Of a stretch of 64,000 bases of DNA, positions 1-64,000 are shown piece after piece. The stretch comes from Ruegeria arenilitoris (GTDB taxonomy: Bacteria > Pseudomonadota > Alphaproteobacteria > Rhodobacterales > Rhodobacteraceae): contig NZ_WPZO01000001.1 in NCBI RefSeq assembly GCF_013031355.1, positions 186,001 to 250,000 of the forward strand. Direction: 5' to 3'. A model generated the notes under the pieces. That model saw only the letters and a program-made list of their open reading frames with translations. It did not search any database and was not told where the DNA came from. The translations under genes were made by a program, and so were the position numbers. Positions within the stretch are counted from its first letter, which is position 1; every line of letters starts with the position of its first letter.

Positions 1-1284
1 CATTTGGAAATGCCCTTCATGGGCACTTATTCCAGCGATGATTTTGAAAGCGGTACGCGTGCGGCTTTGGCTGGGGGCACCACAATGGTGGTGGATTTCG
101 CACTGCCGAACCCCGGTGAGGGTCTGCTGGACGCGCTGAAGCGCTGGGATAACAAGTCGACGCGGGCGAATTGCGACTACTCGTTCCACATGGCGGTTAC
201 ATGGTGGGGCGAGCAGGTGTTCGACGACATCAAAACGGTGATCGAGACGCGCGGCATCAACACGTTCAAGCACTTCATGGCCTATAAAGGCGCGCTGATG
301 GTGAACGATGACGAGCTTTTTGCCTCGTTCAAGCGTCTGGCGGAGCTGGGTGGTATTGCCATGGTTCACGCCGAGAATGGTGACGTTGTGGCCGAGTTGC
401 AGGCCAAGCTGATGGCCGAAGGCAACACTGGCCCCGAAGCGCATGCCTATTCGCGACCGCCGCAGGTGGAGGGTGAGGCCACCAACCGCGCCATTATGAT
501 CGCCGACATGGCAGGTGTGCCGCTATACGTGGTGCATACGTCCTGCGAAGAGGCGCATGAGGCCATTCGCCGGGCCAAGATGAACGGCAAACGGGTGTGG
601 GGGGAACCTCTGATCCAGCATCTGACACTGGATGAGAGCGAGTATTTCCACCACGATTGGGATCACGCGGCGCGGCGGGTAATGAGCCCTCCGTTCCGGA
701 ACAAACAGCATCAGGACAGCCTGTGGAACGGTCTGCACTCGGGTACTCTCAGCGTTGTGGCGACCGACCATTGTGCCTTTACGACTGAGCAGAAGCGCTA
801 TGGCGTGGGGGATTTCACCAAGATTCCGAATGGCACCGGTGGTTTGGAAGACCGGATGCCGATGCTGTGGACCCATGGGGTGAACACTGGACGGCTGACG
901 ATGAACGAGTTCGTAGCGGTGACGTCAACAAACATCGCCAAGATCATGAATTGCTATCCGAAAAAGGGTGCGATCCTTGTCGGCGCAGATGCGGATATCG
1001 TGGTGTGGGATCCGGAAAAGACCAAGACGATTAGCGCGGACACACAGCAATCCTCGATCGACTATAACGTGTTCGAGGGCAAAGAGGTCAAAGGTCTGCC
1101 GCGCTTTACACTGACACGCGGTCAGGTGGCGGTGCATGACGGTGAAATTCGCACTCAGGAAGGGCATGGTGAGTTTGTCGCGCGCGAACCCAACGGTCAC
1201 GTGAACAAGGCGCTGAGCACCTGGAAAGAGCTGACCGCGCCGCGGCCGGTCGAGCGGACGGGTATCCCGGCGACGGGCGTCTGA
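1..1284 (+). CDS. hydA: Dihydropyrimidinase (D-hydantoinase), 5' end outside window
   Basis: This cytosolic amidohydrolase opens dihydrouracil/dihydrothymine rings in reductive pyrimidine breakdown. The frame is open from base 1, and its first codon is the second His of the N-terminal metal-binding HxH motif (HLEMPFMGT), so roughly 60 N-terminal residues lie upstream of the window. Other family landmarks follow in order: the Lys to be carboxylated in AYKGAL (about base 287), the metal-ligand His in VVHTS (about 530) and in IQHLTL (about 618), and the Asp in ATDHCAF (about 767). The C-terminal end is intact. A transporter operon starts 56 bases downstream on the same strand, so uptake and catabolism of a pyrimidine-like compound are probably coupled. 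The family call is strong; the exact substrate (dihydropyrimidine or hydantoin) is inferred. Confidence 0.93.
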   Translation, partial: HLEMPFMGTYSSDDFESGTRAALAGGTTMVVDFALPNPGEGLLDALKRWDNKSTRANCDYSFHMAVTWWGEQVFDDIKTVIETRGINTFKHFMAYKGALMVNDDELFASFKRLAELGGIAMVHAENGDVVAELQAKLMAEGNTGPEAHAYSRPPQVEGEATNRAIMIADMAGVPLYVVHTSCEEAHEAIRRAKMNGKRVWGEPLIQHLTLDESEYFHHDWDHAARRVMSPPFRNKQHQDSLWNGLHSGTLSVVATDHCAFTTEQKRYGVGDFTKIPNGTGGLEDRMPMLWTHGVNTGRLTMNEFVAVTSTNIAKIMNCYPKKGAILVGADADIVVWDPEKTKTISADTQQSSIDYNVFEGKEVKGLPRFTLTRGQVAVHDGEIRTQEGHGEFVAREPNGHVNKALSTWKELTAPRPVERTGIPATGV

Positions 1285-1340
1285 TTGTGCGCGGGTCGTC
1301 CCCTGGACGGCCCAAAGCCCAACCTTTTCAAGGCAATGGA

Positions 1341-2135
1341 ATGAATACTGAAAGCACTACCCAGCCCGTGATCGAGGCAAGACAACTGGACCTTACTTTC
1401 CAAACAAATGATGGACCGGTTCACGCGTTGAAAGACGTAAATCTGACCATCGACAAAGGCGAGTTCGTCAGCTTCATCGGCCCCTCGGGCTGCGGCAAAA
1501 CCACCTTTCTGCGTTGTATCGCAGCACTGGAGACACCGACCGGAGGAGCGCTGACCGTCAATGGCATGACCCCGGACGAGGCACGGCGGAACCGTGCCTA
1601 TGGCTATGTGTTTCAGGCGGCGGGTCTTTATCCGTGGCGGACCATTGCCAAGAACATCAAGCTGCCGCTTGAGATCATGGGCTATTCGTCTGCCGAACAG
1701 GAAGAACGGGTAAGCAAGGTTCTGGACCTTGTTGATCTTGCAGGGTTTGGTGGCAAGTTCCCGTGGCAGCTGTCGGGCGGGATGCAGCAACGGGCCAGTA
1801 TCGCGCGGGCGTTGGCGTTCGATGCCGATATCCTGTTGATGGACGAACCCTTTGGCGCACTGGACGAGATCGTGCGCGACCACCTGAACGAACAGCTTTT
1901 GGCGCTGTGGGCAAGGACAGAGAAGACTATCGGCTTCGTAACGCACTCGATCCCCGAGGCGGTGTATCTCAGCACCAAGATCGTGGTGATGAGCCCGCGG
2001 CCCGGGCGGATTACGGATGTGATCGATAGCCCTCTGCCGAAGGAACGCCCGTTGGATATCCGTGACACGCCTGAGTTCATCGAAGTTGCCCATCGCGTGC
2101 GCGAGGGCTTACGGGCGGGGCATTCGGATGACTAG
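1341..2135 (+). CDS. ABC transporter ATP-binding protein, NitT/TauT family
   Basis: The 264-residue nucleotide-binding subunit powers an importer of the nitrate/sulfonate/taurine type. Visible motifs are Walker A (GPSGCGKTT), the Q-loop (VFQAAGLYPW), the ABC signature (LSGGMQQR), Walker B (ILLMDEPFGALD) and the switch His (FVTHSIPEA). The frame also opens at a GTG at 1287, but ATG 1341 has an AAGG about 7 bases upstream and gives the usual family length. It lies between the dihydropyrimidinase gene and two permease genes, and its stop overlaps the first permease start. The substrate is probably a pyrimidine or related ring compound, judged only from the neighbour. Confidence 0.9.
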   Translation: MNTESTTQPVIEARQLDLTFQTNDGPVHALKDVNLTIDKGEFVSFIGPSGCGKTTFLRCIAALETPTGGALTVNGMTPDEARRNRAYGYVFQAAGLYPWRTIAKNIKLPLEIMGYSSAEQEERVSKVLDLVDLAGFGGKFPWQLSGGMQQRASIARALAFDADILLMDEPFGALDEIVRDHLNEQLLALWARTEKTIGFVTHSIPEAVYLSTKIVVMSPRPGRITDVIDSPLPKERPLDIRDTPEFIEVAHRVREGLRAGHSDD

Positions 2136-3060
2136 TGCCAGTATCAGAGCTGTTTGCGCTGTCCTCACTGTTGTTGGCGTCATCATTCTGTTCTGGTACG
2201 CCGCCAGCGTGCCAATGAACATCAAAGGCGTGCTGAACGAATTCGAACGGGCAGGCGAGCAGGTTGATCCGCCCAAGGCGGTGGACCGGCGTGACATGAG
2301 CGAGATTGAACTGGTCATCGACAACCCTTACGCCATCGACGAAACATGGGAGCAGGAACGACCGCGTCTTCCTGCTCCACATCAGGTGGCCGAGGAGTTG
2401 TGGGACACGACGGTTGAGAAGAAGATCACCTCAAAGAGGTCGTTGATCTATCACTCTTGGGTAACACTCAGCGCGACGATGCTGGGTTTTGCGATAGGCA
2501 CAGGGCTTGGCATTTTGCTGGCTGTCGGGATCGTGCACAGCCGGGTCATGGACCTGTCAGTAATGCCCTGGGCCATCGTCAGTCAGACCATTCCGATCAT
2601 CGCATTGGCGCCAATGATCATCGTGGTGCTGTATTCCGTGGGGATTCAAGGGATCATCCCCAAGGCAATCATCTCGGCCTACCTTAGCTTTTTTCCTGTC
2701 GTCGTCGGCATGGTCAAAGGCCTGCGCAGCCCGGATGCGATGCAACTGGACCTGTTGCAGACCTACAACGCCAGCCGGTCTCAGGGGTTCTGGAAACTGC
2801 GTTTGCCGGCGTCGATGCCGTACCTGTTCACCTCGCTGAAGATCGGCATCGCGGCCTCTCTGGTCGGGGCCATCGTGGGTGAGTTGCCGACCGGGGCGGT
2901 TGCCGGTCTGGGCGCACGCCTGTTGGCGGGCAGCTACTATGGTCAGACGGTGCAAATCTGGTCGGCCCTGTTTGCCGCAGCCATCTTGGCGGCCTGTTTG
3001 GTCGGCTTGTTGGGGCTGGTAGAGCGGACGGTGCTCAAACGGATGGGGATGGCGCAATGA
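2128..3060 (+). CDS. ABC transporter permease (first of two)
   Basis: This is an inner-membrane BPD_transp_1-type permease of 310 residues. It has one N-terminal membrane helix, an extended periplasmic stretch of about 80 polar residues, then about five helices. The EAA-type coupling loop is seen as LLQTYNASRSQGFWKLRLPAS. The start at 2128 overlaps the ATPase stop (ATGACTAG) and removes 22 non-hydrophobic residues of the longer frame. The periplasmic insert between helix 1 and the permease core is unusual for the family. It overlaps the second permease gene by 4 bases (ATGA), which indicates translational coupling and a heterodimeric permease pair. Confidence 0.88.
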   Translation: MTSASIRAVCAVLTVVGVIILFWYAASVPMNIKGVLNEFERAGEQVDPPKAVDRRDMSEIELVIDNPYAIDETWEQERPRLPAPHQVAEELWDTTVEKKITSKRSLIYHSWVTLSATMLGFAIGTGLGILLAVGIVHSRVMDLSVMPWAIVSQTIPIIALAPMIIVVLYSVGIQGIIPKAIISAYLSFFPVVVGMVKGLRSPDAMQLDLLQTYNASRSQGFWKLRLPASMPYLFTSLKIGIAASLVGAIVGELPTGAVAGLGARLLAGSYYGQTVQIWSALFAAAILAACLVGLLGLVERTVLKRMGMAQ

Positions 3061-3902
3061 TCCTTGTTTTCTGTGCAATCCTTCTATGGCTGTTCGGATG
3101 GTGGCTGAACGGGCGCCTGGCCAGCGGTCCTTATGCCGATACGCAGATGGTGCGGTTCGTGGCGCCGCTGGTGTTCGGTCTGACCGTGATTGGCATCTGG
3201 GAACTGGTGGTGCGAGGGCTTGAAGTGCCCTTGGTCATCTTGCCAGCACCCTCTGTGATCGCGGTGCGCTTTGGTGACAGTCTGCCGGTCCTTTGGGCCG
3301 ACTTCGTACAGACCATCATCAAAGGCGCGCTCAGTGGCTACATCATTGGTTGCGGAGCGGCTTTTTTGATGGCGATTGCCGTAGACCGCTGGGATTTCCT
3401 GCGCCTCGGGTTGCTGCCGGTGGGGAACTTCGTAGCGGCGCTGCCGATTGTGGGCACGGCGCCCATTCTGGTGATGTGGTTCGGGTTCGACTGGCACTCC
3501 AAGGCGGCCGTCGTCGTGGTGATGGTCTTCTTCCCAATGCTGGTGAACACTGTGGCGGGTCTGCGAGAGGCCACGGCCATGCAGCGTGACCTGATGGAGA
3601 CCTATGCAGCGACCTATTGGCAGAGCTTTCTTAAACTCCGCCTGCCAGCGGCGATGCCGTTTATTTTCAATGGGCTAAAGATTTCTACCACTCTGGCGCT
3701 GATCGGCGCTATCGTGGCCGAGTTCTTTGGTTCGCCAACCCTGGGCATGGGGTTCCGGATCTCGACCAGCGTCGGACAACTCTCGCTGGATATGGTCTGG
3801 GCCGAGATCGTTGTGGCCGCATTGGCCGGGACGGCGTTTTATGGGCTGGTTGCCATGATCGAGAAAGCGGTGACGTTCTGGCACCCGTCGCAAAGAGGAT
3901 AA
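3057..3902 (+). CDS. ABC transporter permease (second of two)
   Basis: The second inner-membrane permease has 281 residues and belongs to the NitT/TauT family. It has six or so hydrophobic segments and an EAA loop (METYAATYWQSFLKLRLPAA, about base 3595). The last segment ends in KAVTFWHPS. It begins inside the stop of the preceding permease (ATGA), so both should be made in equal amounts. The substrate-binding protein gene follows after 56 bases. As a pair with 2128-3060 it would form the membrane channel; this is standard for the family and no deviation is visible. Confidence 0.9.
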   Translation: MILVFCAILLWLFGWWLNGRLASGPYADTQMVRFVAPLVFGLTVIGIWELVVRGLEVPLVILPAPSVIAVRFGDSLPVLWADFVQTIIKGALSGYIIGCGAAFLMAIAVDRWDFLRLGLLPVGNFVAALPIVGTAPILVMWFGFDWHSKAAVVVVMVFFPMLVNTVAGLREATAMQRDLMETYAATYWQSFLKLRLPAAMPFIFNGLKISTTLALIGAIVAEFFGSPTLGMGFRISTSVGQLSLDMVWAEIVVAALAGTAFYGLVAMIEKAVTFWHPSQRG

Positions 3903-3958
3903 CAAAACTTCAACAGACCCCGAAAACGGGGCACCAACAACAACTAGGAGATATGAAG

Positions 3959-4948
3959 ATGAACAAGCTACTCAGCGGGGCGGTTGCCGCCTTCAGCCTG
4001 GCAGCCAGCGCGGCGCTGGCGGCGGATGAGGTGACATTGCAGCTCAAATGGGTCACGCAGGCGCAGTTCGCGGGCTACTACGTGGCCAAGGACAAGGGGT
4101 TTTACGAAGAAGAAGGGCTGGACGTCACCATTCTGCCTGGTGGCCCTGATATCGCGCCGACGCAGGTCATTGCAGGTGGTGGTGCCGATGTGACCGTTGA
4201 GTGGATGCCTGCGGCGCTGGCCGCGCGCGAAAAGGGTCTGCCGCTGGTCAACATCGCGCAGCCGTTCAAAAGCTCGGGCATGATGCTGACTTGCTGGAAG
4301 GACGCCGGGATTTCCTCGCCCGAGGATCTGAAGAACCGCACGCTAGGCGTCTGGTTCTTTGGCAATGAATTCCCGTTCATGAGCTGGATGAGCCAGTTGG
4401 GCATCGACACCGGTGGTAAAAGCGAAAGCGGTGTCGAGGTTCTGAAGCAAGGCTTCAACGTCGATCCTCTGCTGCAGCGTCAGGCCGATTGCATTAGCAC
4501 CATGACCTATAACGAATACTGGCAGGTGATCGACGCAGGCGTAAACCCCGATGAACTGGTGACCTTCAAGTACGAAGATCAAGGCGTCGCCACGCTGGAA
4601 GACGGTCTTTATGTGCTGGAGGAAAACCTCAGCGATGCCGCCTTCACCGACAAGATGGAGCGCTTTGTTCGCGCCTCGATGAAAGGCTGGAAATACGCCG
4701 AGGAGAACCCGGACGAGGCCGCAGAAATCGTGCTGGAAAACGATGCCACCGGTGCCCAAACGGAAGAGCACCAGAAGCGTATGATGGGTGAGATTGCCAA
4801 GCTGACCGCCGGTTCGAACGGCGCGCTGGACCCGGCGGATTTCGAACGCACGGTTGGCACTCTGTTGGCTGGTGGTTCCGATCCGGTGATCACCAAGCAG
4901 CCTGAGGGCGCGTGGACGCACCAGATCACGGATGCGGCCCTGAACTGA
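3959..4948 (+). CDS. ABC transporter substrate-binding protein (NMT1/THI5-like)
   Basis: This periplasmic binding protein has a Sec signal peptide (charged MNKLL, hydrophobic core, AALA-ADE cleavage) followed by an NMT1/THI5-type fold. The opening of the mature protein, VTLQLKWVTQAQFAGYYVA, is typical of binding proteins for thiamine-precursor or pyrimidine-like compounds. An ATG at 3953 also exists, but AGGAG at 3946-3950 sits 2 bases from it and 8 bases from ATG 3959, so 3959 is preferred. It is the last gene of the dihydropyrimidinase/ABC operon and is followed by a strong terminator. NMT1-like ligand specificity fits a pyrimidine ligand, but that is inference. Confidence 0.9.
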   Translation: MNKLLSGAVAAFSLAASAALAADEVTLQLKWVTQAQFAGYYVAKDKGFYEEEGLDVTILPGGPDIAPTQVIAGGGADVTVEWMPAALAAREKGLPLVNIAQPFKSSGMMLTCWKDAGISSPEDLKNRTLGVWFFGNEFPFMSWMSQLGIDTGGKSESGVEVLKQGFNVDPLLQRQADCISTMTYNEYWQVIDAGVNPDELVTFKYEDQGVATLEDGLYVLEENLSDAAFTDKMERFVRASMKGWKYAEENPDEAAEIVLENDATGAQTEEHQKRMMGEIAKLTAGSNGALDPADFERTVGTLLAGGSDPVITKQPEGAWTHQITDAALN

Positions 4949-4970
4949 TCCCGCCTTAGTCGTTGAACAT

Positions 4971-5003
4971 GCGCGGTCCCAATCGGGGCCGCGTTTTCTT
5001 TTT
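4971..5003 (+). terminator. Rho-independent terminator of the pyrimidine-transport operon
   Basis: A 9-bp stem (CGCGGTCCC / GGGGCCGCG, one G-U pair) with an AATC loop is followed by TTTTCTTTTT. It lies 23 bases after the binding-protein stop and separates that operon from tupBCA. Confidence 0.9.
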
Positions 5004-5027
5004 GATATGTCGGAAACGTGTCTGTAC

Positions 5028-5084
5028 TTGGTGCGCAGTCAAGTTAGTATTATCCTGTAATCAAACGCATTTCATACGAAATGC
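5028..5084 (+). promoter_or_regulatory. Candidate tup promoter with palindromic operator
   Basis: A weak sigma-70-like pair is seen: TTGGTG at 5028-5033 and TATCCT at 5051-5056, 17 bases apart. A perfect inverted repeat lies just downstream at 5067-5084, with arms GCATTTC and GAAATGC around ATAC. A repressor bound here would block the start region, which fits oxyanion-repressed uptake genes. The promoter hexamers are poor matches; the palindrome is exact. Confidence 0.45.
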
Positions 5085-5101
5085 CGATGAACAGGAAGAA
5101 A

Positions 5102-5815
5102 ATGCAGGGATTTGCATCAGAATTCAATTCAGCCCTGTCTCTGATCCTCCAAGGGGATCCGGAGCTGTGGGCGATTGTGCTGTTATCCCTGAAGGTTTCG
5201 ATCTTTGCCGTGCTTATATCCGCTCTGATCGGGATGCCGGTCGGGGCCGCGCTGGCGGTTGCGCGTTTTCCTGGGCGGCGGGCTGTGATCGTGCTGATGA
5301 ACGCCCTGATGGGGTTCCCACCGGTTGTTGTGGGGCTGCTGGTCTATCTGATGCTGTCGCGCTCGGGGCCGTTGGGTGTTCTTGAACTGCTCTATACACC
5401 GACCGCGATGATCATTGCGCAGGTGGTACTGGTCACACCCATTATCGCTGCGCTGACCCGGCAAGTGGTCGAGATGCTGGCCGAGGAATATTCGGAACAG
5501 CTGCGCTCGTTGGGCGTGTCGCGACTGGCCTCGGTACCGGTGCTGCTGCGGGATGCGCGGCTGGCGCTGGTGACCGCATTGCTGGCTGGGTTTGGCCGCG
5601 CCATAGCCGAAGTCGGGGCGGTGATCATTGTGGGCGGCAACATCAACCATGTGACTAGGGTGATGACGACGACCATCGCGCTAGAGACGTCCAAGGGCAA
5701 TCTGGCGCTGGCATTGGCGTTGGGGGCCATCCTGATCGGCATTGCCGTGGCGGTGAACGCCATGGTCAGCACGCTCAGCCTGCGGGCCGAGCAGGAGGGG
5801 TTGCGCCATGCGTGA
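5102..5815 (+). CDS. tupB: Tungstate ABC transporter permease TupB
   Basis: This inner-membrane permease of 237 residues belongs to the TupB/CysT-ModB family. It has about six helices and the family segments LIGMPVGAALAVARFPGRR and ALMGFPPVVVGLLVYL. The EAA-like loop is around EEYSEQLRSLGVSRL. Starts at 5081 and 5087 are in frame, but 5081 lies inside the operator palindrome, while ATG 5102 has AGGA 5 bases upstream. It is the first gene of a compact permease-ATPase-binding protein set. Tungstate rather than molybdate is inferred from the binding protein and from the adjacent formate dehydrogenase operon. Confidence 0.88.
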   Translation: MQGFASEFNSALSLILQGDPELWAIVLLSLKVSIFAVLISALIGMPVGAALAVARFPGRRAVIVLMNALMGFPPVVVGLLVYLMLSRSGPLGVLELLYTPTAMIIAQVVLVTPIIAALTRQVVEMLAEEYSEQLRSLGVSRLASVPVLLRDARLALVTALLAGFGRAIAEVGAVIIVGGNINHVTRVMTTTIALETSKGNLALALALGAILIGIAVAVNAMVSTLSLRAEQEGLRHA

Positions 5816-6542
5816 TCTGGTCCATGAAATGGCTAGCTGTCTATCGGTCGACGGGGTGCGGATCACCCGCAAAGGTAAGGCATTGCTGGATGTACAGCAA
5901 CTGTCGCTGGATGGGCCGGGGCCGACCCTGATCCTTGGGCCGAACGGGTCGGGCAAAAGTCTGCTGTTGCGCTGCCTGCACGGGCTGATCATGCCCGATC
6001 GCGGGCAGGTTCGGCAGGACGGAGTGGTCCTGAATGCCGAACACAAAGCGCGTCAAGCGATGGTGTTTCAGCAACCTGTGTTGCTGCGCCGGTCGGTTGC
6101 GGCCAATCTGGACTTTGTGCTGAAACGGCAAGGTCTGCCCCGCAGCTCCCGCAAAGCCCGTATCGAGGAATTGCTAGCCGAAGGTGGCCTGGACGGCAAA
6201 GCCCGGCAATCCGCACGGTCCCTGTCCGGGGGTGAGGCGCAACGGTTGGCGATTCTGCGCGCGCTCGCCTTGGACCCCGAAACGCTGTTTCTGGACGAAC
6301 CCACCAGCGCGCTTGACCCAAGTGCGACGCAGATGATCGAACGGATGATCCTGCGCGCCTCGACCCGTGGGGTTCGGATCGTCATGGTCACCCATGATAT
6401 CGGGCAGGCTCGGCGGTTGGCCGCCGATATCGTGATGATGCAGGGTGGCCATGTGGTTGAACATGGGGCCGCCAAACAGATACTGGATGCCCCCGAAAGT
6501 GACGCGTCGCGTCGGTATTTGGCCGGTGGGCTGGTGACTTAA
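5808..6542 (+). CDS. tupC: Tungstate ABC transporter ATPase TupC
   Basis: This 244-residue cytosolic nucleotide-binding subunit shows Walker A (GPNGSGKSLLLR), a Q-loop (VFQQPVLLRRS), the signature LSGGEAQRL, Walker B (TLFLDEPTSALD) and the switch His in MVTHDIGQA. Its start overlaps the tupB stop by 8 bases (ATGCGTGA); an alternative ATG at 5829 would shorten it by 7 residues. There is no C-terminal MOP/TOBE oxyanion domain such as ModC has, which supports TupC over ModC. It directly precedes tupA. Confidence 0.9.
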   Translation: MRDLVHEMASCLSVDGVRITRKGKALLDVQQLSLDGPGPTLILGPNGSGKSLLLRCLHGLIMPDRGQVRQDGVVLNAEHKARQAMVFQQPVLLRRSVAANLDFVLKRQGLPRSSRKARIEELLAEGGLDGKARQSARSLSGGEAQRLAILRALALDPETLFLDEPTSALDPSATQMIERMILRASTRGVRIVMVTHDIGQARRLAADIVMMQGGHVVEHGAAKQILDAPESDASRRYLAGGLVT

Positions 6543-6564
6543 TCAAAATAATACGGAGATCGAA

Positions 6565-7380
6565 ATGATCCGGAATATTGTTCGGGCAGCATTGGTAACC
6601 CTTGGCCTGATGGCAACGTCGGTCAGCGCCGAAGAGCCGTTCATCGTCGTGCAATCGACCACATCAACCCAGAACTCGGGCCTGTTGGATTACATCCTGC
6701 CGGGGTTTGAGGCCGAGACGGGCATCGACGTTCGTGTCGTCGCGGTTGGCACCGGGCAGGCGATCCGAAACGCCATCAATGGGGATGGTGACGTAATGCT
6801 GGTGCACGCCAAAGACGCAGAAGAGAAGTTCGTCGCGGATGGTTGGGGCGTTGAACGGTTTGACGTGATGTATAACGATTTCGTCCTGGTCGGGCCGAAA
6901 TCGGACCCGGCCAAGATTAAGGGCGGCGCGGATATCGTGACGGCCCTGAGTGCCGTTGCCAAGGCCGAAGCGCCCTTTGCCTCTCGCGGGGATGACAGCG
7001 GCACCCACAAGGCCGAGATGCGCCTGTGGGGTGCTGCCGGTTCCGATCCGACCGAGGCGTCGGGCGAATGGTACCGAGAGACGGGCTCGGGCATGGGGGC
7101 GACACTCAATGTGGCCAGCGGAATGGACGCCTACGTTTTGACGGATCGCGCCACGTGGCAGTCCTTCGGGAACAAAGGCAAACTCGAAGTTCTGGTCGAA
7201 GGCGACCCGCGTCTGTTCAACCAATACGGTGTCATCCTTGTGAACCCCGAAAAGCACCCACGTGTGCGGGCTGCGGCAGGGCAGAGGTTCATCGACTGGC
7301 TGACTGGTCCGGACGGGCAGGCGGCGATCGAGTCCTATAAGCTGGAAGGCCAGCAGCTGTTCTTTCCCAACGCCAAGTGA
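6565..7380 (+). CDS. tupA: Tungstate-binding periplasmic protein TupA
   Basis: This 271-residue secreted protein has a signal peptide ending in SVSA-EE and a PBP-like fold. The TTSTQNSGLL motif near the mature N-terminus is the characteristic TupA oxyanion loop (TTTS-type). Further family segments are NGDGDVMLVHAKDAEEKFV, SRGDDSGTHKAE and NQYGVILVNP. CGGAG lies upstream of the ATG. It completes tupBCA and ends 6 bases from the convergent regulator gene. Tungstate capture would supply the formate dehydrogenase encoded next door. The family call is strong; W versus Mo selectivity is known for TupA generally but not tested here. Confidence 0.92.
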   Translation: MIRNIVRAALVTLGLMATSVSAEEPFIVVQSTTSTQNSGLLDYILPGFEAETGIDVRVVAVGTGQAIRNAINGDGDVMLVHAKDAEEKFVADGWGVERFDVMYNDFVLVGPKSDPAKIKGGADIVTALSAVAKAEAPFASRGDDSGTHKAEMRLWGAAGSDPTEASGEWYRETGSGMGATLNVASGMDAYVLTDRATWQSFGNKGKLEVLVEGDPRLFNQYGVILVNPEKHPRVRAAAGQRFIDWLTGPDGQAAIESYKLEGQQLFFPNAK

Positions 7381-7386
7381 CCGAGG

Positions 7387-8259
7387 CTAACCGCTTGCGC
7401 CGTTGTGGTGGATCGTGCCCAGACCGGACAGATCATATCCACCAAATTCGGCGGCGCGGGTGGCAAAGCGGTCCGATTGCACGAAGCCAAGCAGTTTGAG
7501 CATCGGGTCATCGAAATAGGCCCGGCGCCAGATCGCAAGGTCCAGACGTTCGGAATGGGTCGGGGTAAAGCCCAAATCATAAAGGCCCGCCAAAGCACCC
7601 AGTCCGAACCCGGCCTCGGCCTTGCTGTCATGCAGCGCGATGGCCAGTTCCTCTTCGGTGCGGGCGCAGGTTGGCAGGGCGTCCAGATCCTCGCGCGTCA
7701 GGCCGTGGGTCTTGAGCTGTGCTTCGAACAACCGTTGGCTGGCGGCGCTGTCCTGCCGCAGGATCACCCGGCGCCCTTTCAGATCGGAAAAGCCCGCGAT
7801 GTCGGTGACACCGGGCGCAAGCAGCAACCCGCGCTGCCGTTGCGCGATTTCATACAGGACAACCGGGGCCTCACCCAGATTGTCGCGCAGGGCCTGCGTG
7901 TTGAACCCATCGTCTTCGTGAATATGCAACGCGGCGGCTTGCGCGGTTCGGTCCTTCAGACGGGTCAAGCCGTCGAACGAGCCATCGTAATACGTAGCCA
8001 GACCCGAGCCACTTTCGCGCAAGGCCCAGTCCAGCAGCGGGTCGTGGCTGCCGGCAACAATCGGGGGTAGGGGCGGTTCGGCCACCTGTGGCCCCGAACG
8101 TGAGGCGTTCAGCCAGGCAATGACCTCAGCGCGGGGAAACAGCAGCTTGCCCATGGCGCGGACACAGGGGACCTCGCCGGAAGAAGCCAGATCATAGGCC
8201 TTACGCTCGCCAATGCGCAGCAGGTCGGCCAGTTCTTTGGTTGTCAGATATTCGGACAT
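7387..8259 (-). CDS. Helix-turn-helix regulator with PBP-like oxyanion-sensing domain
   Basis: The first 60 or so residues are an excisionase/MerR-type winged HTH (LTTKELADLLRIGERKAYDL). The remaining ~220 residues resemble the PBP-like domain that is related to molybdate/tungstate-binding proteins; AGSHDPLLDWALRESGSGLA is the usual opening of that domain. The protein has no signal peptide, so it is cytosolic. It is the last gene of the formate dehydrogenase operon and faces tupA head to tail. A role as a tungstate/molybdate-responsive regulator of tup and/or fdh genes is inferred from domains and position. Its start follows the microprotein stop with no gap (TGAATG). Confidence 0.82.
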   Translation of the reverse strand: MSEYLTTKELADLLRIGERKAYDLASSGEVPCVRAMGKLLFPRAEVIAWLNASRSGPQVAEPPLPPIVAGSHDPLLDWALRESGSGLATYYDGSFDGLTRLKDRTAQAAALHIHEDDGFNTQALRDNLGEAPVVLYEIAQRQRGLLLAPGVTDIAGFSDLKGRRVILRQDSAASQRLFEAQLKTHGLTREDLDALPTCARTEEELAIALHDSKAEAGFGLGALAGLYDLGFTPTHSERLDLAIWRRAYFDDPMLKLLGFVQSDRFATRAAEFGGYDLSGLGTIHHNGASG

Positions 8260-8385
8260 TCAGTCGAGCCGCACCGCCGCACCAGAGCCCGCATCCGCGG
8301 CGCTGAACCCGATCTGTTGCAAAATGAAGGGCGCGGCGACGGTGATGACGACCATTGCGGCCACAGCGGCAAGAAAGGCTTTCAT
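8260..8385 (-). CDS. 41-residue membrane microprotein in the formate dehydrogenase operon
   Basis: This small ORF starts MKAFLAAVAAMVVITVAAPF and has one hydrophobic segment (about residues 3-21) and a polar tail ending AAVRLD. Its ATG overlaps the stop of the WD40-cytochrome gene (ATGA), a GGAGGAG lies 4 bases upstream, and its stop abuts the regulator start. Such double coupling argues that it is translated. It may be a small membrane or exported accessory peptide of the formate dehydrogenase electron chain; no function is recognised. Confidence 0.7.
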   Translation of the reverse strand: MKAFLAAVAAMVVITVAAPFILQQIGFSAADAGSGAAVRLD

Positions 8386-9659
8386 TGGTCTCCTCCGGTT
8401 CCGTTTTCCGGTGCTGTCGCACGGCGCAGAAAGGTGATCAGGTCGTCCCGGTCGCTGGCCTGCGTAATTCGCTGCATCGGCATCTTTGATCCCGGTATGT
8501 AGTGGTCTGGCCCCTGATCGAAAAGGGCGTTTATCGTTTCGTCATTCCAAATGATATCAGAGTCTTGCAGCGTGTCCGAGTAGAAATATCCCGGCAGCGT
8601 GCCAGCCTTGCGGCCAAAGATGCCATGCAGGGTCGGGCCCGCGCGCCTTTGCCCATTGGGCGTCAGGCTGTGACAGATCGAGCATTTGCGGGCAAACTGA
8701 CGTTCTCCGTTGCTCATCTTGTCGGGGTTCTTCAGAAAGCTGGGTTCGGCGGCGGCCATCTGCGCCTGATCGCCAAGCGCGGTGACGGGCCAGCTGTACA
8801 TTGCCTCGTCAAGACCGCCTGCGTGCAGATTCTGGCCGTCGGCAGAAAAGGCCAACGCCCAAACCGGCCCGCGCAAGGTGGCGCGGAAATCCTGCGCGAT
8901 ACGCCACTCGGCGGTGTCGATCACCATGATATATCCCTGACCATCTCCCACAGCCAACAGGCTGCGATTCGGGCTGAGCGCCAATGCCAGAATAGGGCGG
9001 CGGTCGAGGGTAAAGTCACGCACCTCCCCGGTGGTCAGGTCCAGAATGCGGGTGACGCCGTCCACCGCGCCATAGCCGATCCAATTGTCGCTGGCGTTCA
9101 GAACCAGTTCATTGATCCCAAATCCGTGTTCGATCAGTCGCTGGGTTTCCTGGCCGCTGGCCACATCCCACACCCGCAGCGTTCCATCCATGCCCGCCGA
9201 ATACAGCGTCGAACCATCCGGGGAAAACGTCACGGCGTTCACGCCGCTGCCCGCCTCAAGCACTTGCGGGGCCGAGCCATCCTCGGGCCACAGCCCTATG
9301 GTGCCGTCCCAACTGGCGGTGGCCACATGGGTTTTCGAGGCCGCAAGCCCCACGATCTTACCCTTGTGCTGGCCGACAATGGCTCCGCCCGGCCACCGAC
9401 GCAGGGTGAAATCATCTCCGGCCGAATAGACCGCTCGACCGTTGAATGCGACAGAGTTGACGGCAGCCTCGTGCCCCTCCAACCATTCTGGCTTGCGGTC
9501 AGACCACAGGCCGACGGAGTTGTCGAAACTGGCCGTGGCGATCCGGCCGTCGGGCGCAGCAGCGATCCCCATGATCGGCCCACCGTGGCCTTTGAGTGTA
9601 AAGAACTCGGCCAAAGCGGGCAGGGGAAACAGCGCCAGTGCCAGAGCCAGCCAGCGCAT
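8382..9659 (-). CDS. WD40-repeat protein fused to a c-type cytochrome
   Basis: A signal peptide (MRWLALALALFPLPALA) is followed by about seven WD40-like blades over residues 20-295; examples are ATASFDNSVGLW, ATASWDGTIGLW and YSAGMDGTLRVW. A cytochrome c domain follows with a single CSICH haem motif at residues 326-330 and the axial Met region in PGSKMPMQRI. The protein is 425 residues and periplasmic. It sits directly behind the cytochrome b subunit gene of formate dehydrogenase (stop TAG immediately followed by ATG), so it probably takes electrons from that complex or docks its partner. The domains are clear; the electron-transfer role is inferred. Confidence 0.88.
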   Translation of the reverse strand: MRWLALALALFPLPALAEFFTLKGHGGPIMGIAAAPDGRIATASFDNSVGLWSDRKPEWLEGHEAAVNSVAFNGRAVYSAGDDFTLRRWPGGAIVGQHKGKIVGLAASKTHVATASWDGTIGLWPEDGSAPQVLEAGSGVNAVTFSPDGSTLYSAGMDGTLRVWDVASGQETQRLIEHGFGINELVLNASDNWIGYGAVDGVTRILDLTTGEVRDFTLDRRPILALALSPNRSLLAVGDGQGYIMVIDTAEWRIAQDFRATLRGPVWALAFSADGQNLHAGGLDEAMYSWPVTALGDQAQMAAAEPSFLKNPDKMSNGERQFARKCSICHSLTPNGQRRAGPTLHGIFGRKAGTLPGYFYSDTLQDSDIIWNDETINALFDQGPDHYIPGSKMPMQRITQASDRDDLITFLRRATAPENGTGGDQ

Positions 9660-10862
9660 CTATTCAGCGGGAGAGGCCGCAGCCTTGTCGGCCTCTTTGT
9701 CCTGCACCTCTTCCAGCCATAGCGAATGGTGCTCGCGCGCCCATTGCTCTTCAACCTCGCCCGTGCCCATCGCATCAAACGCGCCTTCCATGCCGACCGA
9801 GCCTAGGTAGATATGGGCGATGATGATAGCGATGAACACATAGGCGACCATCACGTGCCAGACCTGCGCGTATTGCATCTCTTCCTGTGGCGACATCTGC
9901 GTTGGCAGGTTCAGGCCGAACATCTGTGGTATGCCGGTGGAATTGGCGATCTCGAAGGTTTTGGCAAACATCGGCAGTTCAAACGGGAACAGCAAGGACA
10001 GCCCCGACAAGCTGATCGAGACGCCCAGCAGGATGCAGGCCCAGAAGATCACTTTTTGGCCCGCGTTGAATTTTTTGGCGGGTGGGTGGCTGCCTTTGGT
10101 GAACAGTCCACCTCCTGCGGCCAACCACTTCAGGTCGATGCGGTTGGGAATGTTGTGTGCGATCCAGTTCACGGTGACGATGACCAGCCCCAGCATGAAG
10201 GACCAGGCCAGATTGTTGTGTAGCCATTTGCAGCCCTGGGCGATGGTCGCAAATCCTTCCTTGCCGAAGATCGGGATCAGGAAGTCACGGCCATAGAGAG
10301 TAAGCAACCCGGTCACCCCGAGCACCAGAAAAGACCCGGCGAACAGCCAGTGGCCGAACCGTTCAAAGCCATTGAAACGGGTGACGGTGCGACCGGTTTT
10401 CTCTCCGTCGATGCGGATTTTCCCGCGGATCAGGAAGAACAGAACGATGATGGCGACCATCCCGCCCAAAATGTATGTGCCGTATTCGCGCAGTGGCCCG
10501 GTGCGGAAGTTCAGCCACCACATGCCACCATCCTGAATCAGAACACCCGCTGCGGGCCCTTTGGAGGAAACGGTGGTATCCGCCGAGCCATATCGTATGG
10601 CACGGTAAACATCGCTGTCGGAGGCAACGCCGCGTGTACCCAGTTGCCCCAACAGGCCCTCGGCATTCCCCTGACCGGTGTTTTCCGAGCGATAGCTGTT
10701 GTCCACTTTCTCGCCGCGTTGCCGCGCGAGGATGTCCTCAAGCGTGGTCGCGCCCCCGGTTTGGGCTCGTTCTTCGGTTGTGGCTTCTGCTTCGGTAGAC
10801 TGCGCCAGGGCGGCGCCGGTTAACCCCAGGGCGAACAGGAATGCGATGAATAAGCGGAACAT
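9660..10862 (-). CDS. fdhC: Formate dehydrogenase gamma subunit (membrane cytochrome b)
   Basis: This 400-residue membrane subunit anchors formate dehydrogenase and passes electrons on. It has a signal peptide (MFRLFIAFLFALGLTGAALA), a polar periplasmic segment of about 110 residues, one helix, then a four-helix cytochrome b core. The core carries haem-ligand His residues in RFNGFERFGHWLFAG, HNNLAWSF and QVWHVMVAYVFIA. Its N-terminal extension compared with the ~220-residue E. coli subunit is common in alphaproteobacteria. ATG 10862 has GAGG upstream; the frame extends 13 residues further but without sense. A hairpin separates it from the beta-subunit gene. Confidence 0.92.
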   Translation of the reverse strand: MFRLFIAFLFALGLTGAALAQSTEAEATTEERAQTGGATTLEDILARQRGEKVDNSYRSENTGQGNAEGLLGQLGTRGVASDSDVYRAIRYGSADTTVSSKGPAAGVLIQDGGMWWLNFRTGPLREYGTYILGGMVAIIVLFFLIRGKIRIDGEKTGRTVTRFNGFERFGHWLFAGSFLVLGVTGLLTLYGRDFLIPIFGKEGFATIAQGCKWLHNNLAWSFMLGLVIVTVNWIAHNIPNRIDLKWLAAGGGLFTKGSHPPAKKFNAGQKVIFWACILLGVSISLSGLSLLFPFELPMFAKTFEIANSTGIPQMFGLNLPTQMSPQEEMQYAQVWHVMVAYVFIAIIIAHIYLGSVGMEGAFDAMGTGEVEEQWAREHHSLWLEEVQDKEADKAAASPAE

Positions 10863-10888
10863 CTGAACCTCGGTCAAAATTCCAAAGC

Positions 10889-10921
10889 AGGCGACCCGCA
10901 TGGGCGGGTCACCTGTTTTTT
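10889..10921 (+). terminator. Terminator-like hairpin between fdhB and fdhC, oriented on the + strand
   Basis: An 11-bp stem with one G-U/A-C-type variation (AGGCGACCCGC / GCGGGTCACCT, loop ATGG) is followed by GTTTTTT on the plus strand. The operon runs on the minus strand, where the same structure is an uninterrupted hairpin (one G-U pair) preceded by an A-run and lacking a T-run behind it. It could stabilise or process the fdh mRNA and block antisense transcription. Confidence 0.5.
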
Positions 10922-10932
10922 AAACAGACGGA

Positions 10933-11526
10933 TCAGCCGTCTTTCTGGTCGTAAGCCGTGCCCCAGCCCCACGCGCCCGAGCCAAACCCGCGCGCGACGA
11001 CACGCTCGCGGTAAATGGCCGAGACCACGTCGCCGTCACCGGCAAGCAGGGCCTTGGTGGAACACATCTCGGCGCAGAGGGGCAGTTTGCCCTCGGCGAT
11101 CCGGTTGCGACCATATTTGGCAAACTCTGCGGTCGAGTGCGTTTCCTCGGGGCCGCCAGCGCAGAAGGTACATTTGTCCATCTTGCCGCGCGATCCGAAG
11201 TTGCCCGCCTGCGGGTATTGCGGCGCGCCGAACGGGCACGCATAGAAACAATAGCCGCAGCCGATGCACAGGTCCTTGGAGTGCAGGACGACCCCTTCTT
11301 CGTTCTGATAGAAGCAGTCGACCGGGCACACCGCCATGCATGGCGCATCCGAACAATGCATACAGGCCACCGAGATCGAGCGTTCGCCCGGGTTGCCGTC
11401 ATTGATCGTCACCACCCTGCGGCGGTTGATGCCCCATGGGACCTCGTGCTCGTTCTTGCACGCGGTGACGCAGGCGTTGCATTCGATGCAGCGTTCAGCG
11501 TCGCAGAGAAACTTTGCTCTAGCCAT
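10933..11526 (-). CDS. fdhB: Formate dehydrogenase beta subunit (four [4Fe-4S] clusters)
   Basis: This 197-residue iron-sulfur subunit passes electrons between the alpha and gamma subunits. Four Cys groups are visible: [36 protein letters not shown] and CTFC with the late CAEMC. It lacks the C-terminal membrane helix of E. coli FdnH/FdoH and so resembles the short Wolinella-type subunit. A GGAGGA sequence lies upstream, and the gap to fdhA is 11 bases, so both are made together. The location follows the Tat-exported alpha subunit (periplasmic side), which is an inference. Confidence 0.93.
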
Positions 11527-11537
11527 TATCGTCCTCC

Positions 11538-14432
11538 TTACGCTGCCGAGATTTTGCAGAGAGTCGCTTTGGTCTCCTGCATCTGGGTCACTGAATCGTA
11601 GCCATAGGTCTGGGCGGTGTTGGAACTTTCACCCAAGACATAAGGATCGGCTCCTGCGGGGTATTTGTGCCGCAGGTCTTCACCTTGGAAATGGCCGCCA
11701 AAGTGGAATGGCATGAAGGCCACGCCGGCGCCGACCCTGTTGGTCAGCATCGCCATCACCTTGACCTTGCCGCCTTCGGGACCTTCGACCCAGACCTGTT
11801 GCCCGTCACGGATACCAAGGTTGTTGGCATCGCGCGGGTTGATCTCGACGAACATGTCCTGCTGCAGCTCGGCCAGCCACGGGTTCGACCGGGTTTCTTC
11901 GCCGCCGCCTTCATATTCGACCAGACGACCAGACGTGAGGATTATCGGGTAATCCTTTGAAAAGTCGTTCTTTTGGATCGAGGCATAAAGGGTGGGCAGG
12001 CGATAGGCCTGACGGTCCTCGTAGGTCGGATAGTCCTCCACCAGATCGCGCCGGTTGGTATAGAGCGGTTCGCGATGCAGTGGAATCGGATCCGGGAAGG
12101 TCCAGACGACCGCGCGGGCTTTGGCGTTCCCGAAGGGCGCGCAGCCATGCTCGATCGCAACCCGCTGGATGCCGCCTGACAGGTCGGTTTTCCAGTTGGT
12201 CTCTGGTCCCGCAACGGCGTCGATGGCGGCACGTTCTTCGGCCGTCAGGTCACCGTCCCAACCAAGGTCCATCAGCATCTGCATCGTGAATTCGGGATAG
12301 CCATCCTGAATTTCCGATCCAGCGCTATAGACCCCTTCGGCCAGCAGGTTGTCGCCATCACGTTCCACGCCAAAGCGCGCGCGGAAGGTCAGGCCGCCTT
12401 CGGCCACCGGTTTGGACATGTCATAGAGGTTTGGTGTCCCTGTATGACCCATTTCCGGCGTTCCCCAGCAGGGCCAGGGTAGGCCATAGTACTCGCCGTC
12501 GTTTGGTCCACCAATGGCTTGCAGCGTGGTTCTGTCGAACGTGTGCTGGTTGGCCATGTGGCTTTTCAGACGTTCTGGCGACTGACCGGTATAGCCGATG
12601 GTCCAGAGGCCCCTGTTGAACTCACGCGTGATGCTTTCAACATTGGGGGTTTCGGGGTCGTCCATCTCGATATTGCGGAACAGCCGATCCGCCCAGCCGA
12701 ACTTGTTGGCGAATTTGGCCATGATGACCTCGTCCGGCAGGCTTTCGAACAGCGGTTCTACCACCTTGTCGCGCCACTGCAGCGAACGGTTCGACGCCGT
12801 GACCGAGCCACGGGTTTCGAACTGCGTACAGGCGGGCAACAGGTAGACGCCATCGGTGCGGTCATGCAGAACGGCCGAGACGGTGGGATACGGGTCGATT
12901 ACGACCAGCATGTCCAGCTTCTCCATCGCCGTTTTCATCTCCGGGCCTCGCGTTTGCGAGTTCGGAGCGTGACCCCACAGAACCATGGCGCGGACGTTGT
13001 TGTCCTGATCCATGTTAGCCGGGTCTTCCAGAACACCGTCGATCCAGCGCGAGACCGGGATGCCGCGCTCGTTCATTAGCGGCTTGTCCTTGCCTTCCTT
13101 GTCCTTGATCGTGGCGAACTGACCTTTCAGCCAATCCAGATCTTCACCCCAGACGCGGCTCCAATGGCCCCATGCGCCGTTCGACAACCCGTAATAGCCG
13201 GGCAGGGTGTGGGACAGGACACCAAGGTCCGTCGCGCCCTGCACGTTGTCATGGCCACGGAAGATGTTGGTGCCACCACCCGAGGTGCCCATGTTGCCCA
13301 AGGCAAGCTGAAGCACGCAGTAAGCACGGGTGTTGTTGTTGCCATTGGTGTGCTGTGTGCCGCCCATACACCAGATCACGGTGCCGGGACGGTTGTTGGC
13401 CATGGTGCGTGCAACACGTTTTAGCTGCGATCCCGGAGTACCGGTGACACGTTCGACCTCATCCGGGTTCCACTTGGCAACCTCTTCACGGATCTGGTCC
13501 ATACCCCAGACGCGGGTGCGGATGAACTCTTTGTCCTCCCAGCCGTTGTCGAAGATGTGCCACAGGATTCCCCAGATCAAAGCAACGTCTGTGCCGGGGC
13601 GGAACCGGACATATTCATCCGCATGCGCCGCGGTGCGCGTGAAGCGCGGGTCGCAGACGATCAGCGGGGCGTTGTTCTGCTCTTTCGCGCGCAGAACGTG
13701 CAGCAGCGAAACGGGATGGGCCTCGGCCGGGTTGCCGCCGATGATGAAGATGGCCCGAGAGTTATGGATGTCATTGTACGAGTTGGTCATGGCGCCGTAG
13801 CCCCATGTATTCGCAACACCCGCAACCGTGGTTGAGTGGCAGATACGGGCCTGATGGTCCACGTTGTTCGTGCCCCAGTAGGCGGCGAACTTGCGGAACA
13901 GATAGGCCTGTTCGTTGTTGTGCTTCGCCGAACCCAGCCAGTACACGCTGTCCGGTCCGGATTCCTCGCGGATGCTCATCATGCCGTCGCCGATCTCGTT
14001 GATCGCCTCTTCCCAGCTGATGCGCTTCCACTCGCCACCTTCCTTTTTCATCGGGTATTTCAGGCGGCGTTCGCCATGGGCATGCTCGCGAACCGAGGCC
14101 CCCTTGGCGCAGTGTGCACCCAGATTAAACGGGCTGTCCCATCCGGGTTCCTGTCCGATCCAGACGCCGTTCTGCACTTCGGCGACAACGGTACAGCCGA
14201 CCGAACAGTGGGTGCATACGGATTTGATGTTTTCGACGGCGGTGTTGGCCGCTGTTTGGGCGCTGGCTGGCGTCACGGTTCCACCCGTGGCGCTGATCGC
14301 GGCGAGGCCGCCGATCGTCAGGCCCGAGCCACGCAGGAATGCGCGGCGATCGACGGTTTTCTCGCCGATTTGGGACAGGATACTTGTCCGCTGGGGGCGT
14401 CTCGCAACCCCGTTGGTCTTTTTCCTTAACAT
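11538..14432 (-). CDS. fdhA: Formate dehydrogenase alpha subunit (Mo/W-bis-MGD catalytic subunit)
   Basis: This 964-residue subunit oxidises formate to CO2. A Tat signal ([10 protein letters not shown], twin Arg at residues 29-30) directs it to the periplasm. One [4Fe-4S] site is formed by Cys73, Cys76, Cys80 (CTHCSVGC) and Cys108. The active-site pair is Cys198-His199 in ARICHSTT, so this is the cysteine and not the selenocysteine form; no in-frame TGA is needed. The C-terminal molybdopterin-dinucleotide-binding domain starts near residue 830 ([21 protein letters not shown] in part). Neighbouring tupBCA suggests tungsten as the metal, though molybdenum cannot be excluded from sequence. Confidence 0.95.
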
Positions 14433-14564
14433 TGGTTTCCTCCCTTGCTCGCCATGTAAGCCATGGCTGGCTTGGTACTTCTGCTGCCGACGTCAGGGCC
14501 AATCGCAACCGTCAGTCGGGTGGTGACAACGTCCGGGCAGTGGGCCGGGCGAGGTCGAGGCGGC

Positions 14565-14753
14565 TTAGAAGCGCGCGCTTTCCAGATACGCGCGGGTATG
14601 CGCGGTGTCCTGCATCCGGGTTTCGTCCGTTGGCAGTTCGCCTGCCTCGGCTTTCCCGGTCAGGGTGGCGGCGGCAACGGCAGCAGGCGCTGCGGTTCCG
14701 GCCAGTTTTAGGAAGTCGCGGCGCGTGGCACCTTCTTCCTTGGTCTTGCTCAT
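14565..14753 (-). CDS. Small Tat-signal protein of formate dehydrogenase operons
   Basis: This 62-residue protein consists of a Tat signal (RRDFLKLAGTAAPAAVAAAT) and a short polar tail (ELPTDETRMQDTAHTRAYL). Such proteins are regularly encoded just before fdhA in proteobacteria (formate dehydrogenase region Tat-target family). ATG 14753 has GGAGGAG upstream at correct spacing; the frame runs 6 codons further. The family is recognised by arrangement and the twin-Arg motif; the function is unknown but is presumed to help assembly or export of FdhA. Confidence 0.85.
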   Translation of the reverse strand: MSKTKEEGATRRDFLKLAGTAAPAAVAAATLTGKAEAGELPTDETRMQDTAHTRAYLESARF

Positions 14754-14811
14754 GGGCTCCTCCTTTCCCATTTGCGATTTAGCGCCAACTCGGGCGCTGG
14801 CGAGTGGCGGG

Positions 14812-15423
14812 TTATGCCGCCGTCATTCGGAACGCCTCCCGCTCTATCTCCATGAATACCCGACCGGCGGTGCCGACCGAGGCATAGAGAACCGAGTTTT
14901 CAGCAGCTTCCAAATCCGAATAGAAATGCGTGGCCCAGGGGCCGATATGCTTGTTCCAGAACGCTTTCTGATCCTCGAGCGAAGCGGGCGCGCCAAAGCG
15001 GCCTACAATCATGCCCGCCATCATCTCCATCAGCGATGCGATGTTGTCTTCGGGTTCGAACACGTTCTGCGCCCGAGTGATGCCGCGAGCGGCCATGTCG
15101 TTGCGCAGCTGGGCCAGAGGTTTCTCGTTCAGGAATCCGGTCAGGTAGAAACTGGCATAGGGCAGCAACTCACCGCGTCCCAACCCGATGAACAGGGCGT
15201 TGAACTCACGTTCCGCCGCCGCGGGTTTGGTCACCTTTGCCACTCGCGCCATGGCCTGAATGGCCTGACCCAAGTCAGTCTCATCCCCGGTCAGACCAGC
15301 CACCTGATCCAGCAGCAACTGATCCGGCGGTGCTGCCAGCATCAGTCCGAGGAAGTTGTAGAAATCCGCGCGCAGTCGATCCTCGGCCGAAACATCCAGA
15401 TTTTGCGCGTTGCTTGCGGCCAT
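14812..15423 (-). CDS. TorD/DmsD-family molybdoenzyme chaperone
   Basis: This 203-residue all-helical cytosolic protein matches the TorD family. It has an early RADFYNFLGLML segment, the central EREFNALFIGLGRGELLPYAS segment (the E..x.LF.G...... P..S pattern), and the late EPEDNIASLMEMMAGMIVG with HIGPWA. Such chaperones bind the Tat signal of the catalytic subunit and help cofactor insertion, so FdhA is the likely client. ATG 15423 has AAGGAT upstream overlapping the preceding stop; a TTG 15 bases upstream is the longer alternative. Confidence 0.88.
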   Translation of the reverse strand: MAASNAQNLDVSAEDRLRADFYNFLGLMLAAPPDQLLLDQVAGLTGDETDLGQAIQAMARVAKVTKPAAAEREFNALFIGLGRGELLPYASFYLTGFLNEKPLAQLRNDMAARGITRAQNVFEPEDNIASLMEMMAGMIVGRFGAPASLEDQKAFWNKHIGPWATHFYSDLEAAENSVLYASVGTAGRVFMEIEREAFRMTAA

Positions 15424-15427
15424 GGGG

Positions 15428-15988
15428 TTATCCTTCAAACTCGAATTTCATGCGGCGTGGGGTGGGGCGCAGGTCGACCTCTTCGGGGGCTTCTGCCTCG
15501 GCTGTCACAACCGGTTCAGGCGTCGGTTCATCGATCACTTCTGGCTCCGGTTCTTCGGTGACGGGATCGGGCTCACTCTCTTCGGACTCTGCTGCCAAGG
15601 CTTCGATATGGGCCAACATACCCTTGCCGACTTGATAGGCGGTGGGGATGTTTTCGATCACGCAGGCAGCGTCGGTATAGTCCTCGCCATAGTCAACCAG
15701 CCCGTCCACATTGGCCAACACGGGGTTCAGCCGCCACAACCTCCGCAGCGCGCGTCGGCGCAGACGGTCGGGCACCGCCTTGGCCATGAAACCCGAGACG
15801 TCATCCCCAACCTGCAACTGATCGGGGTCGGGCAGGTTGAACTCGGCCAGTATCTCGGCATCCGACTTTTCTTCCAGTTCAGCCTGCTGCGCTACGATGG
15901 CTTGTTCCTCGGCCGCGATAACCTCAGCTTCGGCCTCGGCCTGAACAGCGGCCTTGCGTCGGGACCAGAAATCGCGGGCTTGCGTCAT
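15428..15988 (-). CDS. DUF3306 family protein
   Basis: This 186-residue soluble protein opens with FWSRRKAA and carries the DUF3306 core: AEFNLPDPDQL, FMAKAVPDRLRRRALRRLW and DGLVDYGEDYTD. The C-terminal 60 residues are Glu/Pro-rich and low complexity. DUF3306 proteins occur with DUF3305 and formate dehydrogenase genes; their function is not established. The gene overlaps the DUF3305 gene by 4 bases and ends 4 bases before the TorD-type start, so the three are co-translated. Confidence 0.88.
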   Translation of the reverse strand: MTQARDFWSRRKAAVQAEAEAEVIAAEEQAIVAQQAELEEKSDAEILAEFNLPDPDQLQVGDDVSGFMAKAVPDRLRRRALRRLWRLNPVLANVDGLVDYGEDYTDAACVIENIPTAYQVGKGMLAHIEALAAESEESEPDPVTEEPEPEVIDEPTPEPVVTAEAEAPEEVDLRPTPRRMKFEFEG

Positions 15989-16539
15989 TGCACGATCCTC
16001 CGCGGGGCGCGGTAGACATCCGAGGCCTGACGGATACGGGCATCGCCCTTGCCGTCCTCGACCAGATCTGTCCGCTTCTTGTCGCGGCGCCGTTTGACAA
16101 AGACCTCATCGCGGTGGTGCTCCAGCGCGAAATCCCGAACCCAGGCGATCAACCCTTCGGTCATGGGGATTTTTTCGACGATCTCTTCCCCGGTGTCGGC
16201 ATAGTCCTGCCCCTCGAACGGGGACGCCGTGATCAGCACCGCATCCATAGGCCGTTCGCCATCCAGAGCGTCACGCAAAATAAGGTAGATTGAGGGCTGG
16301 CCGTCTGAGAGGTTGACCATGTAGGCCTCGGTCTCATCTGCCCATAATGTAAGCGGGAGGGTCGCCGCGTGATACTCCACAGCTTCACCCTCGCGGCGCA
16401 GTTCCTGCCAGTCGGCAGGTCCAGCACCGGGCAAAACGGCAACTGCGCGCCAGTTCCATTTCGCCCAGCGGGTTACACCGGGTGTTTTGCGCACGACGAC
16501 GCCGATTGGCATTTCAATCTGGCTTGCGGCCTTCGCCAC
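15985..16539 (-). CDS. DUF3305 family protein, first gene of the formate dehydrogenase operon
   Basis: This 184-residue soluble protein shows the DUF3305 features: MPIGVVVRKTPGVTRWAKW near the N-terminus, then HAATLPLTLWADETEAYMVN and QPSIYLILRD. A basic C-terminus (KRRRDKKR) follows. It begins the minus-strand operon; GGAGGAC lies before the ATG. DUF3305 is found beside formate dehydrogenase and ferredoxin genes, but the role (maturation is often suspected) is unknown. Confidence 0.88.
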   Translation of the reverse strand: MAKAASQIEMPIGVVVRKTPGVTRWAKWNWRAVAVLPGAGPADWQELRREGEAVEYHAATLPLTLWADETEAYMVNLSDGQPSIYLILRDALDGERPMDAVLITASPFEGQDYADTGEEIVEKIPMTEGLIAWVRDFALEHHRDEVFVKRRRDKKRTDLVEDGKGDARIRQASDVYRAPRRIVQ

Positions 16540-16573
16540 TTAGTCCTCCCCGGAAGGCTCTCCCCTGCCTTCC

Positions 16574-16639
16574 ATTGCGTCCACTATGGTACACAATCTG
16601 GCTTTGTGCCAAGCCTGAACTGCTCCGAATGGACGCAAT
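16574..16639. promoter_or_regulatory. Divergent fdh control region: inverted repeat flanking a promoter
   Basis: ATTGCGTCCA (16574-16583) and its exact reverse complement TGGACGCAAT (16630-16639) lie 46 bases apart. Between them, on the minus strand, is a fair sigma-70 pair for the fdh operon: TTGGCA (16607-16612) and CATAGT (16583-16588), spacer 18. The spacer also contains CACAA-N7-TTGTG (16592-16608). The layout fits a repressor or activator binding two sites around the promoter. The repeats are seen; the function is inferred. Confidence 0.5.
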
Positions 16640-16705
16640 CACCGATTGTTTATGAGTCTGCGCCATTTCATGGACCCTGTACGCAGGTAGTTTGACCTGC
16701 GGGGA

Positions 16706-16733
16706 TTGCCACTTTTAGCAGACACCCTAATCT
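16706..16733 (+). promoter_or_regulatory. Candidate promoter of the ferredoxin gene
   Basis: TTGCCA (16706-16711) and TAATCT (16728-16733) are 16 bases apart, in front of the plus-strand ferredoxin gene. The -35 hexamer matches in 5 of 6 positions and the -10 hexamer in 3, so this is only a candidate. Confidence 0.35.
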
Positions 16734-16770
16734 GAACCTCAGAAGGGAAGGACGTCCGGGAGGGGAGGCC

Positions 16771-18723
16771 ATGGGCACAAAAATTCTGCTTTGCGACTGC
16801 GCGGGGACGCAAGAACTGGACGCCGAGAATATCGCGTCGGCCTGCGGTACTGCGTGTTCCCGGGTTCATACGGCCCTGTGTACTTCTGAGCTGGAAACTG
16901 CGGCCTCGCTAATGCAGGACGGGGACGCCGTGATTGCCTGCGGGCAGGAGCAGGAGGTGTTTGGTGCACTTGCCGAAGAGCTGAATATCGAAACGCCGGG
17001 GTTTGTGGATCTGCGCGACCGGGCCGGTTGGTCCGAGCAGGGCGCGGATGCAGCGCCCAAGATGGCCGCTCTGGCCGCCGAGGCGTTGCTGCCGCAACCG
17101 ATCACAACCAGCGTGGACGTCTTCAGCGAGGGCACCTGTTTCATCATCGGACCGGGGGAGCTGTGTTTCGATCTGGCCGAACGTCTGGCGACGACGCTGG
17201 CGGTTACGGTGCTGGTCACCGATGACGCCCAGCCGATCTCGCGGGCCTTTGACGTGGTGCGCGGGCGGGTACGGTCGCTGACCGGTGCGCTGGGCGGGTT
17301 CACGCTGCGGCTGGACGGCTTGCAGCAGATCGAACCGGGCGGGCGTGGCGCTTTTGCTTGGTCCACGCCGCGCGACGGGGCGAAATCGGCCTGTGATATC
17401 GTGATCGATCTGACCGGCGGAACACCGTTCGTGCAAGCCCCCGCCAAGCGTGAGGGGTATTTGCGCGCCGATCCCAAGGATGCAGTCGCAGTCGAACGAC
17501 TGGCATTCGAGGCGGTGCAGTTAGTCGGGACCTTCGAAAAACCGCTATACGTGCGGATGGAAGAGACGCTCTGCGCCCATTCCCGCGCAGAACAGGTGGC
17601 CTGCACCAACTGTCTGGATATCTGCCCAACGGGTGCGATCACTCCGGCTGGCGAGCATGTGACCATCGACCCAATGATCTGCGCCGGGTGCGGCGAATGC
17701 GCGGCGGTGTGCCCGTCGACCGCGATCACCTACGAAGACCCGCCGGTCTCGGCCCTGTTGTCTCGAATGCACATTCTTGCGCGCACCTATCGGCGTGCGG
17801 GAGGGACCGCCCCACGGTTGTTGGTGCATGACGCCCACGGGGCAGAGATGATCCGGCTGGCCGCCAGGTTCGGGCGCGGTCTGCCCGCGGATGTCGTTCC
17901 GCTGGAGTTGAACGTGATCTCGGGCTTTGGCCATGCCGAGATGTTAGCCGCACTGGCGCACGGCTTTGCCCGGGTTGATGTGCTGCTGGCTCCAACCACA
18001 GAACGTGACGCGCTGGACCGGGAACTGGCACTGGCGCAGGCGATTGCCGGGCCGGGCAAGGTGGGGCTGATGGATGAGGTCGACCCGGAAGCGATGGCGG
18101 ATCTGCTATACGCGCAGGACGTCCCGCCACCGCTGGCCGATCCGGTGCTGCCCTTGGGCAACCGCAGACAAATCGCGCGACTGTCGGCGCAGGCGCTGAA
18201 CCCAAAGGCGGAGGCTCCGTTGCCCTTGCCTGAAAACGCGCCTTATGGGGTGGTGGCTGTGAATACGGATGCCTGCACGCTGTGCCTCAGCTGTGTCTCG
18301 CTCTGCCCGTCGGGGGCTTTGGTTGATAACCCGGACAAGCCGCAGCTGAACTTTCAGCAGGACGCCTGTCTGCAATGCGGGCTGTGCAAGGGCATCTGCC
18401 CCGAGGATGCCATTACTCTGGTCCCGCAGCTTGACCTCAGCGATGCGGCCCTGTCTCAGCAGGTGCTGAATGAAGAGGAACCCTTTGCCTGTGTCGAATG
18501 CGGCGCCCTGTTTGGCGTGAAATCCACTATCGAGCGGATCATGGATAAACTCGCAGGTACGCATCCGATGTTTGCCACCTCGGACAAGGCGCGGATGATC
18601 CAGATGTGCGACAATTGTCGTGTTAACGCGCAGTTCCAGCAGCAGGACAACCCGTTCCAGTCCAATCCCAAGCCCAAGGTGGTTACGACAGAGGACTATT
18701 TCTCAAAACGCAAGGATCACTGA
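16771..18723 (+). CDS. Multi-cluster 4Fe-4S ferredoxin-like protein linked to formate dehydrogenase
   Basis: This 650-residue cytosolic protein has two pairs of [4Fe-4S] motifs: CTNCLDICPTGAI and CAGCGECAAVCPS (about residues 276-315), and CTLCLSCVSLCPSGAL and CLQCGLCKGICPEDAI (about 501-545). An N-terminal region holds further Cys residues, and a C-terminal CVECGALFG / CDNCR zinc- or iron-like site is present. It is divergent from the DUF3305-fdh operon, and this ferredoxin type commonly travels with DUF3305/DUF3306. It may move electrons for cofactor maturation or link cytosolic redox pools to the enzyme; that is inference. Its stop overlaps the convergent chimera gene by 7 bases. Confidence 0.88.
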   Translation: MGTKILLCDCAGTQELDAENIASACGTACSRVHTALCTSELETAASLMQDGDAVIACGQEQEVFGALAEELNIETPGFVDLRDRAGWSEQGADAAPKMAALAAEALLPQPITTSVDVFSEGTCFIIGPGELCFDLAERLATTLAVTVLVTDDAQPISRAFDVVRGRVRSLTGALGGFTLRLDGLQQIEPGGRGAFAWSTPRDGAKSACDIVIDLTGGTPFVQAPAKREGYLRADPKDAVAVERLAFEAVQLVGTFEKPLYVRMEETLCAHSRAEQVACTNCLDICPTGAITPAGEHVTIDPMICAGCGECAAVCPSTAITYEDPPVSALLSRMHILARTYRRAGGTAPRLLVHDAHGAEMIRLAARFGRGLPADVVPLELNVISGFGHAEMLAALAHGFARVDVLLAPTTERDALDRELALAQAIAGPGKVGLMDEVDPEAMADLLYAQDVPPPLADPVLPLGNRRQIARLSAQALNPKAEAPLPLPENAPYGVVAVNTDACTLCLSCVSLCPSGALVDNPDKPQLNFQQDACLQCGLCKGICPEDAITLVPQLDLSDAALSQQVLNEEEPFACVECGALFGVKSTIERIMDKLAGTHPMFATSDKARMIQMCDNCRVNAQFQQQDNPFQSNPKPKVVTTEDYFSKRKDH

Positions 18724-19445
18724 AGCTGTAGCGGTGCGCCCAGATCGGCCGCCTTGATGACCGAGACGAAGGCAAGGATGGCTTCCAGGTCTTCAAATGT
18801 CATTTCGACCGGATGAATGGGCGAGGGGCGCGCGGGATCAAAAGGCGGGGTCAGCCCGTCGATCTGGGTGAAGGCGGGATGGGGATTCAGCGCAAAGAAG
18901 GCCTCGAACCGTTCCGACCAGTCGGGCATCGCGCGCAGCACGGCAAAAGAGGGGGTCGAGCCCAATCCGTTCATGCGGTTCTTTGGCCCGATCACGTGGC
19001 AGCGTCCGCAATGGGTCATCGACAGTTCCTCACCTCGGGCGGTGTCACCGTCGATCACCGTGTCGGTTTGCGCCGCCTTGACCTCGAAACGGGCAGAGAA
19101 GGGCGCGCCGTGTTCAGGGGTAAAGCTTTCGACCGTGTTCTTGCCGATATCGGACAACAACCAATCGCGGAACCGTTCGTGCCTGGCGTCGCCTTCGATC
19201 CGCAGGTGATAGATCACTCCGTCGCGGGTAAAGACCGGATCGCCCGGCGGCTCGGTTTCCAGCACTAAAACACCCCCATCATCCGCAATAACGCGTATCC
19301 CGGTCTTGAGAGAGAAGCGTGGAAGGATATGTTGCAACAGACCAGAGTCTTTCACATCGGCCGGGGCGGCCAGACCCAATGCCTCCTGCGACCAAGAGGG
19401 ACTGGTAGAGAGCGTCAGGCTCAGGCACAAGAGGACAAAGCGCAT
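18717..19445 (-). CDS. Secreted chimera: shrunken TupA-like domain fused to cytochrome c
   Basis: A signal peptide (to about residue 19) is followed by DSGLLQHILPRFSLKTGIRV, which matches the TupA segment NSGLLDYILPGFEAETGIDV encoded at 6565-7380. A second block (GDARHERFRDWLLSDIGKNT, then VESF) matches the TupA C-terminus. The roughly 150 residues between these blocks in TupA are missing, as is the TTTS oxyanion loop. From about residue 130 on there is a cytochrome c domain with CGRCH and a late Met (HPVEMTFED). The gene is convergent with the ferredoxin gene and lies inside the formate dehydrogenase neighbourhood. It probably cannot bind tungstate; an electron-carrier role is inferred. Confidence 0.75.
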   Translation of the reverse strand: MRFVLLCLSLTLSTSPSWSQEALGLAAPADVKDSGLLQHILPRFSLKTGIRVIADDGGVLVLETEPPGDPVFTRDGVIYHLRIEGDARHERFRDWLLSDIGKNTVESFTPEHGAPFSARFEVKAAQTDTVIDGDTARGEELSMTHCGRCHVIGPKNRMNGLGSTPSFAVLRAMPDWSERFEAFFALNPHPAFTQIDGLTPPFDPARPSPIHPVEMTFEDLEAILAFVSVIKAADLGAPLQLQ

Positions 19446-19509
19446 GGCCCAGCCTAACGGTCCGGCCCCGAATGCGTCAAATGAACTGAACTAGACGGAG
19501 ACACGTGCA

Positions 19510-19557
19510 ATGAAACGCAACCTCGTGGTGGGGCAAGTCAAAGGGGTAATAGCATGA
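19510..19557 (+). CDS. Possible 15-codon leader ORF before mrp/apbC
   Basis: The reading frame MKRNLVVGQVKGVIA has GGAG about 9 bases before its ATG, and its TGA overlaps the ATG of the following gene (ATGA). This arrangement would couple translation of the two. It could equally be chance in a 108-base intergenic gap; no peptide function is proposed. Confidence 0.3.
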   Translation: MKRNLVVGQVKGVIA

Positions 19558-20615
19558 GTGTTCGTGACGCGGTTCTGGCGAACCTGAAGAAGATCACTGA
19601 TCCTGTTTCCGGACAGGATATCGTCAGCGCAGGTGTGGTGCGTGCGCTGAACGTCGAAGGCGACACGGTGCGCTTTGTGCTGGAGATTGACCCGAAGCAC
19701 GCCGAGCAGATGGAGCCGGTTCGCGCGACTGCCGAGAAAGCCGCGCAGATGGTTGACGGGGTGGCCAAGGTCTCGGCCATGTTGACCGCGCATTCCGACA
19801 AGGCACCGCCGGATCTGAAGCCTAAACCCAAGCCCTCGCAAACCGGTCCGCAGGCCGTTCCGGGTGTGGACCGGATTATTGCCGTAGCTTCGGGCAAGGG
19901 CGGTGTCGGCAAATCCACCGTTTCGGCCAACCTCGCCTGTGCCTTGGCGGCTGAGGGCCGTCGTGTGGGTCTGTTGGACGCCGACGTCTACGGCCCGTCG
20001 CAGCCCCGGATGCTGGGTGTCTCGGGCCGTCCGGCCAGCCCGGATGGCAAGACCATCCTGCCGCTGCGCAATCACGGCGTCACCATGATGTCGATGGGTT
20101 TGATGACCAATGAAGGGCAGGCGGTTGTTTGGCGTGGCCCGATGCTGATGGGCGCGCTGCAGCAGATGATGAATCAGGTGCAATGGGGCGCGCTGGACGT
20201 GCTGATCGTTGACCTGCCACCGGGAACCGGCGACGTGCAGCTGACGCTGAGCCAGAAGTTCAAGGTGGACGGCGCCATTGTTGTTTCCACCCCGCAGGAC
20301 GTGGCCCTGATCGACGCTCGCAAGGGGATCGACATGTTCAACCAGCTCAAGACGCCCATCGTTGGTATGATCGAGAACATGTCCACCCATATCTGTTCCA
20401 ACTGCGGGCACGAGGAGCATGTGTTCGGTCATGGCGGTGTGAAGTCCGAGGCCGAGGCGCTGGGCGTACCGCTGCTGGGGGAAATCCCTCTGCACCTGGA
20501 TATCCGGGTCGCGGCCGATGGCGGTGCCCCGATCGTTGTCAGTAAACCCGACAGCCCGCAGGCCGACGCATTCCGCAAGATCGCCCGCGACATGATCGCC
20601 AAGGGCAACGCATGA
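19554..20615 (+). CDS. apbC: Mrp/ApbC-family iron-sulfur cluster carrier ATPase
   Basis: This 353-residue cytosolic P-loop ATPase has an N-terminal MIP18/DUF59 domain (DPVSGQDIVSAGVVRALNV), a Pro/Lys linker around residue 90, then the deviant Walker A ASGKGGVGKST. Its other motifs are the LDADVYGPSQP loop and the CSNCG pair (CxxC) that holds a bridging [4Fe-4S] cluster. It likely donates clusters to iron-sulfur proteins, and the many clusters of the neighbouring formate dehydrogenase and ferredoxin are plausible clients. AAGGGG precedes the start. It overlaps the next gene by 4 bases. Confidence 0.93.
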   Translation: MSVRDAVLANLKKITDPVSGQDIVSAGVVRALNVEGDTVRFVLEIDPKHAEQMEPVRATAEKAAQMVDGVAKVSAMLTAHSDKAPPDLKPKPKPSQTGPQAVPGVDRIIAVASGKGGVGKSTVSANLACALAAEGRRVGLLDADVYGPSQPRMLGVSGRPASPDGKTILPLRNHGVTMMSMGLMTNEGQAVVWRGPMLMGALQQMMNQVQWGALDVLIVDLPPGTGDVQLTLSQKFKVDGAIVVSTPQDVALIDARKGIDMFNQLKTPIVGMIENMSTHICSNCGHEEHVFGHGGVKSEAEALGVPLLGEIPLHLDIRVAADGGAPIVVSKPDSPQADAFRKIARDMIAKGNA

Positions 20616-21304
20616 GCCAGCCTGTCTTCCCCCCGTTGCTGTCGGGCCATCCGGTGCAGGGTGGGGAAGACCCGTTCGAACGCGCACAGTCCATGGCCGC
20701 GCTGGGCTGCGATGCCGGGTCGGTCGTATACAATATTCAGGCCGACCGGCTGCGGGTGGCGATTGTCTTCGCCCCCGAGGTTCCGTTGCAGGATGCAATA
20801 GCGATGTTACCCCTCTGCGCCGTCGGATTCCAGAACGCGCTGGGCGCTCTGGCTCCGCCCGAAGTTGCGGTGCACCTGGGCTGGGAGGGGTTGATCTGTG
20901 TGAACGGCGCGAAATGCGGTGCGTTCCGTGTTGCAGCGTCCGCAGCAACTGTGGATGAAGAGCCCGACTGGCTGGTGGTCGGATGGGAACTGGCGCTAAT
21001 GCAAACCAGCGCGGCACCGGGTGAAACTCCGGATGTGACGGCCCTCTATGATGAAGGCTGCGCCGAGGTGTCGCCGGTGCAACTGGTCGAAAGCTGGTCG
21101 CGGCATATGCTGACCTGGCTCAACCGCTGGCAGGAAGACGGCAATGCGCCCTTGCACGGTGAATGGATGGGCTTGCTGCGCGGTGTCGGTGAACCCTGTG
21201 ACACGGGCGTTTTTCTGGGCACGGACGAACGGTTCGGGATGCTGATCCGCGACGGTGCCGAAACCCACCTGCGCCCCCTGACCGAATTGTTGGAGAACGG
21301 ATGA
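20612..21304 (+). CDS. Biotin/lipoate protein ligase-like protein with C-terminal DUF4444
   Basis: This 230-residue protein has a ligase-like core of about 180 residues, including WEGLICVNGAKCGAFRVA, which corresponds to the KxxxPND-VNGKKVAGI region of BirA/LplA enzymes. The PND motif and the N-terminal GRGR..R nucleotide loop are not visible, so catalysis is doubtful. The C-terminal ~45 residues (GEWMGLLRGVGEPCDTGVF onwards) match DUF4444. It is coupled to mrp (ATGA) and to the next gene. This family is common in Rhodobacterales beside formate dehydrogenase genes; its substrate is unknown. Confidence 0.8.
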   Translation: MSQPVFPPLLSGHPVQGGEDPFERAQSMAALGCDAGSVVYNIQADRLRVAIVFAPEVPLQDAIAMLPLCAVGFQNALGALAPPEVAVHLGWEGLICVNGAKCGAFRVAASAATVDEEPDWLVVGWELALMQTSAAPGETPDVTALYDEGCAEVSPVQLVESWSRHMLTWLNRWQEDGNAPLHGEWMGLLRGVGEPCDTGVFLGTDERFGMLIRDGAETHLRPLTELLENG

Positions 21305-21783
21305 TGAAACTGGCGCGCGCGATCCATTTCGACGAAAGCGACATCAACGTCTTCCATTCCCCGGCCCGGACCGGAGAATGGTGCATCTCGGGCGGGTTCG
21401 AGTTTTCGAACTGGGGGCAGGCCGATCTGGAAGGCAAGGCTCGGCAGGCCTTTTCGAACGGCTGGCTGGGGGTCGAGACATTCGGACGGGTGACCTTTGT
21501 AGCCGTCACACAGATCGAGCAATCGGAACTAGAACAGATCGCCCAAAACCTGGCCGAGCATTTTGTGCAATTCTACGGCGCGCCTTCGGTCGAGGCCGCG
21601 TTAGGAGTGGCGCAGACCGAGATCGCCCACATGGCCGAACTGTGTGAAGAGCACGCGCCCAATACTCTGCTGACCGTTGCGCGCGAATTGTCCGAAAGTG
21701 GCGTGCACGAGGCATTTCGCATCATCACCCCTCAGGAAACGCAGCTTGAGGCGCTGGCCGTTCACGGATCATTGGACGATTAA
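21301..21783 (+). CDS. DUF6505 family protein
   Basis: This 160-residue soluble protein contains FDESDINVFHSPARTGEWCI and GFEFSNWGQADLEGKARQAF, as in the DUF6505 family of alphaproteobacteria. The rest is a compact alpha/beta sequence with an amphipathic middle (ELEQIAQNLAEHFVQFYGAPS). It starts inside the previous stop (ATGATGA; ATG 21304 is an alternative) and closes the mrp-ligase-DUF6505 operon. No function is known. Its 3' end overlaps the convergent flavin reductase gene by 4 bases. Confidence 0.78.
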   Translation: MMKLARAIHFDESDINVFHSPARTGEWCISGGFEFSNWGQADLEGKARQAFSNGWLGVETFGRVTFVAVTQIEQSELEQIAQNLAEHFVQFYGAPSVEAALGVAQTEIAHMAELCEEHAPNTLLTVARELSESGVHEAFRIITPQETQLEALAVHGSLDD

Positions 21784-22280
21784 AGCAGGTCCGCGAACCC
21801 GCCGAACTGACCGCGCTTGAAAATCAGGCCCTTGCCGGTGCGGTACATCACCTGTTCGACCTCACCAACGAGGATCAGGTGATCCCCAGCCTCGTGTTTG
21901 GCATGAAGCTTGCAGTCGAACCGAGCCAGACAATTGGCCAGCTGTGGTCGACCCTTGTGATCGGTTTCCCAAACGGCGTGTGAGAAATCCAGCCCATCGC
22001 GCGCAAACCGCAATGCCTGATCCTGCTGCTCTTCGGCCATCACGTGAATGGAATAGTGCTGGCACGCATTGAAGGAATTAAACCGGTGCGAATCGTTGGC
22101 CAGACACCACAACACCAGCGGCGGGTCCAGTGACACCGAAGAAAACGAATTGACGGTGATCGCGCGCGGTCCGTTGCCCGAGTCCGTCGTGACAACGGTG
22201 ACTCCGGTTCCGAAACACCCCAGTGCTTCGCGAAACGCGGGGCTGTTATCCGGGGTTGGGGTGAAGGTCTTTTCCGTCAT
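21780..22280 (-). CDS. Flavin reductase-like FMN-binding protein
   Basis: This 166-residue protein belongs to the flavin reductase-like split-barrel family. It shows FREALGCFGTGVTVVTT, the FMN-binding NSFSSVSLDPPLVLWCL and the late GRPQLANCLARFDC and HLILVGEVEQV. Such proteins reduce FMN with NAD(P)H, often for a two-component monooxygenase, but no monooxygenase is encoded nearby. ATG 22280 gives the usual family length; the frame extends 12 residues upstream at a GTG. No clear Shine-Dalgarno is visible at either. Confidence 0.87.
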   Translation of the reverse strand: MTEKTFTPTPDNSPAFREALGCFGTGVTVVTTDSGNGPRAITVNSFSSVSLDPPLVLWCLANDSHRFNSFNACQHYSIHVMAEEQQDQALRFARDGLDFSHAVWETDHKGRPQLANCLARFDCKLHAKHEAGDHLILVGEVEQVMYRTGKGLIFKRGQFGGFADLL

Positions 22281-22368
22281 CGCGCGCTCGTGCAGTGGCC
22301 GCGCATCAGGTGCCACGGCCTGCGGGGATTGTCCATGAAAAGGTGAATTTGGCTCGAATATTTTACGG

Positions 22369-23781
22369 TTAGTTCAGGTCTTCCAGCAAACGGCCGTGCT
22401 GACGGGTGGCCTCGATGACGGCCCCGAAGGTCGTCATGCCGCGCGCCTGTAGCATCGGCAGCATCTTGACCAATGCCTGCGCCGTGGCGACCGCATCCCC
22501 AAGCGCCGTGTGGCGCAGCTCGTGCGGAATGGTGATCTCCAACCTGTCGCAGAGGGCGTCCAGCGTGTGTTTGTCGCTGGCCCCAAACAGAACCGCAGAC
22601 AACAAGACCGTATCCAGAATGGGGTGGCCCCATTCGACATCCATACGTTTGGCGTGACGCCGCAGAAAGGCCATGTCGAAGGGCGCGTTGTGCGCGACAA
22701 TCACCGCATCCCGCGCAAACTGGTGAAAGGTGCGTCCGGCATCGGCAATATCCGGTGCGCCTTCGACCATGCGGTCGCTGACCTTGTGAACCTTGGTCGA
22801 TGCCGGCGGAATCGGCATCCCCGGATTGACAAGCATGTCCAGTTTCTCACCCTCGACAATCCGGCCATTGACCACCCGAACCGCGCCAATCTGAACGATC
22901 TCATCCTTGTGCGGCAGCAACCCGGTAGTTTCGGTGTCAAAGACGACAAAGCACAGATCCTGCAGCGCGAGGGTTTCGAACTGGCCTCCGGCCGCACTGT
23001 TCAGCAGGTCGAAGTCATAGACCAGAGGCCGCGCGGCCTCTGGTTCGATATTGGCTGCGCTGTCATCAAAGATCAGCAGGTAACCTGGAGCGTCGCCCAA
23101 CGGTTTCATCCGCGCGGAGTAGGTCTGCGCGCCGTCGATGCTGGTCAGGGTACAAGTAACCTCGAGCCCGGTTTTGCTTAGTTTTTCATAGGCTTCTTGA
23201 AGAGCTGCGGGCTGCAGGTACTCGAAGAGAGAGGAATTCAGGCGAGGATGTGCGATTTGTGCCAGAACCCCGGCAGCCTGACCGTCATAGAGAACGATCT
23301 TATGGGTCGGACTGGCCAAAACCATCGCCACCGGAATCTCGGTCAACAGCGCCGTCAACCGTTGTTTTTCGGCGGCCAGATGCGCCGTTTCGGCTGCCAC
23401 GGCTTCGGCGACATCCATCGTCTTGCCGGACAATTGATCGGCGAGACCGGCGGCAGCTGGGGCCAGATCGCCCAGGTAGCGCGCGGCCTGCATGTCGACA
23501 TCCGTACTGACCCCGGCATGAGCACGGGCGCGCAGTTGAGCCGACAACCGCTCGATCGGTTTGGCGACATTGTCGTCAAACAGCAGCCACACGCCGACGA
23601 TCAACCCGACCATGCCGAAGGCCATCAGGATTTCGGCGAATATGAAGGCATTTGCCAGGGCCGGGTCGGCTGCGCGCCTGTAGCTAATCCACAGCGCCAG
23701 AGAGCTGACCGCCACGCCCCCCAAGGCCAGCAGGCAGAAAAACAGGAAAATACGTATGCGCAGGCTTAGCCGGGTCAGCAT
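22369..23781 (-). CDS. Membrane-anchored PAS-like domain plus DnaQ-type 3'-5' exonuclease
   Basis: This 470-residue protein starts with two membrane helices (residues about 8-30 and 45-68). A HAMP-like and coiled region follows (NVAKPIERLSAQLRARA), then a PAS-like segment (TEIPVAMVLASPTHKIVLYD). The final ~190 residues are a DEDDh exonuclease with FDTETTG (Asp, Glu), HNAPFDMAFL and HTALGDAVATA. The start follows the preceding stop after 1 base (TAA C ATG). It lies in the acetate block next to the DUF294 signalling protein. The combination suggests a nucleotide-processing signalling enzyme rather than replication proofreading; this is inference. Confidence 0.85.
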   Translation of the reverse strand: MLTRLSLRIRIFLFFCLLALGGVAVSSLALWISYRRAADPALANAFIFAEILMAFGMVGLIVGVWLLFDDNVAKPIERLSAQLRARAHAGVSTDVDMQAARYLGDLAPAAAGLADQLSGKTMDVAEAVAAETAHLAAEKQRLTALLTEIPVAMVLASPTHKIVLYDGQAAGVLAQIAHPRLNSSLFEYLQPAALQEAYEKLSKTGLEVTCTLTSIDGAQTYSARMKPLGDAPGYLLIFDDSAANIEPEAARPLVYDFDLLNSAAGGQFETLALQDLCFVVFDTETTGLLPHKDEIVQIGAVRVVNGRIVEGEKLDMLVNPGMPIPPASTKVHKVSDRMVEGAPDIADAGRTFHQFARDAVIVAHNAPFDMAFLRRHAKRMDVEWGHPILDTVLLSAVLFGASDKHTLDALCDRLEITIPHELRHTALGDAVATAQALVKMLPMLQARGMTTFGAVIEATRQHGRLLEDLN

Positions 23782-23782
23782 G

Positions 23783-24301
23783 TTACACTCCGCAGGTTGC
23801 CTCGATGATTGGGTCACCGTCTTCGACACTCAGCCAGTCGACGTTTATTAGATGGCCGTCATCGCCAAACTCAACGCCATCGGCCAGGCTGGCCCGGCTG
23901 TTGGAGGCGCAATCGACGGCCACCGGCAGTTTCGAAATTGGTGCCCAGCGGCCAAAGAAGTACATGTCCACAAGACGTTGCTGGGGTACCTGTTCATTGG
24001 TGCGGACCGAGACCGTATCGATGGCTGCAAACCGGTCGACGAAAGGCACCGCATAAGTCCACGGGCGATAGAAGGCACGGCTTTCGACCTCTTGCACGAT
24101 TTCCATGCCGTCGGGCAGGGTTTCAACGGTGCGGTCGTACCAGGAATATTCGCTGGCGATGGTCATGCCGATCATGCCCAGACCCGCGGCGACCGGAGCC
24201 GCCCAGCGGGGCAGGCGGCCGCCCGTCAGTTTGTTCAAAACCATCACCACGCCTGCAAAGGCGAAGCCTGCAAAGATGGTGCCGATCAGTTCCAGAAACA
24301 T
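23783..24301 (-). CDS. Membrane protein of unknown function
   Basis: This 172-residue protein has two N-terminal hydrophobic segments (LELIGTIFAGFAFAGVVMVL and APVAAGLGMIGMTIASEYSW in part). A soluble C-terminal domain rich in acidic residues follows, containing three Cys-bearing or aromatic patches (MYFFGRWAPISKLPVAVDC). I do not recognise a family. It lies between the DUF294 gene and the exonuclease gene on the same strand, with 1 base to the latter, so it probably works with them at the membrane. Confidence 0.75.
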   Translation of the reverse strand: MFLELIGTIFAGFAFAGVVMVLNKLTGGRLPRWAAPVAAGLGMIGMTIASEYSWYDRTVETLPDGMEIVQEVESRAFYRPWTYAVPFVDRFAAIDTVSVRTNEQVPQQRLVDMYFFGRWAPISKLPVAVDCASNSRASLADGVEFGDDGHLINVDWLSVEDGDPIIEATCGV

Positions 24302-24350
24302 GTGTCTCTCCGAATTTCAGACGTTTGCGTCCGTTTAGTGTTTTTCTGGT

Positions 24351-26174
24351 TTAGCCCAGCATACCTTTGCCATGACCCACCGCAGATTGCATCGTTTTTA
24401 CAACAACAAAGGCGTCGCGCAGGTGGCTCCGCTCAAAATCCGACAGGGCGGAGGGCGGAAGATAGTTGTCGGGCTTTTCGCCGGATTTGACCAGCCTCAC
24501 CTGATGTTCCAGCCGGGTTTCGGCAATCAGGTCATAGGCGTCCAGAATGTCGCGCGCGCCTGCGGGGCTGAGCACACCGGCAGCTTCGGCAGCTTTCAGG
24601 CGGGCGCGGGTGTTGGCCTCGGTCAACTGGCCCTGCAGGCTGTAGACGCGGGCCAGATCCACCACCGGCACCACGCCGTTGTGTTTAAGGTCCAGCGTAT
24701 TGCGATGCTCGCCCGAGCGGATGGTGGCAAAGCCCCGCAACAGGCCAAGCGGCGGTGTGTGTTTCAGCGAGTTCGAGATCATATGAGCGACAAAGATCGA
24801 ATTCGCATTGGCGGCAGCCAACGTGTCGGACTGAAGATCGGTAAACAACTCGAATGCGCCACCGATCGGGCGCAAGTCGAACATGACCGAGGCCAGCATC
24901 TGCGCCTCGGGGTTCGGTTTCGCGATCCAGCCCTTGAAGTAGTCGCGCCAGACGCGCACCGGCTGACACCAACGGGGATTGGTCGCCATCATGTCGCCGG
25001 GGCAGTAGAAATATCCGCAGGTATCCAGCCCGTCTGACACGAATTTCGCCAACTCTGTGAAATAGGCCATATCCCCATCGGTCACCCGGTCATCCAGCAC
25101 CAGGCAGTTGTCCTGATCCGACACGCCGGTCTGTTCCTGACGCCCTTGTGAGCCACAGGCCAGCCATAAATAGGGCACCGGCGGCGGGCCAAGTTTTTTC
25201 TCGGCCAACATCAGAAGCCGCCGGGTCGCGGTGTCAGCAATGTCGGTGATTAGACGGGTGACGATTTCGTGCCGGTTTCCTGCTGCAACCAATTGCACCA
25301 GCAACTGAGGGATTTCGGCGGTGACCTGTGCCATTTCAGAGGCCGAATTGGCAAGGGCGATCTGACGGACCAGTTCGGCTGAACTGACGGCCTGATAATG
25401 GGTCAGGTCGGTCTGTGTCACGATGCCGACCAGCTTGCCGCCCTCGGCAACCGGGATGTGACCAATCCCGCGTTCCATCATCACATGCAGCACATCCGAG
25501 CCGATATCGGAGGGCGACAAGGTGATCGGATCAGCGGTCATGATTGCCGACACCGGCGTGGCCTCGGGCATGGCGTCCGCCACGTATTTGCCTGAGATGT
25601 CGCGCAGCGTGACGATGCCCAACAACGACTCGCCCTCGGTCACGCAAAGGCTTGAGATATGGCGGTCACGCATCAACCGCGCAGCTTCCTGAACCGGCAT
25701 GGCTGCGGGGCAGGTGGCCGGGTTGCGGGCCATCAATACATCAATCGCACTGGTGGCTAGGCTTTGCGGTCCGGACCGTTCGCCGCGTGTTCGGTTAAAG
25801 AACTTGGCGACGAAGTCATGGTTGTCGATCAGCTGGCGTACCACCGCGGGGGGCAAAACAAAAAGAACAGCCGGAGTGTCAGCGTGCGCATGCGTTGCGG
25901 CTTTGCCGTCTTTCAGCAGGCCGCGCTCGCCAAAGGAATTTCTTAGCCCGAGATGAGAGACTACGGCGCCGTTTTCATCGGTGATCTCGACCTGACCTTC
26001 GTAGATCAGGAAGATACCGGGCAGGCTGTGGCCCAGTCTGTAAACCGGGGAGCCTTCATCCACCTCGCGCACCTCGATCTGTTTGGCCAGGTCGTCCAGT
26101 GCTGTGGCGGGCAGGGCGTCATAGGGGTGTACGGATTTCAGAAACCGGGTGATCTGATCATGTGAAAGGGGCAT
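24351..26174 (-). CDS. cNMP-binding/CBS/DUF294 nucleotidyltransferase-like signalling protein
   Basis: This 607-residue cytosolic protein has four regions in order. They are a cyclic-nucleotide-binding-like domain (residues about 5-125, VYRLGHSLPGIFLIYEGQVE), a CBS pair (about 150-275, VTEGESLLGIVTLRDISG and VAEGGKLVGIVTQTDLTH), a DUF294 nucleotidyltransferase-like domain (about 290-430, WLACGSQGRQEQTGVSDQDN, the G-S-x-x-R and D-x-D pattern), and a helical DUF294 C-terminal domain. It resembles GlnD-type sensors. Such genes are regularly found with acetate-type symporters. ATG 26174 has AGGA 8 bases upstream. Tandem terminators lie between it and the symporter gene, so its expression may be set separately. 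Confidence 0.9.
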   Translation of the reverse strand: MPLSHDQITRFLKSVHPYDALPATALDDLAKQIEVREVDEGSPVYRLGHSLPGIFLIYEGQVEITDENGAVVSHLGLRNSFGERGLLKDGKAATHAHADTPAVLFVLPPAVVRQLIDNHDFVAKFFNRTRGERSGPQSLATSAIDVLMARNPATCPAAMPVQEAARLMRDRHISSLCVTEGESLLGIVTLRDISGKYVADAMPEATPVSAIMTADPITLSPSDIGSDVLHVMMERGIGHIPVAEGGKLVGIVTQTDLTHYQAVSSAELVRQIALANSASEMAQVTAEIPQLLVQLVAAGNRHEIVTRLITDIADTATRRLLMLAEKKLGPPPVPYLWLACGSQGRQEQTGVSDQDNCLVLDDRVTDGDMAYFTELAKFVSDGLDTCGYFYCPGDMMATNPRWCQPVRVWRDYFKGWIAKPNPEAQMLASVMFDLRPIGGAFELFTDLQSDTLAAANANSIFVAHMISNSLKHTPPLGLLRGFATIRSGEHRNTLDLKHNGVVPVVDLARVYSLQGQLTEANTRARLKAAEAAGVLSPAGARDILDAYDLIAETRLEHQVRLVKSGEKPDNYLPPSALSDFERSHLRDAFVVVKTMQSAVGHGKGMLG

Positions 26175-26197
26175 CACGAAATCCTGGGTCTTTGGTT

Positions 26198-26278
26198 GAA
26201 AAATCCCGCCCGGTGGTGTGCCGGACGGGAGTAGTAGATCGAAAAATGCGGCACATGGAAGTTAGCCTGATGCCGCAT
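26198..26278 (-). terminator. Two tandem terminator-like hairpins behind the symporter gene
   Basis: On the minus strand, ATGCGGCA...TGCCGCAT (arms 26271-26278 and 26246-26253, loop 17) is followed by TTTTC. Then CCCGTCCGG/CCGGGCGGG (arms 26221-26229 and 26205-26213, loop 7, one G-U pair) is followed by ATTTTTC. They would stop or reduce read-through from the symporter into the DUF294 gene. Confidence 0.7.
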
Positions 26279-26283
26279 CATGC

Positions 26284-28068
26284 TCATTTGTTCTGAGCTG
26301 CGCCCGCGCCACGGGGAATGCGAACGCTTTCGACCAATTCGACGATCTCCTGCGGAGTCTCTTTGGTCATTCCGGCGACAACATATGCGACTGCAAAGTT
26401 GATCATCGCACCGATGGCACCGAACGAAGTCGACTTGATCGGACCCAGCAGCGGGTCAGCATCGGTGAACGAGTTGGTGCCCGGAATGAACAGCCAGCCC
26501 TTGTGCAGGAAGATGTAGATCAGCGTAACGGTCAGACCCGCCAGCATACCTGCAACCGCGCCGGTGTTGTTGATGCGGGTCGAGAAGATCCCCATCATCA
26601 GCGCCGGGAAGATCGAGGCAGCCGCCAGACCGAAGGCCAAGGCCACGGTTTGAGCCGCAAAGCCCGGTGGGTTCAGACCCAGATAGGTTGCGACAACGAT
26701 AGCCACAGCCATTGCGACCCGAGCCGCCATCAGCTCGCCTTTTTCCGAGATCTGCGGGTTGATTGCGCCTTTGACAAGGTCGTGGGACACAGCCGACGAA
26801 ATCGCCAGCAACAGGCCCGCAGCAGTCGACAGAGCAGCCGCAAGACCACCGGCCGCGACCAGACCGATCACCCAACCCGGCAGGTTGGCAATCTCGGGGT
26901 TGGCCAGAACCAGGATGTCACGGTTGAACTTGGTCAGCTCGTTGCCAACCCAGCCCTTTTCCGCAGCAATTTCCTGCATCTTTTCGGACTTGTCGTTATA
27001 GTACTGGATCTTGCCGTCGCCGTTCTTGTCTTCCCAATCCAAAAGACCGGTTTTCTGCCAGGTTTTCATCCAGTCGTAACGCGGATCAGTGTCGATTTCC
27101 TCGACCGAGACAGCGCCACCTTCGATGCCACCGTTGGGCCACATCATGTCGGTGATGTTCAGACGCGCCATTGCGCCAACCGCGGGGGCGGTCAGGTACA
27201 GCAGAGCGATGAAGACCAGCGTCCAGCCAGCCGACCAACGTGCGTCAGACACTTTCGGCACGGTGAAGAAGCGCATGATCACGTGCGGCAAACCGGCGGT
27301 ACCGATCATCAGCGACAGCGTGAACAGAACCATGTTCAGCGTGTTCGAGTGGTGCGCCGTATAGTCAGCAAAACCCAACTCGGTCACGATTGCGTCCAGC
27401 TTGGTCAGCAGGGGCTCACCGCTGGCGGTGTCACCGAACAGACCCAGAGCCGGGATCGGCGTGCCGGTCAGCTGCAGCGAGATGAAGATCGCCGGAATGG
27501 TGTAGGCTGTGATCAGCACGCAGTACTGAGCAACCTGGGTGTAGGTCACACCCTTCATCCCGCCGAAAACCGCGTAGGCAAACACGACACAGGCACCGAT
27601 CAGCAGACCGGATGTGTTCGAGACCTCAAGGAAGCGGCCAAAGGCCACGCCCACGCCGGTCATCTGACCGATAACGTAGGTCACCGACGCGACGATCAGA
27701 CAGATCACAGCAACGATACGTGCGGTCTGGCTGTAAAAGCGGTCGCCGATGAATTCCGAGACGGTGTATTTGCCGAACTTACGCAGGTAAGGCGCAAGCA
27801 GCAGAGCCAGCAGCACGTAGCCACCGGTCCAACCCATCAGGAAGGTCGAGTTGTCATAGCCGGTAAAGGCAATCAGGCCCGCCATCGAGATGAACGAGGC
27901 CGCGGACATCCAGTCCGCCGCTGTCGCCATACCGTTGGTGACCGGGTGAACGCCGCGACCGGCGGCGTAGAATTCCGATGTGGAACCCGCACGGGCCCAG
28001 ATCGCGATGCCGATGTATAGCGCAAAGGACGCGCCAACAAACAGCAGGTTGATGGTAAACTGATCCAT
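26284..28068 (-). CDS. Sodium:solute symporter, acetate-type (VC_2705 subfamily)
   Basis: This 594-residue inner-membrane carrier has about 13 helices. Family segments include EFYAAGRGVHPVTNGMATAADW (first in-facing helices), GLPHVIMRFFTV and ALSTAAGLLLAISSAVSHDL (sodium-site region). A hydrophilic insertion of about 90 residues (around residues 310-390) is typical of the VC_2705-like subfamily and absent from ActP proper. It follows DUF4212 by 15 bases. With acetyl-CoA synthetase upstream, acetate or another short-chain monocarboxylate is the probable substrate. Confidence 0.9.
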   Translation of the reverse strand: MDQFTINLLFVGASFALYIGIAIWARAGSTSEFYAAGRGVHPVTNGMATAADWMSAASFISMAGLIAFTGYDNSTFLMGWTGGYVLLALLLAPYLRKFGKYTVSEFIGDRFYSQTARIVAVICLIVASVTYVIGQMTGVGVAFGRFLEVSNTSGLLIGACVVFAYAVFGGMKGVTYTQVAQYCVLITAYTIPAIFISLQLTGTPIPALGLFGDTASGEPLLTKLDAIVTELGFADYTAHHSNTLNMVLFTLSLMIGTAGLPHVIMRFFTVPKVSDARWSAGWTLVFIALLYLTAPAVGAMARLNITDMMWPNGGIEGGAVSVEEIDTDPRYDWMKTWQKTGLLDWEDKNGDGKIQYYNDKSEKMQEIAAEKGWVGNELTKFNRDILVLANPEIANLPGWVIGLVAAGGLAAALSTAAGLLLAISSAVSHDLVKGAINPQISEKGELMAARVAMAVAIVVATYLGLNPPGFAAQTVALAFGLAAASIFPALMMGIFSTRINNTGAVAGMLAGLTVTLIYIFLHKGWLFIPGTNSFTDADPLLGPIKSTSFGAIGAMINFAVAYVVAGMTKETPQEIVELVESVRIPRGAGAAQNK

Positions 28069-28083
28069 TTTCCCCGCTCTCCC

Positions 28084-28368
28084 TTACTCTTCGTCTACGC
28101 CGTATTCGGCGTCCAGCTTGTTCATGCGCCAGGCGTAGTTGAAGATCAGCACCAGAAAGACCAGAATCGATCCCTGCTGAGCGAACCAAAAGCCCAGATC
28201 GGTTCCGCCTACGGCGATGCCCGACAGTAGCGGACGCAGCAGAATGCCGAATCCAAACGACACCAGCGCCCAGATGATGAGGCTGATGTAGATGAGGCGC
28301 AGGTTGGCCTGCCAATAGCCCTTATCGGACTCGGCAGCCTGCGCGGAGTTTGTAGAATTATCCGCCAT
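28084..28368 (-). CDS. DUF4212 small membrane protein, symporter partner
   Basis: This 94-residue protein has two membrane helices (IYISLIIWALVSFGFGILL and GFWFAQQGSILVFLVLIFNY) and a charged C-terminus. DUF4212 proteins are encoded immediately before VC_2705-type symporters and are thought to be their small subunit. GGAGGA precedes the start. A gap of 183 bases (28369-28551) separates it from adk; I see no gene in that gap. Confidence 0.9.
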   Translation of the reverse strand: MADNSTNSAQAAESDKGYWQANLRLIYISLIIWALVSFGFGILLRPLLSGIAVGGTDLGFWFAQQGSILVFLVLIFNYAWRMNKLDAEYGVDEE

Positions 28369-28551
28369 TGCGGGTTCCTCCTTGCTTCCTCGTTGGGCGG
28401 CCCGTCACCCAACTCCTCCAGCGCGTCGGGCCGCTTCTCGATTGTGCCGAACACCGGGTTGGCGTCAGGCAAAACTCCACCGGTCCGCCAAGGCGGGTCC
28501 TTTGAAGTATTCCGTTGTAGGATCAAAGCCGCGGGGGCTTATCTCCTCCCC

Positions 28552-29235
28552 TTAATTCACGACCTCGCGCACGAGCCCTTGCAGGTCGTTGGCGATGTCA
28601 TCGATCTGACCCATGGCGTCGATGCCTTTCAGCACGCCTTGGGCCTGATAATAATCAATCAGCGGCGCCGTCTGCGCGTGATACGCGGCAAGGCGCGAGG
28701 CCACGGTTTCCGCGTTGTCATCGGCGCGGCGCTTGAATTCGGTGTGGCCACACTTGTCGCACTTGCCGTCCTCGGCAGGCTGCTTGAACTGATCGTGATA
28801 GCCTTCACCGCAGCCGGCGCAGGTGTAACGGCCCGAGATGCGGATCACCATTTCGGCGTCCTGAACCTCGAGGCTGATCGCGGCGCTGATCTTTTGACCG
28901 GCAGATCCCAGGAGGCCATCCAGCGCCTCGGCCTGAACCGTGGTGCGGGGGAAGCCGTCCAGAATGACGCCCTTGGCGCAGTCCGGTTGGGCCATACGGT
29001 CGCGCAGGATGGCGATGACGATCTCGTCGCTGACCAGATCACCGGCCTCCATGACGACCTTGGCGGCCAGACCAGCCTCGGTGCCTGCAGCAACGGCTTC
29101 GCGCAGCAGATCACCAGTGCTGAGTTGAACCAGCCCGAAGTTGTCTTCCAGCATACGCGCTTGCGTACCCTTCCCGGCGCCCGGAGGGCCGAGAAGGATC
29201 AGAACGGCGGGGGTAGTGGTAGCGGCAGCGTCCAT
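28552..29235 (-). CDS. adk: Adenylate kinase in the acetyl-CoA synthetase operon
   Basis: This 227-residue enzyme interconverts AMP + ATP and 2 ADP. It has the P-loop GPPGAGKGTQ, STGDLLREA, DGFPRT and a LID with a four-Cys zinc-type site (CAGC ... CDKC). The N-terminus carries about 10 extra residues (MDAAATTTPA). It starts 7 bases after the acs stop. Acs makes AMP from ATP, so co-expression of adenylate kinase makes metabolic sense. A second, housekeeping adk is expected elsewhere near the ribosomal protein genes, which cannot be checked here. An upstream alternative start at 29265 is unlikely. Confidence 0.93.
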   Translation of the reverse strand: MDAAATTTPAVLILLGPPGAGKGTQARMLEDNFGLVQLSTGDLLREAVAAGTEAGLAAKVVMEAGDLVSDEIVIAILRDRMAQPDCAKGVILDGFPRTTVQAEALDGLLGSAGQKISAAISLEVQDAEMVIRISGRYTCAGCGEGYHDQFKQPAEDGKCDKCGHTEFKRRADDNAETVASRLAAYHAQTAPLIDYYQAQGVLKGIDAMGQIDDIANDLQGLVREVVN

Positions 29236-29242
29236 CACATCC

Positions 29243-31207
29243 TCACTTGTTCGCGCGGTTTGCAATCAGGTCATCAACCACTGACGGATCGGCCAGGGTC
29301 GAGGTGTCACCCAGCGAACCAAAGTCGTTCTCGGCGATCTTGCGCAGGATACGGCGCATGATCTTGCCCGAACGGGTTTTGGGCAGGCCGGGGGCCCACT
29401 GGATTACATCCGGTGAGGCGATCGGGCCAATCTCGGTCCGGACCCAGGTGCGCAGTTCTTTCAGCAGATCGTCGGAGGGCTCGCGGTCATTCATCAGAGT
29501 GACATAGCAATAGATGCCTTGCCCTTTGATTTCATGGGGATAGCCCACCACGGCGGCCTCTGCCACGGCGGCGTGGGCGACCAGCGCGCTTTCGACCTCG
29601 GCGGTGCCCATACGGTGACCCGAGACGTTGATCACGTCATCGACACGGCCGGTGATCCAGTAATCGCCATCCTCATCACGACGGCAACCGTCGCCGGTGA
29701 AGTAGTAGCCTTTGTAGTCCGAGAAATAGGTCTTCTCGAACCGTTCATGATCACCCCAGACGGTCCGCATTTGGCCCGGCCAACTGTCCTTGATGCACAG
29801 AACACCTTCGACACCATTGCCGTTGATTTCAACACCGGATTGCGGGTCAAGAACCACGGGCTCGATGCCAAAGAAAGGCTTCATGGCCGCACCGGGTTTC
29901 ATAGCGTGTGCGCCGGGCAGGGGAGTCATCAGATGACCGCCGGTTTCGGTTTGCCACCAGGTGTCAACGATTGGGCATTTGCCTTTACCGATGACCTCGT
30001 TGTACCAGTTCCAGGCTTCCGGGTTGATCGGTTCACCGACGGTGCCCAGCAGGCGCAGGTCGCTGAGGTCGTGCTTTTCGACGAACTCGTTGCCTTGACC
30101 CATCAGGGCGCGAATGGCGGTCGGAGCGGTGTAGAACTGGTTGACCTTGTGCTTGGCGCAGACTTCCCAGAAACGACCCGCATCGGGGTAGGTCGGAACA
30201 CCTTCGAACATGACCGAGGTTGCGCCGTTGGCTAGCGGGCCATAGACGATATAGCTGTGGCCGGTGACCCAGCCCACGTCCGCAGTACACCAGTACACGT
30301 CACCTTCGTGGTAGTCGAACGTGATTTCGTGGGTCAGCGCAGCATAGACCAGATAACCACCGGTGGTGTGAACAACACCTTTTGGCTGACCGGTCGAACC
30401 CGACGTATAAAGGATGAACAGCGGATCTTCGGCGCTCATCTCGGCGGGTGCGCAATAGTCATCCGCCTCGAGAGCCATTTCGTTATAATCGTAGTCCCGG
30501 CCCGAAACCCAGGTGGTTTGACCGCCCGTCCGCTTGACGACCAGACATTTAACCGTGTCCTTGCAGTGCAGCAGCGCAGCATCCGCGTTGGATTTCAGCG
30601 GGGTTTTACGTCCACCACGCGGTGCTTCGTCGGCTGTGATGATAACCTTAGCGTCGCTTCCGTTCACACGGGCTGCCAGAGCGTCAGGAGAGAAACCGGC
30701 GAACACGATCGAGTGGATCGCACCGATACGGGCACAGGCCAGCATCGCATAGGCCGCTTCGGGGATCATCGGCAGATAGATGACGACGCGGTCACCTTTA
30801 CGCACACCCATCGACTCCAGGATGTTGGCCATGCGGCAGGTGCGGCGGTGCAGTTCGGCATAGGTGATGTGCTGTGCCGCTTCAGACGGATCATCAGGCT
30901 CCCAGATGATTGCGGTCTGGTCACCGCGCGTTTTCAGATGGCGGTCCAGGCAGTTGGCGGAAACGTTTAGCGTGCCGTCGGCGTACCAGTTGATATTGAC
31001 CGACCCAAAGTCATAGCTGACATCCTTGACCTGGGTGTACGGCTTGATCCAGTCGATCCGCTTACCTTGCTCACCCCAGAACGCGACGGGATCTTCAATC
31101 GAGGCCTTGTACATTTCGTTGTACTTGTCGGCATCGACATGTGCACGCGCAACGGTCTCGGCGGACGGCGGATAGACGTTGGCATCTGCCTGGGCAGCGG
31201 TTGTCAT
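29243..31207 (-). CDS. acs: Acetyl-CoA synthetase (AMP-forming)
   Basis: This 654-residue cytosolic enzyme activates acetate to acetyl-CoA through acetyl-AMP. It shows the adenylate-forming motif [12 protein letters not shown], the WWQTETGG motif (A5), [20 protein letters not shown] (A7/A8) and the C-terminal catalytic Lys in [11 protein letters not shown], which is also the acetylation site. The length equals that of E. coli Acs. It is the first gene of the acetate block; the AT-rich upstream region with two palindromes is likely its control region. Confidence 0.96.
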
Positions 31208-31342
31208 ACTGAGGCTCCTCCCTCTGGACTGAAATTTCTGGACCGATATTGCCCGCCCGACGAGCGCTGTCGATCCGTTTCCTCCCCGACATGGATAATA
31301 CGGAGAACTGAAAACAATGAAATAAATTACCGAAATCCCAGC

Positions 31343-31378
31343 ATTTGTTTGTAAACAAATTTTACCAACGCTGGTAAA
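31343..31378. promoter_or_regulatory. Two adjacent palindromes upstream of acs
   Basis: ATTTGTTTGTAAACAAAT (31343-31360, 8-bp arms around GT) and TTTACCAACGCTGGTAAA (31361-31378, 7-bp arms around ACGC) are back to back in an AT-rich stretch. They lie about 140-170 bases upstream of the acs start and about 250 upstream of the divergent TRAP genes. They look like binding sites for dimeric regulators; the regulator is unknown. Confidence 0.5.
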
Positions 31379-31545
31379 GTAGTAAAGGAAACTGTATATT
31401 TCGTCGAAAGTATAAATAAAACAAATGATTGTGTGTTAATGATATCCTTCGTGTGTCGACGGGGTTGTTTCGGTATTTTCCGATCATTCAATTCATCTTT
31501 TGGTTGTTAGCGCTGGCGGTCCCCCTTGCGGCGGCCTGTCCGGGG

Positions 31546-31591
31546 TTGGCACATTTCGATGTTGGCGCTAGCTTGAATCTCAAGCGCTTGA
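31546..31591 (+). promoter_or_regulatory. TRAP operon promoter with LacI-type palindrome
   Basis: TTGGCA (31546-31551) and TAGCTT (31569-31574), 17 bases apart, form a candidate promoter. The perfect 12-bp palindrome TCAAGCGCTTGA (31580-31591) covers the expected transcription start. The central AAGCGCTT is typical of LacI/GalR-family operators. No LacI-type gene is in the window. Confidence 0.5.
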
Positions 31592-31621
31592 ACAAGAAGC
31601 GCAACAAAGGGAGAACTCATC

Positions 31622-32638
31622 ATGAAAAATTATTTGAGCGGCGCTGCCGTCGCCGCCTTGGGTGTTGCATTCGTCACCGAGGCCGCAGCAACCGAATGGA
31701 ACGCCTCTGTCTGGGGCAAGCGGCGCGCCTTTACCGAACATGTGGAAAAGCTGGCTGAGCTGGTCAGTGAAAAGACCGGTGGCGAGTTCACCATCAATGT
31801 CAGCTATGGCGGCCTGTCCAAACCCAAGGAAAATCTGGACGGGATCGAGATCGGCGCATTCGAGATGGCCCAGTTTTGTGCTGGTTATCACCGTGACAAG
31901 AACCGCGCCATCACCGTGCTGGAACTGCCGTTTCTAGGTGTGAACACTCTGGAGGAAGAGGTGGCCGTCAGCCACGCCGTCTATGATCACCCGGCGGTCA
32001 AGGATGAGATGGCGAAGTGGAACGCGCGCATTATCATGACTTCGCCCATGCCGCAGTACAATATCGTTGGCACTGGTGAACCGCGCGATGAACTGGCCGA
32101 ATTTGACGGGATGCGCGTGCGTGCGACCGGTGGTCTGGGGCAGGCGTTCGAAGCAGTCGGAGGGGTGCCGACTTCGGTTCCCGCGACTGAAGCCTTCAAC
32201 GCGATGGAGTCGGGTGTTGTCGATACAGTGGCCTTCGCCCAGCACGCGCACCTGTCTTTTGGCACAATCAACGAGGCCGACTGGTGGACCGCCAACCTGA
32301 ACCCCGGCACTGTCAACTGCCCGGTTGTGGTCAATATCGAAGCCTATGAGGCGCTTCCTGCAGAACACAAAGAGGCGCTGAACAGCTCGATCAGCGAAGC
32401 GATTGATCACTACCTCGCCAATTACGGCGGGCTGCTTGAGAAATGGGACAGTGTTCTGGAAGAAAAGGGCGTCCAAAAGGTCGAGATCGACGATGCCGTG
32501 CTCGAAGAGTTCCGCGCCAAGGCCGCTGATCCGATCCGTGAACAGTGGATCGCGGACATGACCGCTCAGGGTTTTCCGGCGCAGGATCTTTATGATCTGG
32601 TCCAGACAACGCTGAAGCAGCAACGCGGCGGCAACTGA
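31622..32638 (+). CDS. TRAP transporter substrate-binding protein (DctP family)
   Basis: This 338-residue periplasmic protein has a signal peptide (cleavage near VTEAAA-TE). DctP features are VEKLAELVSEKTGGEFTINV, the conserved Arg-containing FDGMRVRATGGLG and NAMESGVVDTVAF. AAGGGAG precedes the ATG. It is the first gene of a complete TRAP set and delivers a carboxylate-containing ligand to the membrane subunits. The exact ligand cannot be read from sequence. Confidence 0.92.
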   Translation: MKNYLSGAAVAALGVAFVTEAAATEWNASVWGKRRAFTEHVEKLAELVSEKTGGEFTINVSYGGLSKPKENLDGIEIGAFEMAQFCAGYHRDKNRAITVLELPFLGVNTLEEEVAVSHAVYDHPAVKDEMAKWNARIIMTSPMPQYNIVGTGEPRDELAEFDGMRVRATGGLGQAFEAVGGVPTSVPATEAFNAMESGVVDTVAFAQHAHLSFGTINEADWWTANLNPGTVNCPVVVNIEAYEALPAEHKEALNSSISEAIDHYLANYGGLLEKWDSVLEEKGVQKVEIDDAVLEEFRAKAADPIREQWIADMTAQGFPAQDLYDLVQTTLKQQRGGN

Positions 32639-32701
32639 TTGCCCGTTCCGGGTGCCTGACCGGGCACCCGGACACCAATCAAAATACAGGGGATCACCGG
32701 A

Positions 32702-33331
32702 ATGGCAGGACAGGCCACGGTGCTTGAGGACGGCAGCCGTCTCAGTCGGCTGGACCGTTATCTATTAAAGTTAGAGCAGTTTCTGGCACTGATCAGCGGT
32801 TTGGCCGTATTCGGGCTGATGGTGCTGGCCGTGGTCTCGGTCAGCGGCCGGAACGCGATCAATGCGCCGTTGCCGGGTTACGTGGACTGGATCGAACAGG
32901 CCATGCCTCTGATCGCCTTTCTGGGCATTTCCTACGTGCAGCGCAGCGGTGGTCATATCCGCATGGACATCGTCATCTCGCGCCTGCATGGCCGGGCGCT
33001 GTGGCTGTTCGAACTGATCTCGGTGATCCTGATCCTGGCGCTGATGTTGGCGCTGGTCTGGGGCAGTTGGTCCCATTTCCTTCGCTCCTTCAGTTTTGAC
33101 GCACCAAGGTGGAGCCTAGACAGTTCGATCGACATCAATATTCCGTTGTGGCCTGCCAAGCTATTGGTTCCGATTGCATTTTCGGTTCTGTGCACCCGAT
33201 TGGCACTGCAAGTCTGGGGCTATGGCCGCGCTTTTGTACTGGGGCTGGAACATCCGGTGGCGGTACCTCTGATCCAGGACGCCGCCGCCCAGGCCGCTGC
33301 CGAGGCCGAGCAATTCGAAGGGCAGGACTAG
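32702..33331 (+). CDS. TRAP transporter small permease (DctQ family)
   Basis: This 209-residue protein has four membrane helices (residues about 25-45, 58-78, 98-122, 145-165). The segment VDWIEQAMPLIAFLGISYVQRSGGHIRMD is the DctQ hallmark (split here only by reading: W-E-x-L core followed by GGHIRMD). An Ala/Glu-rich C-terminal tail is cytosolic. It lies 63 bases after the binding-protein gene and 3 bases before the large permease gene. It is needed for function of the DctQM complex. Confidence 0.9.
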   Translation: MAGQATVLEDGSRLSRLDRYLLKLEQFLALISGLAVFGLMVLAVVSVSGRNAINAPLPGYVDWIEQAMPLIAFLGISYVQRSGGHIRMDIVISRLHGRALWLFELISVILILALMLALVWGSWSHFLRSFSFDAPRWSLDSSIDINIPLWPAKLLVPIAFSVLCTRLALQVWGYGRAFVLGLEHPVAVPLIQDAAAQAAAEAEQFEGQD

Positions 33332-33334
33332 CGC

Positions 33335-34738
33335 ATGGACTCGATAGAAATCGGCCTCTGGGTCTCGGGAGGCCTGCTGCTTTTGGTCGTCACGGGAATG
33401 CGCGTGGCCTTTGCTGCGGGTCTTGCGGGGTTGGTGGGGTTGATCTGGATTTTCTGGGCCAAGTCCGGGTACGACCCCAGCCGATTTGGCAAGGCGCTGA
33501 CGGTATCCGTGAAGATCGCGGGGCAGGTGCCGCATTCCAAAGTGGCCGCCCATACACTCAGCCTGATCCCGACCTTCATTCTGATTGGCTATTTAGCCTA
33601 TTACGCAGGCCTAACTCGCGCGCTGTTCGAAGCAGCCAAACGCTGGGTGGCGTGGGTGCCGGGTGGGCTGGCGGTGTCGACCGTGTTTGCTACTGCCGGG
33701 TTTGCCGCTGTGTCGGGCGCGTCGGTTGCCACCTCGGCCGTTTTCGCCCGGATCGCTATCCCCGAAATGCTGAGCGTCGGGTACAACAAACAATTCGCTG
33801 CCGGGGTTGTCGCCGCCGGAGGCACCCTGGCCTCGCTGATCCCACCGTCGGCCATCCTGGTGATTTACGCCATCATCGTTGAGCAGGACGTGGGCAAGTT
33901 GTTATTGGCCGGTTTCATTCCGGGCGCATTTTCGGCGGTGATCTACGGGCTGCTGATCGTTGGTATCGCCGTATTCTTCAAAAGCGTTGGCCCCCCGGTT
34001 ACAGGCTTTACTTGGAAACAACGCTTCACTGCGTTGCCCGGAGCCTTTCCCATTGTGGCCGTGATCCTGATCATCATCTGCTTTGTCTATAACCCGTTCG
34101 GCGAAAGGGCGTGGGGCACCCCAACGGAAGGCGGCGCCATCGGGGCCTTCATCGTCTTCTGTTTTGCTCTGTTCCACGGGATGCGTTGGAAAGAACTGAA
34201 GTCGGCGCTGTTGGAAACCGCCAAGTTGACCGCGATGATCTTCTCGATCATCTGGGGTGTGCTGATCTACGTGCGGTTTTTGGGGTTTGCCGACCTGCCG
34301 GGGGCGTTTTCGGATTGGATCACCTCATTGGAAATGTCACCGATGTTGATCCTGATCTGCATCCTTCTGGCCTATGCGGTGCTAGGCATGTTCATGGATG
34401 CCATCGGGATGCTGCTGCTGACATTGCCTGTGGTTTATCCGGCGGTGATGGCCCTGAACGGAGGCGAGGCAGTCAGCGCGGCAGAGAGCACGTTCGGAAT
34501 GTCCGGCCCAATGTGTGCGATCTGGTTCGGCATTCTGGTCGTGAAAATGGCGGAGTTCTGTCTGATCACGCCGCCCATCGGTCTGAACTGTTTCGTGGTG
34601 GCAGGGGTGCGCCCCGATCTCAGCGTTCAGGATGTTTTCAAGGGTGTGACCCCGTTCTTCATCGCAGATGGCGTCACCATCGCGCTGCTTGTGGCGTTCC
34701 CAAGCATCGTTCTCTACCTGCCGTCCCTGGCCGGATAG
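33335..34738 (+). CDS. TRAP transporter large permease (DctM family)
   Basis: This 467-residue inner-membrane protein has about 12-13 helices. Signature stretches are ASVATSAVFARIAIPEM and GGTLASLIPPSAILVIYA (the first substrate/sodium-site region) and VLGMFMDAIGMLLLTLPVVYP (the second). It is sodium-driven by family analogy. AGGA lies before the ATG, and the small-permease stop is 3 bases upstream. It is slightly longer than the usual ~430 residues because of an extended loop after helix 2. It ends 6 bases before a hairpin. Confidence 0.92.
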   Translation: MDSIEIGLWVSGGLLLLVVTGMRVAFAAGLAGLVGLIWIFWAKSGYDPSRFGKALTVSVKIAGQVPHSKVAAHTLSLIPTFILIGYLAYYAGLTRALFEAAKRWVAWVPGGLAVSTVFATAGFAAVSGASVATSAVFARIAIPEMLSVGYNKQFAAGVVAAGGTLASLIPPSAILVIYAIIVEQDVGKLLLAGFIPGAFSAVIYGLLIVGIAVFFKSVGPPVTGFTWKQRFTALPGAFPIVAVILIIICFVYNPFGERAWGTPTEGGAIGAFIVFCFALFHGMRWKELKSALLETAKLTAMIFSIIWGVLIYVRFLGFADLPGAFSDWITSLEMSPMLILICILLAYAVLGMFMDAIGMLLLTLPVVYPAVMALNGGEAVSAAESTFGMSGPMCAIWFGILVVKMAEFCLITPPIGLNCFVVAGVRPDLSVQDVFKGVTPFFIADGVTIALLVAFPSIVLYLPSLAG

Positions 34739-34765
34739 AAAAAGCCCCCGGGGTTAACCGGGGGC
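34739..34765 (-). terminator. Terminator of the ornithine/arginine operon
   Basis: The stem GCCCCCGG/CCGGGGGC with a GGTTAA loop (34744-34765) is followed on the minus strand by CTTTTTC. It lies 25 bases behind the ornithine cyclodeaminase stop. On the plus strand it lacks a T-run but its hairpin may still act on the TRAP transcript. Confidence 0.85.
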
Positions 34766-34789
34766 GAGGTAATGCTATTTGCAGGTTCT

Positions 34790-35830
34790 TTAGCTTGCCC
34801 GCATCAGCATCCCATACAGATCGCGCGGGTCATCCGGGTCTGCCAACATGTCCAAAGGTTCAAAGAAGTCAGTGCCTTCGATAGCGGTCTTTATGTAACG
34901 CAGAGCCGAGAAGTCCTCGATCGCAAAGCCCACGCTGTCGAACAAGGTGATCTGCCGATCGTCGCGGCGACCCTCGGCCTGTCCGGTCATGACCTGCCAC
35001 ATTTCGGTCACTGGGTGATCGTCTTCCAGCGCCTGAATCTCACCTTCGATCCGCGTCTGTTCGGGGTATTCCACGAAGATGTCCGAGCGCAGAAGGATAT
35101 CGCGGTGCAGTTCCGTCTTGCCCGGGCAATCGCCGCCGATGGCGTTTATGTGCACGCCGGGGCCAACCATGTTGTCGGTCAGGATCGTGGCATACTTCTT
35201 GTCGGCCGTGCAGGTGGTGATGATATGCGCGCCCTCGATAGCCTCTTCGGGGGTCGAGCAAGGCACAACGGTCAGGCCAGTTCCTTGCAGGTTGGCGGCA
35301 CATTTCTTGGTCGCATTGCTGTCGGTGTCATAGAGGCGCACGGTGGTGATCCCGCACATCGCCTTGAAGGCCAGACACTGGAACTCCGACTGCGCGCCGT
35401 TGCCGATCATTGCCATGACCGTTGAGGACTTCGGCGCCAGATAGCTGCCAACCAGCGCCGAGGTTGCGGCTGTTCGCAGCGCGGTCAGCATAGTCATCTC
35501 GGTCAGCAGGGTGGGGTAACCGGTATAGACATCCGCAAGCAGGCCAAAGGCGGTCACGGTCTGCAGCCCCTCAGACGTGTTCTTGGGGTGGCCGTTGACG
35601 TATTTGAACCCGTAAGCCTCACCATCCGAGGTCGGCATCAGTTCGATCACGCCATGCGGCGAGTGGGCCGGGATGCGCGGGGTCTTGTCAAAGCTCTCCC
35701 AACGTTTGAAGTCGGATTCGATTTGGGCCGCGATCTGGGTGATCATTTTTTCGACCCCGACGTGATGCACCAGACGCATCATGTTGTCGACGGACACGAA
35801 GGGCACAAGCGCCTTGTCTGAAGGTTGCAT
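34790..35830 (-). CDS. ocd: Ornithine cyclodeaminase
   Basis: This 346-residue cytosolic NAD-dependent enzyme converts L-ornithine to L-proline and ammonia. Family features are KYVNGHPKNTSEGLQTVTA (substrate lysine and Arg region), LTALRTAATSALVGSYLAP, the dinucleotide-binding MAMIGNGAQSEFQ (GxGxQ) and INAIGGDCPGKTEL with the catalytic Asp. It is the last gene of the arginase-CtlX-OCD operon, 9 bases behind ctlX. Together they turn arginine or citrulline into proline. Confidence 0.94.
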   Translation of the reverse strand: MQPSDKALVPFVSVDNMMRLVHHVGVEKMITQIAAQIESDFKRWESFDKTPRIPAHSPHGVIELMPTSDGEAYGFKYVNGHPKNTSEGLQTVTAFGLLADVYTGYPTLLTEMTMLTALRTAATSALVGSYLAPKSSTVMAMIGNGAQSEFQCLAFKAMCGITTVRLYDTDSNATKKCAANLQGTGLTVVPCSTPEEAIEGAHIITTCTADKKYATILTDNMVGPGVHINAIGGDCPGKTELHRDILLRSDIFVEYPEQTRIEGEIQALEDDHPVTEMWQVMTGQAEGRRDDRQITLFDSVGFAIEDFSALRYIKTAIEGTDFFEPLDMLADPDDPRDLYGMLMRAS

Positions 35831-35839
35831 CGGGGTCTC

Positions 35840-36757
35840 CTATCGGCGGGACAGGTGGATGCCCGCAATCATGCAGCGCACGGATCCACCGGCAGTTTCA
35901 ATTGTCGGCACCGAGAGCGGCAGCGGCGTGGCGCTGGCCTCGATTGTGGTGATTTGTTTAGGCGTCAGCGCGGCAAGCGCCCGGCTGGACAGCGCCAGTA
36001 CCAGACCGTCACGACCGCTGAGTTCGATGGCGTTGCCGGCAAACTCGGCGATCTGTTCGTGGCTCAGATCAATGACGGTACGACCGCTTTCCTCAAGTCG
36101 CGCCTTGACCGTCGCACGGCGTTCTAGGTCGGTGATCATGTCCAGGCAAATCAGCGCATAGTTGGTGCCGATGCCCATCAGGACGTTGGTGTGATAAACA
36201 TCGCGCCCCTCTGCATCCTTCGCCTCGAACACGATGGGCTCATAGTTGAAATGGGTGCAGAAACGCTCCAGCAACACGGGATCGGCGCGGTTGGACTTGA
36301 CCGTATAGGCCACGCGGCCGATGTGATCCAAGACCATAGCGCCGGTACCTTCCAGCGCCAGTTTGTCTTGTTCCAGACCGGAATAATCGATCACGTCCTG
36401 AACGCGGTATTCCTGTTTCAGCACTTCGATGACATCCGCCCGGCGCTCGCGTCGACGTGACGGAACAAACATCGGATAAATCGCAACATGCCCGCCGGGA
36501 TGGGTCGAGAACCAGTTGTTCGGGAATACGCTGTCAGGCGTGTCCAGATCGCCGTGATCGTCAAAGACGTGAACCCTCACACCGGCGTCACGCAATTGAG
36601 CGACCGCTTTGTCATGTTCCGCGCGCGCAGCGTCAGAGGGTGTCGCCGTGTGCGTGGCGAGTGTCTGGAACGCGTTGTCACCCTGTGTCTCGGGGTTCGA
36701 GGTAAACGCATGGGGCCGGATCATCACGACGGCTGAAGGGGCTTGCAGAGATTGCAT
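35840..36757 (-). CDS. ctlX: Citrulline hydrolase CtlX (arginine-deiminase-related)
   Basis: This 305-residue protein of the guanidino-group-modifying superfamily shows PDSVFPNNWFSTH, EGTGAMVLDH (His-containing core), HTNVLMGIGTNYALICLD and the C-terminal nucleophile Cys in GGSVRCMIAG. CtlX-type proteins hydrolyse citrulline (or act on arginine as dihydrolases) to give ornithine. Its start overlaps the arginase stop by 1 base (TGATG), and ocd follows. The family is clear; citrulline versus arginine as substrate is not decided by the sequence. Confidence 0.88.
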   Translation of the reverse strand: MQSLQAPSAVVMIRPHAFTSNPETQGDNAFQTLATHTATPSDAARAEHDKAVAQLRDAGVRVHVFDDHGDLDTPDSVFPNNWFSTHPGGHVAIYPMFVPSRRRERRADVIEVLKQEYRVQDVIDYSGLEQDKLALEGTGAMVLDHIGRVAYTVKSNRADPVLLERFCTHFNYEPIVFEAKDAEGRDVYHTNVLMGIGTNYALICLDMITDLERRATVKARLEESGRTVIDLSHEQIAEFAGNAIELSGRDGLVLALSSRALAALTPKQITTIEASATPLPLSVPTIETAGGSVRCMIAGIHLSRR

Positions 36758-37677
36758 CAGAAACTCCGGGTTGGGCGGTCGAATATGCGGCGGCCCAGCA
36801 ATGAGGCGGCCAGGTCGACCATCAGTTTTGCGGTGCGGCCGCGTTCATCGAGGAACGGGTTCAGCTCGACCAGATCCAGGGAACAGACGAGGCCGCTTTC
36901 GTGAAGCAGTTCCATCACCAGATGCGCCTCGCGCTCGGTCGCACCACCGGGGACGGTGGTGCCAACCGCGGGGGCGATGGATGGATCGAGGAAATCGACG
37001 TCCAGAGAGACATGCAGAATGCCATCGGCCGCCCGAACCCGATCCAGAAACGCCATCAGCGGCGCTTTGATCCCGTGCTCATCGATGCTGCGCATATCGG
37101 CCAGCATGGCGCGGTCCTGTTCCAGCCGTGCGCGCTCGGCAGGATCGACGGAACGCAGGCCGATCATGCCAACGCGGTCGGTCGGTACTGGGGCGGGCAC
37201 CGGTGGGAAGGCGTCAAATCCCGGCTGGCCGGTGAAGTACGCCACCGGTGTACCATGCAGATTGCCGCTGCCGGTGCTGTCTGGCGTATGAAAGTCACTA
37301 TGGGCGTCCAGCCAGAGCACGAACAGGGGGCGTCCGATCTGTTCCGCATGTGCGGCCATGCCGGCCACGGTTCCCATCGATAGGGCATGATCGCCGCCCA
37401 TGAAGATCGGCAGGCCGTTTGGCGCTATATCCTGTGCCGTGCGGCTCAAAGCGCTGGTCCATCCGATCACCTCGGGCAGGGCGAACAGATGTGTGTGTTC
37501 AGGGGTGTCCGTTTCGTCTGGGTTGATGTCGCCAAGATCGGTGACCCGGTGCCCCAGATCGGTCAAGGCCTGATCCAGACCCGCCACGCGATAGGCATCC
37601 GGCCCCATCCGGCAGCCCTGACGCCGCTTACCTGCGTCCATCGGGGCGCCGACCAATATTACGTGTTTGTTGTCCAT
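36757..37677 (-). CDS. rocF: Arginase
   Basis: This 306-residue manganese enzyme splits arginine to ornithine and urea. The metal ligands are complete: GGDHALSMGT, WLDAHSDFHTP and SLDVDFLDP, plus the late Glu in DLVELNPFLDE. It is the first gene of the operon. The gene is divergent from an Lrp-type regulator that starts 86 bases away, the usual arrangement for amino-acid-induced catabolism. Confidence 0.95.
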   Translation of the reverse strand: MDNKHVILVGAPMDAGKRRQGCRMGPDAYRVAGLDQALTDLGHRVTDLGDINPDETDTPEHTHLFALPEVIGWTSALSRTAQDIAPNGLPIFMGGDHALSMGTVAGMAAHAEQIGRPLFVLWLDAHSDFHTPDSTGSGNLHGTPVAYFTGQPGFDAFPPVPAPVPTDRVGMIGLRSVDPAERARLEQDRAMLADMRSIDEHGIKAPLMAFLDRVRAADGILHVSLDVDFLDPSIAPAVGTTVPGGATEREAHLVMELLHESGLVCSLDLVELNPFLDERGRTAKLMVDLAASLLGRRIFDRPTRSF

Positions 37678-37763
37678 ATGACTATTTAGAGCTGCGGGCT
37701 GGGTTGCGAGAAGAGATCAAATTGTTCAAAATGAAACTCGCGCGATCGAAGTGGAAAGTAATT

Positions 37764-38192
37764 ATGGACGATTTGGATAGCAGATTGCTGAATGCCCTAC
37801 ACCGGGACGCACGGGCGTCGCTGTCCGAGCTGGCCGAAACCCTTGGGGTCACCCGCACGACGGTGCGCAGCCGCTTACAACGCCTGAAGCAATCGGGTGA
37901 GATCGTGGGCTTTACCGTCCTCACCCGGCAGGACGTGGCCGAAAGCCCGGTGCGCGGATTGATGATGCTGGAAATCGAAGGACGTGGCACCGAGCGCACG
38001 ATGGCCCGCATCGCCGCCCTGCGTCAGGTCCGCGCCGTGCATACGACCAATGGCAGCTGGGACCTGATCGCCGAAATCGGAACCGAGACTCTGGCCGAGC
38101 TGGACGAAGTTCTGTTTCAGATCCGGCGGATGGAGGGGATCACCAAGTCCGAGACCAACCTGTTGCTGTCCACGCGCAAGGGTCGTGTTTGA
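37764..38192 (+). CDS. Lrp/AsnC-family transcriptional regulator
   Basis: This 142-residue protein has an N-terminal winged HTH (LDSRLLNALHRDARASLSEL and VTRTTVRSRLQRL) and a C-terminal ligand-binding RAM domain (VRAVHTTNGSWDLIAEIGTE). The frame opens at 37704, but ATG 37764 has GGAAAG 6 bases upstream and gives the standard opening MDDLDSRLL. It is divergent from arginase, so control of the arginine operon, with arginine or ornithine as effector, is likely by analogy with other Lrp-type regulators. Confidence 0.9.
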   Translation: MDDLDSRLLNALHRDARASLSELAETLGVTRTTVRSRLQRLKQSGEIVGFTVLTRQDVAESPVRGLMMLEIEGRGTERTMARIAALRQVRAVHTTNGSWDLIAEIGTETLAELDEVLFQIRRMEGITKSETNLLLSTRKGRV

Positions 38193-38295
38193 GTCGCCCA
38201 TAGTGCTTTGAGGTTCAAGGAAAATGTGTAAGAGTTCCCTCGCGCGGCCGATCCGCGCGCGGGATCATTGCAGCACCTCAGAGCAGGGAAAAACC

Positions 38296-40905
38296 ATGAC
38301 CACGCAGGAGACAGGCAAAGAACTCTGGGCCGTACGCTGGGCTGAGCGGGCTACCGGATTTCTCGAAAAACCGCTGGTCAGGATTGCGGTGCCGGTTCTG
38401 GTTACCCTGATCGCACTGGTGGTGTTGCATGAGCTGTCTCATCACGTGAAATGGGGCGACGTGCAGACGGATGTGGCGAACACCTCGTGGAAGCTGATGT
38501 TCGTCGCCTTCTGCTGGACCTGTTTCAGCTTTCTTTCTTTGTCCATGTATGACGTTTTCGCCGTGCAGAGTGTGGCGGATGGCGAGGTACCCCTGCCGGT
38601 CGCAGGCTTGGCCGGGGCCAGCGGTTATGCTGTATCCAATTGCCTTGGGTTTTCCTACATCACCGGCACGGCAATCCGGTATCGCATCTATGCCTCGCTT
38701 GGGCTGGACCTGAGCCGGGTCGCCGGTGTCATCGCGACCTCTTGGATCGCATTCTGGTCAGGGCTGGTTCTGTTGCTGGGCTTACTGCTGACCCTGCATC
38801 CCGACGGTATTTCCAACGTTCTGCCTATCAGTGACACCACGGAAACAGTGATCGGGTTGTGCATGCTTGCCGCCCTCGCAGTCTTGTATATCTGGCTTGC
38901 GAAAGGTGGCCGCAAGCTGGCTTATGGCGGGCTTGGGTTCAACCTGCCCGGTGGCAAGCTGGCTGGCTTGCTGACTCTGGCCGCGATCGGAGACCTGTTT
39001 GGCGCCTCGATGGTGCTTTACACGCTGATGCCCGATGACCTTGGGGTCGGCTATCCCTATTTCTTCACGATCTATATCGGTGCGATTGCCGTTGGTATCG
39101 TCAGCCATGCCCCGGGCGGGATCGGCGCATTCGAGGCGACGCTGATCGCCGGTCTGGGCGCTTCGGGCCGCTCAGACGTGATCGCGGCCTTGCTGCTGTA
39201 TCGGCTGGTTTACACCTTCTTGCCCTTCGTCATCGCCAGCCTTTCAATCGCAGTCGCCTCGGCGCTGACGCATCGCCACCATATCAGCGGCGCGGCGACC
39301 TGGGTCTATCGTGCGATCCGCCCGATTGTCCCGATGGTGGCCGCAGGCGTGACTGCGGTGGCAGGGATAATTCTGCTGGTCTCGGGCGCCTTGCCGTCCA
39401 GCACGCAGAACCTCGGCGTGTTGCGGGATTTCCTGCCTTTGTCTTTTGTCGAGGCCTCGCACCTGGCGGGCAGTGCGGTTGGAGTGCTGCTGATCCTTGT
39501 GTCGCGCGGGCTGTTCCGCAAACTCTATCGCGCGTGGATCGTAGCGATGTTGCTTATGGTGGCGGGGTTTGTCGCTTCGCTGACCAAGGGGCTGGATACG
39601 CATGAGGCGATAGGCATGTTGGCGTCCATCGCCGTGCTGGCCACGTTCCGGGGGGCGTTCTATCGTGTCAGCGGGGCTTCAATCTTTCGCCTGAACATCC
39701 CGTGGCTGGTCAGTGTCTTCGCTTTGCTGGCGGTCATCTTCTGGATCGGGCTATTCGCCTATTCGCATGTCGAATATCAGAACGCTCTTTGGTGGGAATT
39801 CGCGTGGAACGGCGACGCCTCGCGCTTTTTACGGTCCAGCCTCGTGGTGGCAGTCATTCTAGGTGTGGTGGCTATTAACTCGCTGTTCGGGCGGGAAATT
39901 CCCCAGTTGCAGCGCACCGAGATTCCTCCGGCCGTGGAACGCCTCGCGCTGGAAAGCGAAGATACCGAGGCGCAGATTTCACTGACCGGAGACAAGCAGT
40001 TCCTGATCGCACCGGATGAAAGCGCGTTTCTGGCCTATGCCGATACCGGCAACGCGCTGATCACCAAAGGTGAGCCGGTTGGAGACGAAAAAGCCGGTCA
40101 GCAACTGATCTGGCAACTGCGCGAAATGGCTGATCGGGAAGGCAAGCTATGCGCGTTTTATAGCGTGTCCACCAAGTACCTGCCGACCTTCCTGGACCTT
40201 GGCCTTTCGATCCTGAAAATCGGTGAGGTTGCACGGGTGCCGCTGAAAGACTTCTCGCTGGATGGCAAGTCTCGCAAGCGGTTCCGGCAGGCCAAGAACC
40301 GGGCCGAGCGTGAAGGCTATGTGTTTGAGGTCATCCCGAAAGAGAAACTGGCCCCGGTATTGCCTGAACTTCGCAAAATCTCTGATGACTGGCTTCAGCA
40401 AAAGGCGGGCGAAGAGAAGGGGTTTGCCCTCGGTGGGTTTGATGAAAAATACCTGTATTATTTTGATCATGCCGTGCTTCGGAAGGGCGATACAGGCCAG
40501 ATCGTCGCCTTTGCCAATCTGTTCCAAGGCGGAAACAAGTCCGAACTGTCTCTGGACCTGATGCGGTACGAGCCGGACGGTTCGAATTTCATCATGGACG
40601 CTTTGTTTGCCGAGATGATGTCCTGGGGCGCAGAGCAGGGGTTCCACTGGTTCTCGCTGGGGGCTGCGCCGTTTTCGGGGATCGAGAACCGGCAGTTGGC
40701 CTCATTCTGGAACCGCGTCGGCGGATTCGTCTATGAACACGGCGAGCAGTTCTATCACTTCGAAGGGCTGCGGTCGTTCAAACAAAAGTTCGACCCGGAA
40801 TGGAGCCCGAACTATCTGGCCAGCCCCGGTGGCTTCGCAGCACCGCGCATCCTGTATGAAGTGAATATCCTGATATCCGGCGGTCTGCGTGGCCTGACCA
40901 AGTAG
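38296..40905 (+). CDS. mprF: MprF-type phosphatidylglycerol lysyltransferase/flippase
   Basis: This 869-residue membrane protein has about 14 hydrophobic segments over residues 30-530. They include the flippase-like core SHAPGGIGAFEATLIAGLG. A cytosolic DUF2156 acyltransferase domain follows (residues about 560-860) with FYSVSTKYLPTFLDLGLS, KRFRQAKNRAEREGY and HWFSLGAAPFSGIENRQLASFWNR (in parts). Such enzymes transfer lysine from Lys-tRNA to phosphatidylglycerol and flip the product outward, which raises resistance to cationic peptides and acid. ATG 38296 has AGGGA upstream; a 7-bp GC hairpin (38241-38259) lies in the leader. The amino acid transferred is not predictable. Confidence 0.9.
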   Translation: MTTQETGKELWAVRWAERATGFLEKPLVRIAVPVLVTLIALVVLHELSHHVKWGDVQTDVANTSWKLMFVAFCWTCFSFLSLSMYDVFAVQSVADGEVPLPVAGLAGASGYAVSNCLGFSYITGTAIRYRIYASLGLDLSRVAGVIATSWIAFWSGLVLLLGLLLTLHPDGISNVLPISDTTETVIGLCMLAALAVLYIWLAKGGRKLAYGGLGFNLPGGKLAGLLTLAAIGDLFGASMVLYTLMPDDLGVGYPYFFTIYIGAIAVGIVSHAPGGIGAFEATLIAGLGASGRSDVIAALLLYRLVYTFLPFVIASLSIAVASALTHRHHISGAATWVYRAIRPIVPMVAAGVTAVAGIILLVSGALPSSTQNLGVLRDFLPLSFVEASHLAGSAVGVLLILVSRGLFRKLYRAWIVAMLLMVAGFVASLTKGLDTHEAIGMLASIAVLATFRGAFYRVSGASIFRLNIPWLVSVFALLAVIFWIGLFAYSHVEYQNALWWEFAWNGDASRFLRSSLVVAVILGVVAINSLFGREIPQLQRTEIPPAVERLALESEDTEAQISLTGDKQFLIAPDESAFLAYADTGNALITKGEPVGDEKAGQQLIWQLREMADREGKLCAFYSVSTKYLPTFLDLGLSILKIGEVARVPLKDFSLDGKSRKRFRQAKNRAEREGYVFEVIPKEKLAPVLPELRKISDDWLQQKAGEEKGFALGGFDEKYLYYFDHAVLRKGDTGQIVAFANLFQGGNKSELSLDLMRYEPDGSNFIMDALFAEMMSWGAEQGFHWFSLGAAPFSGIENRQLASFWNRVGGFVYEHGEQFYHFEGLRSFKQKFDPEWSPNYLASPGGFAAPRILYEVNILISGGLRGLTK

Positions 40906-40908
40906 ACC

Positions 40909-42471
40909 TTAGTTCAGGCTGGCGCCGGTTGGGGTTTCCTGCAGCAGGTCGCCCCAATCGGTGCGATAGGCCATTTCGGCCAGCACGGTTTCGGGCAGGA
41001 ATTCATGATTCTGACGGATTTGCCAGCCGCCGCCCAAACCTTTGTAGACCGCCACCAGATTGCTGGACACCTGCTGCCGCGCCTCGATCAGGTTGGCCTG
41101 TGACCGTAGCAACGCGGTCTGCGTGTTCAGAATACGGGAGTAGTCGGCAATGCCGTCGCGGTATTGGTCAACTGCAATCTCAGCCGCCTTGCGGGACGCA
41201 GCGACGCTGTTCTCATAAAACCCAACCTGTTTGCGGGATTGGGCATAGGCAACCATCGCACTTTCAACCTCGGAATAGGCGGTAAGAACGGTGTTCTGGT
41301 AGTTGGCGATCAGCGCCTGATAGGCCGCGTCCTGAGCGCGAACGTTGTTTTTGATCCGGCCATAGTTCAGCACGTTCCAGACCACTCCGGCATTGGCCAG
41401 ACTGGTTGTGCTGGCCGAAGAAAACAAATCCCGCCCGCCTGAGGCTTGCAAGCCGATGGACCCCGACAGAATGAACTGCGGATAGAGATCGGCCATTGCG
41501 ATCCCCACCTGCGCCGATTGCGTGGCCGCCGCCAGTTCGGCTGCACGCACATCCGGACGGCGGCGCAACAATTCTGCCGGAACACCAACGGCCACGTTGG
41601 AACGGGCCGAGGGGATGCGACCGGAATTGCCCAGCAGGCTGGTCATCCGCGACGGTGTGTTACCCAGCAACACGGCCAGCGCATTCTTGGCCTGCTGAAT
41701 GTCGCTTTCGATCTCGGGCACCAGGGCCTTGGTGTTGTTCAGCAGGGCGGTGGATTCCTGCACGTCTAATTCGGTCGTCACACCGTTGTTGAAACGCAAT
41801 TCTGTCAGGTCCGCAGAAGCCTGTTGCAGCTGAATGTTCTCGCGCGCGACCCTCAAAGATTCCTGCAGTGCGCGGATATTCACATACAGCGCCGCAACAT
41901 CCCCGGTTAGCGTTACAAGTGCGTCGTCGTAGTTGGCCACCTGGAGCGCCAGATTGGACCGCGCCGCCTGAACGCCGCGGCGCTGCTGGCCCCAAACGTC
42001 CAGCTCCCATTGCGCATCGAACCCGACTTGTGAGGTCGAAAACTCGGTATCCAGAGGAATGATCCGTTGGATATCGGAAACTGGCCTAAGATTATCGCTG
42101 ATCTGCCGTCGCTCGATCGACCCGCCGATGGCCTGCGATTGCGGATACAGCTCTCCGAATGCGATCCCCAACTGCGCACGGGCCTGTAGGACACGGGCGC
42201 CGGCCACTTGCAGATCAAGGTTCTGGGCATAGGCCTCGGCAATCAGCTTGTTCAGGGTGGGATCGTTGAACGTTTCCCACCATTTCACCACCGGCGCGCT
42301 GCGCGATGTCAGGCCGCTGGGTCCGGCGCTGGGGCTGTTTACCTCGATCCATTCCTTCACGACCGGAGAATTGGGGCGCACGAAGTCCGGGCCAACTGGG
42401 GTACAGCCGACCAGCAGGGCCGCGCATAGGGCGGTACCGATCAGTCTGCGGTGAAGCTTGGCCCGGGTCAT
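40909..42471 (-). CDS. Outer-membrane efflux lipoprotein (NodT/TolC family)
   Basis: This 520-residue protein has a lipoprotein signal with lipobox LLVGC (Cys near residue 21), then the repeated outer-membrane-factor halves. Typical pieces are FNDPTLNKLIAEAYAQNLDL, RRPDVRAAELAAATQSAQVG and QYRDGIADYSRILNTQTALL. It forms the outer-membrane channel of a tripartite exporter. The open frame runs 85 codons further upstream, but those residues overlap the HlyD gene and look like noise; ATG 42471 follows GAGG. It is encoded behind the HlyD protein, its probable adaptor. Confidence 0.92.
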   Translation of the reverse strand: MTRAKLHRRLIGTALCAALLVGCTPVGPDFVRPNSPVVKEWIEVNSPSAGPSGLTSRSAPVVKWWETFNDPTLNKLIAEAYAQNLDLQVAGARVLQARAQLGIAFGELYPQSQAIGGSIERRQISDNLRPVSDIQRIIPLDTEFSTSQVGFDAQWELDVWGQQRRGVQAARSNLALQVANYDDALVTLTGDVAALYVNIRALQESLRVARENIQLQQASADLTELRFNNGVTTELDVQESTALLNNTKALVPEIESDIQQAKNALAVLLGNTPSRMTSLLGNSGRIPSARSNVAVGVPAELLRRRPDVRAAELAAATQSAQVGIAMADLYPQFILSGSIGLQASGGRDLFSSASTTSLANAGVVWNVLNYGRIKNNVRAQDAAYQALIANYQNTVLTAYSEVESAMVAYAQSRKQVGFYENSVAASRKAAEIAVDQYRDGIADYSRILNTQTALLRSQANLIEARQQVSSNLVAVYKGLGGGWQIRQNHEFLPETVLAEMAYRTDWGDLLQETPTGASLN

Positions 42472-42482
42472 GTCATGCGTCC

Positions 42483-43628
42483 TCAGATATCCAGTGGTCG
42501 GATGAAGTTGGCGAAGGAGTAAAGGCGGATGTTGATGCGCCGCAGGAACTCGAAACTTTTGCCCTGTCCGGTGTAGATTGCCACCGCCGCGTGGCCACCA
42601 GCAGGGAAGGTGTGACCGTCGGGAATGTCGACCGAGATTTGTACTGCAATGCGACCCGGCAGTTTCGGCAGCTCGAACCCGGGCAGGCGGCCCGAGGGTA
42701 GGTACTGACCCTGACGAGTGGCCCACCAGATCGCCTCAACCTTGCCGTTCAGAATTTCACCGGGATAGAGATCAAGCGCGACCTCAACCGGTTGCCCAAC
42801 TTCGACGAATTTCAGGTTCTGCTGGCGATAGGTGGCCAGAATGTAGGGGTTGTCCTTTGTGACAAAGCTGGCGATTGCCCCCAGGCGGATATCACCCACA
42901 ACCAGACCCGGGCGGGCCTGTTGCGACACGATCATGCCGTCTTCGGGTGCGTAAATCGTCGTGTTATCAAGGAAGTACTGGGCTTTCTCCAGTTGAGCCT
43001 GCGCCTGAAGGATACCCGTGTTCACTCCGTCAATCTGAGAATCCAGCGCCAATTGCGCTTTCTCCAGATTGGCTTCGGCCTCTTTGATCTGCGCCTGATC
43101 CTCCGTGACCTGTTCGTTCCATCGGTCCAACTCGTCCTGACGTGCGCCGCCCGCAGGCACGAGATTTTCATAGCGTGCCTGTTGCGTTAGCGCGTAGGCC
43201 AATTGCGCATTCGCACGTTCTACGTTTTCCGCGGCGACAATGACATCCTGTTCCAAAATCTTGGCATTCTGCTCGGCAGCAACCAGTTGCGCGGTGGCCT
43301 CCTCGACCTCAAGCGAGAATACGGTGTCGTCAAAGCGATAGAGGGGATCGCCCTTCTTGACCTCGGTGTTCGGCTCGACCAGCACCTCTGTCAGGATGGT
43401 CGGCTCGGTCAGGCGCGGTACGATCTGGATGGTTGACCGCACAACATGGCTGTCGATCGAGAAGGGCTGAAAGAAACGCAGCGCCACCAGAAACACCAGC
43501 AACAGGTGGGCGCCAATCCAAAAGGTGACGATCCCCCAGGTGATGTTGAATTTCAGCCATTGGACTTTGAAAAAAATGAACCAGACAAAAATGATGTAGA
43601 ACAGCGTAATGCCGAGGGCGACGAACAT
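42483..43628 (-). CDS. HlyD/YiaV-type membrane fusion protein
   Basis: This 381-residue protein has two N-terminal hydrophobic stretches (ITLFYIIFVWFIFFKVQW and GIVTFWIGAHLLLVFLVAL), a split lipoyl/barrel domain and a long coiled coil (ATAQLVAAEQNAKILEQDVI onwards). It ends with a beta-barrel region. Two helices and the neighbouring DUF3302 gene match the E. coli YiaV-YiaW pair. It would connect the outer-membrane lipoprotein to an inner-membrane function, but no pump subunit is encoded next to it, so the exported substrate is unknown. Confidence 0.9.
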   Translation of the reverse strand: MFVALGITLFYIIFVWFIFFKVQWLKFNITWGIVTFWIGAHLLLVFLVALRFFQPFSIDSHVVRSTIQIVPRLTEPTILTEVLVEPNTEVKKGDPLYRFDDTVFSLEVEEATAQLVAAEQNAKILEQDVIVAAENVERANAQLAYALTQQARYENLVPAGGARQDELDRWNEQVTEDQAQIKEAEANLEKAQLALDSQIDGVNTGILQAQAQLEKAQYFLDNTTIYAPEDGMIVSQQARPGLVVGDIRLGAIASFVTKDNPYILATYRQQNLKFVEVGQPVEVALDLYPGEILNGKVEAIWWATRQGQYLPSGRLPGFELPKLPGRIAVQISVDIPDGHTFPAGGHAAVAIYTGQGKSFEFLRRINIRLYSFANFIRPLDI

Positions 43629-43649
43629 AGTCTGTGAATTCCTTTGGCC

Positions 43650-44012
43650 TTAGCTCTTCTGGGTGTCGTCAGGGTCCAGCGGGTCGCGGTATTCTTCCTT
43701 TACCGAACCGCCCAACCGTTTGATTTCCTTGCGGATGGCGTCTTTCTCGTCGTCGGGCGTGCGGCGAATATCGACCGTGACGCCATCGTGGAATGCCCAC
43801 ATGAAGGCGTGAACCCAAGGGACAACGGCCAGAAACCCCATCCAGCCCATGATCTTGACGGCTTCGGCATGGGGATGGTTGCGCTTGATCGCGATCCGCC
43901 CGGGCAGCCCCATGATGAACAGAAACAGCGCCATTACTGCCGCCAGCAGCAATATCAGTGCCACGAATGTCAGATAGTCGTAAAAGCCAAGCGGCTGTCC
44001 CAGTAGTCCCAT
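43650..44012 (-). CDS. DUF3302 (YiaW-like) inner-membrane protein
   Basis: This 120-residue protein has two membrane helices (YDYLTFVALILLLAAVMALF and MGWMGFLAVVPWVHAFMWAF), with GLPGRIAIKRNHPHAEAVK between them, the DUF3302 hallmark. The C-terminus is charged. ATG 44012 has GGAGG 7 bases upstream; the open frame extends 20 codons but overlaps the dsbB end region. YiaW-type proteins pair with YiaV/HlyD; function unknown. Confidence 0.88.
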   Translation of the reverse strand: MGLLGQPLGFYDYLTFVALILLLAAVMALFLFIMGLPGRIAIKRNHPHAEAVKIMGWMGFLAVVPWVHAFMWAFHDGVTVDIRRTPDDEKDAIRKEIKRLGGSVKEEYRDPLDPDDTQKS

Positions 44013-44046
44013 GCTCGTGCCTCCTTTTGGGAAGGTTGACTCATCC

Positions 44047-44610
44047 TCAGCCGTTGCCACCCATTTCGTCAATCAATTTATAGCTGGTGGGAGGATCGGC
44101 ACAGATACCCGGTCCACATTCCACCAAGGTCGAGACCGCGTTCAGTGCGGCCAAACCGAACATGATGAAGAACGCGGCTTTCGCCAGTAGGCTACCGCCG
44201 AAGCGGGGCTGAGGTTCGCTGTTGTACTGACGGTCAAACATCAGCATGAGTGCCGTGCCCAGCAGGATCAGGAAAAAGCAGATCGCTGCCCAGGTGTAGT
44301 AATGCAGTCCCAGCACGGGTGAGCCGTAGTGCCCGGTACCCGGCACGATATGCAGCAGGATCTGGCGTACGGCGACGCTGCCACCAAACATCGCGCCAAG
44401 CAGCATGATGCCGTAATTCCGGGGACGGGCACCGTACAGAAGGTTCAGCCCCAGACCCACGCCCACGGCGACAAAGCCAACACGTTGTAACAGGCACAAG
44501 GGGCAGGGCAGTTCGTAGAGTTTCAGCTGATAGACATAGGCCAGCAACAGCACCATGCTGACCGCCAACATGCCAAGTGCATTCAGAGTGCGTGAGAGTT
44601 CAGGTGTCAT
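44047..44610 (-). CDS. DsbB-like disulfide bond formation protein
   Basis: This 187-residue inner-membrane protein has four helices. The redox pair is Cys-Pro-Leu-Cys in LPCPLCLLQRVGF, and further Cys in LVECGPGICADPP supply the second periplasmic pair. It would re-oxidise a DsbA-like thiol oxidase with quinone. DsbB-DUF5993 is a recurring pair. GGAGA precedes the ATG. No dsbA is next to it; it may serve the adjacent envelope proteins, which is speculative. Confidence 0.87.
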   Translation of the reverse strand: MTPELSRTLNALGMLAVSMVLLLAYVYQLKLYELPCPLCLLQRVGFVAVGVGLGLNLLYGARPRNYGIMLLGAMFGGSVAVRQILLHIVPGTGHYGSPVLGLHYYTWAAICFFLILLGTALMLMFDRQYNSEPQPRFGGSLLAKAAFFIMFGLAALNAVSTLVECGPGICADPPTSYKLIDEMGGNG

Positions 44611-44620
44611 CCGGGCTCTC

Positions 44621-44776
44621 CTACAACTGGATTGTCAGGTGGCTGGTGGCGTGGAAATTCAGCCAATACACACTCAACGCCAGCGTGAAAAAGAACAGCA
44701 CATTGGCGGCTGTCGTGCGATTAAAGTAATTCAGCCCCATCGTGGCTGTAAGTAACGCAAACAAAAGCGCTATCAT
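44621..44776 (-). CDS. 51-residue DUF5993-like membrane protein
   Basis: This small ORF opens MIALLFALLTATMGLNYFN, has two hydrophobic segments (about residues 2-18 and 25-42), and ends HLTIQL. The AANVLFFFTLALSVYWLNFH stretch fits the DUF5993 family, which is encoded beside DsbB-like genes. GGAG lies upstream of the ATG, and dsbB begins 10 bases after its stop. It is probably a small partner of the DsbB-like protein. Confidence 0.72.
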   Translation of the reverse strand: MIALLFALLTATMGLNYFNRTTAANVLFFFTLALSVYWLNFHATSHLTIQL

Positions 44777-44890
44777 GGCCCGGATCTCCCCTCCCGTGCG
44801 ACGATTGCAATATGCGCGAGTGTGTCAGGCGAAGATCAGTCTGGCAAGAACCAGTGACTTGGATTCATCTTTAGTGCGAATTACTTAACG

Positions 44891-45652
44891 TCAACCACAG
44901 AGCTTTACCTGCGTGTTCCATTCCTTGCATTTGCGGGTCAGATCGTTGGGCAGGGCTTGGTCGGTATAGAACACGTCCACCTCGGACAATGAAGCAATCC
45001 GCGCCGGGGCGGTACGCTGAAACTTGGACTGGTCTGCAACAAGGCAGGTCTTGCGCGCCTGTGAGATGATGGTCTGGCTGACGCGCACTTCCTGAAAATC
45101 GAAGTCCAGCAGGTCTCCGTTTATGTCCAGTGCGGAACAGCCGATGATCGCATAGTCAAACTTGAACTGTTCGATGGTTGAGATTGTCAGGTTGCCGATT
45201 AGCCCCCCATCCGAGCGACGCAGCACGCCGCCAGCCACGACGATCTGACAATCTGGGTTTTCGACCAGGATGTTTGCGACGTTCATGTTGTTGGTGACCA
45301 CCATCAGGTCCTTGTGGCCCAGCAACTGCCGGGCAACGGCCTCGGTCGAGGTGCCTATGTTCAGAAACACGGACGCTCCGTCCGGTATATCCTGCGCGCA
45401 GTGTTGCGCGATGCGCGCCTTTGTGTCCGCGTTCAGGGCGCGGCGGTCTTCATAGCCGATATTGGATACGCCCGATCGCAACACCGCGCCGCCATGCACG
45501 CGGTCGAGCTTTCCCATGTCGGCCAGTTCCGACAGGTCTCGGCGAATGGTCTGAACCGTTACTTCGAACCGCGCGGCCAGATCTTCGACCATCACGCGGC
45601 CGTCCTGTTTGGCGATGTTCAGAATATCGGACTGGCGAAAAGATAGGGACAC
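44891..45652 (-). CDS. glpR: DeoR-family glycerol-3-phosphate repressor GlpR
   Basis: This 253-residue repressor has a DeoR HTH (MVEDLAARFEVTVQTIRRDL) followed by GKLDRVHGGAVL, then the sugar-phosphate-isomerase-like sensor (NIGTSTEAVARQL, VVTNNMNVA, CLVADQSKF). A GTG at 45652 with GGAG 6 bases upstream gives the length of E. coli GlpR (252) and the usual opening SLSFRQSDIL. An ATG at 45706 is in frame, but lacks a ribosome site and would read through operator-like repeats. The gene is divergent from glpD, its expected target. Confidence 0.88.
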   Translation of the reverse strand: MSLSFRQSDILNIAKQDGRVMVEDLAARFEVTVQTIRRDLSELADMGKLDRVHGGAVLRSGVSNIGYEDRRALNADTKARIAQHCAQDIPDGASVFLNIGTSTEAVARQLLGHKDLMVVTNNMNVANILVENPDCQIVVAGGVLRRSDGGLIGNLTISTIEQFKFDYAIIGCSALDINGDLLDFDFQEVRVSQTIISQARKTCLVADQSKFQRTAPARIASLSEVDVFYTDQALPNDLTRKCKEWNTQVKLCG

Positions 45653-45673
45653 GGTTGGCTCCAGATTGGGTGA

Positions 45674-45786
45674 GTTCGTTTTTGTTCTGTTTTTCGGAAT
45701 ATTCAACAGAATGACATCAAGAGGCGCAATAATTGACTATATCTGTGACAAAACGAACATAAACGAAAACAAACGTTGACGAAACG
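45674..45786. promoter_or_regulatory. glpR/glpD control region with helically phased repeats
   Basis: AAACG occurs at 45751, 45761, 45771 and 45782, i.e. every 10-11 bases, in the glpD leader; it overlaps a -35-like TTGACT (45733-45738) promoter area. On the glpR side, GTTCGTTTTT (45674) and GTTCTGTTTTT (45684) repeat with a 10-base step in the opposite orientation. The words resemble half-sites of GlpR operators (TTCGNNNNCGAA type). The phasing suggests cooperative binding on one face of the helix. Confidence 0.6.
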
Positions 45787-45841
45787 AGGCCTCCCAAGGT
45801 TAATGAGCGCGCGTCTTCCACCAATGGGGAATCACCCGGAT

Positions 45842-47428
45842 ATGAAACAGACACAGGAACAGGTCTCTGACCTTTTCATTATTGGCGGCGGCATCAACGG
45901 GTGCGGCATTGCCCGCGATGCGGCGGGGCGCGGGCTGTCGGTGACCTTGGCCGAGATGAACGATCTTGCCTCGGCGACGTCTTCGGCGTCGACCAAACTG
46001 TTCCACGGTGGGTTACGGTATCTGGAATATTTCGAGTTCCGCTTGGTGCGCGAGGCGTTGATCGAGCGGGAAACCCTGCTGCGCGCAATGCCGCATATCA
46101 GTTGGCCGATGCGATTTGTGCTGCCGTATCACGAGGATATGCGCTTTGACTCGGAAACCCCGACCTCGCGCCTACTCAGCACGGTGATGCCGTGGATGAA
46201 GGGTCGGCGTCCGGCCTGGCTGATCCGTCTGGGTCTGTTCATGTATGACCATCTAGGTGGGCGCAAAATCCTGCCGGGCACAGACGCGCTGGACCTGAAA
46301 ACCGCACCGGAAGGGCGGCCGCTGCAGGACAAGTTCGAGACGGCCTATGAGTATTCGGATTGCTGGATCGAGGATTCCCGGTTGGTTGTCCTCAACGCCC
46401 GCGATGCCGAGGCGCGCGGGGCAAAGATCATGGTGCGCACCGAGGTTCTTTCGGCGGAACGCGTAGACGACTTGTGGGAAGTGACGCTCAGGGATCGTGA
46501 CAGCGACGAGACACGTGTGGTTCGTGCCAGAATGTTGATCAATGCTGGCGGCCCGTGGGTTGGCGATATCATCCAGACGAAAGTCCGCGTGAACTCGCGC
46601 GAAGGTGTCCGGCTGGTGCGCGGCAGCCATATCGTGACCCGCAGGCTGTTTGACCACGACAAATGCTATTTCTTTCAGGGTGAGGATGGCCGCATCATCT
46701 TTGCCATCCCGTATGAGCGCGACTTCACCCTGATCGGCACCACAGATCAGGATCATCCGAACCCGTCCGAACCTCCGATCTGTACCGAGGCCGAGCAGGA
46801 CTATCTGTGCGCCTTCGCGACGAAATACTTCAAGAGGCCGGTGACCCGAGAGGATGTTGTCTGGACCTATTCCGGCGTGCGTCCTTTGTACGATGACGGG
46901 GCCAGCAGCGCGACGGCGGCAACGCGGGACTATACGTTAAAGGTCGACGCGCAGGGCGGGGCGCCCGTTCTGAATGTCTTTGGCGGCAAGATCACGACCT
47001 ACCGGCGGCTGGCCGAAAGTGCGTTGGAGAAAGTGGCCGAGCATTTCGCAGACCTGCCCGGACCTTGGACAGCAGGCGTTTCCTTGCCCGGCGGTGATTT
47101 CCCTGTCGATGGGGTGCAGGATCTGGTGGCTGGGCTTGAGGCGGATTACAGCTTTCTGGATCGCGCCTGGGCTGAACGTCTTGTGCGAGCCTATGGCACC
47201 GAAGCCCGCGCTATTCTGGGCGATGCCAAATCCTCGGGGGATTTGGGCGAGGATTTTGGTGCTACGCTGACTGCGCGTGAACTGGAATGGCTGATGGACA
47301 GGGAATACGCGCGCAAGGCCGAGGATGTGGTCTGGCGCCGGAACAAACTGGGTCTGCGGTTGACGACCGACCAAATTGCCCGGATTGAAGACTGGATGTC
47401 ACAGCGCTGCGCGCAAGCCGCTGCCTAA
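45842..47428 (+). CDS. glpD: Aerobic glycerol-3-phosphate dehydrogenase
   Basis: This 528-residue FAD enzyme of the inner membrane oxidises glycerol-3-phosphate to dihydroxyacetone phosphate and feeds the quinone pool. It has the N-terminal dinucleotide motif IIGGGINGCGIARDAAGRG, SSASTKLFHGGLRYLE, and the C-terminal IPYERDFTLIGTTD and FGGKITTYRRLAE. The frame opens at 45776, but ATG 45842 places the FAD motif at the normal distance. It is divergent from glpR and ends before a bidirectional terminator. Confidence 0.94.
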   Translation: MKQTQEQVSDLFIIGGGINGCGIARDAAGRGLSVTLAEMNDLASATSSASTKLFHGGLRYLEYFEFRLVREALIERETLLRAMPHISWPMRFVLPYHEDMRFDSETPTSRLLSTVMPWMKGRRPAWLIRLGLFMYDHLGGRKILPGTDALDLKTAPEGRPLQDKFETAYEYSDCWIEDSRLVVLNARDAEARGAKIMVRTEVLSAERVDDLWEVTLRDRDSDETRVVRARMLINAGGPWVGDIIQTKVRVNSREGVRLVRGSHIVTRRLFDHDKCYFFQGEDGRIIFAIPYERDFTLIGTTDQDHPNPSEPPICTEAEQDYLCAFATKYFKRPVTREDVVWTYSGVRPLYDDGASSATAATRDYTLKVDAQGGAPVLNVFGGKITTYRRLAESALEKVAEHFADLPGPWTAGVSLPGGDFPVDGVQDLVAGLEADYSFLDRAWAERLVRAYGTEARAILGDAKSSGDLGEDFGATLTARELEWLMDREYARKAEDVVWRRNKLGLRLTTDQIARIEDWMSQRCAQAAA

Positions 47429-47465
47429 GAAAAAAAGCCCCGCCGATTTGGCGGGGCTTTTCTTT
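47428..47465 (+). terminator. Bidirectional terminator between glpD and the RND pump
   Basis: The 9-bp stem AGCCCCGCC/GGCGGGGCT with a GATTT loop is flanked by an A-run on the left and TTTTCTTT on the right. It can therefore end both glpD (plus) and the convergent RND operon (minus). Confidence 0.92.
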
Positions 47466-47468
47466 GAC

Positions 47469-50400
47469 TTACGCCGCTTCCTCGGAAGGTCCCGGATCGT
47501 TCTTGGTTCCCTTGATCCACTCCCTGAGGCTTTGCATCAGGGCATACAGAACCGGTACCAGAATGACGCCGACCAGTGTGGCCGCCAACATACCGCCGAA
47601 CACCGCGACACCGATGGCTCGCTGACTGGCCGCGCCCGCACCATTGGCCGCCAGCAGCGGCACAACACCCAGCAGGAAGGACAGCGCGGTCATCATCACC
47701 GCGCGGAAACGCTGGTAAGCGGCCTCGACGGCGGCGTCCTTGATCGACAGGCCATTGGCCCGCTGTTCCATCGCAAACTCAACGATCAGAATGCCGTTTT
47801 TCGACGCCAGCCCCACAAGCATGATCATCCCGATCTGCGTATAGAGGTTGATGTCACTGCCAACGATGGCCACCGCGGCCACCGCTCCGAACAGGGCGAC
47901 AATCACCGACAGCAGGATCGAAACCGGCATCGTCCAGCTTTCATATTGCCCGACAAGGAACAGATAGCCGAACAGGATCGCCAGACCCAGAATGACGATT
48001 ACCAGGCTGCCAGAAGCCAGCTGCTGTTGCGCTGTCCCGGTCCATTCGAACGCATAACCCGGGGGCAGGGCGGTGGCCGATTCCTCGGTCATGACGGTGA
48101 TCGCATCACCTGTGGAAAGCCCCGGGGCAGGAACCGCCGTCACGGTTGCCGAGCGGAACAGGTTGTGGCGTTTCAGCAGGACCGGCCCCAGCACGTTCTC
48201 AACATCAACGAGCGTACCCAGAGGGACCATCTCACCTTTTGTCGAACGCACGTAAAGGTTCGAGATATCATCGACCTTGTCGCGATAGCTGCCATCCGCC
48301 TGGATCATCACGCGATAGACCCGGCCGAACAGGTTGAAGTCGTTCACGTAGTACGACCCCAACTGGGCCTGCATGGTCTGGAACACTTCGGCCACGGACA
48401 CTTGCAGCGTCTTGGCTTTTTCGCGGTCCAGATCAACGAACAGCTGCGGCACGTTTGCGCGGAAGGTGGTGTAGGCCTGACCGATTTCAGACCTCTGGTT
48501 CGCCGCATAAACGAACGACCCCACGGCCGAGGCCAGATCCTGAGGCGATCCGCCGCCGGTCTGCTGGACTTCCATCTCGACACCGGCCGACATACCCAGG
48601 CCTTGAATGGGCGGCGGGTTGAAAGCCACGATCGAGGCCGCGGACTCGCCATAGGCGATGGCCAGGACCTTTTGCAGGATCGCGTCCGCGCTCAGATCGT
48701 CTTCCTGACGCTCATCCCAGTTGTCGAGGTTCACAAAGATCGCTGCGCCGTTCGTCGTGGTCCCGTTCAGGATCGAGAATCCGTTGATCAGAACGGTGCT
48801 TGCTACGCCGGGGATTTCCTGAATCTGGTCGTCTACCCGAGCCGAGACAATCTCGGTGCGTTCCAGCGTTGCCGCGTCGGGCAGCTGAATATCAACGAAC
48901 AGATAGCCGTTATCCTCAAGGGGTAGGAAGCCGCTGGACGTGTTGGACATGATGGTACCAGTGCCCATCGCCAGCGCAACGATGACTCCAAGACCGACGA
49001 CCGGCAGGATCAGAAGCTTGCGCACGATGGCTACATACCCGCTGCGAATGCCGCCGATGAAATTCTCGAAGACGGCCAGCAACCCCTTTGGCGGGCCCGA
49101 GCGGGCGCGCAGAACCAGCCCGCACAAGGCCGGCGACAGGGTCAGTGCGTTGATCGACGAGATCACAACAGCGGTCGAGATTGTCACGGCGAACTGCGAA
49201 TAAAGCCGCCCCGAGATACCCGGCATAAAGGTCACCGGTACGAACACAGCCAGCAGAACCAGCGTGGTCGCAATCACCGGGCCGGTGATCTGACCCATGG
49301 CCTTGCGGGTGGCTTCGGCAGGGGGCAGCCCCTCGTCGGCAATGATCCTTTCGACGTTTTCGACCACAACAATCGCGTCATCCACGACGATCCCGATAGC
49401 CAGAACCAGCGCAAACAGCGAGATCGTGTTCAGCGACATTCCGAACAACAGCAGGAAAGCGAATGTCCCGATCAGAGACACCGGGATCGCAACGGCCGGA
49501 ATGATTGTTGCCCGCCAACTGCCCAGAAAAACAAACACAACCGAGATCACCAGAGTAAAGGTCAGGATCAGGGTCGTGATCACGTCGTTCAGAGATTGTT
49601 CCACAAAGTCGGTGGTGTTGAAAGGAACGTCAAATTCCACGTCCGTCGGAAAACTGCGCGACAGGCGGTCAAGTTCTGCCTGGACCCGCTCGGACACAGC
49701 CAATGCGTTTGCGCCGGGGGCCTGGTAAATACCGATGACGGTTGCAGGAACACTGTCAAAGTAACCCGAGGCCGCATAATACTGCGCACCCAGTTCAACC
49801 CGTGCGATATCCTTGACCCGAACGATCGAACCCGCGTCACCGGTTCGAATGACAATTTCACCGAATTCGGCGGCTGAGGTCAGGCGCCCCTTGGTTTTGA
49901 TCGTGTACTGAAACGTCTGCCCTTCGGGAACAGGGGGGGCACCGATCGAGCCGGCCGACACTTCAACGTTCTGCTCGCGGATGGCGCTGATTACGTCACC
50001 AGGCGTGATGGACAATGCAGCCATTTTGTCCGGATCCATCCAGATCCGCATGGCGTATTCCAGATTGGTCAGAACGTCCGCCTTACCAACGCCTTGAACC
50101 CGTGCCAGAGCATCTTTCAGGTTGATCGAGGCATAGTTCGACAGAAACACACTGTCATAGGTGCCGTTGGGCGAGGTCAGCGTGACCAGCAACAGCATGT
50201 TGGTCGACGCCTTCTGCGTGACCACGCCCGAGGACGTCACCTCGGTCGGCAGCGAAGACATCGCCTGCGCCACCCGGTTTTGCACGTTGACCGAGGCGAT
50301 GTCGGGATCGGTGCCAACCTCGAACGTGATGTTCAGCGAATACGAGCCGTTGTCGGACGAGGTGGACGTCATATAGATCATGTCGTCCACGCCGTTCACC

Positions 50401-50606
50401 TGTGCCTCAATAGGCGCAGCGACGGTGTTTTCCACCGTCTCGGCATTTGCGCCGGTATAGGTGGTGGACACACTGACCACGGGCGGCGTGATGTCCGGAA
50501 ACTGGGCCACCGGCAGAACCATGTAGCCGATGATGCCCATGATGGTCAGGACAAGCGAAATAACTAGCGCCAGCTTGGGCCGGCTGATGAACAGGGCAGA
50601 GAACAT
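47469..50606 (-). CDS. RND multidrug efflux transporter (AcrB/HAE1 family)
   Basis: This 1045-residue inner-membrane pump has helix 1 at its N-terminus ([20 protein letters not shown]), two large periplasmic loops, and the proton-relay Asp pair in helix 4 ([20 protein letters not shown]). QLKVDG-like drug-pathway loops and the C-terminal [20 protein letters not shown] are typical of HAE1. It is encoded behind its adaptor with a gap of 3 bases; no outer-membrane channel gene is in this operon, so it may use a channel such as the one at 40909-42471 (speculative). Confidence 0.95.
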
Positions 50607-50609
50607 CGG

Positions 50610-51770
50610 TTACTCTCCCGGCTGCTCAGAGGCCACGACCGCATCCACGGCCACACCCGGACGAACCCTTTGCAGGCCCTCGACGATGACGCTTTCACCT
50701 TCGCGCAGGCCATCCTTTACGATGATTGCAGTCTCGACGGTGTCTCCGGTGGTGATATAGCGCTGCTCGACCATCTGCTTGTCATTCACGACCAACACGA
50801 ATTCTCCTCGCTGGTCACGTTGCAGCGCGGCCTGAGGGATCAGGACCTCAAGTGTTGGCTCCAAAGCTTCGATCTGAACGCTCAGGAACTGACCGTCGAC
50901 GATCAAACGAGCGGTGTTATCAAATTCGGCCCGAACTGCAATTGCGCCTGTCAGAGGGTCGATGCGGTTGTCAACGAAGACGATCTTGCCGGTTTCATCC
51001 AGATTGGTGCCGTTGGGCAGGGTTAAGTGCACGTTTGGACTTTTGCTGCTTTCGGCCAACGAGGCTGCGCTCTCACCATATTGCTCAAGAACCGTAGTGA
51101 ATTGTTTTTCGTTCAACGAAAAGTTCACATAGATCGGCGCCTCGCTGACCAGATTCACAAGAGGAGGGTTCGTCGGCCCAACCACGTCGCCCACACTTGT
51201 GGCGACGCGGCCGAGACGCCCGGAAAAGGGGGCGTGAATTTTGGTATAGCTCAGGTCCAGCTCAGCTTGCTGGATTGCGGCATGGGCTGATTTGACTTCA
51301 GCCTCGGCGACCAGTTCATTCGCACGTGCGATGTCCCGCTCGGATTCGGGGGTCGCGTCGCGTAGGTAAAGCTCTTCCTTTCGGGCCAGCTCTACCTTTG
51401 CCAGTTCCAGATTGGCCTCAGCACGGTCCAAATCGGCCTTGCGGGCTTCGAGTGTGGCTTCATAGAGATCGGGTTCGATCGTGAACAACAAGTCGTCTTT
51501 GCTTACGAGTGAACCGTCAGTTACTTCCTGGCTTTCAAGAAATCCGTTAACCCTCGCTACGATGTCAACCTTGTCGATCGCCTCGGCACGACCGATGAAA
51601 ACAGCTTCTTCAGTGATTTCCTGCGTATAAGCCGCAGCGATGGACACCTTAGGGGGCGGGGCGTCGCTTTCATCCTGCGCCAGGGCCGCATTTGCCATGC
51701 ACATACAGACCAAAGCGGCAACGGCTGGCCCGTAGAAGCGGGATTTGGAGTTCTTCAATGCAAGGGACAT
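50610..51770 (-). CDS. RND efflux periplasmic adaptor
   Basis: This 386-residue membrane fusion protein has a Sec signal (LVCMCMANAALA), the lipoyl half VNGFLESQEVTDGSLVSKDD, a coiled hairpin (RADLDR/RAEANLELAKVELAR region), the second lipoyl half and the barrel domain with GRLGRVATSVGDVV. It links the pump to an outer-membrane channel. ATG 51770 has GAGG 8 bases upstream; 51800 is an alternative start without a ribosome site. No regulator gene is next to it. Confidence 0.92.
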   Translation of the reverse strand: MSLALKNSKSRFYGPAVAALVCMCMANAALAQDESDAPPPKVSIAAAYTQEITEEAVFIGRAEAIDKVDIVARVNGFLESQEVTDGSLVSKDDLLFTIEPDLYEATLEARKADLDRAEANLELAKVELARKEELYLRDATPESERDIARANELVAEAEVKSAHAAIQQAELDLSYTKIHAPFSGRLGRVATSVGDVVGPTNPPLVNLVSEAPIYVNFSLNEKQFTTVLEQYGESAASLAESSKSPNVHLTLPNGTNLDETGKIVFVDNRIDPLTGAIAVRAEFDNTARLIVDGQFLSVQIEALEPTLEVLIPQAALQRDQRGEFVLVVNDKQMVEQRYITTGDTVETAIIVKDGLREGESVIVEGLQRVRPGVAVDAVVASEQPGE

Positions 51771-51984
51771 GGCAGGCGCCTCGTTAAAGCTATGGATCAT
51801 GCGCCCGGGCTGACTGACCGCCCCGACGAGTCGAGTGAATTTCTGGTCAGGATGGCTGTTTTGCGTGTATATCTCAAGCTTCTTGAATGCGAATTAATCG
51901 TTCCGGTCGGCAGAATTTTTCGCGCCGTCAGGCGAACTTAGGCTGATTTTCTTAAGTCCGCTTTTTCAATTTCCCGCCGGAAAA

Positions 51985-52017
51985 ACGAAAACGAGGGCCG
52001 CGCGGGCCCCCGTTTTT
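51985..52017 (-). terminator. Terminator behind metG (also T-run on the other strand)
   Basis: The stem ACGAGGGCC/GGGCCCCCGT with one mismatch and a GCGC loop is followed by CGTTTTCGTTTTT-type T-rich sequence on the minus strand and by TTTTTG on the plus strand. It ends the metG transcript. Confidence 0.75.
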
Positions 52018-52039
52018 GTGTTCGACATTGAGTTTTGGA

Positions 52040-53758
52040 TCAGTCGCGTGTTCCGGCAAACCGGGTCTGCCAGTCTTCGCGCTGCTCGTCGGTGATTTTG
52101 GCGAACAGAACGTCCGGCACGGTGAATTCATGACCCGCGGGCAGGGCGCTGAGCGCGGCCTCGACATCCTCGGGCCAGCCGGTGTCCAGCGTGTTCATCG
52201 CGCTCAGCATCTTCGCCGAGGTTTCGGGGATGAACGGGGCGCTTAGAACGGCGTAGAGACGGATCAGGTTCAGACCCAGGCGCACTTGTGTTGCCGCCTG
52301 TTCCGGATCTTCCTTGAACGTGGACCAAGGGGCAGCGGCCTGCAGATATTCGTTGCCCGCCACCCAGATCGCTCGCAACTCCTGCGCGGATTTGCGAACC
52401 TCCATCGCCTCCATATGCCCTTCATAGGCGCGGACACGACGGGTGAGTTCTTCGATCAGCGCCTGTTCGCGTTCGCCATAGCTGCCGCCTTCCGGCACGG
52501 CTTCGCCGAACTTCGAGCGGCAGAACTTGGTGATCCGGCTGACAAAGTTGCCCAGCACGTCGGCGAGGTCTTTGTTCACTGATTGTTGGAAGTTCTCCCA
52601 CGTGAACTCACTGTCGCTGCTTTCCGGCGCATGGCTCAGAAGCCACCAGCGCCAAAAATCGGCGGGCAGGATTTCCAGCGCCTGATCCATGAACACACCG
52701 CGGCCCTGAGAAGTCGAGAACTGGCCACCGTCATAGTTCAGGTAGTTGAAGGATTTCAGGTGGTCGACCATCTTCCACGGCTCGCCCGAACCCAGAATGG
52801 TCGCCGGGAAAGACAGGGTGTGGAAGGGCACGTTGTCCTTGCCCATGAACTGGACATAACGCACGTCATCGGCGCCTTTGTCGGTGCGCCACCAGCGCTC
52901 CCAATCGGCATCAGATTTGCCGGTGGCATCCGCCCATTCCTTGGCGCAGGCAATGTATTCGATCGGCGCGTCGAACCAGACGTAGAAGACCTTGCCTTCC
53001 ATCCCCGGCCAGTCCTGATCACCTTTTTTGACAGGCACACCCCAGTCCAGATCGCGGGTGATACCACGATCCTGAAGGCCGTCGCCGTCATGCAGCCACT
53101 TCTTGGCGATTGAGGTGGTCAGGATCGGCCAGTCGGTCTTGCTGTCGATCCACGCGTCCAGCTGATCCTTCATTGCCGACTGACGCAGATACAGGTGTTT
53201 GGTCTCGCGCACCTCCAGATCGGTCGAGCCGGAAATGGCCGAGCGCGGCTCGATCAGATCGGTCGGGTCCAGCTGCTTGGTGCAGTTCTCGCATTGGTCG
53301 CCGCGCGCACGTTCGTAACCGCAATTGGGGCAGGTGCCCTCGATATAACGGTCGGGCAGGAAACGGCGATCAGCGTTTGAATAGACCTGTTTTTCGCTGA
53401 CCTCGCGGATCAGCCCGGCATCGTCCAGCTTGCCCGCGAAATGCTGGGTCAGCTTGCGGTTCTGCTCGCTGGACGAGCGGCCAAAGTGATCGAAGCTCAG
53501 ACCAAAACGCTGCGCGATGTCGGCCTGAACGGCATACATGTCCGCGCAGTATTCCGCGACGGGTTTGCCCGCTTTGGCAGCGGCCAGTTCGGCCGGCGTG
53601 CCGTGCTCGTCCGTGGCACATAGGAACATGACCTCATTCCCCCGGCCACGCTGGTAGCGCGCGTACAGGTCGGCAGGCAATTGCGAGCCGATCAGGTTGC
53701 CGAGGTGCTTGATCCCGTTGATGTAAGGGATCGCCGAGGTGATGAGAATCCGAGCCAT
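52040..53758 (-). CDS. metG: Methionyl-tRNA synthetase
   Basis: This 572-residue class I enzyme charges tRNA-Met. It shows the HIGH-type motif in [13 protein letters not shown], a zinc-binding CPNC ... CENC pair (about residues 145-165) and the KMSKS region as [10 protein letters not shown]. There the second catalytic Lys is replaced by Thr; this variant is also seen in other alphaproteobacterial enzymes of this type. It ends with the anticodon-binding helical domain and has no C-terminal tRNA-binding EMAPII-like domain. The gene stands alone with its own terminator. Confidence 0.95.
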
Positions 53759-53933
53759 TTTGCGTTTCCACGTATCTATCTGCGCGCCCGTCTACCTTAT
53801 GTGATCGGTCAGCAAAAGCCCGGTTTCGCCGGTAAACGCCCGAAACGACGGATAACTGCATGTCCAGCATGGTCTTCGCGTGATGGTCCCTAACCGTGTA
53901 TGATGGGCGTGCATATTTTTCAGGGGGGATAAA

Positions 53934-54866
53934 ATGAAGCTATTCTTGGTTCATCGCCTGATGCAGGCGTCCGCAATTCTCTGTTTAACCCTTTTCTTGA
54001 CGCCGAGCAGCCAAGCAGACCAAGGCAAAGCCTTGGATGCGATTGACAGTTTTGACAAAGCGATGCTGTCGATTTTCCACCGCGGTCAGGATGAACTGAC
54101 GGCGCAGACACGGCCGGTCATGGTGATTGCTCGGGATGTGACGATCCTGTCCGAGGATGGTCAGGTGTCGTTTCCAAGGGACGCGCCAAACTACCTGATC
54201 TTCAAATCCACATCCCACGTTCTTCTGGGGATTATCGGTGCCGTTACACCGTGGCCCAAAGAAAACGATGACGATGCAAGGTGGAAAAAGGACTTTGAGG
54301 CCATTACGCAGGAAATCGACACGCTTTTGCCGTGGATAGAGAAGCTCGACCTGCCAGAAGAAGAAATCGCCCGGCAACGGCAAATGCTTGAGGCCGCACG
54401 CACCTTCACCAATGCGGCGGTCCAGCGCGGCACCCTCAACCGTCAGGATGTCTCAGATGCGATCAACGACATGCGACCGGTCTGGGCAGCCAACATGCGC
54501 GAAGCGGCGCGGGCCGAGCTTTCCGCGTTGCACAAGGCTGTGTCTGATGCGCGTGCCGGCGTCAGCGAAAAGGTCTGGGACGAGATGTATGTCGTACATC
54601 ACGGCGGCTCCAATGTGACCGGGATCAATGTCGTCGAACTGTATCTGGAACGCGTGATGCCGCAAAAGGTAGCGGCGGGTCAGATAATGTTTGCCGAAAA
54701 TGCGCACGGCAACAAGGCGATGGCTGATTTCGTCGGCTATGAGAAGATGCAACGCCTTGTCGGCGCTTGGGCCTTCGGCGATCCGGCGCGTATGGAAGTT
54801 GACCTCTTGGGGTATGAGGCAGGTGCCTTGCTTGATGAAATGATCCCGTCCTCGCCGCCGGAGTAA
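53934..54866 (+). CDS. Secreted protein of unknown function
   Basis: This 310-residue protein has a signal peptide (ASAILCLTLFLTPSSQA) and a largely helical, acidic mature part with four Trp-containing segments (VTPWPKENDDD, TLLPWIEKL, MRPVWAAN, VWDEMY). GGGGGG lies before the ATG. I recognise no domain. It is transcribed alone and convergent with an MFS gene 12 bases away. The mature protein is expected in the periplasm or outside. Confidence 0.78.
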   Translation: MKLFLVHRLMQASAILCLTLFLTPSSQADQGKALDAIDSFDKAMLSIFHRGQDELTAQTRPVMVIARDVTILSEDGQVSFPRDAPNYLIFKSTSHVLLGIIGAVTPWPKENDDDARWKKDFEAITQEIDTLLPWIEKLDLPEEEIARQRQMLEAARTFTNAAVQRGTLNRQDVSDAINDMRPVWAANMREAARAELSALHKAVSDARAGVSEKVWDEMYVVHHGGSNVTGINVVELYLERVMPQKVAAGQIMFAENAHGNKAMADFVGYEKMQRLVGAWAFGDPARMEVDLLGYEAGALLDEMIPSSPPE

Positions 54867-54877
54867 CGCTCCGGGCT

Positions 54878-56098
54878 TTATTCCTCGCGCGACCTCTTGA
54901 GCAGCCGCCCGATGGTGAACGAGGTGCGCGGCGCATAGACATAGTTGGTCCGCTCGTCCGGTGTCGGGCGCGAGCGCATCCGGGCGACGCCAAACACGAT
55001 CAGAACCATATGTCCGGCTGCCACAAAGGCGAACAGGGCACCTGGGCCAAATTCCTGGATCAGCGTGGATGAGATGTAGGGTGAGGCAATTGCCCCCAAC
55101 GCGTACCAGAACATCAGCGCGGCCGACAATTCCACCCGTTCTTCCGTGGTAGCAAAGTCATTTGCGTGTGCGGAGGATACCGAGAAGATCGGAAAGGTTG
55201 TCAGGCCAAAGATTCCAGCGGCCAGCATAACACCCAGCGTACCGGTGCCGGATGCGGCCATCGTAACACCACAGCTGAGGACGGCAGCACCGGATAGCCA
55301 GATCAGCACCCAGCGCCGGTCATATTTGTCGGCCAGCCATCCCAACGGGTACTGCGCCAGTGCTCCGCCCAGTACGAATGACGCGAGGAAGAACGCGATC
55401 TGATCCACCCCCAGACCGACTTCCTGCCCGTAAACGGGGCCGACCATGCGGAAAGAGGCCGAGCTGAGCGCCGCAACGATCACACCCGCCACCGCCAGGG
55501 GCGAACTGCGCCAGGCCAGTTTAGGTCGCAGGCGGGGGGCGTCAGGTGTGATCGGCTGGCTGGCCCGGGTCAGTGTCAGCGGCAATAGCGAAGCGCAACA
55601 CAGGATCGCCAACAGGTTATAGGACACGTACGAGGCGGGCGGCAGCACGGCAATGATCAACTGCGCCCCCAGCGACGCCCCCATGTCGACGAACCGATAC
55701 GTCCCCATCGCCCGCCCACGGGTTTCGTTGGTGACTTTGGCATTCAGCCAGGCCTCAATCACGGTGTAGCTGCCTGCAACGCAGGTGCCCGAGGCAATCC
55801 GCAACAGGGCCCATAAATAAGGGTTGTCAGTCAGTGTGTGCCCGATCAGCCCCATCGCCCCCAAGGCCGTACAAACGGCAAAGGCTCGTGAGTGTCCGAC
55901 GTTCCCCATAAGCCGCGGGGCCCACCAGCAACCAATGAAAAAACCAAGGAAATGCGACGACCCCAACAGACCGATCTGCTCGGTCGTGAAGTCCAGTGTA
56001 ATGCCCGAGATGGCGTCCAGCGGTCCGACGCCGCCGGTGGAAAGCTGCAGCAGAATGACGGAAAGAAAAAGGGCGGCAAAGGAAATGATCGTGCGCAT
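54878..56098 (-). CDS. MFS transporter (YcaD-like)
   Basis: This 406-residue carrier has 12 helices. MFS motifs are GCWWAPRLMGNVGHSRAF in the 2-3 loop and YPLGWLADKYDRRWVLI in the 8-9 loop (G-x-x-x-D-R/K-x-x-R). Ser/Ala-rich helices are similar to YcaD-type exporters. ATG 56098 is chosen; a TTG 21 bases upstream has a GGA nearby and is an alternative. The substrate is unknown. It is convergent with the secreted-protein gene and stands alone behind YceI. Confidence 0.82.
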   Translation of the reverse strand: MRTIISFAALFLSVILLQLSTGGVGPLDAISGITLDFTTEQIGLLGSSHFLGFFIGCWWAPRLMGNVGHSRAFAVCTALGAMGLIGHTLTDNPYLWALLRIASGTCVAGSYTVIEAWLNAKVTNETRGRAMGTYRFVDMGASLGAQLIIAVLPPASYVSYNLLAILCCASLLPLTLTRASQPITPDAPRLRPKLAWRSSPLAVAGVIVAALSSASFRMVGPVYGQEVGLGVDQIAFFLASFVLGGALAQYPLGWLADKYDRRWVLIWLSGAAVLSCGVTMAASGTGTLGVMLAAGIFGLTTFPIFSVSSAHANDFATTEERVELSAALMFWYALGAIASPYISSTLIQEFGPGALFAFVAAGHMVLIVFGVARMRSRPTPDERTNYVYAPRTSFTIGRLLKRSREE

Positions 56099-56168
56099 GA
56101 TGGGCCCAGCTTTACTCAATATTCCGGTAATGCGCGCGCCTTATCGACGCGGAGGCGTCGTTTTTTGC

Positions 56169-56765
56169 CTATTCCGCTTTTTTGATCTCGGCCCGTATGT
56201 CCAGTCCGACGGTGTCCTGCACCAGATCGGCATAGCCGGACGCGCCGAAATCGTGACGGTTCAGCGCGCCGGTCAGGCGGATGGACAGCATGTCCAGATT
56301 GTCCGACGCGCTGCCCGAGGGGCGAAAGAGGTCGGCCTGCAGAGCAATCGGTTTCGTGACGTCGCGCAGGGTCAGGTCACCGATGACTTTCGCCCCGCGC
56401 GATATACGCCCGCCTTCGCCCAGCTGCACCCTGGTCGATACAAAATGAATGGTCGGAAACCGTGCGACATCCAGAACGTCTGGGCCCAGCATCGCGTTTC
56501 GGGCGAACGGCAGTCTGGTGCGGGATTCGGCGGCGTTCAGGGTGACGCTGACGCGGCTGTTGGTCAGATTGCTCAGGTCGATCCGAATATCTGCCGACTG
56601 GATCGGCATGGTGCCGGACTGGGCGAGGCCTGACAGATCGAAGGTGAAGGCAACGGATGTTCCTTTGGGCACCAGCACGTAACGGCTCTGGCCAGCGTGG
56701 GCCGGGCGGGTCAGAGGCAGTGTGGCCAACCCGGCCAGAAGCGTGCGCCGGGTCAGGTGGGTCAT
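56169..56765 (-). CDS. YceI family periplasmic protein
   Basis: This 198-residue protein has a signal with twin Arg (RRTLLAGLATLPLTRPAHA) and the YceI lipocalin-like barrel: VPKGTSVAFTFDLSGLAQSG, FPTIHFVSTRV, GDLTLRDVTKPI and HDFGASGYADLVQDTVGLDI (in parts). YceI barrels bind isoprenoid-like ligands. The ATG overlaps the stop of the upstream MFS gene (ATGA), so the two are coupled; the reason for the coupling is not known. Confidence 0.9.
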   Translation of the reverse strand: MTHLTRRTLLAGLATLPLTRPAHAGQSRYVLVPKGTSVAFTFDLSGLAQSGTMPIQSADIRIDLSNLTNSRVSVTLNAAESRTRLPFARNAMLGPDVLDVARFPTIHFVSTRVQLGEGGRISRGAKVIGDLTLRDVTKPIALQADLFRPSGSASDNLDMLSIRLTGALNRHDFGASGYADLVQDTVGLDIRAEIKKAE

Positions 56766-57976
56766 GCCAAGGCCTCCTGCCTGCGGGGGCGTGAACGGTT
56801 CAGCAGCAACAGCAGGATGGCAATGTTCAAGCCGTTCCACAAAATGCCGTTGATGAAGGCCAGTTGATAATTACCGGTCACGTCGTAAATCCAGCCGGAC
56901 ATCCAGCCACCCAGAGCCATACCCATGATCGTCATCATCATGACGAACCCGACGCGGGCGCCGGCCTCTTGCGGGGGCATGTATTCGCGGACCACGAGGG
57001 CATAGCTGGGCACGATACCGCCCTGCGCCAGTCCGAACAGCAAGCTGATGACGTAGAGCGAGACCATCCCGTCATAAGGCAGGAACAGGAACAGAGCGAT
57101 ACATTGCAGGACTGAGCCGATCAGTAGGGTCATGACCCCACCCAGCTTGTCGGCCACAAGGCCCGAGATCACCCGGCTGACCACCCCGCCCAGCAGCATC
57201 AGCGACAACATCTCGGCCCCGACGGCCGGGCCGTATCCCAAGCCGACGCAGTAAGAGACGATATGAACCTGCGGCATCGACATCGCCACGCAGCAGCCGA
57301 TCCCGGCTAGACCCAAAATGTATTGCAGGGCGCGTGGCGATATTCCAACGCTGCGGGCGTTGATCTGCGCATTGGCGGCGGCGGTGCTGTGCGCTTCGAC
57401 CGGGACTTGACGGCGTAGAAGAAGGGATAGGGGGATTACGACTGCCAAGGTTATGACCGCCAGCGTCAGATAAACCTGCTGCCAACCGTCGCGGGCCAGA
57501 ATGCCCGACAGGAGGGTGGGCCAGATCGCCCCGGACAGGTAATTCCCGCTGGCCACCAGCGCGACGGCGATCCCGCGCCGCCGCATGAACCAGTGCGAGA
57601 TATCAGCGATCAGCGGCCCAAACCCGATCGACGTGCCCAGCCCCAACAGCAGATGCGCCACCGACAGCAGCAGGATATTCGGTGCCCATGTCGCCAGTAG
57701 GTAGCTGATTGCGCTTAGAATTGCAGCTCCGATCAGCGCCTTGGTCACGCCCAGCCGGTCAACCATCTGCCCCAGCCACATGTTCCCTAGCGCAAAACCG
57801 ATCATGGCCAGCACATAAGGCAAAGAGGCCTCGGCCCGGCCGGCTCCGAACTGCGCCTCAACTGCGGGCATCACCACGATCACCGCCCACATGCCCACAT
57901 TTGCCACCGTGGCGATGGCGAGCGTGATCAGAAGGCGTATCCAGGAATAGCGGCTGTCATGGATTGGGTGGCTCAT
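56762..57976 (-). CDS. MFS transporter
   Basis: This 404-residue carrier has 12 helices. Motif A is GQMVDRLGVTKALIG and its repeat is SGLVADKLGGVMTLLIG. The segment RRRGIAVALVASGNYLSGAIWP is typical of monocarboxylate/oxalate-type MFS carriers. It overlaps yceI (ATGA), and imuA lies upstream with 64 bases between. A TCACAA-GTT-TTGTGA palindrome precedes the gene and could be its operator. Confidence 0.86.
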   Translation of the reverse strand: MSHPIHDSRYSWIRLLITLAIATVANVGMWAVIVVMPAVEAQFGAGRAEASLPYVLAMIGFALGNMWLGQMVDRLGVTKALIGAAILSAISYLLATWAPNILLLSVAHLLLGLGTSIGFGPLIADISHWFMRRRGIAVALVASGNYLSGAIWPTLLSGILARDGWQQVYLTLAVITLAVVIPLSLLLRRQVPVEAHSTAAANAQINARSVGISPRALQYILGLAGIGCCVAMSMPQVHIVSYCVGLGYGPAVGAEMLSLMLLGGVVSRVISGLVADKLGGVMTLLIGSVLQCIALFLFLPYDGMVSLYVISLLFGLAQGGIVPSYALVVREYMPPQEAGARVGFVMMMTIMGMALGGWMSGWIYDVTGNYQLAFINGILWNGLNIAILLLLLNRSRPRRQEALA

Positions 57977-58012
57977 GCTGGAACGCTAGGACGGGGTCGG
58001 GGCTTTTGCCAG

Positions 58013-58027
58013 TCACAAGTTTTGTGA
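58013..58027. promoter_or_regulatory. Palindrome upstream of the MFS-yceI pair
   Basis: TCACAAGTTTTGTGA is a perfect inverted repeat (6-bp arms around GTT), 37 bases upstream of the MFS start in the 64-base gap after imuA. It may be an operator; no regulator gene adjoins it. Confidence 0.35.
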
Positions 58028-58040
58028 TCCTCGTGAGGTG

Positions 58041-58661
58041 TCACACCAAAACATCTTCGGTCTCGATCCGTTGCAGGTTCAGTCCGGCGCGCGGTTTGGT
58101 CTGGGTGGCTCGCCAACTGACCGGGGGCAGGGCGCGGGCGCGCCGACGGGTCAGGGTCCAGCGGCGGGCCTCTCCCTGATGGGTCGCGGCCATGTGCCAG
58201 CGAGTCTCAACCCCTTGCGCGCCGCCATCGCCGGGCGTCAGCAGCAGACCCAGCGGAGCCCGCCCCATCGCGCCACCCTGTTCTGCGGCCAGATGCATGC
58301 GCCGCACCGGCGTCAGGCCAGGCGCGCCGGGCAGATCGCCGATGATCAGCGGGATCGCTCCGCTGCGCAGGGCCTCTTCCATGCACCATAACAAGTCCTC
58401 GGCGCGGGTGGGGCGGACGAAGATGAACCGGGCGGGATCGGCAAAGGGCATCATACCGTCGGGGTTCAACTGGTCGGGTTCCCACGCGGGCGAAATCCAC
58501 AGCACCGGCCCCTGCGCCTGACCTGCCAACCACATGGCAAAGCTGCGCCGGGCGGGGCCACAGGCCTCGTGCACGCGGGCCAGTTGCAGGGTGATCTGCG
58601 GGTGCAGGGCCAGCCCCGGCGCCTCACGCGCGGGTTTGCGGCCAAGAAGGTTTGTAGACAT
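58041..58661 (-). CDS. imuA: ImuA-family SOS mutagenesis protein
   Basis: This 206-residue protein resembles ImuA, the RecA-like small partner of the ImuB-DnaE2 error-prone polymerase. Its features are [60 protein letters not shown] and [15 protein letters not shown]; the C-terminus is basic ([15 protein letters not shown]). A LexA box lies in its promoter. No imuB or dnaE2 follows; the next gene is an MFS carrier. They may be elsewhere on the chromosome. Confidence 0.85.
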
Positions 58662-58667
58662 GCCATC

Positions 58668-58696
58668 AATCTAGCATGTTCTCATTTTGTTCTCAA
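58668..58696 (-). promoter_or_regulatory. imuA promoter with embedded LexA box
   Basis: On the minus strand TTGAGA (58691-58696) and TAGATT (58668-58673) are 17 bases apart. GTTC-N7-GTTC (58678-58692), the alphaproteobacterial SOS box, lies in the spacer, so LexA would block RNA polymerase directly. Confidence 0.8.
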
Positions 58697-58721
58697 TCGG
58701 GGAGTGCCGCCAAAGACCCTT

Positions 58722-59300
58722 TTATCGCGACAGGATCATACGGCCATCGGTGAACTGGATATTCGAAAACCGGTGCAGATAGTCCATGCCCAGCAGCGAC
58801 TGACGCAAATCACCCTCATTGACCCAGGCCGCAACGCCGTGGTCGGTGATCGGGCCCAGCTCAAGACTGTCCAGCCGGATGGGCGCGGTGCGCACCTCTC
58901 CGTTCGCGGTCGACGCGCGACCGATATAATTCAATTGGTCGGGGTCAACGCCGATGCGTCTGGCGTCCTGTTCGCTGAACACAATCTGGCTGGCACCAGT
59001 ATCGACGAGGAAATTGATCGGCTCACCATTCACCAGCACGGGCAGGTAATAGTGGCCGTCATAGGCACGGGGCACTTCAATAGTCTCGCCGGTGACGGTC
59101 ATCTGCGGGGCGGGGGCAACGGTCGAGCGGATATCTTCCCAAAGGCCAACAACGGCAATGACGCCGACAAAGATAAACACCCAGGCCATGGCCTGCTGCA
59201 TGGTTTTGTTCAGGGTTTGGCGGTTCTGCGAGATGAACCAGAACAGCACCGCCGTGCCAAGCACGACCAGATACACCAAACGTCCAAAGTCACCTTCCAT
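58722..59300 (-). CDS. Membrane-bound retropepsin-like aspartic protease (TIGR02281 type)
   Basis: This 192-residue protein has two N-terminal helices (GRLVYLVVLGTAVLFWFISQ and AMAWVFIFVGVIAVVGLW) and a periplasmic single-domain aspartic protease. The protease has the active-site motif FLVDTGASQIVFS and the late GMDYLHRFSNIQF. Only one DTG is present, so it must dimerise, as retropepsins do. It is separated by 41 bases from the MarC gene upstream. The substrate is unknown. Confidence 0.9.
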   Translation of the reverse strand: MEGDFGRLVYLVVLGTAVLFWFISQNRQTLNKTMQQAMAWVFIFVGVIAVVGLWEDIRSTVAPAPQMTVTGETIEVPRAYDGHYYLPVLVNGEPINFLVDTGASQIVFSEQDARRIGVDPDQLNYIGRASTANGEVRTAPIRLDSLELGPITDHGVAAWVNEGDLRQSLLGMDYLHRFSNIQFTDGRMILSR

Positions 59301-59341
59301 ACCGTACCCCTTACTAGATTCACTTTAACGTATATGGGGAT

Positions 59342-59962
59342 TTAAGATGCAAAACCAAAGGCCTTGAGGCCGTCCAGTATGAACTGAACCGACAGCGCCG
59401 CCAGCAGCATCCCCAGCAGCCGGGTAAGGACATTCAGGCCAGTCTTGCCAAGAATGCGAGCGATCAGGCCGCCGGACAGGAAGAAGGCCAGAACCACGGC
59501 CATCACCGCCAGCATGACGATGCAGGCTTCGATAATTCCCAGAACACCGGGGTGCTGGCCGGCCAGCAGGATGATCGTTGCAATTGAACCCGGTCCGGCG
59601 ATCAGCGGAATAGCCAGGGGAAACACCGAAGGGTCGGGATGCTCCTCTTCCTCGGCCCGGTCCTCGCGCCGTTTGGTGCGGCGTTCGAAAAGCATGTCCA
59701 GCGCGGTCAGGAACAAGAGCGCCCCACCAGCAACGCGGAAGGCGGCCATCGAGATACCGACAAAACCCAGAACGGCTTCGCCAAAAGCTGCGAAAGCGAT
59801 CAGGATGCAGACAGCCGTCAGGCAGCTGCGGATCGCTGTTTTGCGGCGGGTTTTGGCGTCCATGTCCTGCGTCAGCGCCACAAAGATAGGTGTGGTGCCG
59901 AAGGGGTCGATCACCACGAACAGGGTGGTGAAGGCGGTGATGAAAAAGGCCAGATCCATCAT
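59342..59962 (-). CDS. MarC family integral membrane protein
   Basis: This 206-residue protein has six helices. The opening FITAFTTLFVVIDPFGTTPIFVALT and the middle SVFPLAIPLIAGPGSIATII are the MarC hallmarks. A charged loop of about 25 residues (RRTKRREDRAEEEEHPDP) lies between helices 3 and 4. It overlaps the upstream ABC-F gene by 4 bases. The function of the family is unsettled; the multidrug link of the name is not supported. Confidence 0.92.
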   Translation of the reverse strand: MMDLAFFITAFTTLFVVIDPFGTTPIFVALTQDMDAKTRRKTAIRSCLTAVCILIAFAAFGEAVLGFVGISMAAFRVAGGALLFLTALDMLFERRTKRREDRAEEEEHPDPSVFPLAIPLIAGPGSIATIILLAGQHPGVLGIIEACIVMLAVMAVVLAFFLSGGLIARILGKTGLNVLTRLLGMLLAALSVQFILDGLKAFGFAS

Positions 59963-61812
59963 GCGGCATTCTCGGCGTTTTCAAGACGTTCGGCGGCGGC
60001 GACCCATAGGGCCTCGGCTTTTTGCATGGCTTCGACGACCTCGGCGAATTTCCGGTTCCAGGTTTCAAGATCGTTGATCTTATCGTCCTCGTACAAAGCC
60101 GGGTCCGCCAGCTTGGCCGAGAGCTTGTCGTGCATATCCGTCAGTTTTTCGATCCGGTCCTCGCATTTGCGCAGATCGGAGCGCAGGGCCAGCATCGCCT
60201 CGCGCGAGGGGCGCTTGGGCTTGGCGGTCTGCGGTTTCACTTTGACCGGTTTGTCCCGGGCCAGCAGCATGGTGCGATAGGCCTCGAGGTCGCCGTCGAA
60301 GGGTTTGACCGTGCCATCCGAGACCAGCCAGAGCCGGTCCGCGACCAGCGACAGCAGGTGCATGTCGTGGCTGACCAGAACCACCGCACCGGAATACGCG
60401 GTCAGCGCTTCGACCAAAGCCTCGCGGCTTTCGATGTCCAAGTGGTTGGTCGGCTCGTCAAGGATCAGCATATGCGGCGCGTCGATGGTCGCGATCAGCA
60501 ATGACAGGCGCGCCTTCTGACCACCGGACAGCCGCCCGACCAGAGTTTCGGCCTGGTCCGCGTTCAGCCCGAACCCGGCCAGACGCGAGCGCCACTTACC
60601 CGGCGCCTCATCAGGGCGTAGGCGGCGCAGGTGGTCCAGGGGTGTCTCGTCCACATGCAGCTCATCCACCTGATGCTGTGCAAAATAGCCGATGCGCAGC
60701 TTGTTGCTGCGGGTCATCTTGCCCGCCATCAGGGGCAGGCGGTTGGACAGCAGCTTGGACAGGGTCGATTTGCCCTGACCGTTCTTGCCAAGCAGCGCAA
60801 TCCGGTCGTCCTGATCAATTCGCAGGTTCAGGCGACGCAGGACCTCGGTCTCGCCATAGCCCGTCACACCGCCTTCGAGATGGATGATAGGAGGGGACAG
60901 TTCCTCGGGCTCGGGGAAACTGAACGCACGGAGTGCTGCCTCTTGCGGGGTCGAGACCAACTGGATGCGCTCAATCATCTTCAGGCGAGACTGGGCCTGT
61001 ACAGCTTTGGAGGCTTTGGCACGGAACCGGTCCACAAAGCTCTGCAGATGGGCGATGCGGGCCTTGGCCTTGGCATTCTCGGATTCCGCCTGCGCCAGAC
61101 GTTCGGCGCGGCGTTCTGCGAACTTGTCGTAGGGCACCGCGTAGTAGGTGAGCTTGCGGTCTTCCAAATGCAGGATCGACCCCACGGCCCGGTTCAGCAA
61201 CCCACGGTCGTGGCTGATGATGATCACAGTATGAGGATACTTGGCCAGATAGCTCTCCAGCCACAGCGCGCCTTCGAGGTCCAGATAGTTGGTCGGTTCG
61301 TCCAACAGCAGCAAGTCGGGCTGAGAAAACAGCACTGCCGCCAGCGCCACGCGCATCCGCCAACCGCCCGAGAAATCCGAACAGGAGCGCAGCTGGTCTT
61401 CATCGTCGAACCCAAGTCCCTTGAGGATCGAGGCCGCGCGCGCCTCGGCCGACCAAGCGTCGATATCCGCCAGACGGGTCTGAATCTCGGCAATACGCGC
61501 CGGGTCTTCGGCGCTGTCGGCTTCGGCCATCAGTGCGCTGCGCTCTGTATCGGCGGCCAACACCGTGTTGATCAGCGACACATCGGAGGAGGGTACCTCT
61601 TGTGCCACACCGCCGATCCGAGCGCGTTTCGGCAGCACGATATTGCCCGACTCCAGCGCCAGTTCGCCTCGTATCAAACGGAACAGGGTGGTCTTGCCGG
61701 TGCCGTTCCGCCCCACCAGTCCAACCTTGTGGCCGTCAGGAATGGTGGCGCTGGCGCCGTCAAACAGGGGGCGGCCTTCGACCGCATAGGTGATGTCTTC
61801 GATCCGTAACAT
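59959..61812 (-). CDS. ABC-F type ATPase (YheS/Uup-like)
   Basis: This 617-residue cytosolic protein has two ABC domains and no membrane part. The first has Walker A GRNGTGKTTLF and signature FSGGWRMRVALA; the second has GKNGQGKSTLSK and LSGGQKARLSL. Between them is the P-site-tRNA-interaction linker (residues about 225-315) and at the C-terminus a coiled coil. It probably acts at the ribosome. ATG 61812 is used; the frame extends 12 codons. It is followed by marC, coupled by a 4-base overlap. Confidence 0.92.
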   Translation of the reverse strand: MLRIEDITYAVEGRPLFDGASATIPDGHKVGLVGRNGTGKTTLFRLIRGELALESGNIVLPKRARIGGVAQEVPSSDVSLINTVLAADTERSALMAEADSAEDPARIAEIQTRLADIDAWSAEARAASILKGLGFDDEDQLRSCSDFSGGWRMRVALAAVLFSQPDLLLLDEPTNYLDLEGALWLESYLAKYPHTVIIISHDRGLLNRAVGSILHLEDRKLTYYAVPYDKFAERRAERLAQAESENAKAKARIAHLQSFVDRFRAKASKAVQAQSRLKMIERIQLVSTPQEAALRAFSFPEPEELSPPIIHLEGGVTGYGETEVLRRLNLRIDQDDRIALLGKNGQGKSTLSKLLSNRLPLMAGKMTRSNKLRIGYFAQHQVDELHVDETPLDHLRRLRPDEAPGKWRSRLAGFGLNADQAETLVGRLSGGQKARLSLLIATIDAPHMLILDEPTNHLDIESREALVEALTAYSGAVVLVSHDMHLLSLVADRLWLVSDGTVKPFDGDLEAYRTMLLARDKPVKVKPQTAKPKRPSREAMLALRSDLRKCEDRIEKLTDMHDKLSAKLADPALYEDDKINDLETWNRKFAEVVEAMQKAEALWVAAAERLENAENAA

Positions 61813-61892
61813 GGCCCGAGCACTGAGGCACCGCCCGAGCCTTGTCAATGGGATTGATCAGGGCAAAGCTGGCTAAGGCTGGCTGCCTGATA

Positions 61893-62168
61893 TCATTTCA
61901 GGTGCAACGCGATCTCTTCTAACGGGTAAGAGTTGAAGCCAACCATGGGGCTGTCGCCGTTTTCGCTAAAGGCAAATACGTGGATCTCATCATGGTATAG
62001 CGTTGCGCGACAAAAGGTTTCGGTTTGGGGCAAGTTCTTTGGGCAGGTTTCCAGATCCGTGTGGGCCACTGAGGTTTCAAAGACTTCGTATGTCAGCGGC
62101 ACCGCAAGATCAGCGGCCAATGCGGTGGTTGCCGTCAAACCGGCGATCAGGGTCAGTGTCATTTTCAT
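61893..62168 (-). CDS. Small secreted protein of unknown function
   Basis: This 91-residue protein has a signal peptide (MTLTLIAGLTATTALAADL) and a mature part of about 70 residues with two Cys (LETCPKNLPQTETFC), which may form a disulfide. ATG 62168 is used; a longer frame starts at 62222. No family is recognised. It is divergent from ndk, with 345 bases between. Confidence 0.65.
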   Translation of the reverse strand: MKMTLTLIAGLTATTALAADLAVPLTYEVFETSVAHTDLETCPKNLPQTETFCRATLYHDEIHVFAFSENGDSPMVGFNSYPLEEIALHLK

Positions 62169-62513
62169 CGTGATGCTCTCATTTTGCTTTCTGTCTCTGT
62201 TCGCGCAATGCATAGCTGACAAAAAAAGTCGGAAATTAAAAGCTCATACAGAAGACTGCGTCAATCCTTCGCGCTTTCGGGGCTATCATCCTCGGGTATC
62301 GGTTCTGCTCCGCCAAGCGCCCGTGGCGCTGTCGGCATTTTGGCCGGGGCCCTGCGCGCATTGGATCGACCAGTTGAACACGGCACTCGACACAATCTGA
62401 TCGGCAAATCCACGCCGTTTCATCATTGTACTTTTCATGAGCCAAATACCGTGTTAGGCGGCGCGCGATGGATTTCGGCGCGACCCCGCGCCTTATGTTA
62501 AGGAGAGGCCGAC
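62169..62513. other. Intergenic region before ndk
   Basis: This stretch of about 345 bases has no supported gene; short frames on both strands lack start signals. The first 90 bases are AT-rich. GGAGAGGCC sits just before the ndk start, and the ndk promoter must lie here, but I could not identify clear hexamers. Confidence 0.5.
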
Positions 62514-62936
62514 ATGGCACTGGAACGCACATTCTCGATCATCAAACCCGATGCAACCCGCCGCAACCTGACTGGCAAAATCAACGCCAAGTTCGAAGAA
62601 GCCGGCCTGCGTATCGTTGCGCAAAAGCGCATCCACATGACCAAGGAACAAGCCGGCAAGTTCTACGAAGTGCACGCCGAGCGTCCGTTCTATGACGAAC
62701 TGTGCGAATTCATGTCGTCGGCTCCGGTCGTTGTTCAGGTTCTGGAAGGCGAAGGCGCCATTGCCAAGAACCGCGAAGTCATGGGCGCAACCAACCCCGC
62801 AGATGCAGCCCCCGGCACCATCCGCGCCGAGTTCGCTGAATCGGTTGGTGAAAACTCGGTCCACGGTTCGGACGCTCCGGAAACCGCAGCTGTTGAGATC
62901 GCCTACTTCTTCTCGGGCATCGAACTGGTCGGCTAA
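62514..62936 (+). CDS. ndk: Nucleoside diphosphate kinase
   Basis: This 140-residue cytosolic enzyme transfers phosphate between nucleoside di- and triphosphates. It has the opening [20 protein letters not shown], the [20 protein letters not shown] segment, and the active-site His in [12 protein letters not shown]. The length is as in E. coli Ndk (143). AAGGAG lies 8 bases upstream, and a terminator follows. Confidence 0.97.
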
Positions 62937-62960
62937 TCCGCCATCAGATCGGATTTATGG

Positions 62961-62990
62961 GCCGCTCCCGGTAACGGGTGCGGCTTTTTT
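62961..62990 (+). terminator. Rho-independent terminator of ndk
   Basis: The stem GCCGC-T-CCCG / CGGG-T-GCGGC (one T/T mismatch) with a GTAA loop is followed by TTTTTT. It lies 25 bases after the ndk stop and touches the stop of the convergent gene. Confidence 0.88.
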
Positions 62991-63337
62991 CATACCGGCT
63001 TGAGGTCGTCCACCGAGACCCGCACGCCGACCGCGTCCAGATCCGAGATCATCTGAGTTTCAGGCGCGGCGCGGACACTGCCCTTGATCGCGTCAAACCT
63101 CTGACGCAGGGCATTTTTCTCATCGCCTTTGCAGTCATTCCACGGCCGTCCCTGCAACCCCATCACCAGCACGTAGTAGCCGATGAAATGTGGCCGGGTT
63201 CCGGCACGCACCAAGCGGGCATAGGCTTCATCTGGACCCAATTCACGCAATTGCTGCGCCGAGTGAATCCCTGCGCGGGCGCAGGCCTGTTCGAAAGCTG
63301 GGCCAAGGTTGCGGATTGAAGAGACGGGATCGGACAT
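62990..63337 (-). CDS. TfoX C-terminal-domain protein
   Basis: This 115-residue protein shows the TfoX C-terminal-domain pattern: RNLGPAFEQACARAGIHSAQQLRELGPDEAYARLV, split here as RNLGPAFEQACARAGI and LRELGPDEAYARLV, then GRPWND. Such small helix-hairpin-helix-like proteins are related to competence regulator TfoX/Sxy but lack its N-terminal domain. ATG 63337 gives the usual opening; the frame continues 31 codons upstream to 63430 without conserved features. Confidence 0.8.
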   Translation of the reverse strand: MSDPVSSIRNLGPAFEQACARAGIHSAQQLRELGPDEAYARLVRAGTRPHFIGYYVLVMGLQGRPWNDCKGDEKNALRQRFDAIKGSVRAAPETQMISDLDAVGVRVSVDDLKPV

Positions 63338-63456
63338 GCCCAACTCATAGCCCTGTGGAGCAGTGATGTCGACCTGACGCAGGGTTTGTGCAACATCTGA
63401 CTTGCCAGATAGGCTGCCCTGCGATTTCATGACGTTATGCTGTCAGGAGGTTGGCC

Positions 63457-63642
63457 ATGTCAAAGAACACGGAAGCCGGCGAAACGCCTGACAAGAGAAA
63501 AAAGAACACTTCTATTGGGTTGGACGGAGAGACGTTGATAGCCCTCAAGATCCGGGCAATCGAAGAGGGGACGAGCATCCGGAAGATCATCGAGACTTTG
63601 GTGAATGACTATCTGGATACGCCGAAAAAGGGTCATTCGTGA
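63457..63642 (+). CDS. Ribbon-helix-helix-like small protein
   Basis: This 61-residue protein has the ribbon-helix-helix pattern: a basic strand segment (KKNTSIGLDGETL), helix 1 (ALKIRAIEEG), then TSIRKIIETLVNDYL. AGGAGG lies 6 bases before the ATG. RHH proteins bind DNA as dimers; here it overlaps the next gene by 1 base (TGATG) and may control it. No toxin-like gene is visible next to it. Confidence 0.7.
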   Translation: MSKNTEAGETPDKRKKNTSIGLDGETLIALKIRAIEEGTSIRKIIETLVNDYLDTPKKGHS

Positions 63643-64000
63643 TGGGGCAGGCAAGTGGGTTTTTCATCGTTTCTGGCAAATTCGATCTGGCGGGGTTTGC
63701 CGACGCGCTCAAGGGGCTGACGCCCGAATTCGAGATGCCAGCAACCGCGCGACCGTTTGACCTGCTGGACTGTCATGATCAGTCGCTTCGGTCAGAAGGG
63801 CAGTTGCTGATTGAGGCCGACGGCGCATTGCAATTGCTGCAGGCCGACGGCGATGTTCTGGGGCAGGCCTGTACCGGCAAAGGAAAGTTCGTTCAGGACC
63901 TGCCGGACGGCCCTGTGAAAACGGCGGTGACGGGGTTCCCCAAATTGCGCGCGTTGATATGCATGGGCTCGGGCCTGATCGAATCCGGAAATTTTGCGGT
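63642..64000 (+). CDS. CYTH/CHAD-type protein, 3' end outside window
   Basis: The open frame starts at ATG 63642 and runs off the window; about 119 residues are visible. The segment PFDLLDCHDQSLRSEGQLLI followed by ALQLLQADGDVL looks like the CYTH-type barrel that precedes CHAD domains, with D and R in the positions typical of phosphate-binding tunnels. The call is tentative because the C-terminal part is missing. It is coupled to the small RHH protein. Confidence 0.55.
   Translation, partial: MGQASGFFIVSGKFDLAGFADALKGLTPEFEMPATARPFDLLDCHDQSLRSEGQLLIEADGALQLLQADGDVLGQACTGKGKFVQDLPDGPVKTAVTGFPKLRALICMGSGLIESGNFA

Follow-up and report, generated by a model that had tools for sequence, protein, structure and literature searches.

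The window analysed here, the whole 64,000-nucleotide stretch of Ruegeria arenilitoris DNA, carries on its minus strand, at positions 18717-19445 (ATG at 19445-19443), an open reading frame for a 242-residue protein in which one lobe of the tungstate-binding protein TupA is followed by a predicted c-type cytochrome. Profile comparison shows residues 20-121 of this protein, referred to below as the half-TupA cytochrome, to derive from TupA with loss of the ligand motif, in so far as descent can be read from sequence. With regard to function, we give an even chance to the reading in which TupA lobe A, devoid of lobe B and of the TTS motif, forms together with the predicted cytochrome a docking arm that holds a low-potential haem on a formate dehydrogenase (FDH) of the FDH3 type.

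Organisation of the half-TupA cytochrome

All parts of the gene are given here by their positions on the minus strand. A Sec signal peptide is predicted for residues 1-19 (19389-19445), where the AF2 model places a helix (residues 2-12) and where 72 of 100 relatives have an AxA-like site; a lipobox was found in 0/100. The lobe-A domain spans residues 20-121 (19083-19388) and includes the site at which the TTS oxyanion motif has been lost, here PAD (residues 28-30; 19356-19364), the signature PRFSLK of half-TupA cytochromes (42-47; 19305-19322), and a junction at about residues 55-62 (19260-19283), where TupA lobe B and the hinge are missing and the BLASTP alignment jumps from TupA position 60 to 207. 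The C-terminal TupA helix block RFRDWLLSDIGKNTVESF (91-108; 19122-19175) was recognised both by BLASTP and by profile-profile comparison. A variable linker (122-132; 19050-19082; dN/dS 0.41 for residues 121-132) leads to the cytochrome c domain (133-242; 18720-19049), with the haem motif CGRCH at residues 146-150 (18996-19010), behind the lobe as the earlier note had it, and with His189 (18879-18881), the sixth haem ligand predicted from conservation. Haem attachment and export to the periplasm are predicted features of the protein. The AF2 model has a pTM of 0.66 and does not fix the mutual arrangement of the two domains.

The family comprises 2028 proteins at E<=1e-3, and close relatives with a name come for the most part from Ruegeria. 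Pfam and NCBIfam hold no model for the fusion, the source names being those of cytochromes or hypothetical proteins, and literature searches, some of them directed at other subjects, listed no paper on a TupA-cytochrome fusion, as judged by title or start of abstract. As far as we have seen, the parts are known, while joining them, keeping half a lobe and the existence of a full-length intermediate (see below) are apparently undescribed.

Derivation of the N-terminal lobe from TupA

The window also encodes an intact tungstate-binding protein, at 6565-7380 of the plus strand (PF12849, 1.9e-46; NF041772 TupA, 9.7e-67). Its NF041772 score of 225 bits is far under the cut-off of 400, and it is identified as TupA by motif, TTS and RGDDSGT being present, and by its tup operon, in which genes start at 5081, 5808 and, for tupA, 6565. 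The gap to the half-TupA cytochrome gene is ~11.3 kb, in agreement with the 11 kb given by the earlier note. Convergent with tupA lies a gene for a protein with HTH_17 and PBP_like domains (7387-8259, minus strand), possibly an oxyanion-responsive regulator, which recurs within the fetched stretch of 7/105 loci and at two loci of other families.

BLASTP against the TupA of the window returned two colinear matches, of residues 1-54 with TupA 6-60 (E 3e-6) and of residues 62-111 with TupA 207-261 (E 7e-5, in a single comparison), and a search of the organism's own genome with the half-TupA cytochrome at E<=1 returned the protein itself followed by TupA alone (E 0.04). Profile-profile alignment (hhalign) of the N- and C-terminal parts of the lobe with TupA gave probabilities of 95.1 and 96.9, E values of 3.2e-8 and 1.3e-10, and scores of 47.1 and 61.6, respectively; the best of 40 TupA column shuffles reached 18.0 and 19.0, reversed TupA 11.6 and 11.8, and the remaining binding proteins encoded in the window (NMT1-like, TRAP and HTH+PBP_like) 10-16. 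The lobe profile was drawn from 100 of the 105 loci described below, L139, L158 and L170 having been missed by motif searches despite possessing a lobe, and L203 and L204 having been left out since they have none; alignment A2 comprises 95 rows. Both ends of TupA are hence recognisable in the N-terminal half, and the profile search for a relation to oxyanion binders, suggested in the earlier note, has found one.

A coincidental resemblance, or a mere sharing of the general binding-protein fold, might be suspected from the Foldseek match of the lobe, which taken alone has an E value of 0.014, and from the Pfam search, in which no binding-protein model, PF12849 included, matched the half-TupA cytochrome and only a few of the 95 relatives were matched. 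Given the profile-profile scores with their controls, the signature tests and a full-length fusion protein, P0189 (see below), this explanation has practically no probability left and was discarded.

Homology to TupA / PBP_like_2 (PF12849) thus extends over lobe A, with which residues 20-121 have in common the fold and both terminal sequence blocks (PDB 5my5, 3lr1 and 3muq). In TupA of D. alaskensis, lobe A consists of A2-R76 and Y201-E251 and lobe B of A91-Q200, with R118, T124 and D170 as the lobe-B ligands (PMC5517513). Unlike TupA, the half-TupA cytochrome has no pair of lobes with a cleft: TupA positions about 61-206 are without counterpart, lobe B with R118, T124 and D170 is absent, and a cytochrome c is appended. 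The missing middle reported by the earlier note is therefore real, with the correction that it takes in lobe B, the hinge and, here, part of lobe A as well. The ligand loop is also missing, as the note had stated, TTS occurring at the oxyanion-motif place in 0/100 relatives; in those plain TupAs that could be placed, T, T and S are each found in 71/71. Conversely, the pattern PRFx[LF]K was found in 0/200 plain TupAs.

The formate dehydrogenase locus and its distribution

The half-TupA cytochrome gene shares 7 bases with a gene that converges on it and encodes a 650-residue 4Fe-4S protein (16771-18723, plus strand). Past this, on the strand of the cytochrome gene, follow genes for DUF3305 (15985-16539), DUF3306 (15428-15988; tentatively so named, no model having matched) and a TorD-type chaperone (14812-15438), the TorD and DUF3305 models matching below their cut-offs, and then fdhA for the catalytic subunit (11538-14432; TIGR01591, 485 bits, under the cut-off of 666), fdhB for the FDH3 beta subunit (10933-11526; NF038355, 344 bits, cut-off 240) and fdhC for the gamma subunit, a cytochrome b (9660-10901; TIGR01583, 138 bits, cut-off 116). 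The half-TupA cytochrome is thus FDH3-associated in the sense of being encoded with fdhABC, TorD, DUF3305/3306 and the 4Fe-4S protein. Directly after fdhC comes a gene for a WD40 propeller that ends in a cytochrome c domain (8382-9659, minus strand; PF00400, 2.3e-35; PF00034, 6.3e-9), a second fusion of adaptor and cytochrome in the gene row, found in 16/105 loci within the fetched stretch. The DUF3305 protein matches the tail of the MobA-DUF3305 model NF011058 (79.5 bits, cut-off 820), a hint at a role in cofactor delivery. On the other side, mrp/apbC and two downstream genes (starting at 20612 and 21301; together 19554-21783, plus strand) are present in 96, 98 and 95 of the 105 loci and look unrelated to FDH.

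Among 295 genomes of the host's taxonomic family, sampled at nearly one per genus, 118 matched at E<=0.01, and 13 were dropped as being only TupA or other weak matches, leaving 105 genomes with the gene. The survey of homologues for co-occurrence with fdhA that the earlier note had proposed found fdhA (E<=1e-100) in 138/295 genomes and in 103/105 of those with the half-TupA cytochrome, raw counts that ignore kinship; the two without a match, G019 and G158, have short contigs, yet the neighbouring 4Fe-4S, DUF3305 and DUF3306 genes were seen there. These three genes are each present in 101/105 loci, and their orientation relative to the cytochrome gene does not vary; a TorD-type chaperone gene is present in 99. 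An N-terminal domain of another kind, which the earlier note would have counted against the relation, replaces the lobe in none of the 105 loci, two of which (G004 and G054) have no lobe at all. Of the 138 genomes with fdhA, 35 are without the half-TupA cytochrome gene, and a profile search of 20 such fdhA loci, in which most of the locus is intact, found TupA itself alone; since such loci exist, FDH can do without the half-TupA cytochrome. In a class-wide sample, 82/385 genomes match at E<=1e-5: matches over the full length come from the host's family and one further family (G656 and G579), ten genomes match with the cytochrome half only (E<=3e-13), and the remaining rows are mostly TupA or short, weak cytochrome matches. 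In a phylum sample, 10/398 genomes match at E<=1e-10, none of them outside the class.

The lobe could conceivably still dock on the TupB permease, as lobe A of TupA would, with the haem reporting redox state to the importer or competing there. The presence of tupA in 103/105 genomes with the gene, and within the fetched stretch of 51/105 loci (median distance 3.3 kb), would suit such a role; however, the link of the locus to FDH is tighter, no tupA match was found in G227 and G290, and among FDH genomes tupA is equally common with the gene (101/103) and without it (34/35). FDH suffices to account for the association of the gene with tupA, and docking on TupB appears very unlikely.

The cytochrome domain

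The domain contains one CxxCH, of which C146, C149 and H150 are invariant in alignments A2 and A3, and H189, 39 residues beyond the haem motif, is present in 95/95 rows of A2 and 59/59 rows of A3, nine of twelve stand-alone cytochromes being included in A3 and in the trees (G669, G479 and G525 are left out). A conserved Met that could serve as distal ligand was not found, the best position reaching 66/95. Since H189 is invariant and no Met is conserved, the haem is probably ligated by His150 and His189, which would imply a low potential, as would suit an electron carrier acting next to formate oxidation. With class I c-type cytochromes (PF00034), including the bis-His PsbV/cyt c550, the domain has in common CxxCH and weak sequence and fold matches, and 85/95 relatives match PF00034 at E<=1; it differs from them in the absence of a conserved Met and in scoring just under the Pfam cut-off (21.0 against 21.3 bits). 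A c-type carrier tied to a tungsten or molybdenum FDH has precedent in the c3 and c553 partners of Desulfovibrio formate dehydrogenases, although these are other cytochrome types with no binding-protein domain.

Selection on the lobe and its possible roles

Over 37 Ruegeria-type genes (39 gathered, two excluded because of their length; pairs restricted according to divergence) the median dN/dS of the lobe was 0.117, as compared with 0.042 in the cytochrome, while linker and signal peptide reached 0.414 and 0.466, respectively. In alignment A2, P42, R43, F44 and W95 are conserved in 95/95 rows and K47 and G101 in 94/95, the invariance of 42-47 being partly built in, as rows were picked by P[RE]F.[FLM][KR]; read by eye outside the motif-picked rows, L139 has PRVSLK, L158 VRFTLK and L170 PRFSLK, with R43 kept in all three. 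R43 and K47 are near-invariant yet not TupA heritage. As estimated from these substitutions, the lobe is under purifying selection, less tight than that on the cytochrome, and the low dN/dS together with the near-invariant non-TupA positions argues that the lobe itself is selected.

These values bear on the possibility that the lobe is a stabilising element or spacer left over from an old fusion, with no partner, and that only the cytochrome matters. Such a leftover would accord with the faster evolution of the lobe relative to the cytochrome, with the varying distance from PRF to haem among relatives (98 to 137 residues) and with the absence of the lobe from G389, G004 and G054; a lobe dN/dS far under that of linker and signal peptide, and near-invariant residues that include the non-TupA R43 and K47, speak against it, and we regard it as unlikely. 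A docking or scaffold module is the likely role of the lobe, on the grounds of this selection, of R43 and K47, and of analogy. In the XoxG/XoxJ and MxaG/MxaJ pairs a single periplasmic dehydrogenase is served by a binding-protein fold together with a cytochrome c of its own, an activating role has been suggested for the XoxJ/MxaJ-type fold, and on methanol with lanthanum a strain lacking xoxJ or xoxG behaves like one lacking xoxF1 xoxF2 (PMC7391723). The arrangement is similar in principle, as judged by locus and fold; those pairs, however, are two separate proteins that serve an unrelated enzyme, whereas the half-TupA cytochrome is one chain with one lobe. XoxJ itself is two-lobed and is not known to bind a ligand.

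The XoxJ precedent also invites the view that the protein is a maturation or activation factor of FDH, engaged in cofactor loading or reductive activation and not a routine electron acceptor, the more so as its neighbours (TorD-type chaperone, DUF3305, DUF3306 and 4Fe-4S protein genes) look like maturation genes. As a rule, Tat-exported molybdoenzymes mature in the cytoplasm, whereas a signal peptide is predicted for the half-TupA cytochrome, and there are FDH loci without the gene; such a role seems distinctly unlikely. If the protein is instead a docking arm, the lobe would dock the haem on FdhA/FdhB, and electrons would pass from the iron-sulfur chain of FDH via the cytochrome to the periplasmic c-type pool. 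Against docking by the lobe stands G389, in which a bare cytochrome occupies the same locus slot and which can therefore do without a docking lobe.

History of the fusion

Seven of the ten lobe-less cytochrome loci outside the host's family (G594, G400, G669, G671, G389, G295 and G479) lie near FDH-locus genes; none were found within the fetched stretch at G372, G476 and G525. Five of the seven (G594, G671, G400, G295 and G389), all from other alphaproteobacterial families, encode homologous cytochromes (E 9e-32 to 2e-56) with the same H189, differing in the lack of a TupA lobe and in the length of the open frame (131-162 aa). The cytochrome is likely to be older than the fusion. When nine stand-alone cytochromes are placed in a tree, six from other families fall on one side (100/95). 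G389, G004 and G054 fall inside the fused group, so the lobe has likely been lost again in these three, a loss forced by the larger tree and not by the smaller, in which few branches are well supported; no FDH genes were found near the bare cytochromes of G004 and G054 in the fetched stretch of their contigs.

A search with a relative having a longer middle found P0189, a single metagenome protein of 393 aa on a 6680-base contig, in which a complete TupA, with TTS, RGDDSGT and the DRGT segment in place, precedes the same cytochrome. Its TupA part has the family signature in the form RFALK (signature in 0/200 plain TupAs) and ranks first among 199 and 201 proteins when these are scored by profiles for either end of the shrunken family, and therefore does not look like a chance assembly join of a plain TupA. 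A search with P0189 showed no second protein of this kind in its best 120 rows. In the cytochrome tree P0189 is not basal, which speaks against a simple stepwise series; it adjoins L203 and L201 (98/52 and 97/78) and lies, with weak support, beside G004 and G057. This place and the single occurrence make an independent, later second fusion possible. L196 (279 aa) retains more of lobe A, TupA profile positions 11-95 aligning without a break, and the middle is longer in the basal set than in the rest (medians of 113 for 19 rows and of 107 for 81 rows; p 1.9e-4), a hint that the longer middle is the basal form, given that the basal set was chosen from the tree, that rows are related and that five longer forms occur in the crown.

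A stand-alone cytochrome beside tupA (G594 and G671) is no more than suggestive of a pre-fusion state, because the two genes are divergent there and separated by a gene that we take to be ModE-like. At L255 (10946-11800) and L258 (7623-8528), a tupA with TTS lies beside a stand-alone cytochrome, with a ModE-like gene in the interval and a likely multicopper oxidase beyond; tupB or tupC gave no match in the fetched 20 kb. In the proposed sequence of events, a stand-alone FDH-locus cytochrome of Alphaproteobacteria would have gained a whole TupA at its N-terminus, after which lobe B would have been lost, lobe A trimmed and a new surface (R43 and K47) fixed. P0189 still shows counterparts of the TupA ligand motifs, and for this reason we raise, doubtfully, the idea that fusion of whole TupA to the carrier first made a tungstate-gated cytochrome, one lobe later being kept as a redox docking arm and the other discarded; a strict TupA-ligand pattern matched 50/81 TupAs, which is not a count of functional ones.

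Implications

The proposal of the earlier note that a TupA has been reused as the N-terminal part of an FDH-locus cytochrome draws support from the profiles, structure prediction, P0189, synteny (101/105) and fdhA (103/105), the docking role being the part that stays at the lower strength given above. The family offers a rare case in which the reduction of a binding protein from two lobes to one can be traced in living sequences, and one in which the metal of the receptor may be that of the enzyme. It also names a candidate partner, open to experiment, of the FDH3-type enzyme in these bacteria, and sets a single-chain counterpart beside XoxJ/XoxG. If the docking reading is true, a metal-uptake receptor would have been turned into part of the electron path of a metal enzyme; on the more doubtful reading with a tungstate-gated first stage, half of a periplasmic binding protein would represent a new kind of electron-transfer module.
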